From contig JAFUXN010000047.1 of assembly GCA_017477125.1 (NCBI GenBank), positions 1 through 40,762 of the forward strand: 40,762 nucleotides of DNA. Reading direction: 5' to 3'. The translations under genes were made by a program, and so were the position numbers. Position 1 is the stretch's first letter. Each line of letters starts with the position of its first letter. This document shows positions 1 through 40,762 of this stretch, one piece after another. The notes beneath the pieces are model-generated. The model was given only the letters and a program-made list of their open reading frames with translations. It ran no database searches and was not told where the DNA came from. Source of the DNA: Selenomonadaceae bacterium (GTDB lineage Bacteria; Bacillota; Negativicutes; Selenomonadales; Selenomonadaceae).

Positions 1-408
1 AAGGGCGCACCGCCTTCCTCGCCGGCGGGCACCCTTTCCTACTTCCGATCATCATTGTGAGCTGAAAAAGTCTGTGGGGCGGAAAAATAAAAGGGCGCAC
101 CGCCTTCCTCGCCGGCGGGCGCCCTTTCCTACTTCCGATCGTCATTGTGAGACGAAAAAGTTTGTGGGCGGAGAAGAAATAAAGGGGCGCGTCGCCTCCC
201 TTGTCGGCGGGCGCCCTTCCTCTGCTTGGCGCTCGTCATTGTGAGATTAAAAAGTTTTTGGGGCGGAGAAGAAATAAAAGGGCGCTCCGCCTTCCTTGCC
301 GGCGGGCACCCTTTCTCTTTCGATTGCAGATAATTTTTAGGTGCTCACAAAGTTTTAGAGGACGAAAAAATAAAGGGCGAGCCGCCACGCGAGCAGGCGG
401 GCGCCCGT
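1..408. repeat. GC-rich imperfect-hairpin array 1 (five units) behind mlaF
   Basis: Five copies of an imperfect palindrome start near 1, 91, 182, 278 and 373, a spacing of 90-95 bases. Each has a left arm like GGGCGAGCCGCC, a loop of about 9 bases and a right arm like GGCGGGCGCCC. The arms pair as two 5-bp GC stems around a small asymmetric internal loop. The first four inter-unit segments are also alike (CATTGTGAG, GAAAAAGT, GTGGGGCGGA, then an A-rich run), so the true repeat is the whole unit of about 90 bases. The unit nearest mlaF lies 5 bases beyond its stop codon. No gene is seen here. Arrays 2 and 3 are built from the same hairpin. Confidence 0.9.
365..406 (-). terminator. Probable intrinsic terminator of the kds-mla operon (array unit 5)
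   Basis: Read on the minus strand just after the mlaF stop, the hairpin GGGCGCCCGCC / GGCGGCTCGCCC (396-406 with 375-386) is followed directly by TTTATTTTTT (complement of 365-374). This is the form of a rho-independent terminator. A T-run also follows the hairpin on the plus strand (408-414), so it could act in both directions. Confidence 0.65.
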
Positions 409-412
409 TTTT

Positions 413-1141
413 TTATACTCTCAAACCTGCGAAGAACTCTTGCACTCTGGGATCGGGGAGCCGACGGAAATTCTCAACCGTGTCTAGCGCAATCAGATCA
501 CCTTGATACACCATCGCGATCCGATTCGCTATCCGACACGCCGACGCCATGTCATGCGTCACCACCACGCTCGTCACCCCCAACGCCTTCTGCGTCGAGA
601 TGATCAGCTCATCGATCTTCGTCGTCGTGATCGGATCAAGCCCGCTCGACGGCTCGTCATAGAAAATGATCTCCGGCTCAAACGCGATCGCTCGAGCCAG
701 GCTCACCCGCTTCTTCATGCCTCCGCTCAATTCGTTCGGCATCAGATGCTCCACGCCCTCGAGCCCCACCTGCTTGAGCTTCTCCTTGACGATCGCTTTG
801 ATCTTATCTTCGGGGTAATCGGTATGCTCGACCAGTCCGAACGCAACGTTGTCGCCCACCGTCATCGAATCGAATAACGCACTGTACTGAAATACCATGC
901 CCATTCTCAATCGTACATGCGTGAGCTCGTCCTCCGTCATTGTCGAGATTTCGTCGTCGCCAATCCAAATCTCGCCCTCCGTCGGTTGGATCAATCCGAT
1001 CATCAATCGAAGGAGCGTCGACTTCCCAGACCCCGACCCGCCTATGATCGCCAACGTCTCACCGTCATTGATCTCGAGCGAAATATTTTTGAGCGCCGCC
1101 TTCTTGCCGAAGTACTTGCTCACATTCTTAATCTTGATCAT
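413..1141 (-). CDS. mlaF: MlaF: ATP-binding protein of the Mla phospholipid transporter
   Basis: This is the cytoplasmic ATPase of the MlaFED-type ABC transporter, which moves phospholipids between inner and outer membrane. The 242-residue protein has all the ABC motifs: Walker A GGSGSGKST at 34-42, Q-loop FQYSALF near 84-90, signature LSGG at 138-141 and Walker B IIFYDEP at 158-164, then SSGLDP and a switch histidine in VVTHD. Length and motif order match MlaF/Ttg2A. The ATG lies 3 bases beyond the mlaE stop, so the two are cotranscribed. The partner mlaD is not beside it but about 8 kb away on the opposite strand. A hairpin terminator follows. Confidence is high. Confidence 0.95.
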   Translation of the reverse strand: MIKIKNVSKYFGKKAALKNISLEINDGETLAIIGGSGSGKSTLLRLMIGLIQPTEGEIWIGDDEISTMTEDELTHVRLRMGMVFQYSALFDSMTVGDNVAFGLVEHTDYPEDKIKAIVKEKLKQVGLEGVEHLMPNELSGGMKKRVSLARAIAFEPEIIFYDEPSSGLDPITTTKIDELIISTQKALGVTSVVVTHDMASACRIANRIAMVYQGDLIALDTVENFRRLPDPRVQEFFAGLRV

Positions 1142-1144
1142 ATC

Positions 1145-1921
1145 TCAATCACCGTAGATCACAAAAGTCAAGAGCGCGTTGAGAAGGAAGATCGCAATGA
1201 TCGACGCGACCACCGTCTTGGTCGTCGCCTTGCCCACGCCCTCGGCGCCGTCGGGGCAATGCAGTCCGTAGTAGCAGCCGAGCACCGCGATCACATTACC
1301 GAAGAAGATCGCCTTGATGAGCCCGCCGGTCATGTCCTTGATCGACGCGAAGACTTCAATCGAATGCACGAACAGATATGAGCTGACACCGGAATAATGA
1401 ACGGCGACGACCCAGCCGCCAAACACTCCGATGAGATCGCCGAAGACGGTAAGGATCGGCACGACGATCATGCAGGCGAGCATGCGCGGGACGATGAGGT
1501 AATTGACGGGGCTGACCGCCATGACCCTCAACGCATCGATCTGTTCGGTGACTTTCATGGTAGAGATTTCGGCGGTGATGGCGGCTCCAACTCGACCTGC
1601 GCACACGACGCCGACGAGCACCGGACCGAGCTCGCGACCGATGGCGATGGCGATCAGTCCTCCGATGGTCGATTGCGCACCGAAACGAATTAACTCGTGA
1701 GCGGTCTGGAGCGTGAAGACGACTCCGGTGAAGAGCAGCGTGAGCGAAACGATCATGAGCGAGTCGACGCCGAGATGAGACATTTGCGCGATGATGTGTC
1801 GCATGCGGAGCTTATGACGGAGCTGCTTCATGGTATCGGCGTAGAGCAGCACGACGGTGCCGATATCTTCAAGCCGTCGGATCACGAATGCGCCGATCGC
1901 CTCAAATAGTTTGGTAATCAT
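1145..1921 (-). CDS. mlaE: MlaE: permease of the Mla phospholipid transporter
   Basis: This is the inner-membrane permease that works with MlaF and MlaD. The 258-residue sequence is a MlaE/YrbE-family protein: an amphipathic N-terminus, then several hydrophobic segments, with the family signatures IGRELGPVLVGVVCAGRVGA and the following AEISTMKVTEQIDAL near residues 90-130, and a further run of membrane helices to the C-terminus. The ATG overlaps the stop of the upstream DUF2283-like gene (TGATG), and mlaF begins 3 bases after its own stop, so it sits inside a coupled operon. The sense strand is C-rich at third codon positions, unlike mlaF just downstream. Confidence is high. Confidence 0.95.
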   Translation of the reverse strand: MITKLFEAIGAFVIRRLEDIGTVVLLYADTMKQLRHKLRMRHIIAQMSHLGVDSLMIVSLTLLFTGVVFTLQTAHELIRFGAQSTIGGLIAIAIGRELGPVLVGVVCAGRVGAAITAEISTMKVTEQIDALRVMAVSPVNYLIVPRMLACMIVVPILTVFGDLIGVFGGWVVAVHYSGVSSYLFVHSIEVFASIKDMTGGLIKAIFFGNVIAVLGCYYGLHCPDGAEGVGKATTKTVVASIIAIFLLNALLTFVIYGD

Positions 1922-2175
1922 CAGGGCAGTTCGTCGAGATTTTTGAAGTGGTCGGGGTAGAGCTCCGGCAGATGCGGCTTATATTTGGAGTAGTCGAGGA
2001 TGGTGAAGCCGATGACCTCTTCGGTGTCGTCGTCGCGCAGCACGTACAGGTACGGATAATCCTTCTGATACTCCTCATCGCCGTAGTAGTGAACGCGATC
2101 GCTGTAGAAGACGTTCAACACGTCCTGACGATCGTTGTATTTATAAACGGGTTTGGGCAGCCATTCGCGCGTCAT
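1921..2175 (-). CDS. Small DUF2283-like protein
   Basis: An 84-residue soluble protein starting MTREWLPKP. I chose ATG 2175 because GGGAGAG lies just upstream; an earlier in-frame start would only lengthen the overlap with the gene before. The pattern Y-N-D-R-x-D-V-L-N-V, then a beta-strand pair, then VIGFTILDYSK resembles the short DUF2283 fold, but the match is by eye and moderate. It overlaps the end of orf132 by 35 bases and touches mlaE by one base, so all three are translated together. Function unknown; placement between Kdo synthesis and Mla genes suggests an envelope-linked or regulatory role, which is inference only. Confidence 0.65.
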   Translation of the reverse strand: MTREWLPKPVYKYNDRQDVLNVFYSDRVHYYGDEEYQKDYPYLYVLRDDDTEEVIGFTILDYSKYKPHLPELYPDHFKNLDELP

Positions 2176-2539
2176 AAATCTTCTCTCCCTTCGTAGCACC
2201 TTCGTTGAGACTGCGTTTTGGAATCCAAGTCACGACCGCGTCATTCTCGTCGACGATAATCGTGAAGGATCTGATCTTATCTTCCACGTTCTCCGGTACG
2301 TCGACCAAGTCCAGATACTTGCGACGTCCCTCGTACTTTCGATCCCTGATGATGAATCTCGGATTAGCAATACTGTATTGTGCATGCGCCTCGATAGCCG
2401 CTCGATTGGCGGCGTCCTTACTCTCGTGATCACTTACGATATGATTCTCGAAAGTAAAATCATAGAGCATAATTTTTTTGCCGAGCGGATCGGTAACCGC
2501 CCAACGCACGCTCGTTTCCGATTGCAGGTTCTCGTCCAA
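2141..2539 (-). CDS. Conserved-context hypothetical protein, 132 aa
   Basis: I do not recognise this family. The likely start is TTG 2539, because AAGGAG lies 8 bases upstream and the kdsD stop lies between the longer start and this one. The protein begins MDENLQSETSVRW. It has no signal peptide or membrane segment, is rich in charged residues and reads as an alternating alpha/beta soluble protein (KKIMLYDFTFENH, RSFTIIVDENDAVVTW). It follows kdsD by about 20 bases and overlaps the DUF2283-like gene. It occupies the place where kdsC (Kdo-8-phosphate phosphatase) might be expected, but it has no HAD motif such as DxDGTLT, so it is not KdsC. Confidence 0.7.
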   Translation of the reverse strand: MDENLQSETSVRWAVTDPLGKKIMLYDFTFENHIVSDHESKDAANRAAIEAHAQYSIANPRFIIRDRKYEGRRKYLDLVDVPENVEDKIRSFTIIVDENDAVVTWIPKRSLNEGATKGEKIYDARMAAQTRL

Positions 2540-2559
2540 ATGAATCACTCCTTCGCGCG

Positions 2560-3528
2560 TCACACGATGCCTTGACGGAGCAGATCGGTCAGATGAATGA
2601 TGCCCACAACATGCTGCTCGCCGTCGACCACCGGCAACACCGTCACCGGTCTCGGCTTGTGCTTCTCCATCACTGACAACGCCGCCGCCGCCAATTTCTC
2701 CGCTCCTATCGTCAACGGCTTGTCGAACATGATCGATTCAACCGGCGCATCCAAAAATCTGGTGTCCTTGCCGATCGCTCGACGTATGATCCCGTCGGTG
2801 ATCAGCCCCACCATCTTCTGCTCGCCGTCGACAATCGACACCGCCCCCAAGCCCTTCTCGGTCATGATGAAGAGCGCATCGCGGATCGTCTTGCCCGCCT
2901 CGATGACAGGATTCTCATCGCCCACGTGCATCACATCGCCCACCGTCAGCAACAGCTTGCGCCCCAACGCGCCGCTCGGGTGGAACAACGCAAAGTCCTT
3001 CGACGTGAAATTCTTGAGCTCCATCAGCGCCATCGCGATCGCATCGCCCATCGCCAACGTCGCCGTCGTTGATGCCGTCGGCGCCAACCCCAACGGGCAT
3101 GCCTCGCGCTCAACGCCGATGTTGATGAAGTAATCGCAGTTTCGTCCGAGCGAAGACTCCCGCCGTCCGCTCATCGCGATGATCGACGCTCCAATGCGTT
3201 TGATCACCGGCAAGATGTTGACCACCTCCGACGACTCGCCGCTGTTTGAGATCACGATCACCACATCGTGTTCGGTGATCATTCCCGAGTCGCCGTGCCC
3301 CGCTTCCGCAGGGTGCATGAACAGCGCCGGAGTTCCCGTCGAGGCGAACGTCGCCGCGATCTTGCGTCCGACATGCCCGCTCTTGCCCATGCCCGTCACC
3401 ACCACTCGCGCAGGACAGTTGAGAATCAGTTTGACCGCCGCTTCAAATTCGTCGTCGATGCGCGGAATTAAATTTTCGATCGCCTCCGCCTCGATCTTGA
3501 GTGTCTCGATTGCTTTTTCCTTGATCAC
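2560..3528 (-). CDS. kdsD: KdsD: arabinose-5-phosphate isomerase
   Basis: It converts D-ribulose-5-phosphate to D-arabinose-5-phosphate, the first step of Kdo synthesis for LPS. The start is set at GTG 3528: GAAGGAG lies 7 bases upstream and the kdsA stop is 1 base upstream, giving 322 residues (MIKEKAIETL). The N-terminal SIS sugar-isomerase domain carries VVTGMGKSGHVGRKIAATF and SNSGESSEV. HPSGALGRKLL then leads into two C-terminal CBS domains (DVMHVGDENPV, LITDGIIRR, MFDKPLTI, LTDLLRQG), the usual KdsD/GutQ architecture and length. It forms a coupled kdsB-kdsA-kdsD run. Third codon positions are mainly G. Confidence 0.95.
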   Translation of the reverse strand: MIKEKAIETLKIEAEAIENLIPRIDDEFEAAVKLILNCPARVVVTGMGKSGHVGRKIAATFASTGTPALFMHPAEAGHGDSGMITEHDVVIVISNSGESSEVVNILPVIKRIGASIIAMSGRRESSLGRNCDYFINIGVEREACPLGLAPTASTTATLAMGDAIAMALMELKNFTSKDFALFHPSGALGRKLLLTVGDVMHVGDENPVIEAGKTIRDALFIMTEKGLGAVSIVDGEQKMVGLITDGIIRRAIGKDTRFLDAPVESIMFDKPLTIGAEKLAAAALSVMEKHKPRPVTVLPVVDGEQHVVGIIHLTDLLRQGIV

Positions 3529-3529
3529 G

Positions 3530-4348
3530 TTAAAACTCCTTCGCCACATTATGAACTGCCAACACTTTTTTCAACAACGGCTCGAGCTCGTCAAGCGGAA
3601 CCATGTTCGCGCCGTCCGACAGAGCTTCGCTTGGATTGTCATGCACCTCGAGAAATAATCCGTCGATGCCAACCGCCGCCGCCGCTCGACACAAATACTC
3701 AACAAACTCCCGTTGACCGCTCGACTTCGTGCCGCCGCCGCCCGGCAATTGAACGCTGTGAGTGCCGTCGAAGATGATCGGGTACCCGAACGATCTCATA
3801 ATCGGCAACGAACGCATGTCGACGACCAGATTATTGTAGCCGAACGACGCGCCGCGCTCGGTGAGCATGATCCGTCGGCTGCCGAAGTACTCAAGTTTCT
3901 CGACGACGTTCTTCATGTCGAGCGGCGAGAGGAATTGCCCCTTCTTGACGTTGACGATCGCCCCCGTCTGAGCCGCCGCCTTCAACAGATCGGTTTGTCG
4001 ACAGAGGAACGCCGGGATTTGAATGATGTCGGCGACCTTCGACACCGGTTCGGCTTGGCTCGTCTCATGAATGTCGGTGACGATCGGGACGTTGAGCTCG
4101 GCTTTGATCGTCGCAAGCTGTTCGAGCCCGACATCGAGCCCGGGTCCGCGCGGATTTTTATACGAGCTTCGATTGGCTTTATCGAATGACGCTTTGAAGA
4201 TGTACGGGATATCGAGACGAGCGGCGATCTCCTTGACGCGCCGACCGATCATCAACGATCGTTCAAGCCCTTCGAGCACACAGGGACCCGCCATCAGGAT
4301 CAGACGCCCGTCGCCGATTGTGATGTTGTCGAGCTGAATTTTATTCAT
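3530..4348 (-). CDS. kdsA: KdsA: 3-deoxy-8-phosphooctulonate synthase
   Basis: It condenses phosphoenolpyruvate with arabinose-5-phosphate to give Kdo-8-phosphate in the cytoplasm. The 272-residue protein has the family hallmarks: AGPCVLEGL at 20-28, [48 protein letters not shown] and [12 protein letters not shown]. Cys23 in the N-terminal motif, where the E. coli enzyme has Asn, points to the metal-dependent class; that assignment follows family knowledge and is not tested here. The gene overlaps the end of kdsB by 8 bases and is followed by kdsD after one base. Confidence 0.96.
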
Positions 4349-5078
4349 GAGCCACCTCGTTGTAAATTTTATTGACGAGGATCAGATCGTCCTCGGTGTC
4401 GACGCCGATGAATTTGTCGGCGCTGATGATCACTTTGATCTTATGACCGTTCTCGAGCGCGCGCAACTGCTCAAGCGATTCGGCTTGTTCGAGCGGCGTC
4501 GGAGACATTGCGGCGTACTCGAGCAGGAAATTTTTACGATAGGCGTAGATGCCGATGTGTTTATAAACTTTCGACTTGCCGACGTTGCGCTCGAAAGGGA
4601 TTGCCGAACGCGAGAAGTAGAGGGCATTGCGATTACGATCCATCACGACCTTGACGTTATTGGGGTTGGCGATCTCCGAAGGATCGTTGAGCTCGACGGC
4701 GACGGTCGCCATGTTCAATTGGTCGTCGTGATCGAATTGAGCAATGAGCTCGTCGATGAGATTGGGATTGATCAACGGTTCGTCGCCCTGTACGTTGATG
4801 ATCAGATCAGCGTCGGGGAACGATTGAGCGGCTTCGGCGAGGCGATCGGTGCCGGTGTTGTGATCGGCTCGGGTCATGACGGCTCGACCGTTGTTGTTGG
4901 TGACGGCGTCGAAGATTCGTTGATCGTCGGTGGCGACGACGGTAGCCGATGCTCGTTTGGATTGAGCGGCGCGTTGATACACTCGACAGATCATTGGAAG
5001 TCCGGCGATCAATCTCAACGGTTTGCCGGGCAATCGGGTTGATGCGTAACGCGCGGGTATGATGCATATTGCCTCCAA
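4341..5078 (-). CDS. kdsB: KdsB: CMP-Kdo synthetase
   Basis: It activates Kdo with CTP to give CMP-Kdo, the donor used by WaaA. I place the start at TTG 5078 ([13 protein letters not shown]), because GGAGG lies 11 bases upstream and the family normally begins almost directly with this strand; a longer form would start at 5096. The 245 residues include [19 protein letters not shown], the NVQGDEPL motif, YFSRSAIPF and [10 protein letters not shown], all typical of KdsB. It is the first gene of the kdsB-kdsA-kdsD-orf132-DUF2283-mlaE-mlaF run and lies directly downstream of repeat array 2. Confidence 0.95.
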
Positions 5079-5099
5079 AGCAGTTCTCTCCTCCAAAAA

Positions 5100-5128
5100 A
5101 ATATTGTTCTGACGTTCTGCGTCCTCAA
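5100..5128 (-). promoter_or_regulatory. Weak candidate promoter for kdsB
   Basis: On the minus strand TTGAGG (complement of 5123-5128) and AATATT (5100-5105) are 17 bases apart, ahead of the kdsB ribosome site. The -10 is a poor match. A direct repeat of CAGAAC lies between them. If real, kdsB-mlaF is a unit separate from waaA-lpxK. Confidence 0.35.
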
Positions 5129-5173
5129 TCGTCGCTACGTCTCTCTAAAAATTATTTTGCCGCCGACATGGTT

Positions 5174-6039
5174 AGGGCGAGCCGCCCCATGCGGGAGGCG
5201 GGCGTCCTTTCCTTTTATCCGTCGCCACCGGCATCGCATGTTGAAGATGGGCAACGATGAAAGGAAGGCGTCGCCGCCGGTTCGCGGGGCGGACGCCGCC
5301 GGCATCGGGAGGCGGTCGCCCTTATTTTTCTTCGTCGCCACCGTCATCGCATGTTGAAGGTGGACGACGATGGAAGGAAGGCGTCGCCGCCTGTACGCGG
5401 GGCGGACGCCGCCAACTCCTTCAGCCGACCCAAAAAATTTTTATGGTGAAGGGCGAGCCGCCCCATGCGGGAGGCGGGCGCCCGTCTCTTTCCTTCAACA
5501 CCCCAATCGTTGTGCCGTCGACCACGGAGCAGGGCGAGCCATTAGGGAGGCGGGCGCCCTTTCCTTTCCTTCGGCACCCAACCGTTGTGCCGACGTCCAC
5601 GGTGAAGGGCGAGCCGCCGGCATCGGGAGGCGGGCGCCCTTCTTTTTCTCCGTTTCCCCCAGCATCGGATGTTGAAGGCGGGCAACGATGAAAGGAAGGC
5701 GTCGCCGCCCGTTCGCGGGGCGGACGACGCCAACTTCTTCAGCCACCCCAAAAAATTTTTATGGAGAAGGGCGCGCCGCCCCATCGGGTAGGCGGGCGCC
5801 CGTTCCTTTCCTTCGACACCCCAACCGTTGAGCCGCTGACCAGGATAAGGGCGAGCCGCCCCGTGAGTAGGCGGGCGCCCCTTCCTTTCCTTCAACACCC
5901 CAACCGTTGTGCCGACGCCCACGGAGCAGGGCGAGCCGCCCCATCGGGAGGCGGGCGCCCGTTCTTTCCTTCGGCACCCAACTGTTGAGCCGCCGACCAC
6001 GGAGCAGGGCGAGCCGCCGCGTGAGAAGGCGGGCGCCCG
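5174..6039. repeat. GC-rich imperfect-hairpin array 2 (about eleven units) behind waaA-lpxK
   Basis: Canonical units (GGGCGAGCCGCC, loop, GGCGGGCGCCC) lie near 5174, 5449, 5531, 5605, 5767, 5847, 5928 and 6006. Variant units of the form GGCGTCGCCGCC / GGGGCGGACGCC lie near 5265, 5378 and 5696. Spacing is about 71-91 bases where units are consecutive. Spacers share CTTTCCTTC, CACCCCAACCGTTG and CACGGAGCAGG. A composite of variant unit, A6T5 tract and canonical unit is present twice, about 318 bases apart (from 5371 and from 5689), so the array grew partly by segmental duplication. It fills the roughly 1 kb between waaA-lpxK and kdsB. Open frames on both strands are by-products of the GC-rich repeat. 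Confidence 0.9.
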
Positions 6040-6067
6040 ACTTTTTCATCGTCGCCCCTTGCATTGT

Positions 6068-8557
6068 TTAGGTTCGTGGTCCCAACTTCTCTTCAAGCTG
6101 ACGTTTGAGCTCGCGTTGGAAATCCGACGCCCCGCTTTGGAACTTCACCTCGACGCAGATCACATAGATCGGGATATTCCAATTCGCCTTCGCCACCTCG
6201 ACTGGAATTTTCACCGCGTCCTTCTCGGTGATCACTATCGATTCGGCACCTTGAGCCTCCGCCTGCTGCAGAACATCTTCCATCTCCTTCATCGTGTACT
6301 CGTGATGATCGGGGTAACGGAGGCTCTCAATGATCTGCGCTCCCAAATCCTTCAACGTCCTCTCGAACGACGCAGGATTGCCGATCGCCGACACCGCCAT
6401 CACCCTCTTGCCGTTGATCTTCTCAACGTTCACGCCCTCGCCCGCCAAGTTCACATACCAATCCGCCAACGGTATGAAGCACCGCGGTTGATGAATGCTC
6501 TCGACGATCTGCGCCTTATCATTATACTTGTGTACCGTCTCTCGAATGTATTTGCACGAGCCCGCCGCCGCTTGGTCGACCTTCGTCATCAGACAGACGT
6601 TCGCCCGACTGATATGCGACATCGATTCTCTCAACGTTCCGCGCGGAAGCAGATAGCCGTTGCCGAACACGTTGACCGCATCGACCAACAGAATATCCAT
6701 GTCGCGAACCAACTGCCAGTGCTGATATCCGTCGTCGAGGATCGCCACTTCCGCTCCAAAGTGTTCGATCGCATATTGACCCGTCACCGCCCGTTGAGCT
6801 CCGATCAACACCGGCACATTCGGAAGGTGCTTGGCGAGCATGTAAGCCTCATCGCCCGCCTCCGCCGCGTCCATGTGAAGTTGCTTGCCGTCTGAAACGA
6901 TCCCGACCTCTCCATGCCATTTTGCTCTGTAGCCGCGATTGAGGATCACCACGCGATAACCCATGTCTCTGATGTCTCGCGCCAACCGTTGAGCCGTCGG
7001 CGTCTTGCCCGTCCCGCCGACCGTGATGTTACCCAAACTGATCACGTAGCAATCGAGCTTCTCGCGATTCGACAGCCCCAGCTTGTAACCCAGCAGTTTG
7101 ATGTTGACCAACTGCTCATAGATCAGCGAGAAGACATACAACACCGCCATCAGCAAATTCATCGTGATCCCGTGCACTTCTTTGTCGCGCATAATGTGCA
7201 GGAAATACGTCTGCAGATTTTCAACCTTCTCGGTCGTGTGCACGTGCTTGGCATTCTCCTGCTCCTCGTACTCGGTCAGCATTTGACGCAACAGGATCGC
7301 AGATTTGCGCGCCGCCCCGCGATTCTCCTTGACGATCGCAATCGTCTCCGCCTCGAGCCGACGACGCTCAACGGGATCGTCGAAGAGCTTGGACGCCTGC
7401 TCGGTCAGCTCCTTCGGACTGTTGACCGTGACGCAGGCATTTCGATTCTTGAACAGCGCGTGAGTGTCCTTGAAATTCTCCATGTGGTAGCCGACAATGA
7501 TCGCCTTGCCATGCGCCGCCGGCTCCAAAATGTTGTGCCCGCCATGGGTCACGAGACTGCCGCCGACGTAGATCACATCGCCGATCGAATAAATCTTTCC
7601 AAGCTCGCCTATCGTATCGAGCACGATGATATCTTCATTGTTGGGCGGACGTTTTTGCAGTTCGGTACGGCTGGCGACAGTGAAGCCCGATTTCTTACAG
7701 ATGTGAAGGACTTCCATTGAACGCAACAGTTCACGCGGAGCGATCACCAATCGAGCGCGCGGATGATTCTCTCTGATCTTCCTGAACGCGTTGATGATAT
7801 AAGTCTCCTCACTTCGATGCGAACTGCCCGCGATCAAAATTCCTTCGGCATCGGTCAAGCCCATGTCGGACAGGATTTTCGATTTCTCCTCGGCGGTCAC
7901 GTCGGTGTAGGTTTGATCGAATTTCGTATTGCCGGTTACGATCACCAGCTCATCGGGCGCGCCCAACTGCTTTATGTAATCGGCATCGATGGGAGATTGC
8001 ATCGCGAACAGCTTGACCGTCTTGATCATATTGGTTAGGATCGAGAACAGATACTTATAACGCTTGACGCTCTTATCGGAGATTCTTCCGTTGACCATCA
8101 TCACCGGAATGCTCAACTCGCGCGCCGCTTTCAGGAAGTTGGGCCAAAGCTCCGTCTCGACGTTGAGGAAAACTCTCGGGTGTATTCGACGGAGGACATG
8201 GGCGGCAACGAACGGCAAGTCGAGCGGAAAATATATGATCGAGTCCGCGTCCTTGATGATCCGCTTCGCCATTTCGTAGCCGCTGGTCGTCACCACCGAC
8301 ACCAGGATCGGCGACTTGGGGAACTCTTGACGAAACTCTTTGATCAACGGACTGGTGGCGACGATCTCTCCGACCGAGGCGGCGTGCACCCAAATGCAAT
8401 TTTTCTTCGCCACGGGCTCGAGTGCCTCCTCGGGGATCATTCCGAGGCTCTGCTTGATCCTCTCGACGAAGCCCTTCTCTCTAATCGCGCGGATCATGAA
8501 CATCGGGATGATGAAAATCACCACGATGATCGCCGCGATGTTGTAGAGTAATTGCAT
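6068..8557 (-). CDS. waaA-lpxK: WaaA-LpxK fusion: Kdo transferase and lipid A 4'-kinase
   Basis: An 829-residue bifunctional protein for lipid A maturation. Residues 1 to about 430 are WaaA (KdtA), which adds Kdo from CMP-Kdo to lipid IVA: N-terminal membrane anchor 4-22, HAASVGE at 58-64, VETELWPN at 133-140 and GGSLVTHGGHNILEPAAHG at 332-350. Residues from about 465 to the end are LpxK, which phosphorylates the 4' position of the disaccharide: a short hydrophobic segment, P-loop GNITVGGTGKTP at 509-520, LNRGYRA, LDDGYQHW and TEKDAVK. Both halves look intact and no stop or frameshift lies between them. GAGGTGA precedes the ATG. The fusion couples two steps usually made by separate proteins. 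Confidence 0.95.
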   Translation of the reverse strand: MQLLYNIAAIIVVIFIIPMFMIRAIREKGFVERIKQSLGMIPEEALEPVAKKNCIWVHAASVGEIVATSPLIKEFRQEFPKSPILVSVVTTSGYEMAKRIIKDADSIIYFPLDLPFVAAHVLRRIHPRVFLNVETELWPNFLKAARELSIPVMMVNGRISDKSVKRYKYLFSILTNMIKTVKLFAMQSPIDADYIKQLGAPDELVIVTGNTKFDQTYTDVTAEEKSKILSDMGLTDAEGILIAGSSHRSEETYIINAFRKIRENHPRARLVIAPRELLRSMEVLHICKKSGFTVASRTELQKRPPNNEDIIVLDTIGELGKIYSIGDVIYVGGSLVTHGGHNILEPAAHGKAIIVGYHMENFKDTHALFKNRNACVTVNSPKELTEQASKLFDDPVERRRLEAETIAIVKENRGAARKSAILLRQMLTEYEEQENAKHVHTTEKVENLQTYFLHIMRDKEVHGITMNLLMAVLYVFSLIYEQLVNIKLLGYKLGLSNREKLDCYVISLGNITVGGTGKTPTAQRLARDIRDMGYRVVILNRGYRAKWHGEVGIVSDGKQLHMDAAEAGDEAYMLAKHLPNVPVLIGAQRAVTGQYAIEHFGAEVAILDDGYQHWQLVRDMDILLVDAVNVFGNGYLLPRGTLRESMSHISRANVCLMTKVDQAAAGSCKYIRETVHKYNDKAQIVESIHQPRCFIPLADWYVNLAGEGVNVEKINGKRVMAVSAIGNPASFERTLKDLGAQIIESLRYPDHHEYTMKEMEDVLQQAEAQGAESIVITEKDAVKIPVEVAKANWNIPIYVICVEVKFQSGASDFQRELKRQLEEKLGPRT

Positions 8558-8582
8558 TAGCTCACCTCAAAAAATTTTTTCG

Positions 8583-8611
8583 ATCATAGTCTACAGTTTG
8601 CCAACTGCTAA
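8583..8611 (-). promoter_or_regulatory. Candidate promoter of waaA-lpxK with an inverted repeat
   Basis: On the minus strand TTAGCA (complement of 8606-8611) and TATGAT (complement of 8583-8588) are 17 bases apart, about 25 bases upstream of the waaA start. A perfect inverted repeat CAGTT-TGCC-AACTG (8594-8607) fills most of the spacer and could be an operator. AAAAAATTTTTT follows at 8569-8580. Confidence 0.55.
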
Positions 8612-8629
8612 CGAACAAAGTCGCAAGCT

Positions 8630-8965
8630 TGTCCGTACCGACAGCCGTCTTTACGGCACGGAGGTTCAAACGCCGAAGCTCCCTCGCAGGTCAGACATCA
8701 TCGGGGGCTGACACTCCCGTTTAACTCCGAGGCTTTACCCTGAAGTTGTTATTGTTTTGGGTACGCAAAGGTCTTTCTTGATACGAGTGCCTGAGCCAGC
8801 GGTTCTCTCGTATTCGAGCTCCCGAAGTCCGAGTGTCTTAGCCCATTGTCCGTTTCTCGATGTTCCGTCACCATACGCTGCACATTTTACGAGGGACACG
8901 CTCAATCGGTCTCTTGCCGAGATTAATCCCTTCAACGCCACAATCTGCATTTCCCGGTCGGACAT
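8630..8965 (-). pseudogene. Possible relic of a TnpB-type transposon 3' end with omega-RNA-like structure
   Basis: This 336-base stretch does not belong to the flanking envelope genes. On the minus strand a 76-codon frame (8735-8965) begins MSDREMQIVALKG and contains CAAYGDGTS, then a Lys/Arg-rich tail. The layout recalls the C-terminal end of IS200/IS605 TnpB proteins (a DRDxNAA-like motif, then ACGDG), but the motif is degenerate and the match is weak. Beyond the stop the RNA would fold into GTCAG/CTGAC and GCCGT-AAAG-ACGGC hairpins, the latter competing with CCGTGCCG/CGGTACGG, similar in style to TnpB guide-RNA scaffolds. No tnpA and no upstream part of tnpB is present. It could instead be an unrelated structured RNA or small gene. 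Confidence 0.35.
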
Positions 8966-9077
8966 ATTCTTATTGTAACTGTAAGAATAGCAAAGTTCAA
9001 GGGGGTGTTGCGCATTCCCTTCACGAGTGAATCAGCGATCACCCTGCACACATTATGAAGAAAAAATGCAACTGGTT

Positions 9078-9106
9078 TTGACGATCGCGCCGAACTGTGA
9101 TAAACT
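9078..9106 (+). promoter_or_regulatory. Promoter of mlaD
   Basis: TTGACG (9078-9083) and TAAACT (9101-9106) are separated by exactly 17 bases, about 50 bases upstream of the mlaD start. It probably opens the plus-strand outer-membrane gene cluster. Confidence 0.7.
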
Positions 9107-9118
9107 CTTCAAAGGCTC

Positions 9119-9134
9119 ATTGGAAAAATCCAAT
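9119..9134 (+). promoter_or_regulatory. Perfect small hairpin in the mlaD 5' leader
   Basis: ATTGGA-AAAA-TCCAAT forms a perfect 6-bp stem with a 4-base loop between the promoter and the ribosome site GGGAGGTG (9148-9155). It is not followed by a T-run, so it is not a standard terminator. It may stabilise the message or bind a regulator; this is inference. Confidence 0.45.
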
Positions 9135-9157
9135 CAACCATCAAAGAGGGAGGTGAT

Positions 9158-10462
9158 ATGATGAATGCAGAAGCGAAGGTCGGAGCTTTCACCATCGGAG
9201 GACTTATGATGTTATGCGCAACGGTCTTTTCACTCGGCAATTTTAATTTCGGCTCCGACGACAACTACACTCTCTATGCAGGTTTCAAACAGGTGATCGG
9301 TCTCGAACCTCAAGCGGCGGTGATGCTTTCGGGCGTGCCGATCGGCAAGGTCACGGAGATCAAAAACGACGGCGGAGGCGTCACCGTCACGATGGAGATC
9401 AACGATAAGGCTCAAATTCCCGATAACCCGACCGTCACGGTTGCGAGTTCGGGCGTGATGGGCGAGAAATTCATCAACATCGTGCCCGGGAAGAGCGGCG
9501 GCAAGTTCGTCAAGAACGGCGATTACCTCTACGGCTCTGACGAGGCGGGCATGGATTCGATGTTCGAGGGCATGAACAAAGTGCTCGAGAAGGTTGAGAC
9601 GCTGGTGGTGTCGATGAACGACATCATAGGCGATCCGACGTTCCGCAAATCGATGATCGACATGAGCGAGAACATGAAGGACGCCTCCGATCACATGAAC
9701 GGGCTGATGGACACGCTCGATCGAATGGCGGCAGCCAACGAGGGCAATGTCAATCAGATGGCGCAACAGCTCAACTCTGCGCTGGGTTCGCTCGACACGA
9801 CGATGAAGGCGGTCGAGCACATGGCATCGAGCATGGATAACTTGATGAGTGATCCTGCGGTGGCGGACGACTTGCGCAACACGTTGTCGAGCATCTCGGC
9901 GGCGAGTGAGAACATCGCGCACATGGCGGAGAACATGGACAGCGTGATCGGCGATCGCCAAACGGCGGAGGACATGAAGGCGACGATCCACAATGCCAAG
10001 AGTATCACGGAGCGGGCTGATAAGATGCTCGGGAAGGTGAGCGGCGCGGTGGACAAAGCGGCGTCGACAGAGATCACGCCGGCGATGGATCTGAAGTACT
10101 CGGGCGCGGCGCACGATTGGAACACCGATTTTAATGTCGACGTTAAAAACGACGATATGAGTGTGGTGCTCGGCATAGAGGACATTGGCGACGGCGATCA
10201 TGTCAACGCGCAGGTCGGCAAGCAGTTCAGTCGATTGAACGCACGAGCGGGGATTATAGCAGGCAAGCCGGGCGTCGGCGTCGATTACAGCGTGGGCGAT
10301 CGTCTGACGGTGACGGCGGAGGCGTATGATCCGAACGATGAGACGGTGCGGTTGAAATCTCAATACAAGATCGCCGATTCGACGTACGTGTTGGGAGAAT
10401 GGCATGACATCAACGATTCGGATAAGCGCGCCGCCTACTTCGGGCTCAAACGAGAATTTTAA
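9158..10462 (+). CDS. mlaD: MlaD with C-terminal beta-barrel-like domain
   Basis: This is the MCE-domain subunit of the Mla phospholipid transporter. The 434-residue protein has one N-terminal membrane helix (about 8-28), an MCE domain (about 36-115, with AVMLSGVPIGKV and NIVPGKSGG), a long predicted coiled-coil (about 125-300, heptads of Met/Leu with MND, DHMNGLMD and ENMDSV), and a final part of about 125 residues with alternating strands ending in AYFGLKREF, a terminal Phe as in outer-membrane proteins. E. coli MlaD is about 180 residues and lacks the last two parts. A barrel-tipped MlaD forming a trans-envelope bridge has been described in Veillonella, and this protein fits that type. ATG follows GGGAGGTG; a second ATG is next to it. 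Confidence 0.92.
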   Translation: MMNAEAKVGAFTIGGLMMLCATVFSLGNFNFGSDDNYTLYAGFKQVIGLEPQAAVMLSGVPIGKVTEIKNDGGGVTVTMEINDKAQIPDNPTVTVASSGVMGEKFINIVPGKSGGKFVKNGDYLYGSDEAGMDSMFEGMNKVLEKVETLVVSMNDIIGDPTFRKSMIDMSENMKDASDHMNGLMDTLDRMAAANEGNVNQMAQQLNSALGSLDTTMKAVEHMASSMDNLMSDPAVADDLRNTLSSISAASENIAHMAENMDSVIGDRQTAEDMKATIHNAKSITERADKMLGKVSGAVDKAASTEITPAMDLKYSGAAHDWNTDFNVDVKNDDMSVVLGIEDIGDGDHVNAQVGKQFSRLNARAGIIAGKPGVGVDYSVGDRLTVTAEAYDPNDETVRLKSQYKIADSTYVLGEWHDINDSDKRAAYFGLKREF

Positions 10463-10502
10463 TGAGCTTGTTCATGGATTGGGCGGGCTCGAAAAAAATA
10501 AA

Positions 10503-10531
10503 TTGCATTACGGCGCGATCTGAATTAAAAT
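10503..10531 (+). promoter_or_regulatory. Candidate promoter of tolC
   Basis: TTGCAT (10503-10508) and TAAAAT (10526-10531) are 17 bases apart, 32 bases before the likely tolC start. It lies only 40 bases after mlaD, so tolC may be read both from here and from the mlaD promoter. Confidence 0.5.
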
Positions 10532-10562
10532 TACTTCGCTATAGATTGGAGTGAGATTTCAA

Positions 10563-12032
10563 GTGGTAATAAAGAAGAAGCTGACTGCTTTGCTCCTCGC
10601 CGGTCTGATGAGTTTCGCCCTCCACACCGTCGAGGCTGCCGAGGTCATTGATATTGATCTTGATGAGAGCATACAACGCGCCTTTGCCAATAATCGTACC
10701 ATCAAACAGGCAGCCGCAAATCGAGAGTCCGCCTTCTGGTCTCTGTCGTACGCGCGCCGCCAATCCAATCCGACGTTGAGCTGGTCGATGGGCGGCTCGC
10801 GCGTCGGCGGTAAATCCTATCGGGGCAGCGGCTACGATAATTCTTGGAGCAATACCGCCACGCTGTCGATGCCGCTCTACACCGGCAAGCGTCTTGAGGA
10901 GCAACGCGAGGCGGCTCGTCTGGCGCTCAACCTTGCCGATCTCAATCTCGAAAACACTCTGCAGGGCATTCGCATGCAGGCAACCTCATATTATTACGAC
11001 GTGCTTCATACGCGCAACATGATCGAGGTCGAGGAGAGTTCCGTTCGCACTCTGCAGGAGCATCTCGACAATGTTGCGGCGCAGTTTCGCGTGGGCACGG
11101 TTGCCAAATCCGATGTGCTTTACTCTCAAGTTCGTCTCGCCAACGCTCAACAAAGTCTCGTCTCCGCGCAGAACAACTTCGATAATGCGGTGGCGCGTCT
11201 GAACAATTTTATCGGGTTGCCGACCGATACGATCCTGCAACTGCATGATCAGTTGACGTACTCGAAATATAATTTTACGCTCGAGAGTTGCACGGCGTAT
11301 GCGCTCGAAAACCACCCCGATTGCGCGATAAGCGATTACCAAGTTCGTCAGGCGCAAGCAAATCGTCGGGCGTTGAAGGCGGGCTATCGTCCCACCGTCA
11401 ATGCGGTCGCCACCAAAAACATCACCGGCAAGGAGCCGTTCCGCGACAACATAACCGAGTCGTGGACGGCGGGCGTGAGCTTGTCGTGGGATATTTTCGA
11501 TGGCGGCTTGACGTCGTCGCAGATCAAGGAGGCGGACGCATCGTTGGCAAGCACCGAAGAGGGAGCGGCGGCGGCGCGCGAGTCGATCCAATTGGCGGTG
11601 CAGGAGGCGTTCCTTGATCTCCGTGCCGCCGAGAAGAACATCGGCACGACGGCGATCGCAATCGAGAATGCTCAAGAGGATTATAAGATCGCTCAAGTGC
11701 GGTACGCGGCGGGCGTCGATACCAACCTGGCGGTGATGGACGCGGAAGAAAAATTGACCGAGGCGCGCACGAATTATTATTATGCGCTGTACAACTACAA
11801 CGCGGCGAAGGCTCAGCTCGATTATGCGATGGGCATACCGGTGAGCATCGACGTGACGCGTTACGTGACCGCCGAGCACGAGGGCAAGACCGCCGATCAG
11901 GCTCGAGAGGAAGCGGCGTTGACCGATGAGGCATCGTTGGTGCCGAAGGCAGAGAAGCCGGCGCCCGTGGTCAGAATGAGCGGACTCGACGATGCGGAGC
12001 CTCTGCAGACCGAACTCGTAGAATCCAATTGA
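10563..12032 (+). CDS. tolC: TolC-family outer-membrane efflux channel
   Basis: It forms the outer-membrane exit duct for tripartite efflux pumps or type I secretion. I set the start at GTG 10563 (MVIKKKLTALLLAG), 8 bases after GGAGTGA; GTG 10551 has no room for a ribosome site. A cleavable signal peptide ends near HTVEAA. The 489-residue mature region shows the repeated helical architecture of the family: long coiled-coil helices (RTLQEHLDNVAAQFRVGTV, then DVLYSQVRLANAQQSL) and the same arrangement again in the second half (QVRYAAGVDTNLAVMDAEEK), with PTLSWSMGG-type strands. A Pro-rich C-terminal tail follows. No inner-membrane pump or adaptor gene is in the window. Confidence 0.9.
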   Translation: MVIKKKLTALLLAGLMSFALHTVEAAEVIDIDLDESIQRAFANNRTIKQAAANRESAFWSLSYARRQSNPTLSWSMGGSRVGGKSYRGSGYDNSWSNTATLSMPLYTGKRLEEQREAARLALNLADLNLENTLQGIRMQATSYYYDVLHTRNMIEVEESSVRTLQEHLDNVAAQFRVGTVAKSDVLYSQVRLANAQQSLVSAQNNFDNAVARLNNFIGLPTDTILQLHDQLTYSKYNFTLESCTAYALENHPDCAISDYQVRQAQANRRALKAGYRPTVNAVATKNITGKEPFRDNITESWTAGVSLSWDIFDGGLTSSQIKEADASLASTEEGAAAARESIQLAVQEAFLDLRAAEKNIGTTAIAIENAQEDYKIAQVRYAAGVDTNLAVMDAEEKLTEARTNYYYALYNYNAAKAQLDYAMGIPVSIDVTRYVTAEHEGKTADQAREEAALTDEASLVPKAEKPAPVVRMSGLDDAEPLQTELVESN

Positions 12033-12060
12033 TCGATCGCCGGTCATGATTTAAAATGCT

Positions 12061-12080
12061 GATCAAAAAATTTTTTGGTC
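12061..12080. other. AAAAAATTTTTT tract between tolC and tamB
   Basis: A 12-base AT palindrome sits inside GATC...GGTC, which can pair around it, and a run of T follows a few bases later (12084-12093). It could be a weak terminator for tolC or a bent-DNA element upstream of the tamB promoter. A similar A6T6 tract precedes waaA (8569-8580). Confidence 0.4.
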
Positions 12081-12098
12081 GGTATTTTTTTTTAAGCG

Positions 12099-12127
12099 TT
12101 GCTAAATGATATCCGACAAGATATAAT
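12099..12127 (+). promoter_or_regulatory. Promoter of tamB
   Basis: TTGCTA (12099-12104) and the consensus TATAAT (12122-12127) are exactly 17 bases apart, 60 bases upstream of the tamB TTG start. Confidence 0.7.
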
Positions 12128-12186
12128 TGCTGAAAATAATCTGTTGACCTGTTAAAAATCTGAATGACTGAAGGGAGGCGAGCTCG

Positions 12187-15100
12187 TTGAAAAAATTTTT
12201 GAAGGTCGCCGTCGGGCTGCTCGTCGGCTTGCTCACCGTCGCCGTCGCCGCCGCCGCTTACATATACACCAATCGCAATGAAATGCTTCAACATCTCCTG
12301 CCGACCGCCGCTCAATACATCTCGAAATTCATCAACACGCGCGTTGAGATCGGCGGCGCCTCCATCGGCGAGCTCACTCGCGACGAGAGCGATATCTCAT
12401 TGACCGATCTCGTCGTCTACGACAGAAATTCAAACGTCATCGCTCGAGCCAAGCAAGCCGATATCAACTTCCGTCTCCTTGCGCTCTACGACGATCCCGC
12501 CGCCGCCGTTGACAACATCACCGTCACCGACGTCGAAGGTTTCATCGTCAAGCGCGCCGACGGTTCTTGGAACTTCGACGACATCAAAACTTCGGGCTCG
12601 GGCGAATCAAATTTCAGCGCCGATATCAAACTCGTCAACGGTAAGCTCCGCGCGGAAGGTCTCGATGAATCGCTCGGCGCCCTCGATGCTCAAAATCTCA
12701 ACGCCGATCTCAAGTTCGACGGCACAAAAAATATTTCCGTCGTCGGCACCGTCGACCAAATCTCTACCGCTTACGAGCAACAGCCCGTCGACCTCAGCGC
12801 CGTCAACGCCAACGTGAACATCAACGGCACCGATAACATCAAAGCGCATGTCAAGGGCGCCGCCTTCGATACCAATCTGATCGCCGACGTCGCAATTCTC
12901 GGCTCGCGCCAAACATTTTACGTCACCGCCGACCGCGCCGACGTTCGAGATTATCTGCCGTTCATTCCCGCCGACAAAATTCCCGACGGCGTTGAAATCC
13001 TCTACGGCGTTCTCAACAATGCCAACATCAACGTAGCTCGACAAGGCGACGAGATCAAATTCAACGGTCGTACCAACGTCGCCGACGCGGGCGTTCTCGT
13101 CGAGCAAACCACCATCGATCACATCAACGGCGCTGTCAACTTCAACAACAAGGAGATCAAATTGAGCGCGGAGCTTGCCGCCAACAATCAGTTCACCAAC
13201 ATCGACGGCTCGATCCGCATCGACGGCGATACTCCCTACTTCGACCTTCACGCCGAATCGGATCGTTTCCAACCGAGCGCCGTGCTTGCCTCGATCCCCG
13301 TCGACAGCGTTGCCGCCTTCACCGCGCAACTCACCGGCACCACCGAACGCCCGCTCGTCGAAGCCGATATCGAAGTCCCGTCGATCGAATACAACGGGCT
13401 CTACGCCTCCAACATCTCAACGCATTTCAAGTACTTCGATAACGCCGTCTATCTGTCGAACCTCAACGCAAATACCTTCGGCGGCTCGATCAGCGGCGAC
13501 GCCGAATTGCAAGCCGCCGATCTCGCCTTCAATGCTCACGTCAAAACTTACGCCGTCGACGTCGCGCGGTTGAGCGATTTCGTTCCCGCGCTCGAGGGCA
13601 TCAGCGGACGCATCACCTCCGACCTCGGCATCAACGGCATCGGCGACGATCTCGATCAATTGAAAGTCTACGGCTCGGCGACCGCCAACGATATCTACGT
13701 CAGCGACATTCCCATCACTCAGATCGATACGTCGTTCTATGCGGAGGTCAAGGAACTTCGCATAGATTACCTCAGCGCGTCACTGCCAAACCGCGGCTCG
13801 ATCGGCGTCGAGGGCACCATCAACATCGGACGGGAGATCGCGCTCAACTTCTACGGCGGGCATGTCGATCTCACCTTCCTCAATAAATTTCTGCCGCCCG
13901 GGCTCGCCAACGTCAACATCGCTCGCGCCGATCCGCAATCCGATTCGATCCTGCCCGTCGCCTACGCTCAACCCGCTCCTCAACTGATCAGCGGGCTCTC
14001 CGATTTCAAAGGGACGATCAAGGGCTCGATCGAAAATCCCGCCGTCGATCTCAAATTTACCGCCATCGACAATTCCAAGCGCGAGGGCAATCACTTCAAA
14101 GGCAATCTGCTCAATCAGCCTTTCGACTCCGTCAAGTTCTCCGCCACCGGCACCGTCAACGAGGTCAGCGTCGATGATTTTGCGCTCACCAAGGACGGTA
14201 AGGATCATTGGCTGGCGAAGGGAACCGTCGGCTTGACGGGAGCTCAACCGATCGAACTTCAGGTTGATACCGTCGGCGCTCGAGCCGAAGACATCATTGA
14301 GCTGGTCGCGCCCGATCAGGCTTTGACCGGCAACGTCGATAACATCATCAAGATCACCGGCACGCTCGACAAGCCTCAGGTCGTCGGCTACATTCATTTC
14401 TGGCGCGGCTCGTATCGCGGCATGCTCGTCAACAGCATGGACGGCGATTATTACGTCGAGGGCAATAAAATCAGCGTTCAGGACTTCCACATCAACACGC
14501 CCATGATCGACATGGATTTGAACGGCACCATCGACAAGGTCACCACCGCCATGGATTTTGTTGTTGACGTCCACGACATCGATATGCGTCGCCTTCAAGG
14601 CAAGTTCCCCGAGGGCTACGAGGTCGGCGGGCACGGACAATTCGAGGGCATCATCGGCGGTTCGCTCAATGACACTCCGATCTTCGACGGCAAATTGATC
14701 GCCGACTCGCTCACCTTCAACGGCGTCGAGATCACAAATGTGTTGGGCGACGTCGGCATGAACGGCGACACGATTCTGCTCAACAATCTCAGCTTCAATC
14801 AGGGCGAAGGCTCCTACGAAGTGCACGGCGCCGTCAACTATCAGACCAATACCGTGCACGGCTCATCGGTCGTCAAGAACGCCGGCATCGCCGAACTCCT
14901 CAAGCTGTCGAATTTCGAAACCGATCTGTTCAAGGGCAATCTCAACAGCAATATTCGCTTCGGCGGCTCGATGTACAATCCTTCGCTCAACATCGTCGGC
15001 ACCATCGACAAGGGCACCATCGCCGGCGAGGACGTCCACGACATCAACATCGATCTCAACCTCATCAATCATGTCGCGTACATCAATAAGCTCGACGCCT

Positions 15101-16779
15101 ATCAGGGCGAAGAAGGTTACGTGACGGCAACGGGCTCGGGCGCGCTCTACGGACCTCTCAACTTAACTCTTAACGCCGACAATCTTGCGCTCGATATGTT
15201 CTCGAAGGCAATGGGCATCGACGCCGACATGGACGGTACCGCGTCGCTCAACGTGACGGTCGGCGGAACTTCATTCGATCCGATCGCTCATGCGGAGTTG
15301 ACCGTCAACGGCGGGGTGAAGAATGCATCATTCGATTTCATGCGCGGAGAGTTCGATCTTGCCGGCAACATTATAGACGTCAAAAACTTCGTCGTGCAAC
15401 GCGCCGTCGGGGAGAAAATTTATCAGGCGAGCGCCAAGGGCAGGGTTCCGCTCATCTCATTGGAGGCGAAGAATGATCCGTCCAAGCTCAACGATCATGA
15501 TCAGCTCGATCTGACGGTGACGCTCGACGACGCGAATTTGAGTTTGTTGCCGGTGATCAGCGATTATGTGGCGTGGGCGATGGGGCAGATGCAGGGCTCG
15601 TTGCACGTGACGGGCACGGCGGCTCATCCTCTGGTCAACGGCACGATCGCCATACTCGACGGCTCGACCAAATTTAAGAATGTCAAATCGATCGTCGAGC
15701 ACATGAACATGACGCTCAACTTCACCGGCAATCGCATGACGGTCGATCGGTTCGACGGACAGATCGGGGCGGGCAAGTATGAACTGACGGGCGGCTTCGG
15801 GTTCGAGGGCATTGCGCTGACGGATTACAACTTCAAATTCGTCGCCGACAAGCTCGGGATCAAATCGGATTTCTTCAACGGTCCGCTGTCGATGGAATTT
15901 GAGCTCGGCGAAGATGATTTCTTCCGAATGGGACGGCTACCGAAGATCAGCGGTCACATCGATTTCGATAACTGCCAGGTTTCGGTGCCGACGATCCCCG
16001 AGAGCGAAGGCGAGTTGCCGCATATCATTCTCGACGTGGCGATCAACCTGGGCAATAAGGTGCACTTCTACAGTCCTTATCTCTATGACATGTATTTGAC
16101 GGGCAACGTGCACTATGAAGGCTCGACGCGTTTCCTCAAGCCGTCGGGAACTCTCTCGGTCAAGCGCGGAGGCACGCTCAACTATCTCAAGACGATCTTC
16201 AAAATTCAAGAGGGCGAGGCGTCATTCAATCAATTGGCGAGCTTCGTCCCGTCGGTGACCTTCGACGCCGAATCGAAACTCACTCAAGCGAAGGTGTTCC
16301 TGCACTTCGACGGGCAGTTGTCAAACAACATGAACTTCCAATTGACGTCGTCGCCGGAGATGACGCAGGAGGAGATCATTCAGCTGCTGACGTTCCGCGA
16401 CGCCTACCAGAAGGGCGGCGAGAATGAGCTTGATGCTCGAGACATCTTGACACTCGGTCTGCAATTGAGTTTCCTGTCGGAGATCGAGGGCGCGGTTCGC
16501 AAGACGCTCGGCTTCGATCAATTTACGATCTCGCGCGGCTCGGGGTCGGCGTTCGATCATCACGGTCGTGAGGAGGACAATAAGGACGAGGAAGAATACA
16601 ACGTGCAGCTGGGCAAGTACATAACCGACAACGTGATGCTGAAGTACACGCGCGGCATTGGAGGCGACAACATCAATCGATACGGCGTCCAATACGATCT
16701 CAACAACAATGTGGGCTTGACGGTTGAGCGCGAGAATCATGATTTCATCTTCGGCGTCGAAGCGCGTTGGAAATTTTAA
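12187..16779 (+). CDS. tamB: TamB/AsmA-like bridge protein with TamB C-terminal domain
   Basis: A 1530-residue inner-membrane-anchored periplasmic protein. TamB homologues work with BamA-family barrels and in anterograde phospholipid transport. One N-terminal helix (about 4-28, GLLVGLLTVAVAAAAYIY) is followed by a very long series of short beta-strands with DG/NG turns, the AsmA/TamB beta-taco pattern, for example the repeated NGTIDKV/VGTIDKG units. The last 350 residues form the conserved TamB C-terminal domain (FKIQEGEASFN, LTSSPEMTQEEIIQLLTF, QLGKYITDNVMLKYTRG) ending VEARWKF. TTG follows GGGAGGCG. Third codon positions shift from mostly C in the first two thirds to mostly G after about 15,300. 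A bamA gene lies three genes downstream. Confidence 0.93.
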   Translation: MKKFLKVAVGLLVGLLTVAVAAAAYIYTNRNEMLQHLLPTAAQYISKFINTRVEIGGASIGELTRDESDISLTDLVVYDRNSNVIARAKQADINFRLLALYDDPAAAVDNITVTDVEGFIVKRADGSWNFDDIKTSGSGESNFSADIKLVNGKLRAEGLDESLGALDAQNLNADLKFDGTKNISVVGTVDQISTAYEQQPVDLSAVNANVNINGTDNIKAHVKGAAFDTNLIADVAILGSRQTFYVTADRADVRDYLPFIPADKIPDGVEILYGVLNNANINVARQGDEIKFNGRTNVADAGVLVEQTTIDHINGAVNFNNKEIKLSAELAANNQFTNIDGSIRIDGDTPYFDLHAESDRFQPSAVLASIPVDSVAAFTAQLTGTTERPLVEADIEVPSIEYNGLYASNISTHFKYFDNAVYLSNLNANTFGGSISGDAELQAADLAFNAHVKTYAVDVARLSDFVPALEGISGRITSDLGINGIGDDLDQLKVYGSATANDIYVSDIPITQIDTSFYAEVKELRIDYLSASLPNRGSIGVEGTINIGREIALNFYGGHVDLTFLNKFLPPGLANVNIARADPQSDSILPVAYAQPAPQLISGLSDFKGTIKGSIENPAVDLKFTAIDNSKREGNHFKGNLLNQPFDSVKFSATGTVNEVSVDDFALTKDGKDHWLAKGTVGLTGAQPIELQVDTVGARAEDIIELVAPDQALTGNVDNIIKITGTLDKPQVVGYIHFWRGSYRGMLVNSMDGDYYVEGNKISVQDFHINTPMIDMDLNGTIDKVTTAMDFVVDVHDIDMRRLQGKFPEGYEVGGHGQFEGIIGGSLNDTPIFDGKLIADSLTFNGVEITNVLGDVGMNGDTILLNNLSFNQGEGSYEVHGAVNYQTNTVHGSSVVKNAGIAELLKLSNFETDLFKGNLNSNIRFGGSMYNPSLNIVGTIDKGTIAGEDVHDINIDLNLINHVAYINKLDAYQGEEGYVTATGSGALYGPLNLTLNADNLALDMFSKAMGIDADMDGTASLNVTVGGTSFDPIAHAELTVNGGVKNASFDFMRGEFDLAGNIIDVKNFVVQRAVGEKIYQASAKGRVPLISLEAKNDPSKLNDHDQLDLTVTLDDANLSLLPVISDYVAWAMGQMQGSLHVTGTAAHPLVNGTIAILDGSTKFKNVKSIVEHMNMTLNFTGNRMTVDRFDGQIGAGKYELTGGFGFEGIALTDYNFKFVADKLGIKSDFFNGPLSMEFELGEDDFFRMGRLPKISGHIDFDNCQVSVPTIPESEGELPHIILDVAINLGNKVHFYSPYLYDMYLTGNVHYEGSTRFLKPSGTLSVKRGGTLNYLKTIFKIQEGEASFNQLASFVPSVTFDAESKLTQAKVFLHFDGQLSNNMNFQLTSSPEMTQEEIIQLLTFRDAYQKGGENELDARDILTLGLQLSFLSEIEGAVRKTLGFDQFTISRGSGSAFDHHGREEDNKDEEEYNVQLGKYITDNVMLKYTRGIGGDNINRYGVQYDLNNNVGLTVERENHDFIFGVEARWKF

Positions 16780-16829
16780 GCCCGCTCGTCATTCCAAACA
16801 GTTTCAATGATTGATGGGAGGTGAATACT

Positions 16830-17441
16830 GTGGAAAGGTATATGCGTGAACTCGCCAAGGTCAAGACGCTCGAGCCCGACGAGGAAAAATATCTCTGGCG
16901 TCAATTGAAATCATTTAATGATCATTCCGCGCGGAGCCGACTGATCGAATCGTATCAGCCGCTCGTTTTCAAACAGGCTCTGCCCTATCGAGATATGCCC
17001 GACGTCATGGATCTGATCCAAGAGGGCACCGTCGGGCTGATCGAATCCGTTGAGAATTACGATCCGACTCGCGGCGTGGCGTTCAGCCTCTACGCCGTCC
17101 ATCGCATTCGAGGAAGAATGTTTGACTTCCTGCGCCGACAAGGACGAGCACTCCCGTCAAGAGATGCCGATTACTCCGAACAAGCCGATCAGCTTTCGGA
17201 CGACGGTCCGTCGGTGGCTGAACTCGTCGAATCGCATGTGTTGTTCGATCATCTGCATGCCGCGCTCGAACGACTGCCGCATAACGAACGAACCGTGCTC
17301 GAATCGATCTACATCGAGAGCCGGGAGGCGACGACGGTGGCGGGGCAATTGAAGTTGAGCGTGTCGCACATCTATCGATTGCAGAAGCAGGGCATCAAAC
17401 GAATCCGAGGCATGCTCTCTCGTTTCATGAAAAATTTTTGA
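16830..17441 (+). CDS. Small sigma-70-family sigma factor
   Basis: An RNA polymerase sigma factor of 203 residues. GTG 16830 is preferred because GGGAGGTG ends 6 bases upstream; GTG 16821 overlaps that site. Region 2 is clear: RLIESYQPLVFKQAL, then DLIQEGTVGLIESVENYDP, TRGVAFSLYAVHRIRGRMFD and FLRRQ. Region 4 is LERLPHNERTVLESIY with the helix-turn-helix TTVAGQLKLSVSHIYRLQKQ. Region 1.1 is absent and region 3 is very short, as in alternative sigma factors of the SigF/FliA type. It lies between tamB and bamA, so it may control envelope genes. No anti-sigma gene is recognised, although the next gene encodes a single-pass membrane protein that could be tested for that role. Confidence 0.88.
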   Translation: MERYMRELAKVKTLEPDEEKYLWRQLKSFNDHSARSRLIESYQPLVFKQALPYRDMPDVMDLIQEGTVGLIESVENYDPTRGVAFSLYAVHRIRGRMFDFLRRQGRALPSRDADYSEQADQLSDDGPSVAELVESHVLFDHLHAALERLPHNERTVLESIYIESREATTVAGQLKLSVSHIYRLQKQGIKRIRGMLSRFMKNF

Positions 17442-17463
17442 TGTATACGATATGCCGGCACTG

Positions 17464-17472
17464 TGATATAAT
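17464..17472 (+). promoter_or_regulatory. Extended -10 promoter upstream of the Pro/Glu-rich gene and bamA
   Basis: TGATATAAT is a consensus extended -10 element (TGnTATAAT), 36 bases upstream of the next start. No good -35 is present at the usual distance, as is common for extended -10 promoters. It may give bamA its own expression. Confidence 0.55.
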
Positions 17473-17507
17473 CAAGGCGATTATCGACAGGAACGAAGGT
17501 GTTGACA

Positions 17508-18158
17508 ATGGAGGAAAGACGAATCAAATTGCGCCGACACATTCAGGCCGCGCGAGCGTGGCTCCTTCAGGCAGACAAGTCGCTCGAGAGAGAAAATGAC
17601 GTGCAAGGCGATCTGAAATTGATGCTCGCCAAAGCGGAACTGGCTCAAACTCGAGCGTCGCATCGTTCGTGGATCAAGAAAGTAATTCCGCCGTTGACGG
17701 CGTTGATGATAGCGGGGGCGGTGGTGTTGAGCGATCGGACGGCGGACTCAAACGAAGTGACGTCGGTACCTCCGATCATTCAGACGGTCGAGCAGCAATC
17801 GGAAAGCGAAATTTCGTTGCTCGATCAGACGCCGACGCTCCAACCCGATACTCTGGTCGAGGTGCCCGCGCCCGAGCCGACAATCGATCAATTCGAACCG
17901 ACGTATGAGGCAATCGAGTATGAACCGATCGAGGAGCCGATCGATGAACCGCCGTATGATCCGATCGAGTATTCGGCGGCGGCATACGAGCCGATCGAGG
18001 AGCCGATCGAATATGAATCGGTGAGCGCGCCGGTGTATGAACCGACGTATGAAGAACCGACGTACGAACCGACATATGAACCGATGTCGGCGGCGGTGCC
18101 CAACGAGGACATGCAACAGTTGATGCTCGATGCGGGGCAGATACTGAGAGCGAAATGA
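17508..18158 (+). CDS. Membrane-anchored protein with Pro/Glu/Tyr-rich periplasmic repeats
   Basis: Function unknown. ATG 17508 fits the GAAGGTG site; GTG 17499 is less likely. The 216 residues contain a basic cytoplasmic helix (about 1-50), one membrane helix (VIPPLTALMIAGAVVL, about 60-77), then an exported tail of Pro, Glu and Tyr in short repeats such as YEPIEEPI, YDPIEYS and YEPTYEE (about 128-200), ending in a small helix. The design, a short cytoplasmic part, one helix and an extended Pro-rich tail, resembles TonB-like or spacer proteins that reach across the periplasm, but no TonB C-terminal domain is present. It lies between a sigma factor and bamA, 15 bases from the latter. It could be an assembly partner of BamA or an anti-sigma-like protein. 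Confidence 0.75.
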   Translation: MEERRIKLRRHIQAARAWLLQADKSLERENDVQGDLKLMLAKAELAQTRASHRSWIKKVIPPLTALMIAGAVVLSDRTADSNEVTSVPPIIQTVEQQSESEISLLDQTPTLQPDTLVEVPAPEPTIDQFEPTYEAIEYEPIEEPIDEPPYDPIEYSAAAYEPIEEPIEYESVSAPVYEPTYEEPTYEPTYEPMSAAVPNEDMQQLMLDAGQILRAK

Positions 18159-18173
18159 AGGAGGCAGTAATTT

Positions 18174-20201
18174 TTGAGCGTGATGAGAAGGATAAAGCGA
18201 GCTCGAGCGGCGGCGTTGGTGACGTTGCTGACGGCGGGCTTGGCATGGACGGCGGCGCCGGTGTATGCGCAAGAGGATCAGACGGAAACATTTTCTGAGC
18301 AGACGGTATCGGAACCGTTTGCTCAACCGATCGAAGAGGAACCCGCAGAGGAGCCGACGGTAACTCAACCGTTGGACGAGCCCGCTGAGGAGCCGACGAC
18401 GCAACCGATCGAAGAGCCGACGGTAACTCAACCGTTGGCGCAACCGACTGAAGAGCCGAAACCGATCGAGCCGAAACCGACCGAGCCTGATCAATTTCCG
18501 CTTGAGCCCGAGGAGCATTCGGTGAGCAACGATCAATTCATTGAGATGATGAAGCAGTACGACGGCAAGACGATCGTTGATATCGAATTTGACGGCGCGT
18601 CGGACAAGACGTTGCCGACGGTGAAGGCGGCGATGATGCAACACCCGGGCGACACCTTCACGTTGCCTGCGGTGGTACGTGATCGCGACTCGATCCTCAA
18701 CACGGGATATTTTTATGATATGTATCAGACGGTTGACGAGGTGCCGGAGGGCGTGGTGATCAAGTATCATCTGATGGAGAATCCGATCCTGAAGGACATC
18801 GAGATCACCGGCAATGAAGTTGAGAAGCTCGAAGACCTTGAGAAGGTACTGACGATGCGCAAGGGAGAGGTGCTCAACAGCTCTGTGCTCGAGGAGGACA
18901 TTGAGGAACTGCAGCAGCGCTATCGGGACGACGGTTATATTTTGATGAAGGTCACCGACATGAATCTCGACAAGGACGGCGTGTTGCATCTTAAGATCAA
19001 TGAGGGCGTGCTCGAAGGTTATGCGGTGAAGGGCAACAAGAAGACGAAGGACAAAGTGATCCTGCGCGAGATGCGTCAACAGCCGGGCGAGGTCTTCAAT
19101 GCGAAGTCCGCGCGGCGCTCGATGCAACGCGTGTACAATCTGGGATTTTTTGAGGACGTCAACATCAAGATGAACCCGGGCGTTGAGCCGAATGCGGTAG
19201 TGATGGAGATCAACGTTAAGGAGAAGCGGACGGGCACGTTCGGTGTGGGCGCGGGCTACTCGAGCGAGGACGGCATCATCGGAATGGTGTCGATAGCGGA
19301 CACGAACTTCAGAGGCGTGGGCGACGCGGTGAGCGTGACGTATGAGATGAGCGGCGACGACGAGGACGCGCATGGCATTGTGTTTTCGTATCGTCGACCG
19401 TGGTTGGATCATCGAGAGACGGCGGGCTTGTTGCGGGTCTACAATCGAACATACGAATATGATGATTATGATACGCGCGGGCGTTTGAAAGAGGAGTACA
19501 TGCGCAAGTACTCGGGCGGCGAGTTCACGTTCAGCCGACCGATGAGCGAGTACTCGACGAACTACGTGACGATGAGGCACCGCAAAGATGATTACGTCAA
19601 ACATGTGTCGAGCGGCAACCAGGGCAATCGATCGGGAGCGGAAGGTTCGGAGTGGCGGCGTAAAAATTTCGGGACGACGCGTTCGGTGACGCTCGAGCAT
19701 GTGACGGACACGCGCGACAACATTTACAATCCGACGGAAGGATCGCGAGTGAATTTGTCGGCGGAGTTTGGCGGCTGGCTGGGCGGCGACTTCGACTTTC
19801 AGAAGTACGGCATCGATCATCAGAGCTTCTTCAAAGCGGGGCACGTGCAGGTGTGGGCGTTGCGCGCGAAGGCGGGCATCGGGCATGGCGATATTTCGGA
19901 GTTCAACCAATATCGGATTGGCGGGCAAGACAGTTTGCGCGGCTACCGCGAAGATCAGTTCCGCGGCGAGCGAATGACGGCGGGCACGCTCGAATATCGG
20001 TTCCCGCTGTTCAACAAAATTCAAGGGGCGCTGTTCACCGATTGGGGCGCGGCGTGGGACTCGGGCTTTGACTTTGACGACTTCCATGGCTCGGTCGGCA
20101 TGGGTATCGCGTTAATGACTCCGTTGGGACCGTTGCGTTTGGACTACGGGCGCGGCTCTCAAGGCGGACGCGTGCACTTCTCGGTCGGCGGCGCGTTCTG
20201 A
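18174..20201 (+). CDS. bamA: BamA (Omp85) outer-membrane protein assembly factor, three POTRA domains
   Basis: The core of the beta-barrel assembly machine. TTG 18174 follows AAGGAGG by 9 bases. The 675-residue protein has a signal peptide ending near YAQ (32), a Pro/Glu/Thr-rich linker (about 40-114) with the repeat EEPTVTQPL, then POTRA domains at about 133-205, 207-285 and 287-360, and a 16-strand-type Omp85 barrel (about 365-675). The barrel carries the loop-6 motif LRGYREDQF and ends in VGGAF with a terminal Phe. E. coli BamA has five POTRA domains; this one has three, and the Pro-rich linker may span the missing distance. The preceding gene encodes a protein with a similar Pro/Glu tail. 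A strong terminator follows. Confidence 0.95.
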   Translation: MSVMRRIKRARAAALVTLLTAGLAWTAAPVYAQEDQTETFSEQTVSEPFAQPIEEEPAEEPTVTQPLDEPAEEPTTQPIEEPTVTQPLAQPTEEPKPIEPKPTEPDQFPLEPEEHSVSNDQFIEMMKQYDGKTIVDIEFDGASDKTLPTVKAAMMQHPGDTFTLPAVVRDRDSILNTGYFYDMYQTVDEVPEGVVIKYHLMENPILKDIEITGNEVEKLEDLEKVLTMRKGEVLNSSVLEEDIEELQQRYRDDGYILMKVTDMNLDKDGVLHLKINEGVLEGYAVKGNKKTKDKVILREMRQQPGEVFNAKSARRSMQRVYNLGFFEDVNIKMNPGVEPNAVVMEINVKEKRTGTFGVGAGYSSEDGIIGMVSIADTNFRGVGDAVSVTYEMSGDDEDAHGIVFSYRRPWLDHRETAGLLRVYNRTYEYDDYDTRGRLKEEYMRKYSGGEFTFSRPMSEYSTNYVTMRHRKDDYVKHVSSGNQGNRSGAEGSEWRRKNFGTTRSVTLEHVTDTRDNIYNPTEGSRVNLSAEFGGWLGGDFDFQKYGIDHQSFFKAGHVQVWALRAKAGIGHGDISEFNQYRIGGQDSLRGYREDQFRGERMTAGTLEYRFPLFNKIQGALFTDWGAAWDSGFDFDDFHGSVGMGIALMTPLGPLRLDYGRGSQGGRVHFSVGGAF

Positions 20202-20221
20202 CGATCGAATAAAAAAATAAG

Positions 20222-20246
20222 GCTGCTCATCGCGAGCAGCTTTTTT
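20222..20246 (+). terminator. Intrinsic terminator after bamA
   Basis: A perfect 7-bp stem GCTGCTC / GAGCAGC with loop ATCGC (20222-20240) is followed by six T (20241-20246). It closes the outer-membrane gene cluster. Confidence 0.92.
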
Positions 20247-20296
20247 GTTTGCGCTCATCATGATCGTAATGAGCATGCTCGATGGCGCGAGCCCGA

Positions 20297-20325
20297 TTGA
20301 CTTGAGCGGATCAATGTGTTACAAT
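20297..20325 (+). promoter_or_regulatory. Strong promoter of the surface-glycan operon
   Basis: TTGACT (20297-20302) and TACAAT (20320-20325) are exactly 17 bases apart. The operon start is about 57 bases downstream. Confidence 0.8.
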
Positions 20326-20332
20326 TAAAGTG

Positions 20333-20343
20333 AAAAAAAAAAA
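20333..20343 (+). repeat. A11 homopolymer run in the operon leader
   Basis: Eleven consecutive A lie just downstream of the -10 element, at or beside the expected transcription start. Such a run can change length by replication slippage or cause RNA polymerase stuttering, either of which could alter expression. Confidence 0.85.
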
Positions 20344-20381
20344 CGGACAGTACAAATGCTCCGCTCGGGAGGTCATGGCAG

Positions 20382-21617
20382 TTGGGTGCGCTGTTGAGTA
20401 TTGTTGTTCCGGTGTACGGCATTGAGCGATATTTGGGTCGATGCATTGAGAGCATCATCAATCAGACGTACGAAGAGCTTGAGATCATTCTGGTCGATGA
20501 CGGCTCGACGGATTTATGCTCGGAGCTGTGTGATCTGTACGCCGAGAAGGATAAGCGCATTCGAGTAATACACAAGGACAATGGCGGGCTCGTGTCTGCT
20601 CGCAAGGCGGGGCTGTCGATCGCGCGAGGAGATTACGTCGGTTATGTGGACGGGGACGATTGGGTTGAGCCGAATTTTTTTCAGTCTCTGTACACTGCGA
20701 TGACGGAGACACATGCCGATGTCGTTGCCACCGGTTTCAGTCGTGATTTCTTTTCAAAGAGACTATGCATCTCCAATGCAATCGACGCCGGTGTATATGA
20801 AGGTGATGCATTGCGGGACATGTTCTCAAAAATAATGTCATTTGGGACCTTCTTTCGATACGGGCTGACGAGTTATGTGTGGAATAAATTATTTAAGCGT
20901 GAAGAGCTTTTGCCCAAACAAAATGCCGTTGACGAGCGAATAACGGTGGGCGAAGATGCCGCAGTCGTGTATCCTCTCGTTTTGGAGAGCAAGCGGGTAT
21001 GTGTCATTGATAATTACGAGTACCGCTACCGTCAGCGCTCGAGTTCCATGTTAAAGTCCAAGGAAGATTTCAAGAGGGCGGCGACGAGGCTCAGACTTTT
21101 GTACATGCATTTGAAGAGTACAACCAAAAATCTGCCCGTTGAGTACGAGACTGAAAGGCAGATTGCCGAACTCATGTTGGGAATGTACATCGTCAGAGCG
21201 GGCGGGAAGCTCGATTCTTCAGATCCGAAGTTGAGTGCGTTTCCCTTCTCGGAGGACATTCGAGGGCGGAGAATTATTGCATATGGGGCGGGAACGTTCG
21301 GTCAGCAGTTCATGAAACGCATTGCGGAAGATAATGCCTGTGAGATCGCGGCGTGGGTCGACGACGATTATTGGGAGTATCGACGATATTGCATGGACGT
21401 AGATCCTGTTGATCGGATATCCGCGCGGGACTTTGACAATGTGCTCATTCTTAATCTCAATCCGAATTTCGTTGAGGAGGCGAGGGCGAGGATTGCGGCT
21501 TGCGGCGTGAGTGAGGACAAGATATTGACGGTGACCGTGACGAATGAGACATGTCGGTTGGCGCTGGACGAGTATTTGAAAGTCGGCGCGCATGGGGAGG
21601 AAGCGAGACTTGAATGA
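20382..21617 (+). CDS. GT2-family glycosyltransferase with C-terminal Rossmann-like domain
   Basis: A GT-A glycosyltransferase of 411 residues that likely adds a sugar to a surface polysaccharide or lipid carrier in the cytoplasm. TTG 20382 follows GGGAGG by 9 bases. The N-terminal GT2 domain (about 1-220) has LSIVVPVYGIERYL, ILVDDGSTD and the nucleotide-sugar site YVDGDDWVEP. After a helical linker, a second domain (about 285-385) has GRRIIAYGAGTFGQQF and WVDDD, a nucleotide-binding Rossmann-like fold seen attached to some capsule glycosyltransferases. Sugar and acceptor cannot be told. It is the first gene of a six-gene operon and overlaps the next by 8 bases. Base composition is less GC-rich than the outer-membrane genes to the left. 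Confidence 0.88.
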   Translation: MGALLSIVVPVYGIERYLGRCIESIINQTYEELEIILVDDGSTDLCSELCDLYAEKDKRIRVIHKDNGGLVSARKAGLSIARGDYVGYVDGDDWVEPNFFQSLYTAMTETHADVVATGFSRDFFSKRLCISNAIDAGVYEGDALRDMFSKIMSFGTFFRYGLTSYVWNKLFKREELLPKQNAVDERITVGEDAAVVYPLVLESKRVCVIDNYEYRYRQRSSSMLKSKEDFKRAATRLRLLYMHLKSTTKNLPVEYETERQIAELMLGMYIVRAGGKLDSSDPKLSAFPFSEDIRGRRIIAYGAGTFGQQFMKRIAEDNACEIAAWVDDDYWEYRRYCMDVDPVDRISARDFDNVLILNLNPNFVEEARARIAACGVSEDKILTVTVTNETCRLALDEYLKVGAHGEEARLE

Positions 21618-22386
21618 TTTTGCGCTTGAGGTTTTGAATGCCGAACGCGGGCGGACGCATCTTTTTTCGGTGGGGCAAGCGGGATATGTGATCAAATCAT
21701 TCTCGGGGCAAATTATGGGCGTAGATCTTTACTTGTCGGATTGTGTTGAGAGATTTGAAGGGCATGTCGGTTTTAAAAGATTGCTGCCCAAAATTCTTTC
21801 GCCGTCGGACATTGAGTTTGATCTGATCGTATGTACGCATGCGCATTTGGATCACTTTGATGTTGATAGCGTGCCGATGATGCTGGCGAACGGCAGGACG
21901 AGACTGCTGTGTTCACTCGAGTGTCGCGGTCTGATCGACAGGTTGGGACTGTGGTATCACGAGGAGCAGATTTGCTTTGTTGCGCCCGGGGATTGCGTTG
22001 AGTTTGGGGATTTCCGATTGCGGTTTGTCGATTGCGATCATGGTGAGAGTGCTCCGGATGCGGTGGGCGTGATCGTCTTTGTGGACGGGAAATCAATTTA
22101 CGAGGTTGGCGACACATGTTTGAGGACGGACAGGCTAAATAATATTCCCGATGACTTGGACGTTTTGATAGCGCCGATCAACGGGGCGTTTGGCAATATG
22201 AACGAGGCTGAATGTGTCGAGCTTGCGGAATTGCTTCGTCCCGGGATTACAATTCCATGTCACTACGGGATGTTTGCCGCGCACCATGGTGATGTTGGGA
22301 AATTTTATGAGCTCGTGAGAGATAAGGGTTTACCGTTTTGCATCATGCGGCAAGGCGAGCGTTTTACTTTGACGAACGGGCGATGA
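21610..22386 (+). CDS. UlaG-like metallo-beta-lactamase-fold hydrolase
   Basis: A cytoplasmic metal-dependent hydrolase of 258 residues. I favour TTG 21610, which has GGGGAGG 9 bases upstream and overlaps the preceding stop; ATG 21592 is possible. The metal motif is THAHLDHFD, later ligands lie in VDCDHGESA and VGDTC, and IPCHYGMF comes near the end. This is the pattern of the UlaG family (L-ascorbate-6-phosphate lactonase and relatives). No other ascorbate genes are nearby. Its place in a glycan operon suggests it acts on a phosphorylated sugar or lactone precursor; that is inference. Confidence 0.82.
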   Translation: MNDFALEVLNAERGRTHLFSVGQAGYVIKSFSGQIMGVDLYLSDCVERFEGHVGFKRLLPKILSPSDIEFDLIVCTHAHLDHFDVDSVPMMLANGRTRLLCSLECRGLIDRLGLWYHEEQICFVAPGDCVEFGDFRLRFVDCDHGESAPDAVGVIVFVDGKSIYEVGDTCLRTDRLNNIPDDLDVLIAPINGAFGNMNEAECVELAELLRPGITIPCHYGMFAAHHGDVGKFYELVRDKGLPFCIMRQGERFTLTNGR

Positions 22387-22399
22387 GAGTTGATTTGAA

Positions 22400-23692
22400 A
22401 TGATGAGCGATTTGATTGGAAAGAAGTTATTGATCCTTGGAGCGAATCCCGAGACGGTTCCCTTGGTCGAGAAGGCGAACGACATGGGGATAAGGACGTT
22501 GGTCACGAGTAATCGAGCGGGTGATCCTGCGAAGAAACATGCTTGGCGCGCTTTCGATGTTGATGGTCTTGACGTTGAGGGTTTGGTGGGATTGGCGAGG
22601 AGTGAGCGCGTTGATGGGGTGCTCGTCGGCGTTGCGGATATTCTTGTGCCCGTTTATTGTGCGGTATGCGAGAGGCTTGAGTTGCCCTGCTATGCGACGC
22701 GGAGGATCACAGAAATTTTTTCGCGCAAGGACACCTTTAAAGCGTTCTGCGAGCGCCACGGCATTCGAGGTATACCCGAGTATCATCTCGATGAGAATAT
22801 GCGCGCCGAAGATGTTGAGAGGATCATCTTTCCGGTGATGGTTAAGCCGGTGGACAGTTGCAGCGGTCTGGGAATGACGGTGGCTTATGATGTGAATGAG
22901 TTGAGGGCGGGCGTTGAAAAGGCGTTGAGGGTTTCCAAGAGCAGACGATTCCTCGTCGAGAAGTACATGCGTTGTGACGACATGGGATTGTATTACACGT
23001 TCAAAGACGGATATTGCTCCGCCTCCTGCATTTATGATCGGTACACGACGGACGAACAGCCGGGGTTGAGTAGAGTGTGCTTGGGCGGGACGTATCCTTC
23101 AAAGCATATCGACGAGTACTTTGAGAAGATGCATGAGAAGGCGTTACGCATGTTCAGAGACGCGGGGATCATGAACGGCGTGCTGATGTTGTCGGCGTTC
23201 TTTGATGGCAACGAGTTCTACGTTTATGACACGGGATTTCGACTGCAGGGAGAGGCGCCTCACATTCTGATGAAGGCGATCCATGGATTTGATCAAGCCG
23301 AGATGCTGATACGGTTTGCTTTGACAGGTTCGGAAGGCGACACGGATTTGAGTAAGGAGGACGATGCTCGACTGCGGGGCAAGTACGCTGCAACTTTATG
23401 GTTCCTTTCGAGATGCGGAAAGATCGTTCGGATTGAGGGCTTGGATCGTTGGCGAGACGATCCGCGGGTGCAAGCAAGCATTCAACGGCTGTATGAGGGA
23501 GATGAGGTACTGACAGATTGGATCGGGACGGAGAAGCAGGTACTTGCTCGGCTGTACCTTGTCTGCGATGATAAACGTGAGCTGTCGAATGCGTTGAAGT
23601 ATTACATGAGTACGGTTCGAGCGTTCGACGAGGCGGGTAATGATCTTTTATTGAAAGGATTCGATCCTGATGAGGCGCTCGGTTTGAAATGA
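22400..23692 (+). CDS. ATP-grasp-family ligase
   Basis: A 430-residue ATP-grasp enzyme that should join a carboxylate to an amine or similar nucleophile with ATP. The N-terminal part is a Rossmann-like pre-ATP-grasp domain (KKLLILGANPETVPLVEKA), followed by the ATP-grasp core: FSRKDTFKAFCERHGI, FPVMVKPVDSCSGLGM with the ATP-binding lysine, FLVEKYM, and the metal-binding end YVYDTGFRLQGEA. This resembles carbamoyl-phosphate-synthase-like ligases found in capsule and amino-sugar loci. The substrate is not known. The start is ATG 22400 or the adjacent ATG 22403; the ribosome site is weak, so it may depend on coupling from the gene 13 bases upstream. Confidence 0.85.
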   Translation: MMSDLIGKKLLILGANPETVPLVEKANDMGIRTLVTSNRAGDPAKKHAWRAFDVDGLDVEGLVGLARSERVDGVLVGVADILVPVYCAVCERLELPCYATRRITEIFSRKDTFKAFCERHGIRGIPEYHLDENMRAEDVERIIFPVMVKPVDSCSGLGMTVAYDVNELRAGVEKALRVSKSRRFLVEKYMRCDDMGLYYTFKDGYCSASCIYDRYTTDEQPGLSRVCLGGTYPSKHIDEYFEKMHEKALRMFRDAGIMNGVLMLSAFFDGNEFYVYDTGFRLQGEAPHILMKAIHGFDQAEMLIRFALTGSEGDTDLSKEDDARLRGKYAATLWFLSRCGKIVRIEGLDRWRDDPRVQASIQRLYEGDEVLTDWIGTEKQVLARLYLVCDDKRELSNALKYYMSTVRAFDEAGNDLLLKGFDPDEALGLK

Positions 23693-23713
23693 AATTTCGA
23701 GGTGTGATTTTTT

Positions 23714-24484
23714 ATGAGTATGGGACGATTGACGGATAAAGTCATTGTCGTTTCCGGCGGAACCAAGGGAGTTGGTTGTGCTTTCGCAAAGGCGGCGGGA
23801 GCTCAGGGAGCAAAGGTCGTGCTTGGCGGTCGCGATGAAAAAGCCGGTCATCGGATCGCTGAAAGCATTTGCTCTTCGGGGTCTGACGCCGTTTTTGTTC
23901 GTACGGATATTAAAAGGATTGCAGACTGCAGAAATTTATTCGACGAGGCTTACAAGAGATTCAAGCACATCGACGGGTTTTTTAATTATGCGGGTGTGAC
24001 GCCCGTCTCGCCGTTGGACACATGCGATGAAGCGACCTTCGATGAAGTTATGACCGTGAATTTTAAAGCGGCGTTCTTCTGTTGTCAGCAGGCAGTGAAG
24101 TATATGAGGATGTCGGGCGGCGGGTCGATCGTCTTGACGGGCTCGGCGCATGCTTGGGGAGGAGAAAAGGATCGCGCGGCTTATGCGTGTTCGAAGGGTG
24201 TGCTCATAACCTTGTCCGAGCACATAGCGAAGAATTACGCCTCCGAAAAAATTCGTTGTAACTACTTGACGTTGGGTTGGACGGCGACAGAGGGGGAACT
24301 CGCTTTGAGGAGTGCACTCGGCGAATCCGAAGAGGAATTGCGTCGTCGAGCTGCCGCTCATCTTCCGATGGGAAAAATGCCGGAGCCGATGGATTACATT
24401 GCCGCGCTCATTTATCTCATGTCCGATGAATCGAAGATAATGACCGGCAGCATCTTCCGCATGACGGCGGGAGAATATATTTGA
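23714..24484 (+). CDS. Short-chain dehydrogenase/reductase (SDR) of the glycan operon
   Basis: A 256-residue NAD(P)-dependent oxidoreductase with the classical SDR layout. The cofactor loop is SGGTKGVG (about 14-21), the NNAG position reads NYAG, the catalytic serine lies in VLTGSAHA and the catalytic Tyr/Lys in YACSK. The C-terminal GSIFRMTAGEYI is typical of FabG-like members. It probably makes or modifies a sugar or polyol precursor for the surface polymer, but SDR substrates cannot be read from sequence. GAGGTG precedes the ATG. It lies between the ATP-grasp and licD genes with gaps of about 20 bases. Confidence 0.88.
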   Translation: MSMGRLTDKVIVVSGGTKGVGCAFAKAAGAQGAKVVLGGRDEKAGHRIAESICSSGSDAVFVRTDIKRIADCRNLFDEAYKRFKHIDGFFNYAGVTPVSPLDTCDEATFDEVMTVNFKAAFFCCQQAVKYMRMSGGGSIVLTGSAHAWGGEKDRAAYACSKGVLITLSEHIAKNYASEKIRCNYLTLGWTATEGELALRSALGESEEELRRRAAAHLPMGKMPEPMDYIAALIYLMSDESKIMTGSIFRMTAGEYI

Positions 24485-24504
24485 AGACAAGGCGGTAGGA
24501 TTGA

Positions 24505-25326
24505 ATGAGTGAGTACTTGAGCCGCTCGAAAGCATACAAAGGATTTCATTACTCTGCGTTGCCTGCGGACATGATGAATTATCTGCACGCTCGAACATTG
24601 GAGATGTTGCGTTGCGTGAAAGATGTGTTCGACAAGCATGGGATAAGGTACATGATATGCGGCGGCACTTTGCTCGGAGCGTTGACGACGGGTAAGTTCA
24701 TTCCATGGGACGACGACATTGACATATGTCTTGCGGAGGAATGCTGCGATGATGCCAAACGATTTTTGATGAGCGAACTGCCCGAATCGATGATCGTTCA
24801 GTGCAATGAGACAGAGCCCTGCTATTATCATGGTTGGCTCAAGGTGAGGGACAAGCACTCGCGAACTTTTCCCGGCGAGGACTCTTACAAGTACAACGGC
24901 GTTTGGATTGATCTGTACAAGCTGGCGACGGTTCCTGAGAACGAAACGATCCATGCGATCAATGCCGAGCACTTGAGCTATTTGATCCGACGCTGTAAAC
25001 GGGGGGGGGGTGACGGGTTTACTCTTGATGAGATGTTCAAACGGATATACGCCAATGATCTTCTGCGAAAAACAGCGGGCTATGTGCCGGGTACGAGTGA
25101 CGATGGCAGGATCAAATATATTGTTTGGTCGGCATCGAAGATTATACTCGAACCCGAATGGTGTTTTCCGGAGACGACCTGCACTTTCGAAGGGCTCACG
25201 CTCTCGACGTTCCGCGAGCCGAAAAAATATCTCGCTCGACACTACGGCGATGACTACGAACGGTTGCCTTCGGACGAGGACAGACGCATATCCGTCAATC
25301 GCGTCGAGATCGTCAGCTCGAAATAA
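24505..25326 (+). CDS. LicD-family phosphotransferase with an in-frame G10 tract
   Basis: The LicD family moves phosphocholine or other phospho-substituents onto surface glycans. The 273-residue protein has the family core near its N-terminus: VFDKHGIRYMICGGTLLGA and PWDDDIDI (about 42-74), then KVRDKHSRTF and GVWIDLYKLA. This nucleotidyltransferase-like fold uses the Asp cluster for metal. Ten G in a row (25001-25010) encode part of Arg-Gly-Gly-Gly at residues 166-169. Eleven G would put TGA directly after the tract; nine G would replace the rest of the protein by about 115 unrelated residues. As written the gene is in frame. No choline-uptake or choline-kinase genes are in the window, so the transferred group is uncertain. 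Confidence 0.88.
   Translation: MSEYLSRSKAYKGFHYSALPADMMNYLHARTLEMLRCVKDVFDKHGIRYMICGGTLLGALTTGKFIPWDDDIDICLAEECCDDAKRFLMSELPESMIVQCNETEPCYYHGWLKVRDKHSRTFPGEDSYKYNGVWIDLYKLATVPENETIHAINAEHLSYLIRRCKRGGGDGFTLDEMFKRIYANDLLRKTAGYVPGTSDDGRIKYIVWSASKIILEPEWCFPETTCTFEGLTLSTFREPKKYLARHYGDDYERLPSDEDRRISVNRVEIVSSK
25001..25010 (+). repeat. G10 mononucleotide tract inside licD
   Basis: Exactly ten G residues inside an otherwise normal coding sequence. Tracts of this kind in surface-glycan genes are classic sites of slipped-strand phase variation. The stop codon one base out of frame directly after the tract makes it an efficient on/off switch. Confidence 0.9.
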
Positions 25327-25353
25327 AAATGCGTTGAGGGGAGGGACATTGCG

Positions 25354-26501
25354 ATGAATCAGTCGCGAGGTCTCATGACGCAATTCCCTTTTGCGCGCGG
25401 CAGAGCTTTTGTGTGCAAGAACATCGGCGATTACATACAGGCGGTCGCCACGCGCCAATACATTGATAAAGTTGATGAGTATTTGGAGCAGGAGGAGCTC
25501 GATAAGTATCACCCAAAGGACGAGCATAAGACGCGGCTCATCATGAACGGTTGGTTCCAATGGCGCGCAGAAAACTGGCCGCCTTCCGAGTACGTCGAGC
25601 CGTTGCTGATTTCTATGCATATATATCGCCGTTGCGCGCGCATAAACTTCTGACGGATAAAGGCATCGAATTCTTGAGACGACACGCGCCGGTGGGCTGT
25701 CGTGATCGTTACACCGAACATCTCTTGAAATCCGTCGGGGTGCCGGCGTATTTCTCAGGTTGCATGACTTTGACGCTGGGGAAAAAATATTCCGTTCCGT
25801 CGAATCAAATCAGAAAAACGGTATGCATCACTGATCCGTACTTCGACATACCTCCCATCGTCGAGCGGAAAGATGAGCGGACGACGTTTCATTGGAAGAA
25901 TTTCCTTCGAGGATTATGGCTGATGGTAAGGCATGCGCCAAACGTGATCCGATTGGGCAGGAAGGATTTTTTTCGAGTGTACTCGCCGACCGGCTTCCTG
26001 GACAGGAGCACCAATCCTTTTCGTCCCTACTATAAGGCGGCGATATTTTATTCGACATACGTTCGCAAGTTCGAGCGAAGATTGCTGCTCGATGCTCGAT
26101 ACATAACGCATTGGCTGGACGTGGACATGAGCGGGAAGGTGACAAACGATGATTTGTTGCAGACGGCGGAGTCACTGATCAAAACATACGCCTCTGCCAA
26201 ACTATTGATCACGAGCAGAATTCATGCCGCACTGCCCGCCTTGGGATTGAACACGCCGGTCATTTTCATCGCGAACAAAGAAATAACCTCCGAGGCGAGT
26301 TCCTTCAACACACCCGGGAGATTGGACGGCATCATCGAACTGTTTCGAGTGATGAACTTGGAAGATGGGCGGTTCGACACAAACGATGAAATGCTCACCG
26401 AACATAAGAAGATCACCGCGGACACCGTCATTCAGAATAAAACCGATTGGAAGAAGTACGCCGACAGGCTGATCGATATGGCAACCAAGTTCATGAAGTA
26501 A
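25354..26501 (+). pseudogene. Polysaccharide pyruvyl transferase family gene, frameshifted at (AT)4
   Basis: Two overlapping frames encode one protein. The first (25354-25653) gives MNQSRGLMTQFPF through KNIGDYIQAVATRQY and NGWFQWRAENWPPS to LLISMHI. The rest (to 26501) continues in another frame as SPLRAHKLLTDKGIEFL, PVGCRDRYTEHLL, YFSGCMTLTLG and LLITSRIHAALPALG. These are consecutive parts of the pyruvyl transferase family (about 380 residues in all). The break falls at ATATATAT (25619-25626); removing one AT unit restores a single frame reading LLISMHI-SPLRAHK. Pyruvyl transferases add ketal-pyruvate to surface sugars. The gene is thus off, decayed, or affected by a sequencing error. GGGGAGGG precedes the start. 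Confidence 0.82.
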
Positions 26502-26509
26502 AAAATATT

Positions 26510-26538
26510 GCCGCCCCCGAGCGTGGAGCGGCTTTTTT
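26510..26538. terminator. Terminator between convergent operons
   Basis: GCCGC (26510-26514) pairs with GCGGC (26528-26532), with some further pairing inside, followed by six T (26533-26538). It ends the plus-strand glycan operon. On the minus strand the hairpin is followed by AATATTTTTT, so it may also stop the phosphoesterase operon. Confidence 0.8.
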
Positions 26539-26544
26539 ATTGCG

Positions 26545-27225
26545 TCAATCCGATTGCCAGATGCGTTCGGACTTTACGTCGAGGCAGGAGATTTTCCCGC
26601 CGTCGAAATATGATCCCGTGTCGATCATCCAGATGTTTCGACCACCAACCTTGATCGGATACGGAGGCTCAACGTCAAGATACTGCACCGGCGTGTGACC
26701 CACCACGTACGTCGCCGAGCCCTCATAGTAATTATAAAAGTCCTCTCGAACCCAAAGCAATTTCATCTCGTCTTGAGCCTCAACCGACGGATCATGATCC
26801 TCGTGCGCGTCCACGCCCGCATGACAAAACACATACTCCCGACCGTCGATCGTCATGCGATGGTACAACGGGCGCTCGCGTATGAATGTGATCGCGTCCG
26901 TGATGAACTCGGGGCGCAACTTCACCTCCGCGCGGATCTCCATCAGCGTCTTGAGCCCGCCGTTGAAATACCAATTGAGATCGTTGTGCATGATCGAGTC
27001 GAACATCATCTGCTCGTGGTTGCCTCTCAACGCTATAACATTCGGCTTGCGCGCCTCCGACATGATCCACTTCAACGCCTTGACGTTCTCCGTCCCGCGA
27101 TCAATGTAGTCGCCCAAGAAGATCGCAAAGTCCTCGTCCGTTACGCCTACCCGCTCATACAGCGTCATGAATTTCGAGAAGTGCCCATGCATGTCGCCGA
27201 ACGCCAGCACCCGCTTGTAATCCAT
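26545..27225 (-). CDS. ApaH/PrpA-like metallophosphoesterase (second copy)
   Basis: A cytoplasmic phosphoesterase of the PPP/ApaH superfamily, 226 residues. All metal motifs are present: GDMHGHF, GDYIDRG, RGNHEQ, CHAGVDA and VGHTPV. The size fits bacterial serine/threonine phosphatases (PrpA/PrpB) and small symmetrical Ap4A hydrolases; the two activities cannot be separated by sequence. It is a paralogue of the gene just upstream (shared motif order, PLYHRM, WVREDFY and a similar IDTGS ending), so the pair arose by tandem duplication. It is the last gene of a six-gene minus-strand operon. Confidence 0.88.
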   Translation of the reverse strand: MDYKRVLAFGDMHGHFSKFMTLYERVGVTDEDFAIFLGDYIDRGTENVKALKWIMSEARKPNVIALRGNHEQMMFDSIMHNDLNWYFNGGLKTLMEIRAEVKLRPEFITDAITFIRERPLYHRMTIDGREYVFCHAGVDAHEDHDPSVEAQDEMKLLWVREDFYNYYEGSATYVVGHTPVQYLDVEPPYPIKVGGRNIWMIDTGSYFDGGKISCLDVKSERIWQSD

Positions 27226-27240
27226 CTGCTCACCTCCGAT

Positions 27241-27957
27241 TCAAAACACCATCGACCCGCAACCGATCCGCTCCGTCTGCCAAAACTTCTCGCTCACCAA
27301 ATCCAAGCACGTGATCCGCCCGCTGTCCACACAACACGAGCCCGTGTCTATCAACCAAATGTTTCGATCGTCAAAGCGCTTGATCGGCAACGGCGGTTGA
27401 CCGAGGAACTGCACCGGCGTGTGACCCACCACATAGATCGCATCGCCCTCGTAGTGCCGATAAAACTCCTCGCGCACCCAAACGATCCGATCGGCGTCCT
27501 GCGTCTCGATCAACGGATTCGGATCGCTCAACGCATCGACGCCCGCATGACAGAAGATGTGCTCACGCCCGTTGATCTCCATGCGATGGTACAACGGCAT
27601 GCGCCGGATCGTCTGCACGATCCTCAACGGCAAGGTCGGATCGGTCTTCGCCGCCTCGCGTACCTCTCTCAACGTCCCGATCCCGCTGCCGTAAAATCGA
27701 TTCGCAAAACGCCCCGCTATGCAGTCGAGCAAAGTCTGCTCATGGTTGCCGCGCAATGCGATCACATTCGGCTTCAGTGACTCCCGACCGATCCATTCGA
27801 GCGCCGCCAGACTCTCATCGCCGCGATCAATGTAATCGCCCAGGAAGATGATCAGATCATCGTCCGTCACGTCGAGACGAGCATACAGCGATAAAAACGG
27901 AGTGAGGCAGCCGTGCAGGTCGCCGACCGCCATCACTCTTTTATGGTTCCCGTTCAT
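27241..27957 (-). CDS. ApaH/PrpA-like metallophosphoesterase (first copy)
   Basis: A 238-residue PPP-family phosphoesterase: GDLHGCL, GDYIDRG, RGNHEQ, CHAGVDA, VGHTPVQ and IDTGSCC. The start is set at ATG 27957 (MNGNHKRVMAVGD), directly after the stop of the upstream gene; a longer frame would add 31 residues unlike the family. Substrates may be phosphoproteins or diadenosine polyphosphates. It differs from its neighbour in a Cys pair near the end and in having IETQD where the other has VEAQD, so the two may have diverged in substrate. Confidence 0.87.
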   Translation of the reverse strand: MNGNHKRVMAVGDLHGCLTPFLSLYARLDVTDDDLIIFLGDYIDRGDESLAALEWIGRESLKPNVIALRGNHEQTLLDCIAGRFANRFYGSGIGTLREVREAAKTDPTLPLRIVQTIRRMPLYHRMEINGREHIFCHAGVDALSDPNPLIETQDADRIVWVREEFYRHYEGDAIYVVGHTPVQFLGQPPLPIKRFDDRNIWLIDTGSCCVDSGRITCLDLVSEKFWQTERIGCGSMVF

Positions 27958-27958
27958 A

Positions 27959-28627
27959 TTATTGACTGTTGAGAATGTCCCTGAGCATTCTGATCGAACC
28001 GTCGTCGAACACGAACCGCGCATTCGTCGGGCGCCCCGTGATCTCCTCAATGTCCTCGACGTTGATCGTCAACGCCTCGATCGGATTGACCAGCTCATAT
28101 ACCGACGGCTTGATCTCGTCCGAGTTGAGCCAGTACCGAATCAGCGGATTGATGCTCCGCTCCTCCTGATGGTACGCCTTCTCGACTTTCCGCACGTCCG
28201 AACCGATCCGCTTGAAAAAGATCATGTTGCCGAGCACCTTGTACTCCGTCCGCGGCAGCACCGCCAAAAATTTTTTCAGCGGCACCTTCTGATCCTCGTT
28301 CATGTAACTGATCTCGATGTCGTTGAAATTCGGGTCGAGGTAATTGTCGCGGTCGTCCATCTCGGCAAACTCCTTGCACACCACATCATCAAACCAATTA
28401 TCGAGCGGGCGATTGTTGGTGTTGTACTGATAGACGACCTTCGCCCCCGAGCCCGCCTTGGGCTTGATCGGAATGCTGAACACGATCTCCTTCGACGCGT
28501 CCCGATACGTCAGATAATAGCTGTCGTCGAGCACGAAGAACAAATCCCGACGCGTCGTCTTGATGTTGAGGAAATGCAATCCCTGCTTGCGGTATTCGTC
28601 AAGCAGCTCATTAAACAGGTTCTGCAT
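27959..28627 (-). CDS. Hypothetical protein, 222 aa
   Basis: I do not recognise this family. It is a soluble, charged protein without signal peptide or membrane helix (MQNLFNELLDEYRKQG, then strand-rich LFFVLDDSYYLTYRD, and a C-terminal VEDIEEITGRPTNARF). It looks alpha/beta, with an aromatic-rich middle. It lies 12 bases downstream of agp, and its stop is followed one base later by the start of the first phosphoesterase, so all are made from one message. A cytoplasmic partner or regulator of the phosphoesterases is possible, but nothing in the sequence proves it. Confidence 0.72.
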   Translation of the reverse strand: MQNLFNELLDEYRKQGLHFLNIKTTRRDLFFVLDDSYYLTYRDASKEIVFSIPIKPKAGSGAKVVYQYNTNNRPLDNWFDDVVCKEFAEMDDRDNYLDPNFNDIEISYMNEDQKVPLKKFLAVLPRTEYKVLGNMIFFKRIGSDVRKVEKAYHQEERSINPLIRYWLNSDEIKPSVYELVNPIEALTINVEDIEEITGRPTNARFVFDDGSIRMLRDILNSQ

Positions 28628-28639
28628 TTGAACTCCCTC

Positions 28640-29908
28640 CTATTGCAGTTGATAGTAGGCGTCGATCGCCTCCGCGAATCGATGTTGAACGTCGGCAAAT
28701 CGATAGTAGCCGTCGATGTTCTTGTCGAGCCCGCGCAACTTGAGACGATAAATTTGCGGCGGGTTGTCGAGATCGAGCATGGTACGATTGCGGATCTGAT
28801 CGGTCGACTGATAGACCAGACTCAACGTCGCATACTCCTGACCGTCCGAGCCCCTCCACTTCTCGATCAAAATTTTTGAGCCGATCGGCGTCTTCTTCTC
28901 GATCGTATCGGGCAGGCTGTAGTACTCAACGTTGAGAGCGGAGAGTATGCTCGCGATGTTCGAATCATGTCCGCAGAGGAAGGTGAAGCGGCGGCTGTCG
29001 AGCGCGAGCTCATCACGCATCAACTTCAACAGCGGGTGCGCCACGTTGGTCGCGATGACCGGCGCGCCGAACAGCACGTCGCCGTACACGTCTTTGATCT
29101 GAGAGATCGCTTCCCACTGCGCGGGCTTGAGCTTATGACCGAAGGCTGCCTTCTTGGCGTCGGGCTCCTCGTAGTACTGAAGGATCAACGAATCGGCGGC
29201 TTGGTTGGCGAGCTTCAACGAGCTCACGCCGCTCAACGAAGGCTCCTGGTTGAGTTCGAACACCGGCTCGATATCTTTCGCGCTGAAATGCTCGATGCCC
29301 TGCTCCAAATGCATCTTCGATTGATCGAAGTCGAGCACCTTCTCGAGCAGCAGATAATTGTTCGTCAATGATTTGTTGACGCCGTTGAGTCCCTCGGCGC
29401 CGCCCATCATGTTGAGCTGTCGAGTGGCTTCGGCGATGAATTTATCGTTGACGATCGTAAGTTTGGGATGAAAGACCGGGTCCATCTTGCTCATGTCCGC
29501 TTGATGCTCGATGCGAACGTTGGCGATCGGGAGCATGCCGCTCGAAAAATATTGAGCGGTGGCGATGGTGCGTTGGCGAGTGTTTGAGTAGAAGCGGAAC
29601 TCGTCGCCGGTGGGAATGTAATTCTCGGACATGAACCGTTGGCTCACGAGGTACTTGCGAAAGTATTGACCCATGAGCGTCTCTAGCTCGCCGCCTCTCA
29701 ACGACAGATCGCCCGGCGCCGACGTCCAATTAAACCACTGATGCGGCGTCATGGTGTTGAGCACTGAAGCGTTGCGCGTCAAGGGCGCTCGAATGTTGTG
29801 TCGCGAGAACACCAAGACCTTCTCGAGTTGATAGTCGGCGGCATGAACCACCGTCGACAGGAGCAGCATCAACAGAGTGAGCAGCATCAAAAATTTTTTG
29901 CGCATCAA
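28640..29908 (-). CDS. agp: Periplasmic glucose-1-phosphatase (histidine acid phosphatase)
   Basis: It hydrolyses sugar phosphates such as glucose-1-phosphate, and possibly phytate, in the periplasm. The 422-residue protein starts with a clear signal peptide (KKFLMLLTLLMLLL, cut near VHAA). The branch-2 histidine phosphatase motif is SRHNIRAPL (nucleophile His), and the proton-donor motif is GHDSNIAS. Long stretches resemble E. coli Agp as I recall it: LRGGELETLMGQYFRKYL, TRQRTIATAQYF, MDPVFHP and TPIGSKI. Length is as expected for Agp (about 410). It may release phosphate or sugar for uptake. The neighbour upstream is another exported enzyme, 24 bases away. Confidence 0.92.
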   Translation of the reverse strand: MMRKKFLMLLTLLMLLLSTVVHAADYQLEKVLVFSRHNIRAPLTRNASVLNTMTPHQWFNWTSAPGDLSLRGGELETLMGQYFRKYLVSQRFMSENYIPTGDEFRFYSNTRQRTIATAQYFSSGMLPIANVRIEHQADMSKMDPVFHPKLTIVNDKFIAEATRQLNMMGGAEGLNGVNKSLTNNYLLLEKVLDFDQSKMHLEQGIEHFSAKDIEPVFELNQEPSLSGVSSLKLANQAADSLILQYYEEPDAKKAAFGHKLKPAQWEAISQIKDVYGDVLFGAPVIATNVAHPLLKLMRDELALDSRRFTFLCGHDSNIASILSALNVEYYSLPDTIEKKTPIGSKILIEKWRGSDGQEYATLSLVYQSTDQIRNRTMLDLDNPPQIYRLKLRGLDKNIDGYYRFADVQHRFAEAIDAYYQLQ

Positions 29909-29932
29909 ATCTCAACTCCCATCGATCAAATT

Positions 29933-30727
29933 TCAATGCACGTTGCCATGCTCCGCCTTGACGATGTCCTTCTTGGAGTCGACGGTGAAGTCGCGAGCTT
30001 GGAACGTCTTGAGGTCGGGCAGGAGCATCTCGAACCGATTGAGCTTGTCGAGTGCAACCTTGCCGCTCTTGAGGTCGAGCTCCATCACATGACCGCCGCG
30101 CGTCTTGTCGCTCGTGATGAAATGGAAGTGCCAGCCCACCGCATTGAGCCCGCCCATGTACGCGGGGCAATAGAGCCCGACGATCGTTCCGTCGACATCG
30201 TTCATCGTAAACTCGGTTTGAGACTTCTCGAGCGCCTTCAACAGCGTCGGGTAAGGTTTCTGTTGAGCGTACTCGCTTCGGAAATCGATCCGATTGAACG
30301 AGCCCTCGAGCTTGATCATGTAAAACGAGTTGCGCCCATGCTTGTCGACCAGCTTATTCAACTGCTCCTCGAGCGATGACTTTGTCGAGAGCGCCGTCAA
30401 CTTCGATTTGAAATCCGCGCGGAACTTGGCGACGTTCGAGAACGGAACGGTAACCTTGTCGTCGACGACCACGATCGAGCTGTCGGCGATCGCTTGGTAG
30501 ACGACGCCGTCAAGGACGATCATCTCGCCGTTGAGCCCGTCGAAGGTGCCGATGCCGGTGTCGCCGAACTGTTTGAGCTCGCCGACGGTGATGAATCCTT
30601 CCAAGCCTCCGAGTGCAAGCGACTGCATGGGCGCCATTTGATAAACGGTACCGTTGTCCTTCGCCGCAAATGCCGAGCCGGTCATCAAGCACAGCGCAGC
30701 CAGTGTTGCCAAAAACTTTTTCATCAT
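29933..30727 (-). CDS. Exported acetolactate decarboxylase
   Basis: The family converts alpha-acetolactate to acetoin and CO2. The 264-residue protein has the family core: GTFDGLNGEMIVLDG, YQAIADSS, TVPFSNVAKF, and the metal site in VGWHFHFITSDKTRGGHV, whose histidines are the expected zinc ligands. Unusually, it has a typical signal peptide (MKKFLATLAALCLMTGSAFA-A), so it should act in the periplasm rather than the cytoplasm; exported forms are known in some Firmicutes. No acetolactate synthase is nearby. It lies 10 bases after the NhaD-like transporter gene and before agp, so the two exported enzymes are cotranscribed. Confidence 0.9.
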   Translation of the reverse strand: MMKKFLATLAALCLMTGSAFAAKDNGTVYQMAPMQSLALGGLEGFITVGELKQFGDTGIGTFDGLNGEMIVLDGVVYQAIADSSIVVVDDKVTVPFSNVAKFRADFKSKLTALSTKSSLEEQLNKLVDKHGRNSFYMIKLEGSFNRIDFRSEYAQQKPYPTLLKALEKSQTEFTMNDVDGTIVGLYCPAYMGGLNAVGWHFHFITSDKTRGGHVMELDLKSGKVALDKLNRFEMLLPDLKTFQARDFTVDSKKDIVKAEHGNVH

Positions 30728-30737
30728 TGAAACCTCC

Positions 30738-32018
30738 TCAGATCAAATAACGTAAGTAGACATAAACGGTCGAGAGAACGATCGTGAAGATCATGATCGG
30801 GAAGCCGATCTTGAAGTAGTCGATGAAGGTGATGCGCACGCCGCGATCAGCCGCCAAGCCTGCCACGATCAGATTCGCCGACGCTCCGACCAGCGTGCCG
30901 TTGCCGCCCAAGCATGCACCGAGTGCCAGCGACCACCAGATCGGCTCGAGATTGCTGATGCCCATCGATCCCATGTCTTGGATCAACGGGATCATCGTCG
31001 CGACGAACGGAATGTTATCGAGCACCGATGAGACGATCGCGCTCAACCACAACACGAGCAACGAGGTCAATGTCACGTCGCCGCCGGTGATCTCTATCGC
31101 CGCCTTCGCCATCTTGCCGATGATCCCGACTTCGATCAGTCCGCCGACCGCGATGAACAGTCCGATGAAGAAGAACAGCGTCGCCCACTCGACTTTTGAT
31201 TTCATCGTCGTCTCAACCAAATGATGTCCGCCGCCCGCCAACAGCAACAGCAAAAATCCTCCCGTCAACGCCATCAACGACGACTCGACGTGATGAATTT
31301 GATGCGTAAAGAATCCGAGGATCGTCAAGCCCATGACGAACAGCGACCGATTGAGCAACGCGCGATCCTTCAGCGACTCGTACTCGTTGCGCTTCATCAG
31401 TTCCCGTTGAAGTTCGGGACGAGTTTGCAGGTCCTTATGGTAGATGCGTTCGAAGATGAAGATCACGATGATCATCTCGACAATGACCAGCGGCGCAAGG
31501 TTTTCGATGAACGCCATGAATGTCAGCTCCTTGACCGCCGATCCGATCATTATATTCGGGGGATCGCCGATAAGTGTCGCCGTCCCTCCAATATTCGATG
31601 CCATGATTTGCGTCAACAGGAAGGGCATGGGGTTGAGCTCGAGCTGTTTGGTGATCGAGAAGGTGACCGGCACCATCAACAGCACCGTCGTGACGTTGTC
31701 GAGGAACGCGGAGAACACCGCCGTGATGATCCCGAGGTACGTCAAAATCTTTTTGGGCTCGGCGTTGGCTGCCTTCGCCGCGCGGATCGCCACGAAGTCG
31801 AACAGCCCCGTGTTGCTCGTCACGCCGACCAGGATCATCATGCCCGTCAGCAGTCCCAACGTGTTGAAGTCGATGTGATGGAGCGCCACCTCTTGGCTCA
31901 AGATGCCCAGCAACATCATCAGCACCGCACCGATCATCGCCGCGACCGTTCGATGAATCTTCTCCGAAACGATCACCGCGTACATGATCACGAAAATACT
32001 TCCGGCAATTACTTCCAA
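30738..32018 (-). CDS. ArsB/NhaD-family (ion transporter superfamily) permease
   Basis: An inner-membrane transporter of 426 residues with about eleven hydrophobic segments. Family features are LLTGMMILVGVTSNTGLFDF, SAFLDNVTTVLLMVPVTF, NIGGTATLIGDPPNIMIGS and LDNIPFVATMIPL, with the repeated N-x-x-GT-x-x-G hairpins of the IT superfamily (SLC13/NhaD/ArsB). The family exports Na+ for H+, takes up dicarboxylates, or exports arsenite. Lack of arsenic genes argues against the last. TTG 32018 follows GAAGGAGG by 8 bases. It is the first gene of a six-gene operon with two exported enzymes and three cytoplasmic proteins. Confidence 0.88.
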   Translation of the reverse strand: MEVIAGSIFVIMYAVIVSEKIHRTVAAMIGAVLMMLLGILSQEVALHHIDFNTLGLLTGMMILVGVTSNTGLFDFVAIRAAKAANAEPKKILTYLGIITAVFSAFLDNVTTVLLMVPVTFSITKQLELNPMPFLLTQIMASNIGGTATLIGDPPNIMIGSAVKELTFMAFIENLAPLVIVEMIIVIFIFERIYHKDLQTRPELQRELMKRNEYESLKDRALLNRSLFVMGLTILGFFTHQIHHVESSLMALTGGFLLLLLAGGGHHLVETTMKSKVEWATLFFFIGLFIAVGGLIEVGIIGKMAKAAIEITGGDVTLTSLLVLWLSAIVSSVLDNIPFVATMIPLIQDMGSMGISNLEPIWWSLALGACLGGNGTLVGASANLIVAGLAADRGVRITFIDYFKIGFPIMIFTIVLSTVYVYLRYLI

Positions 32019-32044
32019 AGAATTCGCCTCCTTCGTTTTACAGC

Positions 32045-32073
32045 ATTGTACTAAACAAAGCAGGGGCGGTCAA
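32045..32073 (-). promoter_or_regulatory. Promoter of the NhaD-agp-phosphoesterase operon
   Basis: On the minus strand TTGACC (complement of 32068-32073) and TACAAT (complement of 32045-32050) are exactly 17 bases apart, 27 bases before the transporter start. The -35 lies in the loop of a GGGGC/GCCCC hairpin (32063-32079) that follows the SDR gene. Confidence 0.75.
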
Positions 32074-32130
32074 TGCCCCGCGGCACCTCCCGCCCCCAAT
32101 CCGAGTTTCTAAATTTCGATCGCCAATCGA

Positions 32131-32158
32131 TGATCAATCAATGATCAGTTGATGATCA
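32131..32158. repeat. Three TGATCA palindromes spaced 11 bases
   Basis: TGATCA occurs at 32131-32136, 32142-32147 and 32153-32158, each start 11 bases from the next, about one DNA turn. The flanking bases are also alike (GATGATCAATC). The last copy overlaps the stop of the SDR gene. It may be a binding site array upstream of the transporter promoter. Confidence 0.7.
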
Positions 32159-32920
32159 ATCCATGTGCGAGCCGCCGTTGATGTCGATGTCCTCACCGGT
32201 GATGTAGCCCGCCTCTTTCGACGCAAGGAATACGATCGTGTCGGCGACCTCTTCGCGCAATCCGATCCTCTTCATCGGAATGTCTTGCGCCAAACGCTTG
32301 TCGTCCTCTTCGGAGCCTTCCATCGCCTTGCGAATGTCGGTATTGATCGCGCCCGGGCACACGCAGTTGACGGTGATGCCGTCCTCGGCGACCTCACGAG
32401 CGAGGTTCTTGGAGAAGCCGAGGATCGCCGCCTTCGATGCAGAGTAGTGCGCGCCGCCGAATACTCCTCCGCCGCGCTTTGCGCTCACGCTCGACAGGCT
32501 CACGATGCGCCCGTACTTCTGTTTGCGCATCACTCGAGCGCATGCCTGCGTGATCAGGAACAGCCCGAACATGTTGACGTTGAAGATGCGTTTCATATCC
32601 TCGAGCGTCATGGCATCGACGGTGATCTTTTGAGAGATGCCCGCGTTGTTGACCAGCACATCGATCCTGCCGTACTTGTCGACGACGTTCTGCACGAATG
32701 CCTTGACCGACTCCTCGTTGGTGACGTCGAGCTTAAAGCCGTCCGCCTTGCCGCCCTCGCCCTTGATGATCTCGACCGTCTCATTGATGCCCGCCTCGTT
32801 GATGTCGGCGACGATCACCTGCGCGCCTTGCTTGGCGAACGTGCGGGCGATGCACCGACCGATTCCGCGCTGAGAGCCCGAGCCCGTAACGATAGCTACC
32901 TGTCCGTTGAAGTCCAACAT
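32156..32920 (-). CDS. FabG-like SDR oxidoreductase of the TRAP operon
   Basis: A 254-residue classical SDR. The cofactor loop is TGSGSQRGIG (about 12-21), NNAG is intact, the catalytic Ser lies in SLSSVSA and Tyr/Lys in YSASK, with the C-terminal ITGEDIDINGGSHMD. Such enzymes in sugar operons often oxidise or reduce a sugar acid or polyol; FabG activity is less likely here because no other fatty-acid genes are near. It is the last gene after the two transketolase subunits, 24 bases away, and is presumed to act on the compound imported by the TRAP system. Confidence 0.88.
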   Translation of the reverse strand: MLDFNGQVAIVTGSGSQRGIGRCIARTFAKQGAQVIVADINEAGINETVEIIKGEGGKADGFKLDVTNEESVKAFVQNVVDKYGRIDVLVNNAGISQKITVDAMTLEDMKRIFNVNMFGLFLITQACARVMRKQKYGRIVSLSSVSAKRGGGVFGGAHYSASKAAILGFSKNLAREVAEDGITVNCVCPGAINTDIRKAMEGSEEDDKRLAQDIPMKRIGLREEVADTIVFLASKEAGYITGEDIDINGGSHMD

Positions 32921-32943
32921 ACAAAAATCCCTCCGATAAATTT

Positions 32944-33870
32944 TTATTGAAGAGCCTTCGCCGCCGCGACGATCCCCTCGACGGTGATGCCGTTCTTTGC
33001 CATGAGACGCTCATAGGGAGCCGACTCGCCGAACTGATCTTGAATGCCGATCCGTTTGACTTTGCCCTTACCGAGCTCCGCCGCGACCTCGCACACCGCC
33101 GAGCCCAGCCCGTTCATGATGTTGTGATCCTCCGACGTGACGATCTTGCCGATGTTCTCAATGCAATCCTTGACGCAATCGACATCAAGCGGCTTGATCG
33201 TGTGCATGTCGACGACCTTCGCGCTGATCCCTTCGCCCTCAAGTATCTTCGCCGCCTCGAGCGCCAAGCACACCGTATCGCCGTTGGCAATCAACGCCAC
33301 GTCCTTGCCCTCTTGAATGATGTGCGCCTTGCCGATCTCGAGCTTGATGTTCTCGTCGTAGATGACGGGGATCGCGTCGCGAGTGAAGCGAATGAACACC
33401 GGTCCTTCGTACTCGACGATCTTGCGCACGAGTTCTTTCGCCGCATAATAGTCCGCCGGCATGATCACCGTCATGTTCGGGATCGTCCTCATCACGCCCA
33501 TGTCCTCGATCGCCTGATGAGACGCGCCGTCGTTCGCCGGGGTCAAGCCGCCATGCGAGCATGCGATCTTGACGTTGAGCTTCGGATAAGCGATCTCTTG
33601 ACGGATCATCTCGCACATTCTCAACGAGCCGAACACCGCGTACGTCACCACGAACGGAATCTTGCCGCACGTCGCCAGACCCGCTGCCACGCCCGCCGCG
33701 TTCTGCTCCGCGATCCCGACGTTGATGTGCTGATCCTCGAGCTCGTGAGCGAACTTGTCGGTCTTGCACGACTTGCCGATGTCGGCGTCGACCACCAGGA
33801 TATTTCTGTTCTTGCGTCCGAGCTCGACGAGTTCTTCGCCGAAGCCGTTGCGCGTTGCAATCTTCTTCAT
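32944..33870 (-). CDS. Transketolase, C-terminal subunit
   Basis: The pyrimidine-binding and C-terminal half of a split transketolase, 308 residues. ATG 33870 (MKKIATRNGFGEEL) is chosen because AAGGAG lies 8 bases upstream. Motifs: NILVVDADIGKS, FINVGIAEQN-type HINVGIAEQNAAGVAAGLA with the conserved Glu that activates thiamine diphosphate, TYAVFGSLRMCEMIRQ, SHGGLTPANDGASHQ and the C-terminal VVDMHTIKPLD. With the preceding gene it makes one enzyme that transfers two-carbon units between sugar phosphates. Split transketolases occur in dedicated sugar pathways such as apulose-phosphate or sulfosugar breakdown, as well as in pentose metabolism. Confidence 0.93.
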   Translation of the reverse strand: MKKIATRNGFGEELVELGRKNRNILVVDADIGKSCKTDKFAHELEDQHINVGIAEQNAAGVAAGLATCGKIPFVVTYAVFGSLRMCEMIRQEIAYPKLNVKIACSHGGLTPANDGASHQAIEDMGVMRTIPNMTVIMPADYYAAKELVRKIVEYEGPVFIRFTRDAIPVIYDENIKLEIGKAHIIQEGKDVALIANGDTVCLALEAAKILEGEGISAKVVDMHTIKPLDVDCVKDCIENIGKIVTSEDHNIMNGLGSAVCEVAAELGKGKVKRIGIQDQFGESAPYERLMAKNGITVEGIVAAAKALQ

Positions 33871-33894
33871 GTACTTCACTCCTTCAAAAATATC

Positions 33895-34728
33895 TCAGTC
33901 GATGCCCTCTTCGAGATCCTTCATCGCCTGCTCGTATTGCTCTTTGTTGGGAGCCACGCCATGCCAGCTGCCCACATTCTCCATAAACGAGACGCCCTTG
34001 CCCTTGGTCGTCGCCCCGATGATCACCTTCGGCTTGCGATCGTGCGCATGCATTTTGATCGTGTCGAGCGCCCGAACGATCTGCCCCATGTCATTGCCGT
34101 CGATGTTGTACACCTCGAAACCGAACGCCTTAAACTTCTCGCCGAGATCGAGATTGGGCATGACCTCGTCGGTCGTGCCGTCGATCTGCAGATTGTTGTC
34201 GTCGACGAACACGATCAGATTGTCGAGCTGATACTTGTTGGCAGTCTGCGCCGCCTCCCAAATCTCACCCTCTTGGCATTCGCCGTCGCCGAGCACCGCA
34301 AACACTCTGAATGCCTTCTTGTCCATCTTCGCGCCGATCGCCATGCCCACCGCGCATGCAAAGCCCTGTCCGAGCGATCCCGTCGGGATATCGATGCCCG
34401 GGCATTTCATGTTCGGGTGACCTTGCAACGGCGAGCCTTCCTTCCTCAACGTGTGGAGCACTTCCTCGGGGAAGAATCCGCGCTTGCCGAGCGCCGCGTA
34501 CTGGATCGGGCAGACGTGTCCCTTCGACAGCACGAACCGATCGCGATCCTCCCACTTCGGATTCTGCGGATCGACGTTCATCTCGCGGAAGTAGCATGCC
34601 GTTACGAAGTCCGCCGCCGACAACGATCCGCCCGGGTGTCCCGATTGCGCCTCGTACACCATCGTCACCACGATCTTGCGGAGTTCTTTCGCGATCTCCT
34701 TGAGCTCTTCGACTGTAGTTCTCTTCAT
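33895..34728 (-). CDS. Transketolase, N-terminal subunit
   Basis: The thiamine-diphosphate-binding half of the split transketolase, 277 residues. ATG 34728 follows GAGGTG by 6 bases; a GTG 9 bases earlier overlaps that site. It has EAQSGHPGGSLSAADF, FVLSKGHVCPIQYA, GHPNMKCPGIDIPTGSLGQG and the cofactor motif GDGECQEGEIWEAA through FVDDNNLQIDG, and ends before the central pyrimidine domain, which is in the next gene 24 bases downstream. Its presence directly behind TRAP transporter genes suggests the imported compound enters through a ketose phosphate, although no kinase or isomerase is visible. Confidence 0.93.
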   Translation of the reverse strand: MKRTTVEELKEIAKELRKIVVTMVYEAQSGHPGGSLSAADFVTACYFREMNVDPQNPKWEDRDRFVLSKGHVCPIQYAALGKRGFFPEEVLHTLRKEGSPLQGHPNMKCPGIDIPTGSLGQGFACAVGMAIGAKMDKKAFRVFAVLGDGECQEGEIWEAAQTANKYQLDNLIVFVDDNNLQIDGTTDEVMPNLDLGEKFKAFGFEVYNIDGNDMGQIVRALDTIKMHAHDRKPKVIIGATTKGKGVSFMENVGSWHGVAPNKEQYEQAMKDLEEGID

Positions 34729-34749
34729 GAATAACACCTCTCAAAAATT

Positions 34750-36033
34750 TTATACCAACAGCAACGGGAGTTGCGGAATGTACGTCACCAACAGCAGGAC
34801 GATCAGGCACGCGATGATCAACGGAATGACCGCCAGCGAGATGTCCTTCAACGAAATGTTTGCGATGCCGCACCCGACGAATAAGTTGATGCCGACGGGC
34901 GGCGTCACCAGTCCGATTGACAGGTTGAGCACCATCACCGCGCCGAAGTGGATCGGATCGATTCCCAACGTCAGAGCCACCGGCAGGAACAACGGCGTGA
35001 AGATCAGCACCGCCGACGTCGCGTCCATGAAGCAGCCGGCGATCAGGAAGATCACGTTGGCGATCAACAGGAACATTATATAATTGCCGCCGGTGATCTC
35101 CGTCAGCCCGTTGCTGATCGCCAAATCCAATCGCGCGCGCGTCAAGATGTATGCGAACAACGATGCCGTCGCGGTGATGAACATGACCACCGCCGTCGTC
35201 GTCGTCGAGTTGACGAATATCTCGTAGAGGTCTTTGAGCTTGAGCGTCTTGTAGATGAAGAAGCCGACGAATAATCCGTAGACCGCCGACGCTGCCGCCG
35301 CCTCCGTCGGAGTGAAGATGCCGCCGTAGATGCCGCCGAGAATGATCGCGGGCATCAGCAATCCCCAGAACGCCTCTTTGAACGACGCCCAACGTTCAGC
35401 CGCCGTCGCCTTCGGGAGCAATTCGATCTCCATGTTGCGCGTCGTCCAGATCGACACGACGATCAATGCCACGCCGATCATCAGCCCGGGCACGATGCCG
35501 CTCAAGAATAATTTTCCGATCGAAGTGTCGGCGACCGAGCCGTAGACGACAAATGTGATCGACGGAGGAATGACGATGCCCGTCGCGCCCGCCGCCGCCA
35601 TCAACGCCGCCGCAAATGCCGGAGGATATCCGACGTTGACCATCGCGGGGATCAGGATCATGCCGAGCGCCGCGACCGTCGCCGGACCCGAGCCGCTGAT
35701 CGCCGCGAAGAAGCATGCCACCGATACCATCACGACGATCAAGCCGCCGCGCAAATGCCCCACGCAACTCTGCGCAAAGTTGATGAGCCGTTCGGAGATG
35801 CCCGCCTTCTCCATGACGTTGCCGCCCAAGATGAAGAACGGTACCGCCAGCAGCACGAACTTACTTGTCGCCGACGAGAAGATGCGGGGCAGCGTCGTCA
35901 TGATCGCCTCGATCGGTTTGCCCGAGCCGTCGATCAACATGCCCGTCACGCTCGACACGCCCAAGCAGATCGCTATCGGCGTCCCCAACAGCAGGAACAC
36001 CGCGAAGCTCAGAAAAATTGCCGGTCCGATCAT
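34750..36033 (-). CDS. dctM: TRAP transporter large permease (DctM)
   Basis: The membrane subunit that drives TRAP uptake with a sodium or proton gradient, 427 residues with about twelve hydrophobic segments. Typical sequences are FLLLGTPIAICLG, LLAVPFFILGGNVMEKAGIS, CFFAAISGSGPATVAALG, AAAGATGIVIPPSI, GGIYGGIFTPTEAAA and LVTPPVGINLFVGCG. The ATG overlaps the dctQ stop by 4 bases (ATGA), so translation is coupled. Length fits the family. Confidence 0.95.
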   Translation of the reverse strand: MIGPAIFLSFAVFLLLGTPIAICLGVSSVTGMLIDGSGKPIEAIMTTLPRIFSSATSKFVLLAVPFFILGGNVMEKAGISERLINFAQSCVGHLRGGLIVVMVSVACFFAAISGSGPATVAALGMILIPAMVNVGYPPAFAAALMAAAGATGIVIPPSITFVVYGSVADTSIGKLFLSGIVPGLMIGVALIVVSIWTTRNMEIELLPKATAAERWASFKEAFWGLLMPAIILGGIYGGIFTPTEAAAASAVYGLFVGFFIYKTLKLKDLYEIFVNSTTTTAVVMFITATASLFAYILTRARLDLAISNGLTEITGGNYIMFLLIANVIFLIAGCFMDATSAVLIFTPLFLPVALTLGIDPIHFGAVMVLNLSIGLVTPPVGINLFVGCGIANISLKDISLAVIPLIIACLIVLLLVTYIPQLPLLLV

Positions 36034-36503
36034 TTGGCATCCTCCTTCCCTGCAATCGTGTCAAGCAACAGAAACAGAAACTCGAGCGCGATGAAGAAGG
36101 CGCCCAACGGGACGAACGCGCCGAATATCCACTCGGGCCACTGCATGCCCGCCGTCACCTGTCCGCGACGCATTTGGCTCGACACCATGTTGAGTCCGTA
36201 ATAAAATAACGCCGACGAAAACAGAAACGCCAGCGTATAACTCATCATCGTGATCGCGCGTTTCACTCCCGACGACATCAGGTCGAGGATCGCGGTGAAT
36301 CCCAAATGCGCTTTGCGTCGAGCGGCAGCCGCCGACCCGATCAAGCTCAACAAAACGAATAAGTATGTCGTGATCTCCTCCGAGAACGAGAACGAGGCGC
36401 TGAAGACGTAGCGCGCCACGACATTTGCGAACGTCAGGATCGTCATGAAGCCCAACGCGATCGCACAGATGATGTCTTCGATCTTTGCCAACATTGATCT
36501 CAT
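36030..36503 (-). CDS. dctQ: TRAP transporter small permease (DctQ)
   Basis: A 157-residue membrane protein with four helices: ICAIALGFMTILTFANVVARYVF, then FSFSEEITTYLFVLLSLIGSAAA, a third after RAITMMSYTLAF and a fourth FGAFVPLGAFFIALEFLFLLL (each given in part). The motif ARYVFSASFSFSEE is the usual DctQ signature around the first loop. It partners DctM and DctP. GAGGAGGT precedes the ATG, 15 bases after dctP. Confidence 0.92.
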   Translation of the reverse strand: MRSMLAKIEDIICAIALGFMTILTFANVVARYVFSASFSFSEEITTYLFVLLSLIGSAAAARRKAHLGFTAILDLMSSGVKRAITMMSYTLAFLFSSALFYYGLNMVSSQMRRGQVTAGMQWPEWIFGAFVPLGAFFIALEFLFLLLDTIAGKEDAK

Positions 36504-36518
36504 TGTCGCGCCACCTCC

Positions 36519-37553
36519 TCACTGCATTTGAAATGCTTCGCACGCCTCTTGACCGTACTTGTCCATGAGCTCGCGCCTTACGCCTTGCACTTTCGCCTGG
36601 AATGGTTTAAGCTGTTCGGGCGTGAGCACGGTGACTTCCATGCCGCCCTTGATGAACTTCTGCTTGATCGACTCCTCATCGTTCTCGACGAGATCGCGTC
36701 CCCACTCGCAAGCCTCTTTCGCCTTCGCGCGGATCAACTCCTGCGTCCGCGGCTCGAGGCTCTCAAAGATTTCGGTGTTGGCAACGAACAGATAATTCTC
36801 GTAGGTATAATTCCAAACGGTCATGTACTGTTGAATCTCGTTGACCTTGGCGGAGTTGGTAACACTGAAACCGTTCTCCTGCCCGTCGATGGTGCCCTGT
36901 TGGATCGCGGTGAATGCCTCGCTCCAGCTCATGGCAACGGGGTCGGCGTTGAAGGCATGCCAGAATTTGAAATAGACCTCGCCGCCGGGAACTCGAATCT
37001 TGAGACCGGCAACGTCCTCGGGAGTGCGGACTGCATGCTTGCCGTTGGTCACTTGACGGAAGCCGTTGTGCGCCGACGCAAGATAAGTGATGCCTTGGGT
37101 CGCGAGAATCTTTTCGTAGTACTTGCCGCCGGTCGTGTCGATGATCCGTCGAGCGTCTTGATAATTGTTGAATGTCCACGGCACCGATCCGATCAACAGA
37201 TGCTCGTCGAGCACTGCCATGACGCCCGCCGCGTACGCCGCCAAGTCAACTGCGCCGTCGGCGATCATCTCAATGCCCTTCGATGCGTTGCCGCCCGCCA
37301 GCTGATCGTTCGGGAAGACATCGATCACCACGTTGCCGTTTGTCTCCTCCGCCATGAGCTCGGCGAATTTGTTTGCGACCTTGGTATCGGTTGCGATGTT
37401 CGTTCCGTTGACCGTCATCACGAGCTTAACGCGCTGGTACTCGCCTTCCTTGCGTTCGCCCTGCTGCTGATCCTCGCCGCAGCCGCTCAACACAATTGTA
37501 AAGCATAACAGCGTCATCAGGATCAGGAGCCGTTTGAGAGTTGCGGTCTTCAA
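36519..37553 (-). CDS. dctP: TRAP transporter substrate-binding lipoprotein (DctP)
   Basis: The extracytoplasmic binding protein of the TRAP system, 344 residues. A lipoprotein signal with lipobox LSGC at 22-25 anchors it. The mature part has NGTNIATDTKVANKFAELM, FPNDQLAGGNASKGIEMI, GIDLA-like GAVDLAAYAAG, LKIRVPGGEVYFKFWHAFNA and the conserved TIDGQENG region. The Arg in KIRVPGG is the residue that normally holds a substrate carboxylate, so the ligand is probably a sugar acid or other organic acid. TTG 37553 follows AAAGGGGTG. First gene of the dctP-dctQ-dctM-tkt-tkt-SDR operon. Confidence 0.93.
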   Translation of the reverse strand: MKTATLKRLLILMTLLCFTIVLSGCGEDQQQGERKEGEYQRVKLVMTVNGTNIATDTKVANKFAELMAEETNGNVVIDVFPNDQLAGGNASKGIEMIADGAVDLAAYAAGVMAVLDEHLLIGSVPWTFNNYQDARRIIDTTGGKYYEKILATQGITYLASAHNGFRQVTNGKHAVRTPEDVAGLKIRVPGGEVYFKFWHAFNADPVAMSWSEAFTAIQQGTIDGQENGFSVTNSAKVNEIQQYMTVWNYTYENYLFVANTEIFESLEPRTQELIRAKAKEACEWGRDLVENDEESIKQKFIKGGMEVTVLTPEQLKPFQAKVQGVRRELMDKYGQEACEAFQMQ

Positions 37554-37582
37554 GTTGGTTCACCCCTTTTCGTTTTTGACGT

Positions 37583-37593
37583 GCAGTAACTGC
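37583..37593. promoter_or_regulatory. Palindrome GCAGT-A-ACTGC downstream of the dctP promoter
   Basis: A perfect 5+1+5 palindrome lies at roughly +5 to +15 of the dctP transcript. This position suits a repressor site. Confidence 0.45.
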
Positions 37594-37604
37594 CTCTGAT
37601 TGAA

Positions 37605-37633
37605 ATTATACAGCTTGACGAATGAACCGTCAA
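37605..37633 (-). promoter_or_regulatory. Near-consensus promoter of the TRAP-transketolase operon with overlapping inverted repeat
   Basis: On the minus strand TTGACG (complement of 37628-37633) and TATAAT (complement of 37605-37610) are exactly 17 bases apart. The inverted repeat TTGACG-AATGAAC-CGTCAA (37615-37633) covers the -35 and most of the spacer, so a dimeric regulator bound here would block polymerase. Confidence 0.82.
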
Positions 37634-37689
37634 TGCCGATTGCGTTACTGCCGACGGTCGACGATCATTGAGTGAGGGGAGGAGTGTTG

Positions 37690-39246
37690 ATGAGGGCACT
37701 GGTGTTGGCGCCCCACCCCGACGACGAGATCAATGTCGCGGGCTCGACGATCATTCGGCTGATCAGATCGGGCGTTGAGGTCTTCGTCGCCTACTCGACC
37801 AACGGAGATTTTAATAAGGCGGCCGACGTTCGAGCCGACGAGGCGATCCGATCGCTCAACGTTCTCGGCGTCGATCGCGATCACATCATCTGGCTCGGCT
37901 ACGGCGACACGTTCAACGGGACGGGGCGACCGCATGTCTTCTGCGCTCAAGCGCCGACCCGATCGCCCGCCGGTCATGTCGAAACGTATGCGCCTCATGG
38001 TTTCGAGCCATGGCGCCGCTCGCCCTACACTCGAGAAAATTTTTTTGCCGATCTCCAATCGTTGATCGTCGAGCTCCGCGCGGACATGATCTTCTGCGTC
38101 GATTTCGATTTCCATGCCGATCATCGGGCGCTGTCGCTCATGTTCGATCGAGTGATTGCGTCGATCCTCCGTCGCGATCCAAGTTACCGCCCCGAAGTCT
38201 TTAAGCGCTTCGCGTACTCGACGGCGTTCACCGCTCCTCAAGACTTGCACTCGAGAAATTTGCTGTCGACCGTCCGCCCCGCGCTCGGGCTCGAGGCTTA
38301 CGACTTCGATCTCATCGACAAATTCAATTACGTTTGGGCTGATCGCATTCGCTTCCCCATGCCGCTCGATTGTCGCGAGCCGTCGATCGACAACCCTATC
38401 GCTCGAGCGGTGTTCGTTCATCGATCTCAACGCATTCAACGGAACGCCCTTGCCATCGTCAACGCCGACGAGATTTTTTTCGAGCGCCGCACCGATTCGA
38501 TCACCTTCAGCGCCCGCGTCACTGCATCGAGCGGCGACCCGTCGAAGGCATGCGATTTCCAAATGCTCAACGTCAGAGACATCAACGAGAGCCCGCCGAC
38601 CTTTGCCGATTACTGTTGGACGCCGACGCCCGACGATCCCGACCGCCGATTGATTTTCGAGTGGAAGGCTCCTCAACGCGTCGAGCGCATCAAAATTTAC
38701 GGCAGCCTCGACGGCTCCATTGACAAACTCCGCATTTCGCTCGATAATATTACTTCGATCGACTGTCGTGTTGAGCGCGGCGGGCGTCCGACGGTGATCG
38801 ATCTGCCTCAACCGATCTCGATCCTCCGCGCGGAGTTTTCGATCGTCGATCCGATTGTCGAGGGCGGGATCGGTGAAATTGAAATGCTTCCGTCAAAGGA
38901 GCGCGCCGATCATGTCATGCCGCCCTTCATCAAGATCATCGCCGACGACGAATTCATTTATGATTATAAGATCCCGTCGACGATCGAGCGGATCGAAATT
39001 GGGATCTGCCGTTTTCATTTCGACGGTGAAATAAATTTTGACGTCGACGGCGGGACGATCACTCAACGGGACGGCGATCGGATCACATTGAAACTCGACG
39101 CGGCGGAGATCAAAGTGCGGGCGGTCGGCGACGGAGTTAGCGACGAGATCATGATCCGTCGCGTGAGCCCGATATATTTTTGGCGCTTGAGATTTAAACA
39201 AATGCTTGAAAGGATTTACATTCATTGGCTGAGAAAAAAATTTTAA
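37690..39246 (+). CDS. PIG-L-family deacetylase with C-terminal beta-sandwich
   Basis: A zinc-dependent N-deacetylase of 518 residues that probably removes acetyl groups from an amino sugar. ATG 37690 follows GGGGAGG by 7 bases. The N-terminal PIG-L domain (about 1-240) has the metal motif LAPHPDDEINVAG and a second HADH motif in DFDFHADHRAL. The middle and C-terminal part is beta-rich (WKAPQRVERIKIYGSLDGS, a pattern like F5/8-type carbohydrate-binding domains). The last 20 residues are basic and amphipathic (RLRFKQMLERIYIHW), suggesting membrane contact. No signal peptide. It is coupled to a YrbL-like gene and pagL, so the substrate may be LPS; that is inference from context. Confidence 0.85.
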   Translation: MRALVLAPHPDDEINVAGSTIIRLIRSGVEVFVAYSTNGDFNKAADVRADEAIRSLNVLGVDRDHIIWLGYGDTFNGTGRPHVFCAQAPTRSPAGHVETYAPHGFEPWRRSPYTRENFFADLQSLIVELRADMIFCVDFDFHADHRALSLMFDRVIASILRRDPSYRPEVFKRFAYSTAFTAPQDLHSRNLLSTVRPALGLEAYDFDLIDKFNYVWADRIRFPMPLDCREPSIDNPIARAVFVHRSQRIQRNALAIVNADEIFFERRTDSITFSARVTASSGDPSKACDFQMLNVRDINESPPTFADYCWTPTPDDPDRRLIFEWKAPQRVERIKIYGSLDGSIDKLRISLDNITSIDCRVERGGRPTVIDLPQPISILRAEFSIVDPIVEGGIGEIEMLPSKERADHVMPPFIKIIADDEFIYDYKIPSTIERIEIGICRFHFDGEINFDVDGGTITQRDGDRITLKLDAAEIKVRAVGDGVSDEIMIRRVSPIYFWRLRFKQMLERIYIHWLRKKF

Positions 39247-39842
39247 TGCTGACAAAGGATCTGTTCATCGGCAAGGGCGGGCATCAGGAGGCGTACGTTC
39301 ACCCCGATGATCCGTCGAAGTGCGTAAAGATCGCGTTCGATCCGAACGACGGCGACGTCAAGAAGGAGCTCCGCTATCGACGGATTTGCGCCGACAAACT
39401 TTCGCGCTCGAAACTCGTAACCAAGTACTACGGCGAGGTTGAGACCGACAAGGGCAGAGGGCTGGTGTTCGAACGCGTGATGAACTTCGACGGTGCGTCG
39501 TCGCTCGATCTCAAAGATTATTTGTCGGCAGTGTCGACGGCGGAGGAAGTCGATCAAAGTCGGGCATTGCTCATGGATTTTCGGAAAGACTTTTTGGAGG
39601 AGGGCATTGCGATCGTCGACACCGATATCACCAACTTCATGGTGCAACGTGTATCGCCGACCGAAACTCAAATGCGCATCGTCGACAACATAGGGACGCC
39701 GGTGCTGATCCCGCTGGTCTACTACTCCGATTACATTGCTCGGCGCAAAGCTCGAAGAGTTTGGAACCGCATAGTCGATTGGCTGAAGGAAAATTATCCG
39801 TCGGTGGTCGATGAAAAATTTTATGGGGAGTTGAGGGCATGA
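39225..39842 (+). CDS. YrbL-like kinase-fold protein
   Basis: A 205-residue protein of the PhoP-regulated YrbL family, related to small kinase-like folds. Matching features are GKGGHQEAYVHPDDPSKCVK near the N-terminus (glycine loop, then the strand with the ATP-lysine position), KKELRYRR, TKYYGEVETDKGRGLVFE, VDTDITNFMV (catalytic-loop-like) and VDNIGTPVLIPL (metal-binding-like). TTG 39225 is used here; ATG 39246, which overlaps the upstream stop (TAATG), is an alternative. In E. coli yrbL is part of the PhoP regulon. Its place between a deacetylase and pagL suggests it phosphorylates or regulates an LPS component. Confidence 0.85.
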   Translation: MAEKKILMLTKDLFIGKGGHQEAYVHPDDPSKCVKIAFDPNDGDVKKELRYRRICADKLSRSKLVTKYYGEVETDKGRGLVFERVMNFDGASSLDLKDYLSAVSTAEEVDQSRALLMDFRKDFLEEGIAIVDTDITNFMVQRVSPTETQMRIVDNIGTPVLIPLVYYSDYIARRKARRVWNRIVDWLKENYPSVVDEKFYGELRA

Positions 39843-40405
39843 GAAGAATTTTGCTGTTGATGGTCGCGCTGTTGATGTTGGCGTCGACGGCGAGCGCGGA
39901 CGATCCCGATCCCAAGCGGACGATCGAAGTGCAGCTCGAACGCTTCAACGGGCATATGTTCGACAAGCGCAAGGTCAACAATTATAATGTGCATGTCTTT
40001 CAGAAGGTGCATGATCATCGAGCGCTGTCGGTGTACCGCGGGCTGACGTTCATGCGCGCGACGGGTTACATCAGGACGCACAACAATGATGATCTGCTCG
40101 AGAGCGGCGCGGTCGGATTTGGTCCGGCGTTGATGCTCCGTTGGACGCAGCCTTTGACGGGTAAGCTCCACTTGGCGGGCGACTTCACCGGCAGTCTGTT
40201 GGCGTGCGACCATGCTCATCCCGCCAACGGTCGAGCGTACGGATTCATGTGGCGCGTGGGACCGAGATTGATCTGGCAGTACAACGAAGACGACTCGATC
40301 AGCGCGGGCTACTCGGTGAGCCACTTCTCCAACGGCACGCGCAAATCTCATAATCCGGGCTACAACAGCATGGGCTTCACCGTCAACTTCCAACACAAAT
40401 TCTAA
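39839..40405 (+). CDS. pagL: PagL-like lipid A 3-O-deacylase
   Basis: An outer-membrane hydrolase that removes the 3-O acyl chain from lipid A, lowering its potency. The 188-residue precursor has a signal peptide (RRILLLMVALLMLASTASA, cut before DDP) and an eight-strand-type barrel. The catalytic motif is SHFSNGTRKSHNPGYNSMG, with the His-x-Ser-Asn pattern of the family, and the protein ends in FQHKF with terminal Phe. The ATG overlaps the YrbL stop by 4 bases (ATGA), so it is translationally coupled. A hairpin array begins 18 bases after the stop. Confidence is high for the family; acyl specificity is not visible. Confidence 0.88.
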   Translation: MRRILLLMVALLMLASTASADDPDPKRTIEVQLERFNGHMFDKRKVNNYNVHVFQKVHDHRALSVYRGLTFMRATGYIRTHNNDDLLESGAVGFGPALMLRWTQPLTGKLHLAGDFTGSLLACDHAHPANGRAYGFMWRVGPRLIWQYNEDDSISAGYSVSHFSNGTRKSHNPGYNSMGFTVNFQHKF

Positions 40406-40422
40406 GAGAGACGGAGAAAAAA

Positions 40423-40762
40423 AAGGGCGCCCGCCTTCTCATGGGGCGGCTCGCCCTTATCCTGTATTCGATGCCAAACCATGACGGAAGGGGCGGCGGA
40501 AGAAAGGAACGGGCGCCCGCCAGCTCATGGGGCGGCTCGCCCTAACTCTATCAGTCAATGCCAAACCATGAACGGAAGGGGTGGCGAGGAAAAAACGGGC
40601 GCCCGCCTGCTCATGGGGCGGCTCGCCCTAACTCTATCAGTCGATGCCAAACCCTGAATGTGCGGAAGGGGTGGCGAGGAAAAAACGGGCGACCGCCTGC
40701 GCATGGGGCGGCTCGCCCTAACGCTATCAGTCGATGCTAAACCATGACGTAAGGGGCGGCGA
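40423..40762. repeat. GC-rich imperfect-hairpin array 3 (four units, running to the window edge) behind pagL
   Basis: Units lie at 40423-40458, 40510-40543, 40596-40630 and 40686-40720. They read GGGCGCCCGCC, loop, GGCGGCTCGCCC on the plus strand, the reverse complement of arrays 1 and 2. Spacers share CTCTATCAGTC, ATGCCAAACC and GGAAGGGGTGGCGA. The array continues to the end of the window and probably beyond. No gene is seen in it. Confidence 0.9.

What the first reader, a model, noticed from the sequence alone, without database searches (positions are those of the whole stretch)
5174..6039. A family of tandem imperfect-hairpin arrays at gene ends
Three separate arrays (1-408, 5174-6039, 40423-40762) share one hairpin, about 35 bases long, set in a larger unit of roughly 75-95 bases with its own conserved spacer. 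Arms GGGCGCCCGCC / GGCGGCTCGCCC pair as two GC stems around an asymmetric 1x2 internal loop that is kept in most copies, which suggests selection on structure. The arrays contain no transposase and no cas gene. I know no named repeat family that fits; the closest idea is REP/BIME elements, but here the copies are tandem and regular.
Basis: seen in the sequence. Interest (0 to 1): 0.75.

Follow-up and report, generated by a model that had tools for sequence, protein, structure and literature searches.

The report
Oriented hairpin repeat arrays after genes
One rumen-type bacterium carries dozens of tandem arrays of a short imperfect hairpin just after gene stop codons, mostly pointing the same way as the gene; it resembles the known REP palindromes but without their usual tag, pairing or transposase.

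Summary
The three arrays are real and belong to one family spread through this genome (Selenomonadaceae-type assembly). The hairpin is GGGCG-(NN)-CCGCC / GGCGG-(N)-CGCCC; the 2x1 internal loop is the best fit for 265 of 282 close copies. Arms diverge 6% between units of an array, spacers 19%. First hairpins start a median 26 nt after a stop codon and lie in one orientation relative to that gene in 30 of 35 informative clusters; of 29 clusters with both flanks seen, none is between divergent genes. The window array separates waaA-lpxK from kdsB, whose matches lie 26-78 nt apart in 10 of 11 relatives. No Y1/RAYT transposase, reverse transcriptase or integron integrase passed threshold. No convincing copy in relatives (capped searches). 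Compensatory change is modest, without G.U preference on either strand; loop type and T tracts partly favour the antisense strand. Best reading: an untagged REP-like 3'-end repeat, head-to-tail and oriented with transcription; mode of spread unknown.

The parts
3..406 (+). Array 1: 5 main hairpins (A strand +) after the 3' end of the MlaF-like ABC gene 413-1141(-); cut by the contig start. On the gene's sense strand the hairpin nearest the gene is followed by TTTATTTTTT
   Evidence: gene by Pfam ABC_tran
5175..6038 (+). Array 2: 8 close main hairpins (A strand +) between the 3' end of waaA-lpxK (6068-8557, -) and kdsB (-)
5267..5297 (+). Second hairpin type, GGCGTC-GC-CGCC / GGCG-GACGCC
   Evidence: 0 substitutions
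5380..5410 (+). Second hairpin type
   Evidence: 0 substitutions
5698..5728 (+). Second hairpin type
   Evidence: 1 substitution
40425..40718 (-). Array 3: 4 main hairpins (A strand -) 19 nt after the stop of the PagL-like gene 39839-40405(+); cut by the contig end
   Evidence: PagL by Pfam
6068..8557 (-). waaA-lpxK fusion, the gene upstream of array 2
   Evidence: Pfam Glycos_transf_N and LpxK
4341..5069 (-). kdsB (cytidylyltransferase), the gene downstream of array 2
   Evidence: Pfam CTP_transf_3; relatives

Best explanation
The arrays are an untagged, REP-like palindromic repeat family that spread within this species' lineage to the 3' ends of many genes and expanded there in tandem. Each array would be read as the tail of the upstream gene's mRNA: stop codon, A-rich leader, then a row of GC-rich hairpins in one orientation. 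I propose that the row shields the message from 3'-to-5' exonucleases and that the last hairpin, where it has a T run, ends transcription; arrays in other places or orientations are mostly lost. Tandem growth is probably by slippage or unequal exchange. The step that copies the unit to new sites is not identified. Shown: family, structure, placement, orientation bias, arm conservation, distal T-run enrichment, no array at two sites in the relatives examined. Inferred: transcription, exonuclease block, termination, mode of spread.
For: Family: 322 close copies in 66 clusters; at least 150 model hits, capped. Placement: first hairpin 2-124 nt after a stop, median 26, 32 of 38 within 48 nt; of 29 clusters with both flanks seen 24 codirectional, 5 convergent, 0 divergent. 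Orientation: 20 of 23 codirectional uniform clusters plus 10 of 12 with only a gene 5' end seen = 30 of 35, p 1.1e-5. Constraint on arms: 6.0% against 18.9% in spacers after adding degenerate units. Distal T runs: TTTT in 16 of 37 distal, 19 of 164 middle, 2 of 36 proximal units, Fisher p 3e-5 distal against middle. Insertion: waaA-lpxK and kdsB matches 26-78 nt apart in 10 of 11 relatives, about 1 kb in the window. Spread plus local growth: spacer identity within arrays 0.74 (median), between 0.57, shuffled 0.51; one spacer type is shared by 24 arrays.
Against: No transcript data. Array 2's distal hairpin has no T run on the sense strand and the simple scan finds 7 terminator-like sites there, all on the antisense (A) strand, against 2.4 in shuffles. 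T tracts are richer on the A strand in proximal and middle units (5.92 and 4.86 of 9, against 4.47 and 4.32 on the B strand; distal 4.59 against 5.11), and GNRA/UNCG-type loops are enriched on the A strand (79 of 322 against 28 in shuffled loops) and depleted on the B strand (8 against 26). G.T and A.C one-sided changes are equal (35, 36). Orientation exceptions: L102, L133, L136, L075, L096; six further clusters next to a 3' end have the other orientation but an unseen far side. Genes were called by my own script, and some flank calls changed between its runs.
Confidence: 0.45

Rival explanations
1. A selfish or neutral REP-like repeat with no host role. Its mobilising enzyme was lost or lies in the missing part of the genome, and 3' ends are where insertions do least harm.
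For: Recent, lineage-limited spread; insertion between neighbouring genes; no G.U strand preference; genome 91.5% complete, so an enzyme could be missing.
Against: Arms far better conserved than spacers within arrays, and the orientation bias at codirectional sites (20 of 23) needs an extra cause. No Y1 transposase or RVT_1 found.
Confidence: 0.3
2. The functional strand is the A strand: each unit is a terminator facing the 3' end of the upstream gene and stops antisense transcription from entering it.
For: T-rich tract after the hairpin on the A strand, no G at +4 to +7 in the first set; 7 A-strand terminator-like sites and none on the other strand in array 2, shuffles 2.4; GNRA-type loops enriched on the A strand.
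Against: No source of antisense transcription is known at codirectional sites; distal units are enriched for T runs on the B strand; loop types may be inherited rather than selected; G.T changes on the A strand are not favoured.
Confidence: 0.15
3. Native intrinsic terminators that grew in place into minisatellites, without mobility.
For: Distal T runs; single copies after stop codons, one with a T9 run (L097).
Against: Spacers are shared between arrays, and relatives have no room for a terminator between waaA-lpxK and kdsB (10 of 11).
Confidence: 0.07
4. attC-like integron sites or a CRISPR array.
For: Imperfect asymmetric palindromes in fixed orientation after genes recall attC sites (recalled, not tested against an attC model); regular spacing recalls CRISPR.
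Against: Integron integrase profile: 38 bits against a cut-off of 265, and all 14 control genomes give sub-threshold hits too. Spacers are homologous repeats. No cas family among 35 window proteins.
Confidence: 0.03

Closest known systems
REP elements and BIMEs (GTAG- and CGTC-tagged super-families; PMC3733652, abstract, passages and one section seen; PMC2817692, passages seen)
   Same: 20-40 nt GC-rich imperfect palindromes in high copy, intergenic, between codirectional and convergent genes, close after gene 3' ends; CGTC repeats also lack a dedicated transposase
   Different: Here no GTAG or CGTC tag at the stem; head-to-tail arrays rather than inverted dimers or alternating BIMEs; orientation tied to the upstream gene; no RAYT; Selenomonadaceae-type host
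Tandem REP/REPIN arrays of Pseudomonas fluorescens SBW25 (PMC3116915, passages seen)
   Same: Ordered tandem arrays of up to 12 REPs including their flanks
   Different: There a few arrays, tied to RAYT-linked REP groups, with orientation that differs between chromosome regions; here 66 clusters sampled with orientation following the upstream gene
Clustered intrinsic-terminator hairpins (PMC8355165, abstract seen)
   Same: Several hairpins shortly after stop codons proposed to act together in termination
   Different: Those are not a repeated sequence family, most often two hairpins

Membership tests
REP (GTAG/CGTC super-families) | Short high-copy imperfect palindrome, mostly intergenic | tested here: met
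   322 close copies in 66 clusters; 6 of 322 inside predicted genes
REP (GTAG/CGTC super-families) | Unpaired GTAG or CGTC tag at one end of the stem | tested here: not met
   Within 7 nt of the stem, of 322 copies: GTAG 3 and 4, CGTC 2 at most at any end; GGAG 37 on the A strand 5' side
REP (GTAG/CGTC super-families) | Mostly inverted dimers, or alternating units in BIMEs | tested here: not met
   63 of 71 clusters have one orientation; of 8 mixed ones 7 switch once and only L077 alternates
REP with RAYT | RAYT (IS200/IS605-like Y1 transposase) in the genome | tested here: not met
   PF01797: 0 matches in the own genome, control positive in 5 of 14 genomes including E. coli; genome 91.5% complete
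Intrinsic terminator | GC hairpin followed by a T run on the sense strand | tested here: inconclusive
   TTTT within 14 nt in 16 of 37 distal but 19 of 164 middle units; array 2 fits only the antisense strand
Integron attC array | Integron integrase | tested here: not met
   TIGR02249: 38 bits, cut-off 265
CRISPR array | Identical repeats with unique spacers and cas genes | tested here: not met
   Spacers homologous within arrays (median identity 0.74); no cas family among 35 window proteins; cas genes elsewhere in the genome were not searched for
Known Rfam RNA | Match at the gathering score | tested here: not met
   0 matches in the window

The most novel reading that the evidence does not exclude
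A palindromic repeat that spreads without a Y1 transposase or reverse transcriptase and is inserted, or kept, in step with transcription: it enters just behind stop codons in a fixed orientation and then grows in tandem, giving one species a genome-wide set of multi-hairpin 3' UTRs. That would be a new mode of repeat dispersal and a lineage-specific 3'-UTR module.
Probability: 0.2. Interest if true: 0.75.

Novelty: new variant of a known kind. Interest (0 to 1): 0.5.

Why it matters
In the REP papers I saw, the repeats are tagged, mostly in inverted pairs or alternating units, and often tied to a RAYT. This is a case in a Selenomonadaceae-type genome with head-to-tail arrays tied to the direction of the upstream gene and no visible mobilising enzyme. 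It offers a natural test of whether such hairpins act on mRNA 3' ends, and of how a palindrome can spread without a RAYT. Many arrays also lie at contig ends, so such repeats probably break short-read assemblies and are undercounted.

Tried and rejected
Mobilising enzymes in the own genome: Y1 transposase and RVT_1 gave no match; integron integrase only a sub-threshold match like all 14 controls. Rfam at gathering score on the window: none. Viral contigs with one exact pattern, plasmid and phage records by blastn: no match. Relatives: BLAST 0 of 40 others; R1 model 1 weak hit in 59 others (E 0.004) and 3 weak hits in 90 others (14 of these are same-genus genomes, so the groups overlap). In both model searches only 103 or 68 candidates per genome were scored and stricter filters were used. 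On inspection the four weak hits were an unrelated perfect hairpin (L182), two loose fits with 3 substitutions (L181, L183) and no fit (L106). TRF on 20 stretches of 7 genus relatives and on 16 kdsB loci showed no comparable array, though two small tandem repeats were not studied further. Uptake-sequence idea: the two arms occur 2 and 0 times in 160 kb of interior own sequence, so rejected. At the C97 site no relative kept the neighbour gene on the fetched piece. Paper searches; no listed title or abstract start described this repeat; only six papers held all of Selenomonas, palindromic repeat and intergenic, none on this subject by title. The terms Selenomonas, Veillonella, Firmicutes and tandem do not occur in the main text of PMC12306157. 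The second-hairpin count (45 of 48 co-oriented) was inflated by 13 hits that overlap main hairpins; one search replaces it.

Full report
What is there. The window is the whole contig C2 of a 2.90 Mb, 154-contig genome, 91.5% complete. The closest named relatives of its KdsB, loci L021-L036, are Selenomonadaceae, Mitsuokella and Selenomonadales records at 63-73% identity, several from rumen or reticulum. Arrays 1 and 3 are cut by the contig ends; array 2 is complete. I call the strand that reads GGGCG(NN)CCGCC-loop-GGCGG(N)CGCCC the A strand and its complement the B strand.

Family in the genome. BLAST with part of array 2 (5763-6050) gave 105 matches on 35 contigs, from a first look of which 40 of 238 candidates were scored. 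I fetched 38 stretches around those matches and 20 around further model hits. With the window this is 311,408 nt, holding 322 close copies (at most 3 substitutions in the 20 arm positions) in 66 clusters of 1 to 13. In nine further stretches (175 kb) chosen without looking for arrays, the only copies were 5 at the start of contig C41; 0 of 157 gene 3' ends had a unit within 150 nt; of 11 further contig starts 4 had arrays. I infer that arrays break the assembly, so contig interiors undercount them.

Anatomy. Common start-to-start spacings are 75-84 and 90-104 nt. Allowing 0 to 4 nt on each side of the internal loop, 2x1 is the best fit for 265 of 282 copies with at most one substitution and 297 of 368 with at most three; a side of 0 by 1 comes next with 12 and 38 (where each copy is counted once per strand, so I halved the totals). 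The bases vary: AG (169) or CG (47) of 238 on one side, G (189), T (25), A (18) or C (6) on the other; the apical loop is 9 nt in 137 and 10 nt in 91 of 238. On the B strand a unit reads: A-rich leader, hairpin, then TTNTC. The leader often carries GGCGACGG: within one substitution and 40 nt before the first hairpin in 16 of 38 clusters, against 6 of 198 gene ends without a unit. A second hairpin type, GGCGTC-GC-CGCC / GGCG-GACGCC, occurs in the same arrays: 48 hits, of which 13 overlap a main hairpin; of the other 35, 32 lie within 250 nt of a main hairpin, all 32 in the same orientation.

Constraint. In pairs of units of one array with alignable spacers, arms differ at 3.3%, spacers at 17.9%, internal-loop bases at 18.1% (258 pairs) and apical loops at 30.3% (196 pairs). 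Detection favours good arms, so I added 35 degenerate units found in double-length gaps: arms 6.0%, spacers 18.9% (339 pairs). Pairing: 97.8% of cells pair in A1, both sides change at 3 of 10 pairs in 5 cells, above the shuffles. In the first set, two-sided paired changes number 14 (2.6 two-sided changes expected if the sides were independent) at up to 3 substitutions and 32 (9.8) at up to 4; 11 of the 14 are A-T at pair 2. One-sided changes are 35 G.T, 36 A.C and 63 transversions on the A strand: G.U is not favoured in either transcript. Structure is kept, but selection on a particular RNA strand is not shown.

Placement and orientation. Genes were called by a codon-usage script trained on the same DNA. 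Of 66 clusters 29 have genes on both sides: 24 codirectional, 5 convergent, none divergent. Of 23 codirectional clusters of one orientation, 20 have the B strand as the sense strand of the upstream gene (p 2.4e-4); the exceptions are L102, L133 and L136. Of 12 more where only a gene 5' end is seen, 10 agree (exceptions L075, L096); together 30 of 35, p 1.1e-5. The script's stricter tally, which needs an abutting 3' end in the right orientation, is 45 of 66. Uniform clusters seen only beside a gene 3' end and cut by the contig end are 16 in this and 6 in the other orientation; those 6 cannot be judged because a convergent gene may lie beyond. In the enlarged set of 71 clusters, 8 are mixed; all begin with minus units on the left and 7 switch once to plus, as expected if two convergent genes each carry units; L077 alternates. 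Two of the eight (L072, L077) are seen to lie between convergent genes, L094 lies between codirectional ones, three have an unseen right flank, and the flanks of L168 and L170 were not examined. The first hairpin starts 2 to 124 nt after the stop codon, median 26; 32 of 38 lie within 48 nt and 11 within 15 nt.

Ends of arrays and strand. On the B strand a run of four or more T follows within 14 nt in 16 of 37 distal, 19 of 164 middle and 2 of 36 proximal units (Fisher p 3e-5, distal against middle). This fits a terminator at the far end of many arrays. Against it: array 2's distal hairpin is followed by TAACCATG; the scan of 4900-6200 found seven terminator-like sites, all on the A strand, shuffles 2.4; the A-strand T tract is richer in proximal and middle units; and GNRA/UNCG-type loops are found on the A strand in 79 of 322 copies (shuffled 28, sd 4.5) and on the B strand in 8 (shuffled 26, sd 4.8). 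I keep an antisense-facing terminator as a rival.

History. Two hundred spacers were compared: median identity 0.74 within arrays, 0.57 between, 0.51 for shuffled; one type (67 spacers) is shared by 24 arrays. That means spread between sites and later local growth. At the array 2 site, 11 of 16 kdsB loci also hold waaA-lpxK; the matches lie 26-78 nt apart in 10, and another stretch, apparently a gene, lies between in L026. In the window they are about 1 kb apart. At the ahcY/amidohydrolase site (13 units, L067), 6 of 17 relatives keep the pair on the fetched piece, with gaps of about 8, 11, 97, 155, 515 and 810 nt; the last four were examined and hold no array. The 97, 155 and 810 values I worked out by hand from the coordinates.

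Mechanism. Data support the family, placement, orientation, arm constraint and distal T runs. That arrays are transcribed, block exonucleases, or terminate is inferred from anatomy and from what is said of REPs. Di Nocera and colleagues report REPs close after 3' ends, between codirectional or convergent genes, and regard many as transcribed (PMC3733652; abstract, passages and the distribution section seen). A 2025 paper cites earlier work that nearly half of E. coli REPs can stall ribosomes near the stop codon (PMC12306157, passage); with 11 of 38 first hairpins within 15 nt of a stop that effect is possible here too.

Known or new. It looks and may work like a REP family, but it fails the tag test, the RAYT test and the inverted-pair/alternation test, so I do not file it as a member of the tagged REP families. 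Untagged REP-like families are mentioned in PMC3733652 (passage), and tandem REP arrays are known in P. fluorescens SBW25 (PMC3116915, passages). The new points are the head-to-tail rule, the tie to the direction of the upstream gene, and the host group. I call it a new variant of a known kind.

Noticed in passing
L077 3023-4264 (G000:C146): The one cluster whose units alternate in orientation (---+-+-+--+-+), like a BIME, between convergent genes.
   Followed up: partly
L134 753-2726 (G000:C44): A 657-aa protein with a RAMP-superfamily match (PF03787, E 8e-13) lies just before an array; a possible type III CRISPR component.
   Followed up: no
window 6068-8557: waaA (Kdo transferase) and lpxK are fused in one 829-aa protein, with homologues covering nearly its whole length in 11 relatives.
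   Followed up: partly
L151 2103-2260 and L155 4033-4188 (G055 and G068, same genus): Small tandem repeats of other sequence (periods about 34 and 58) in relatives; whether they are analogous hairpin arrays was not tested.
   Followed up: no
L026 5327-6000: A stretch of about 670 nt, apparently a gene, lies between waaA-lpxK and kdsB in this relative.
   Followed up: no
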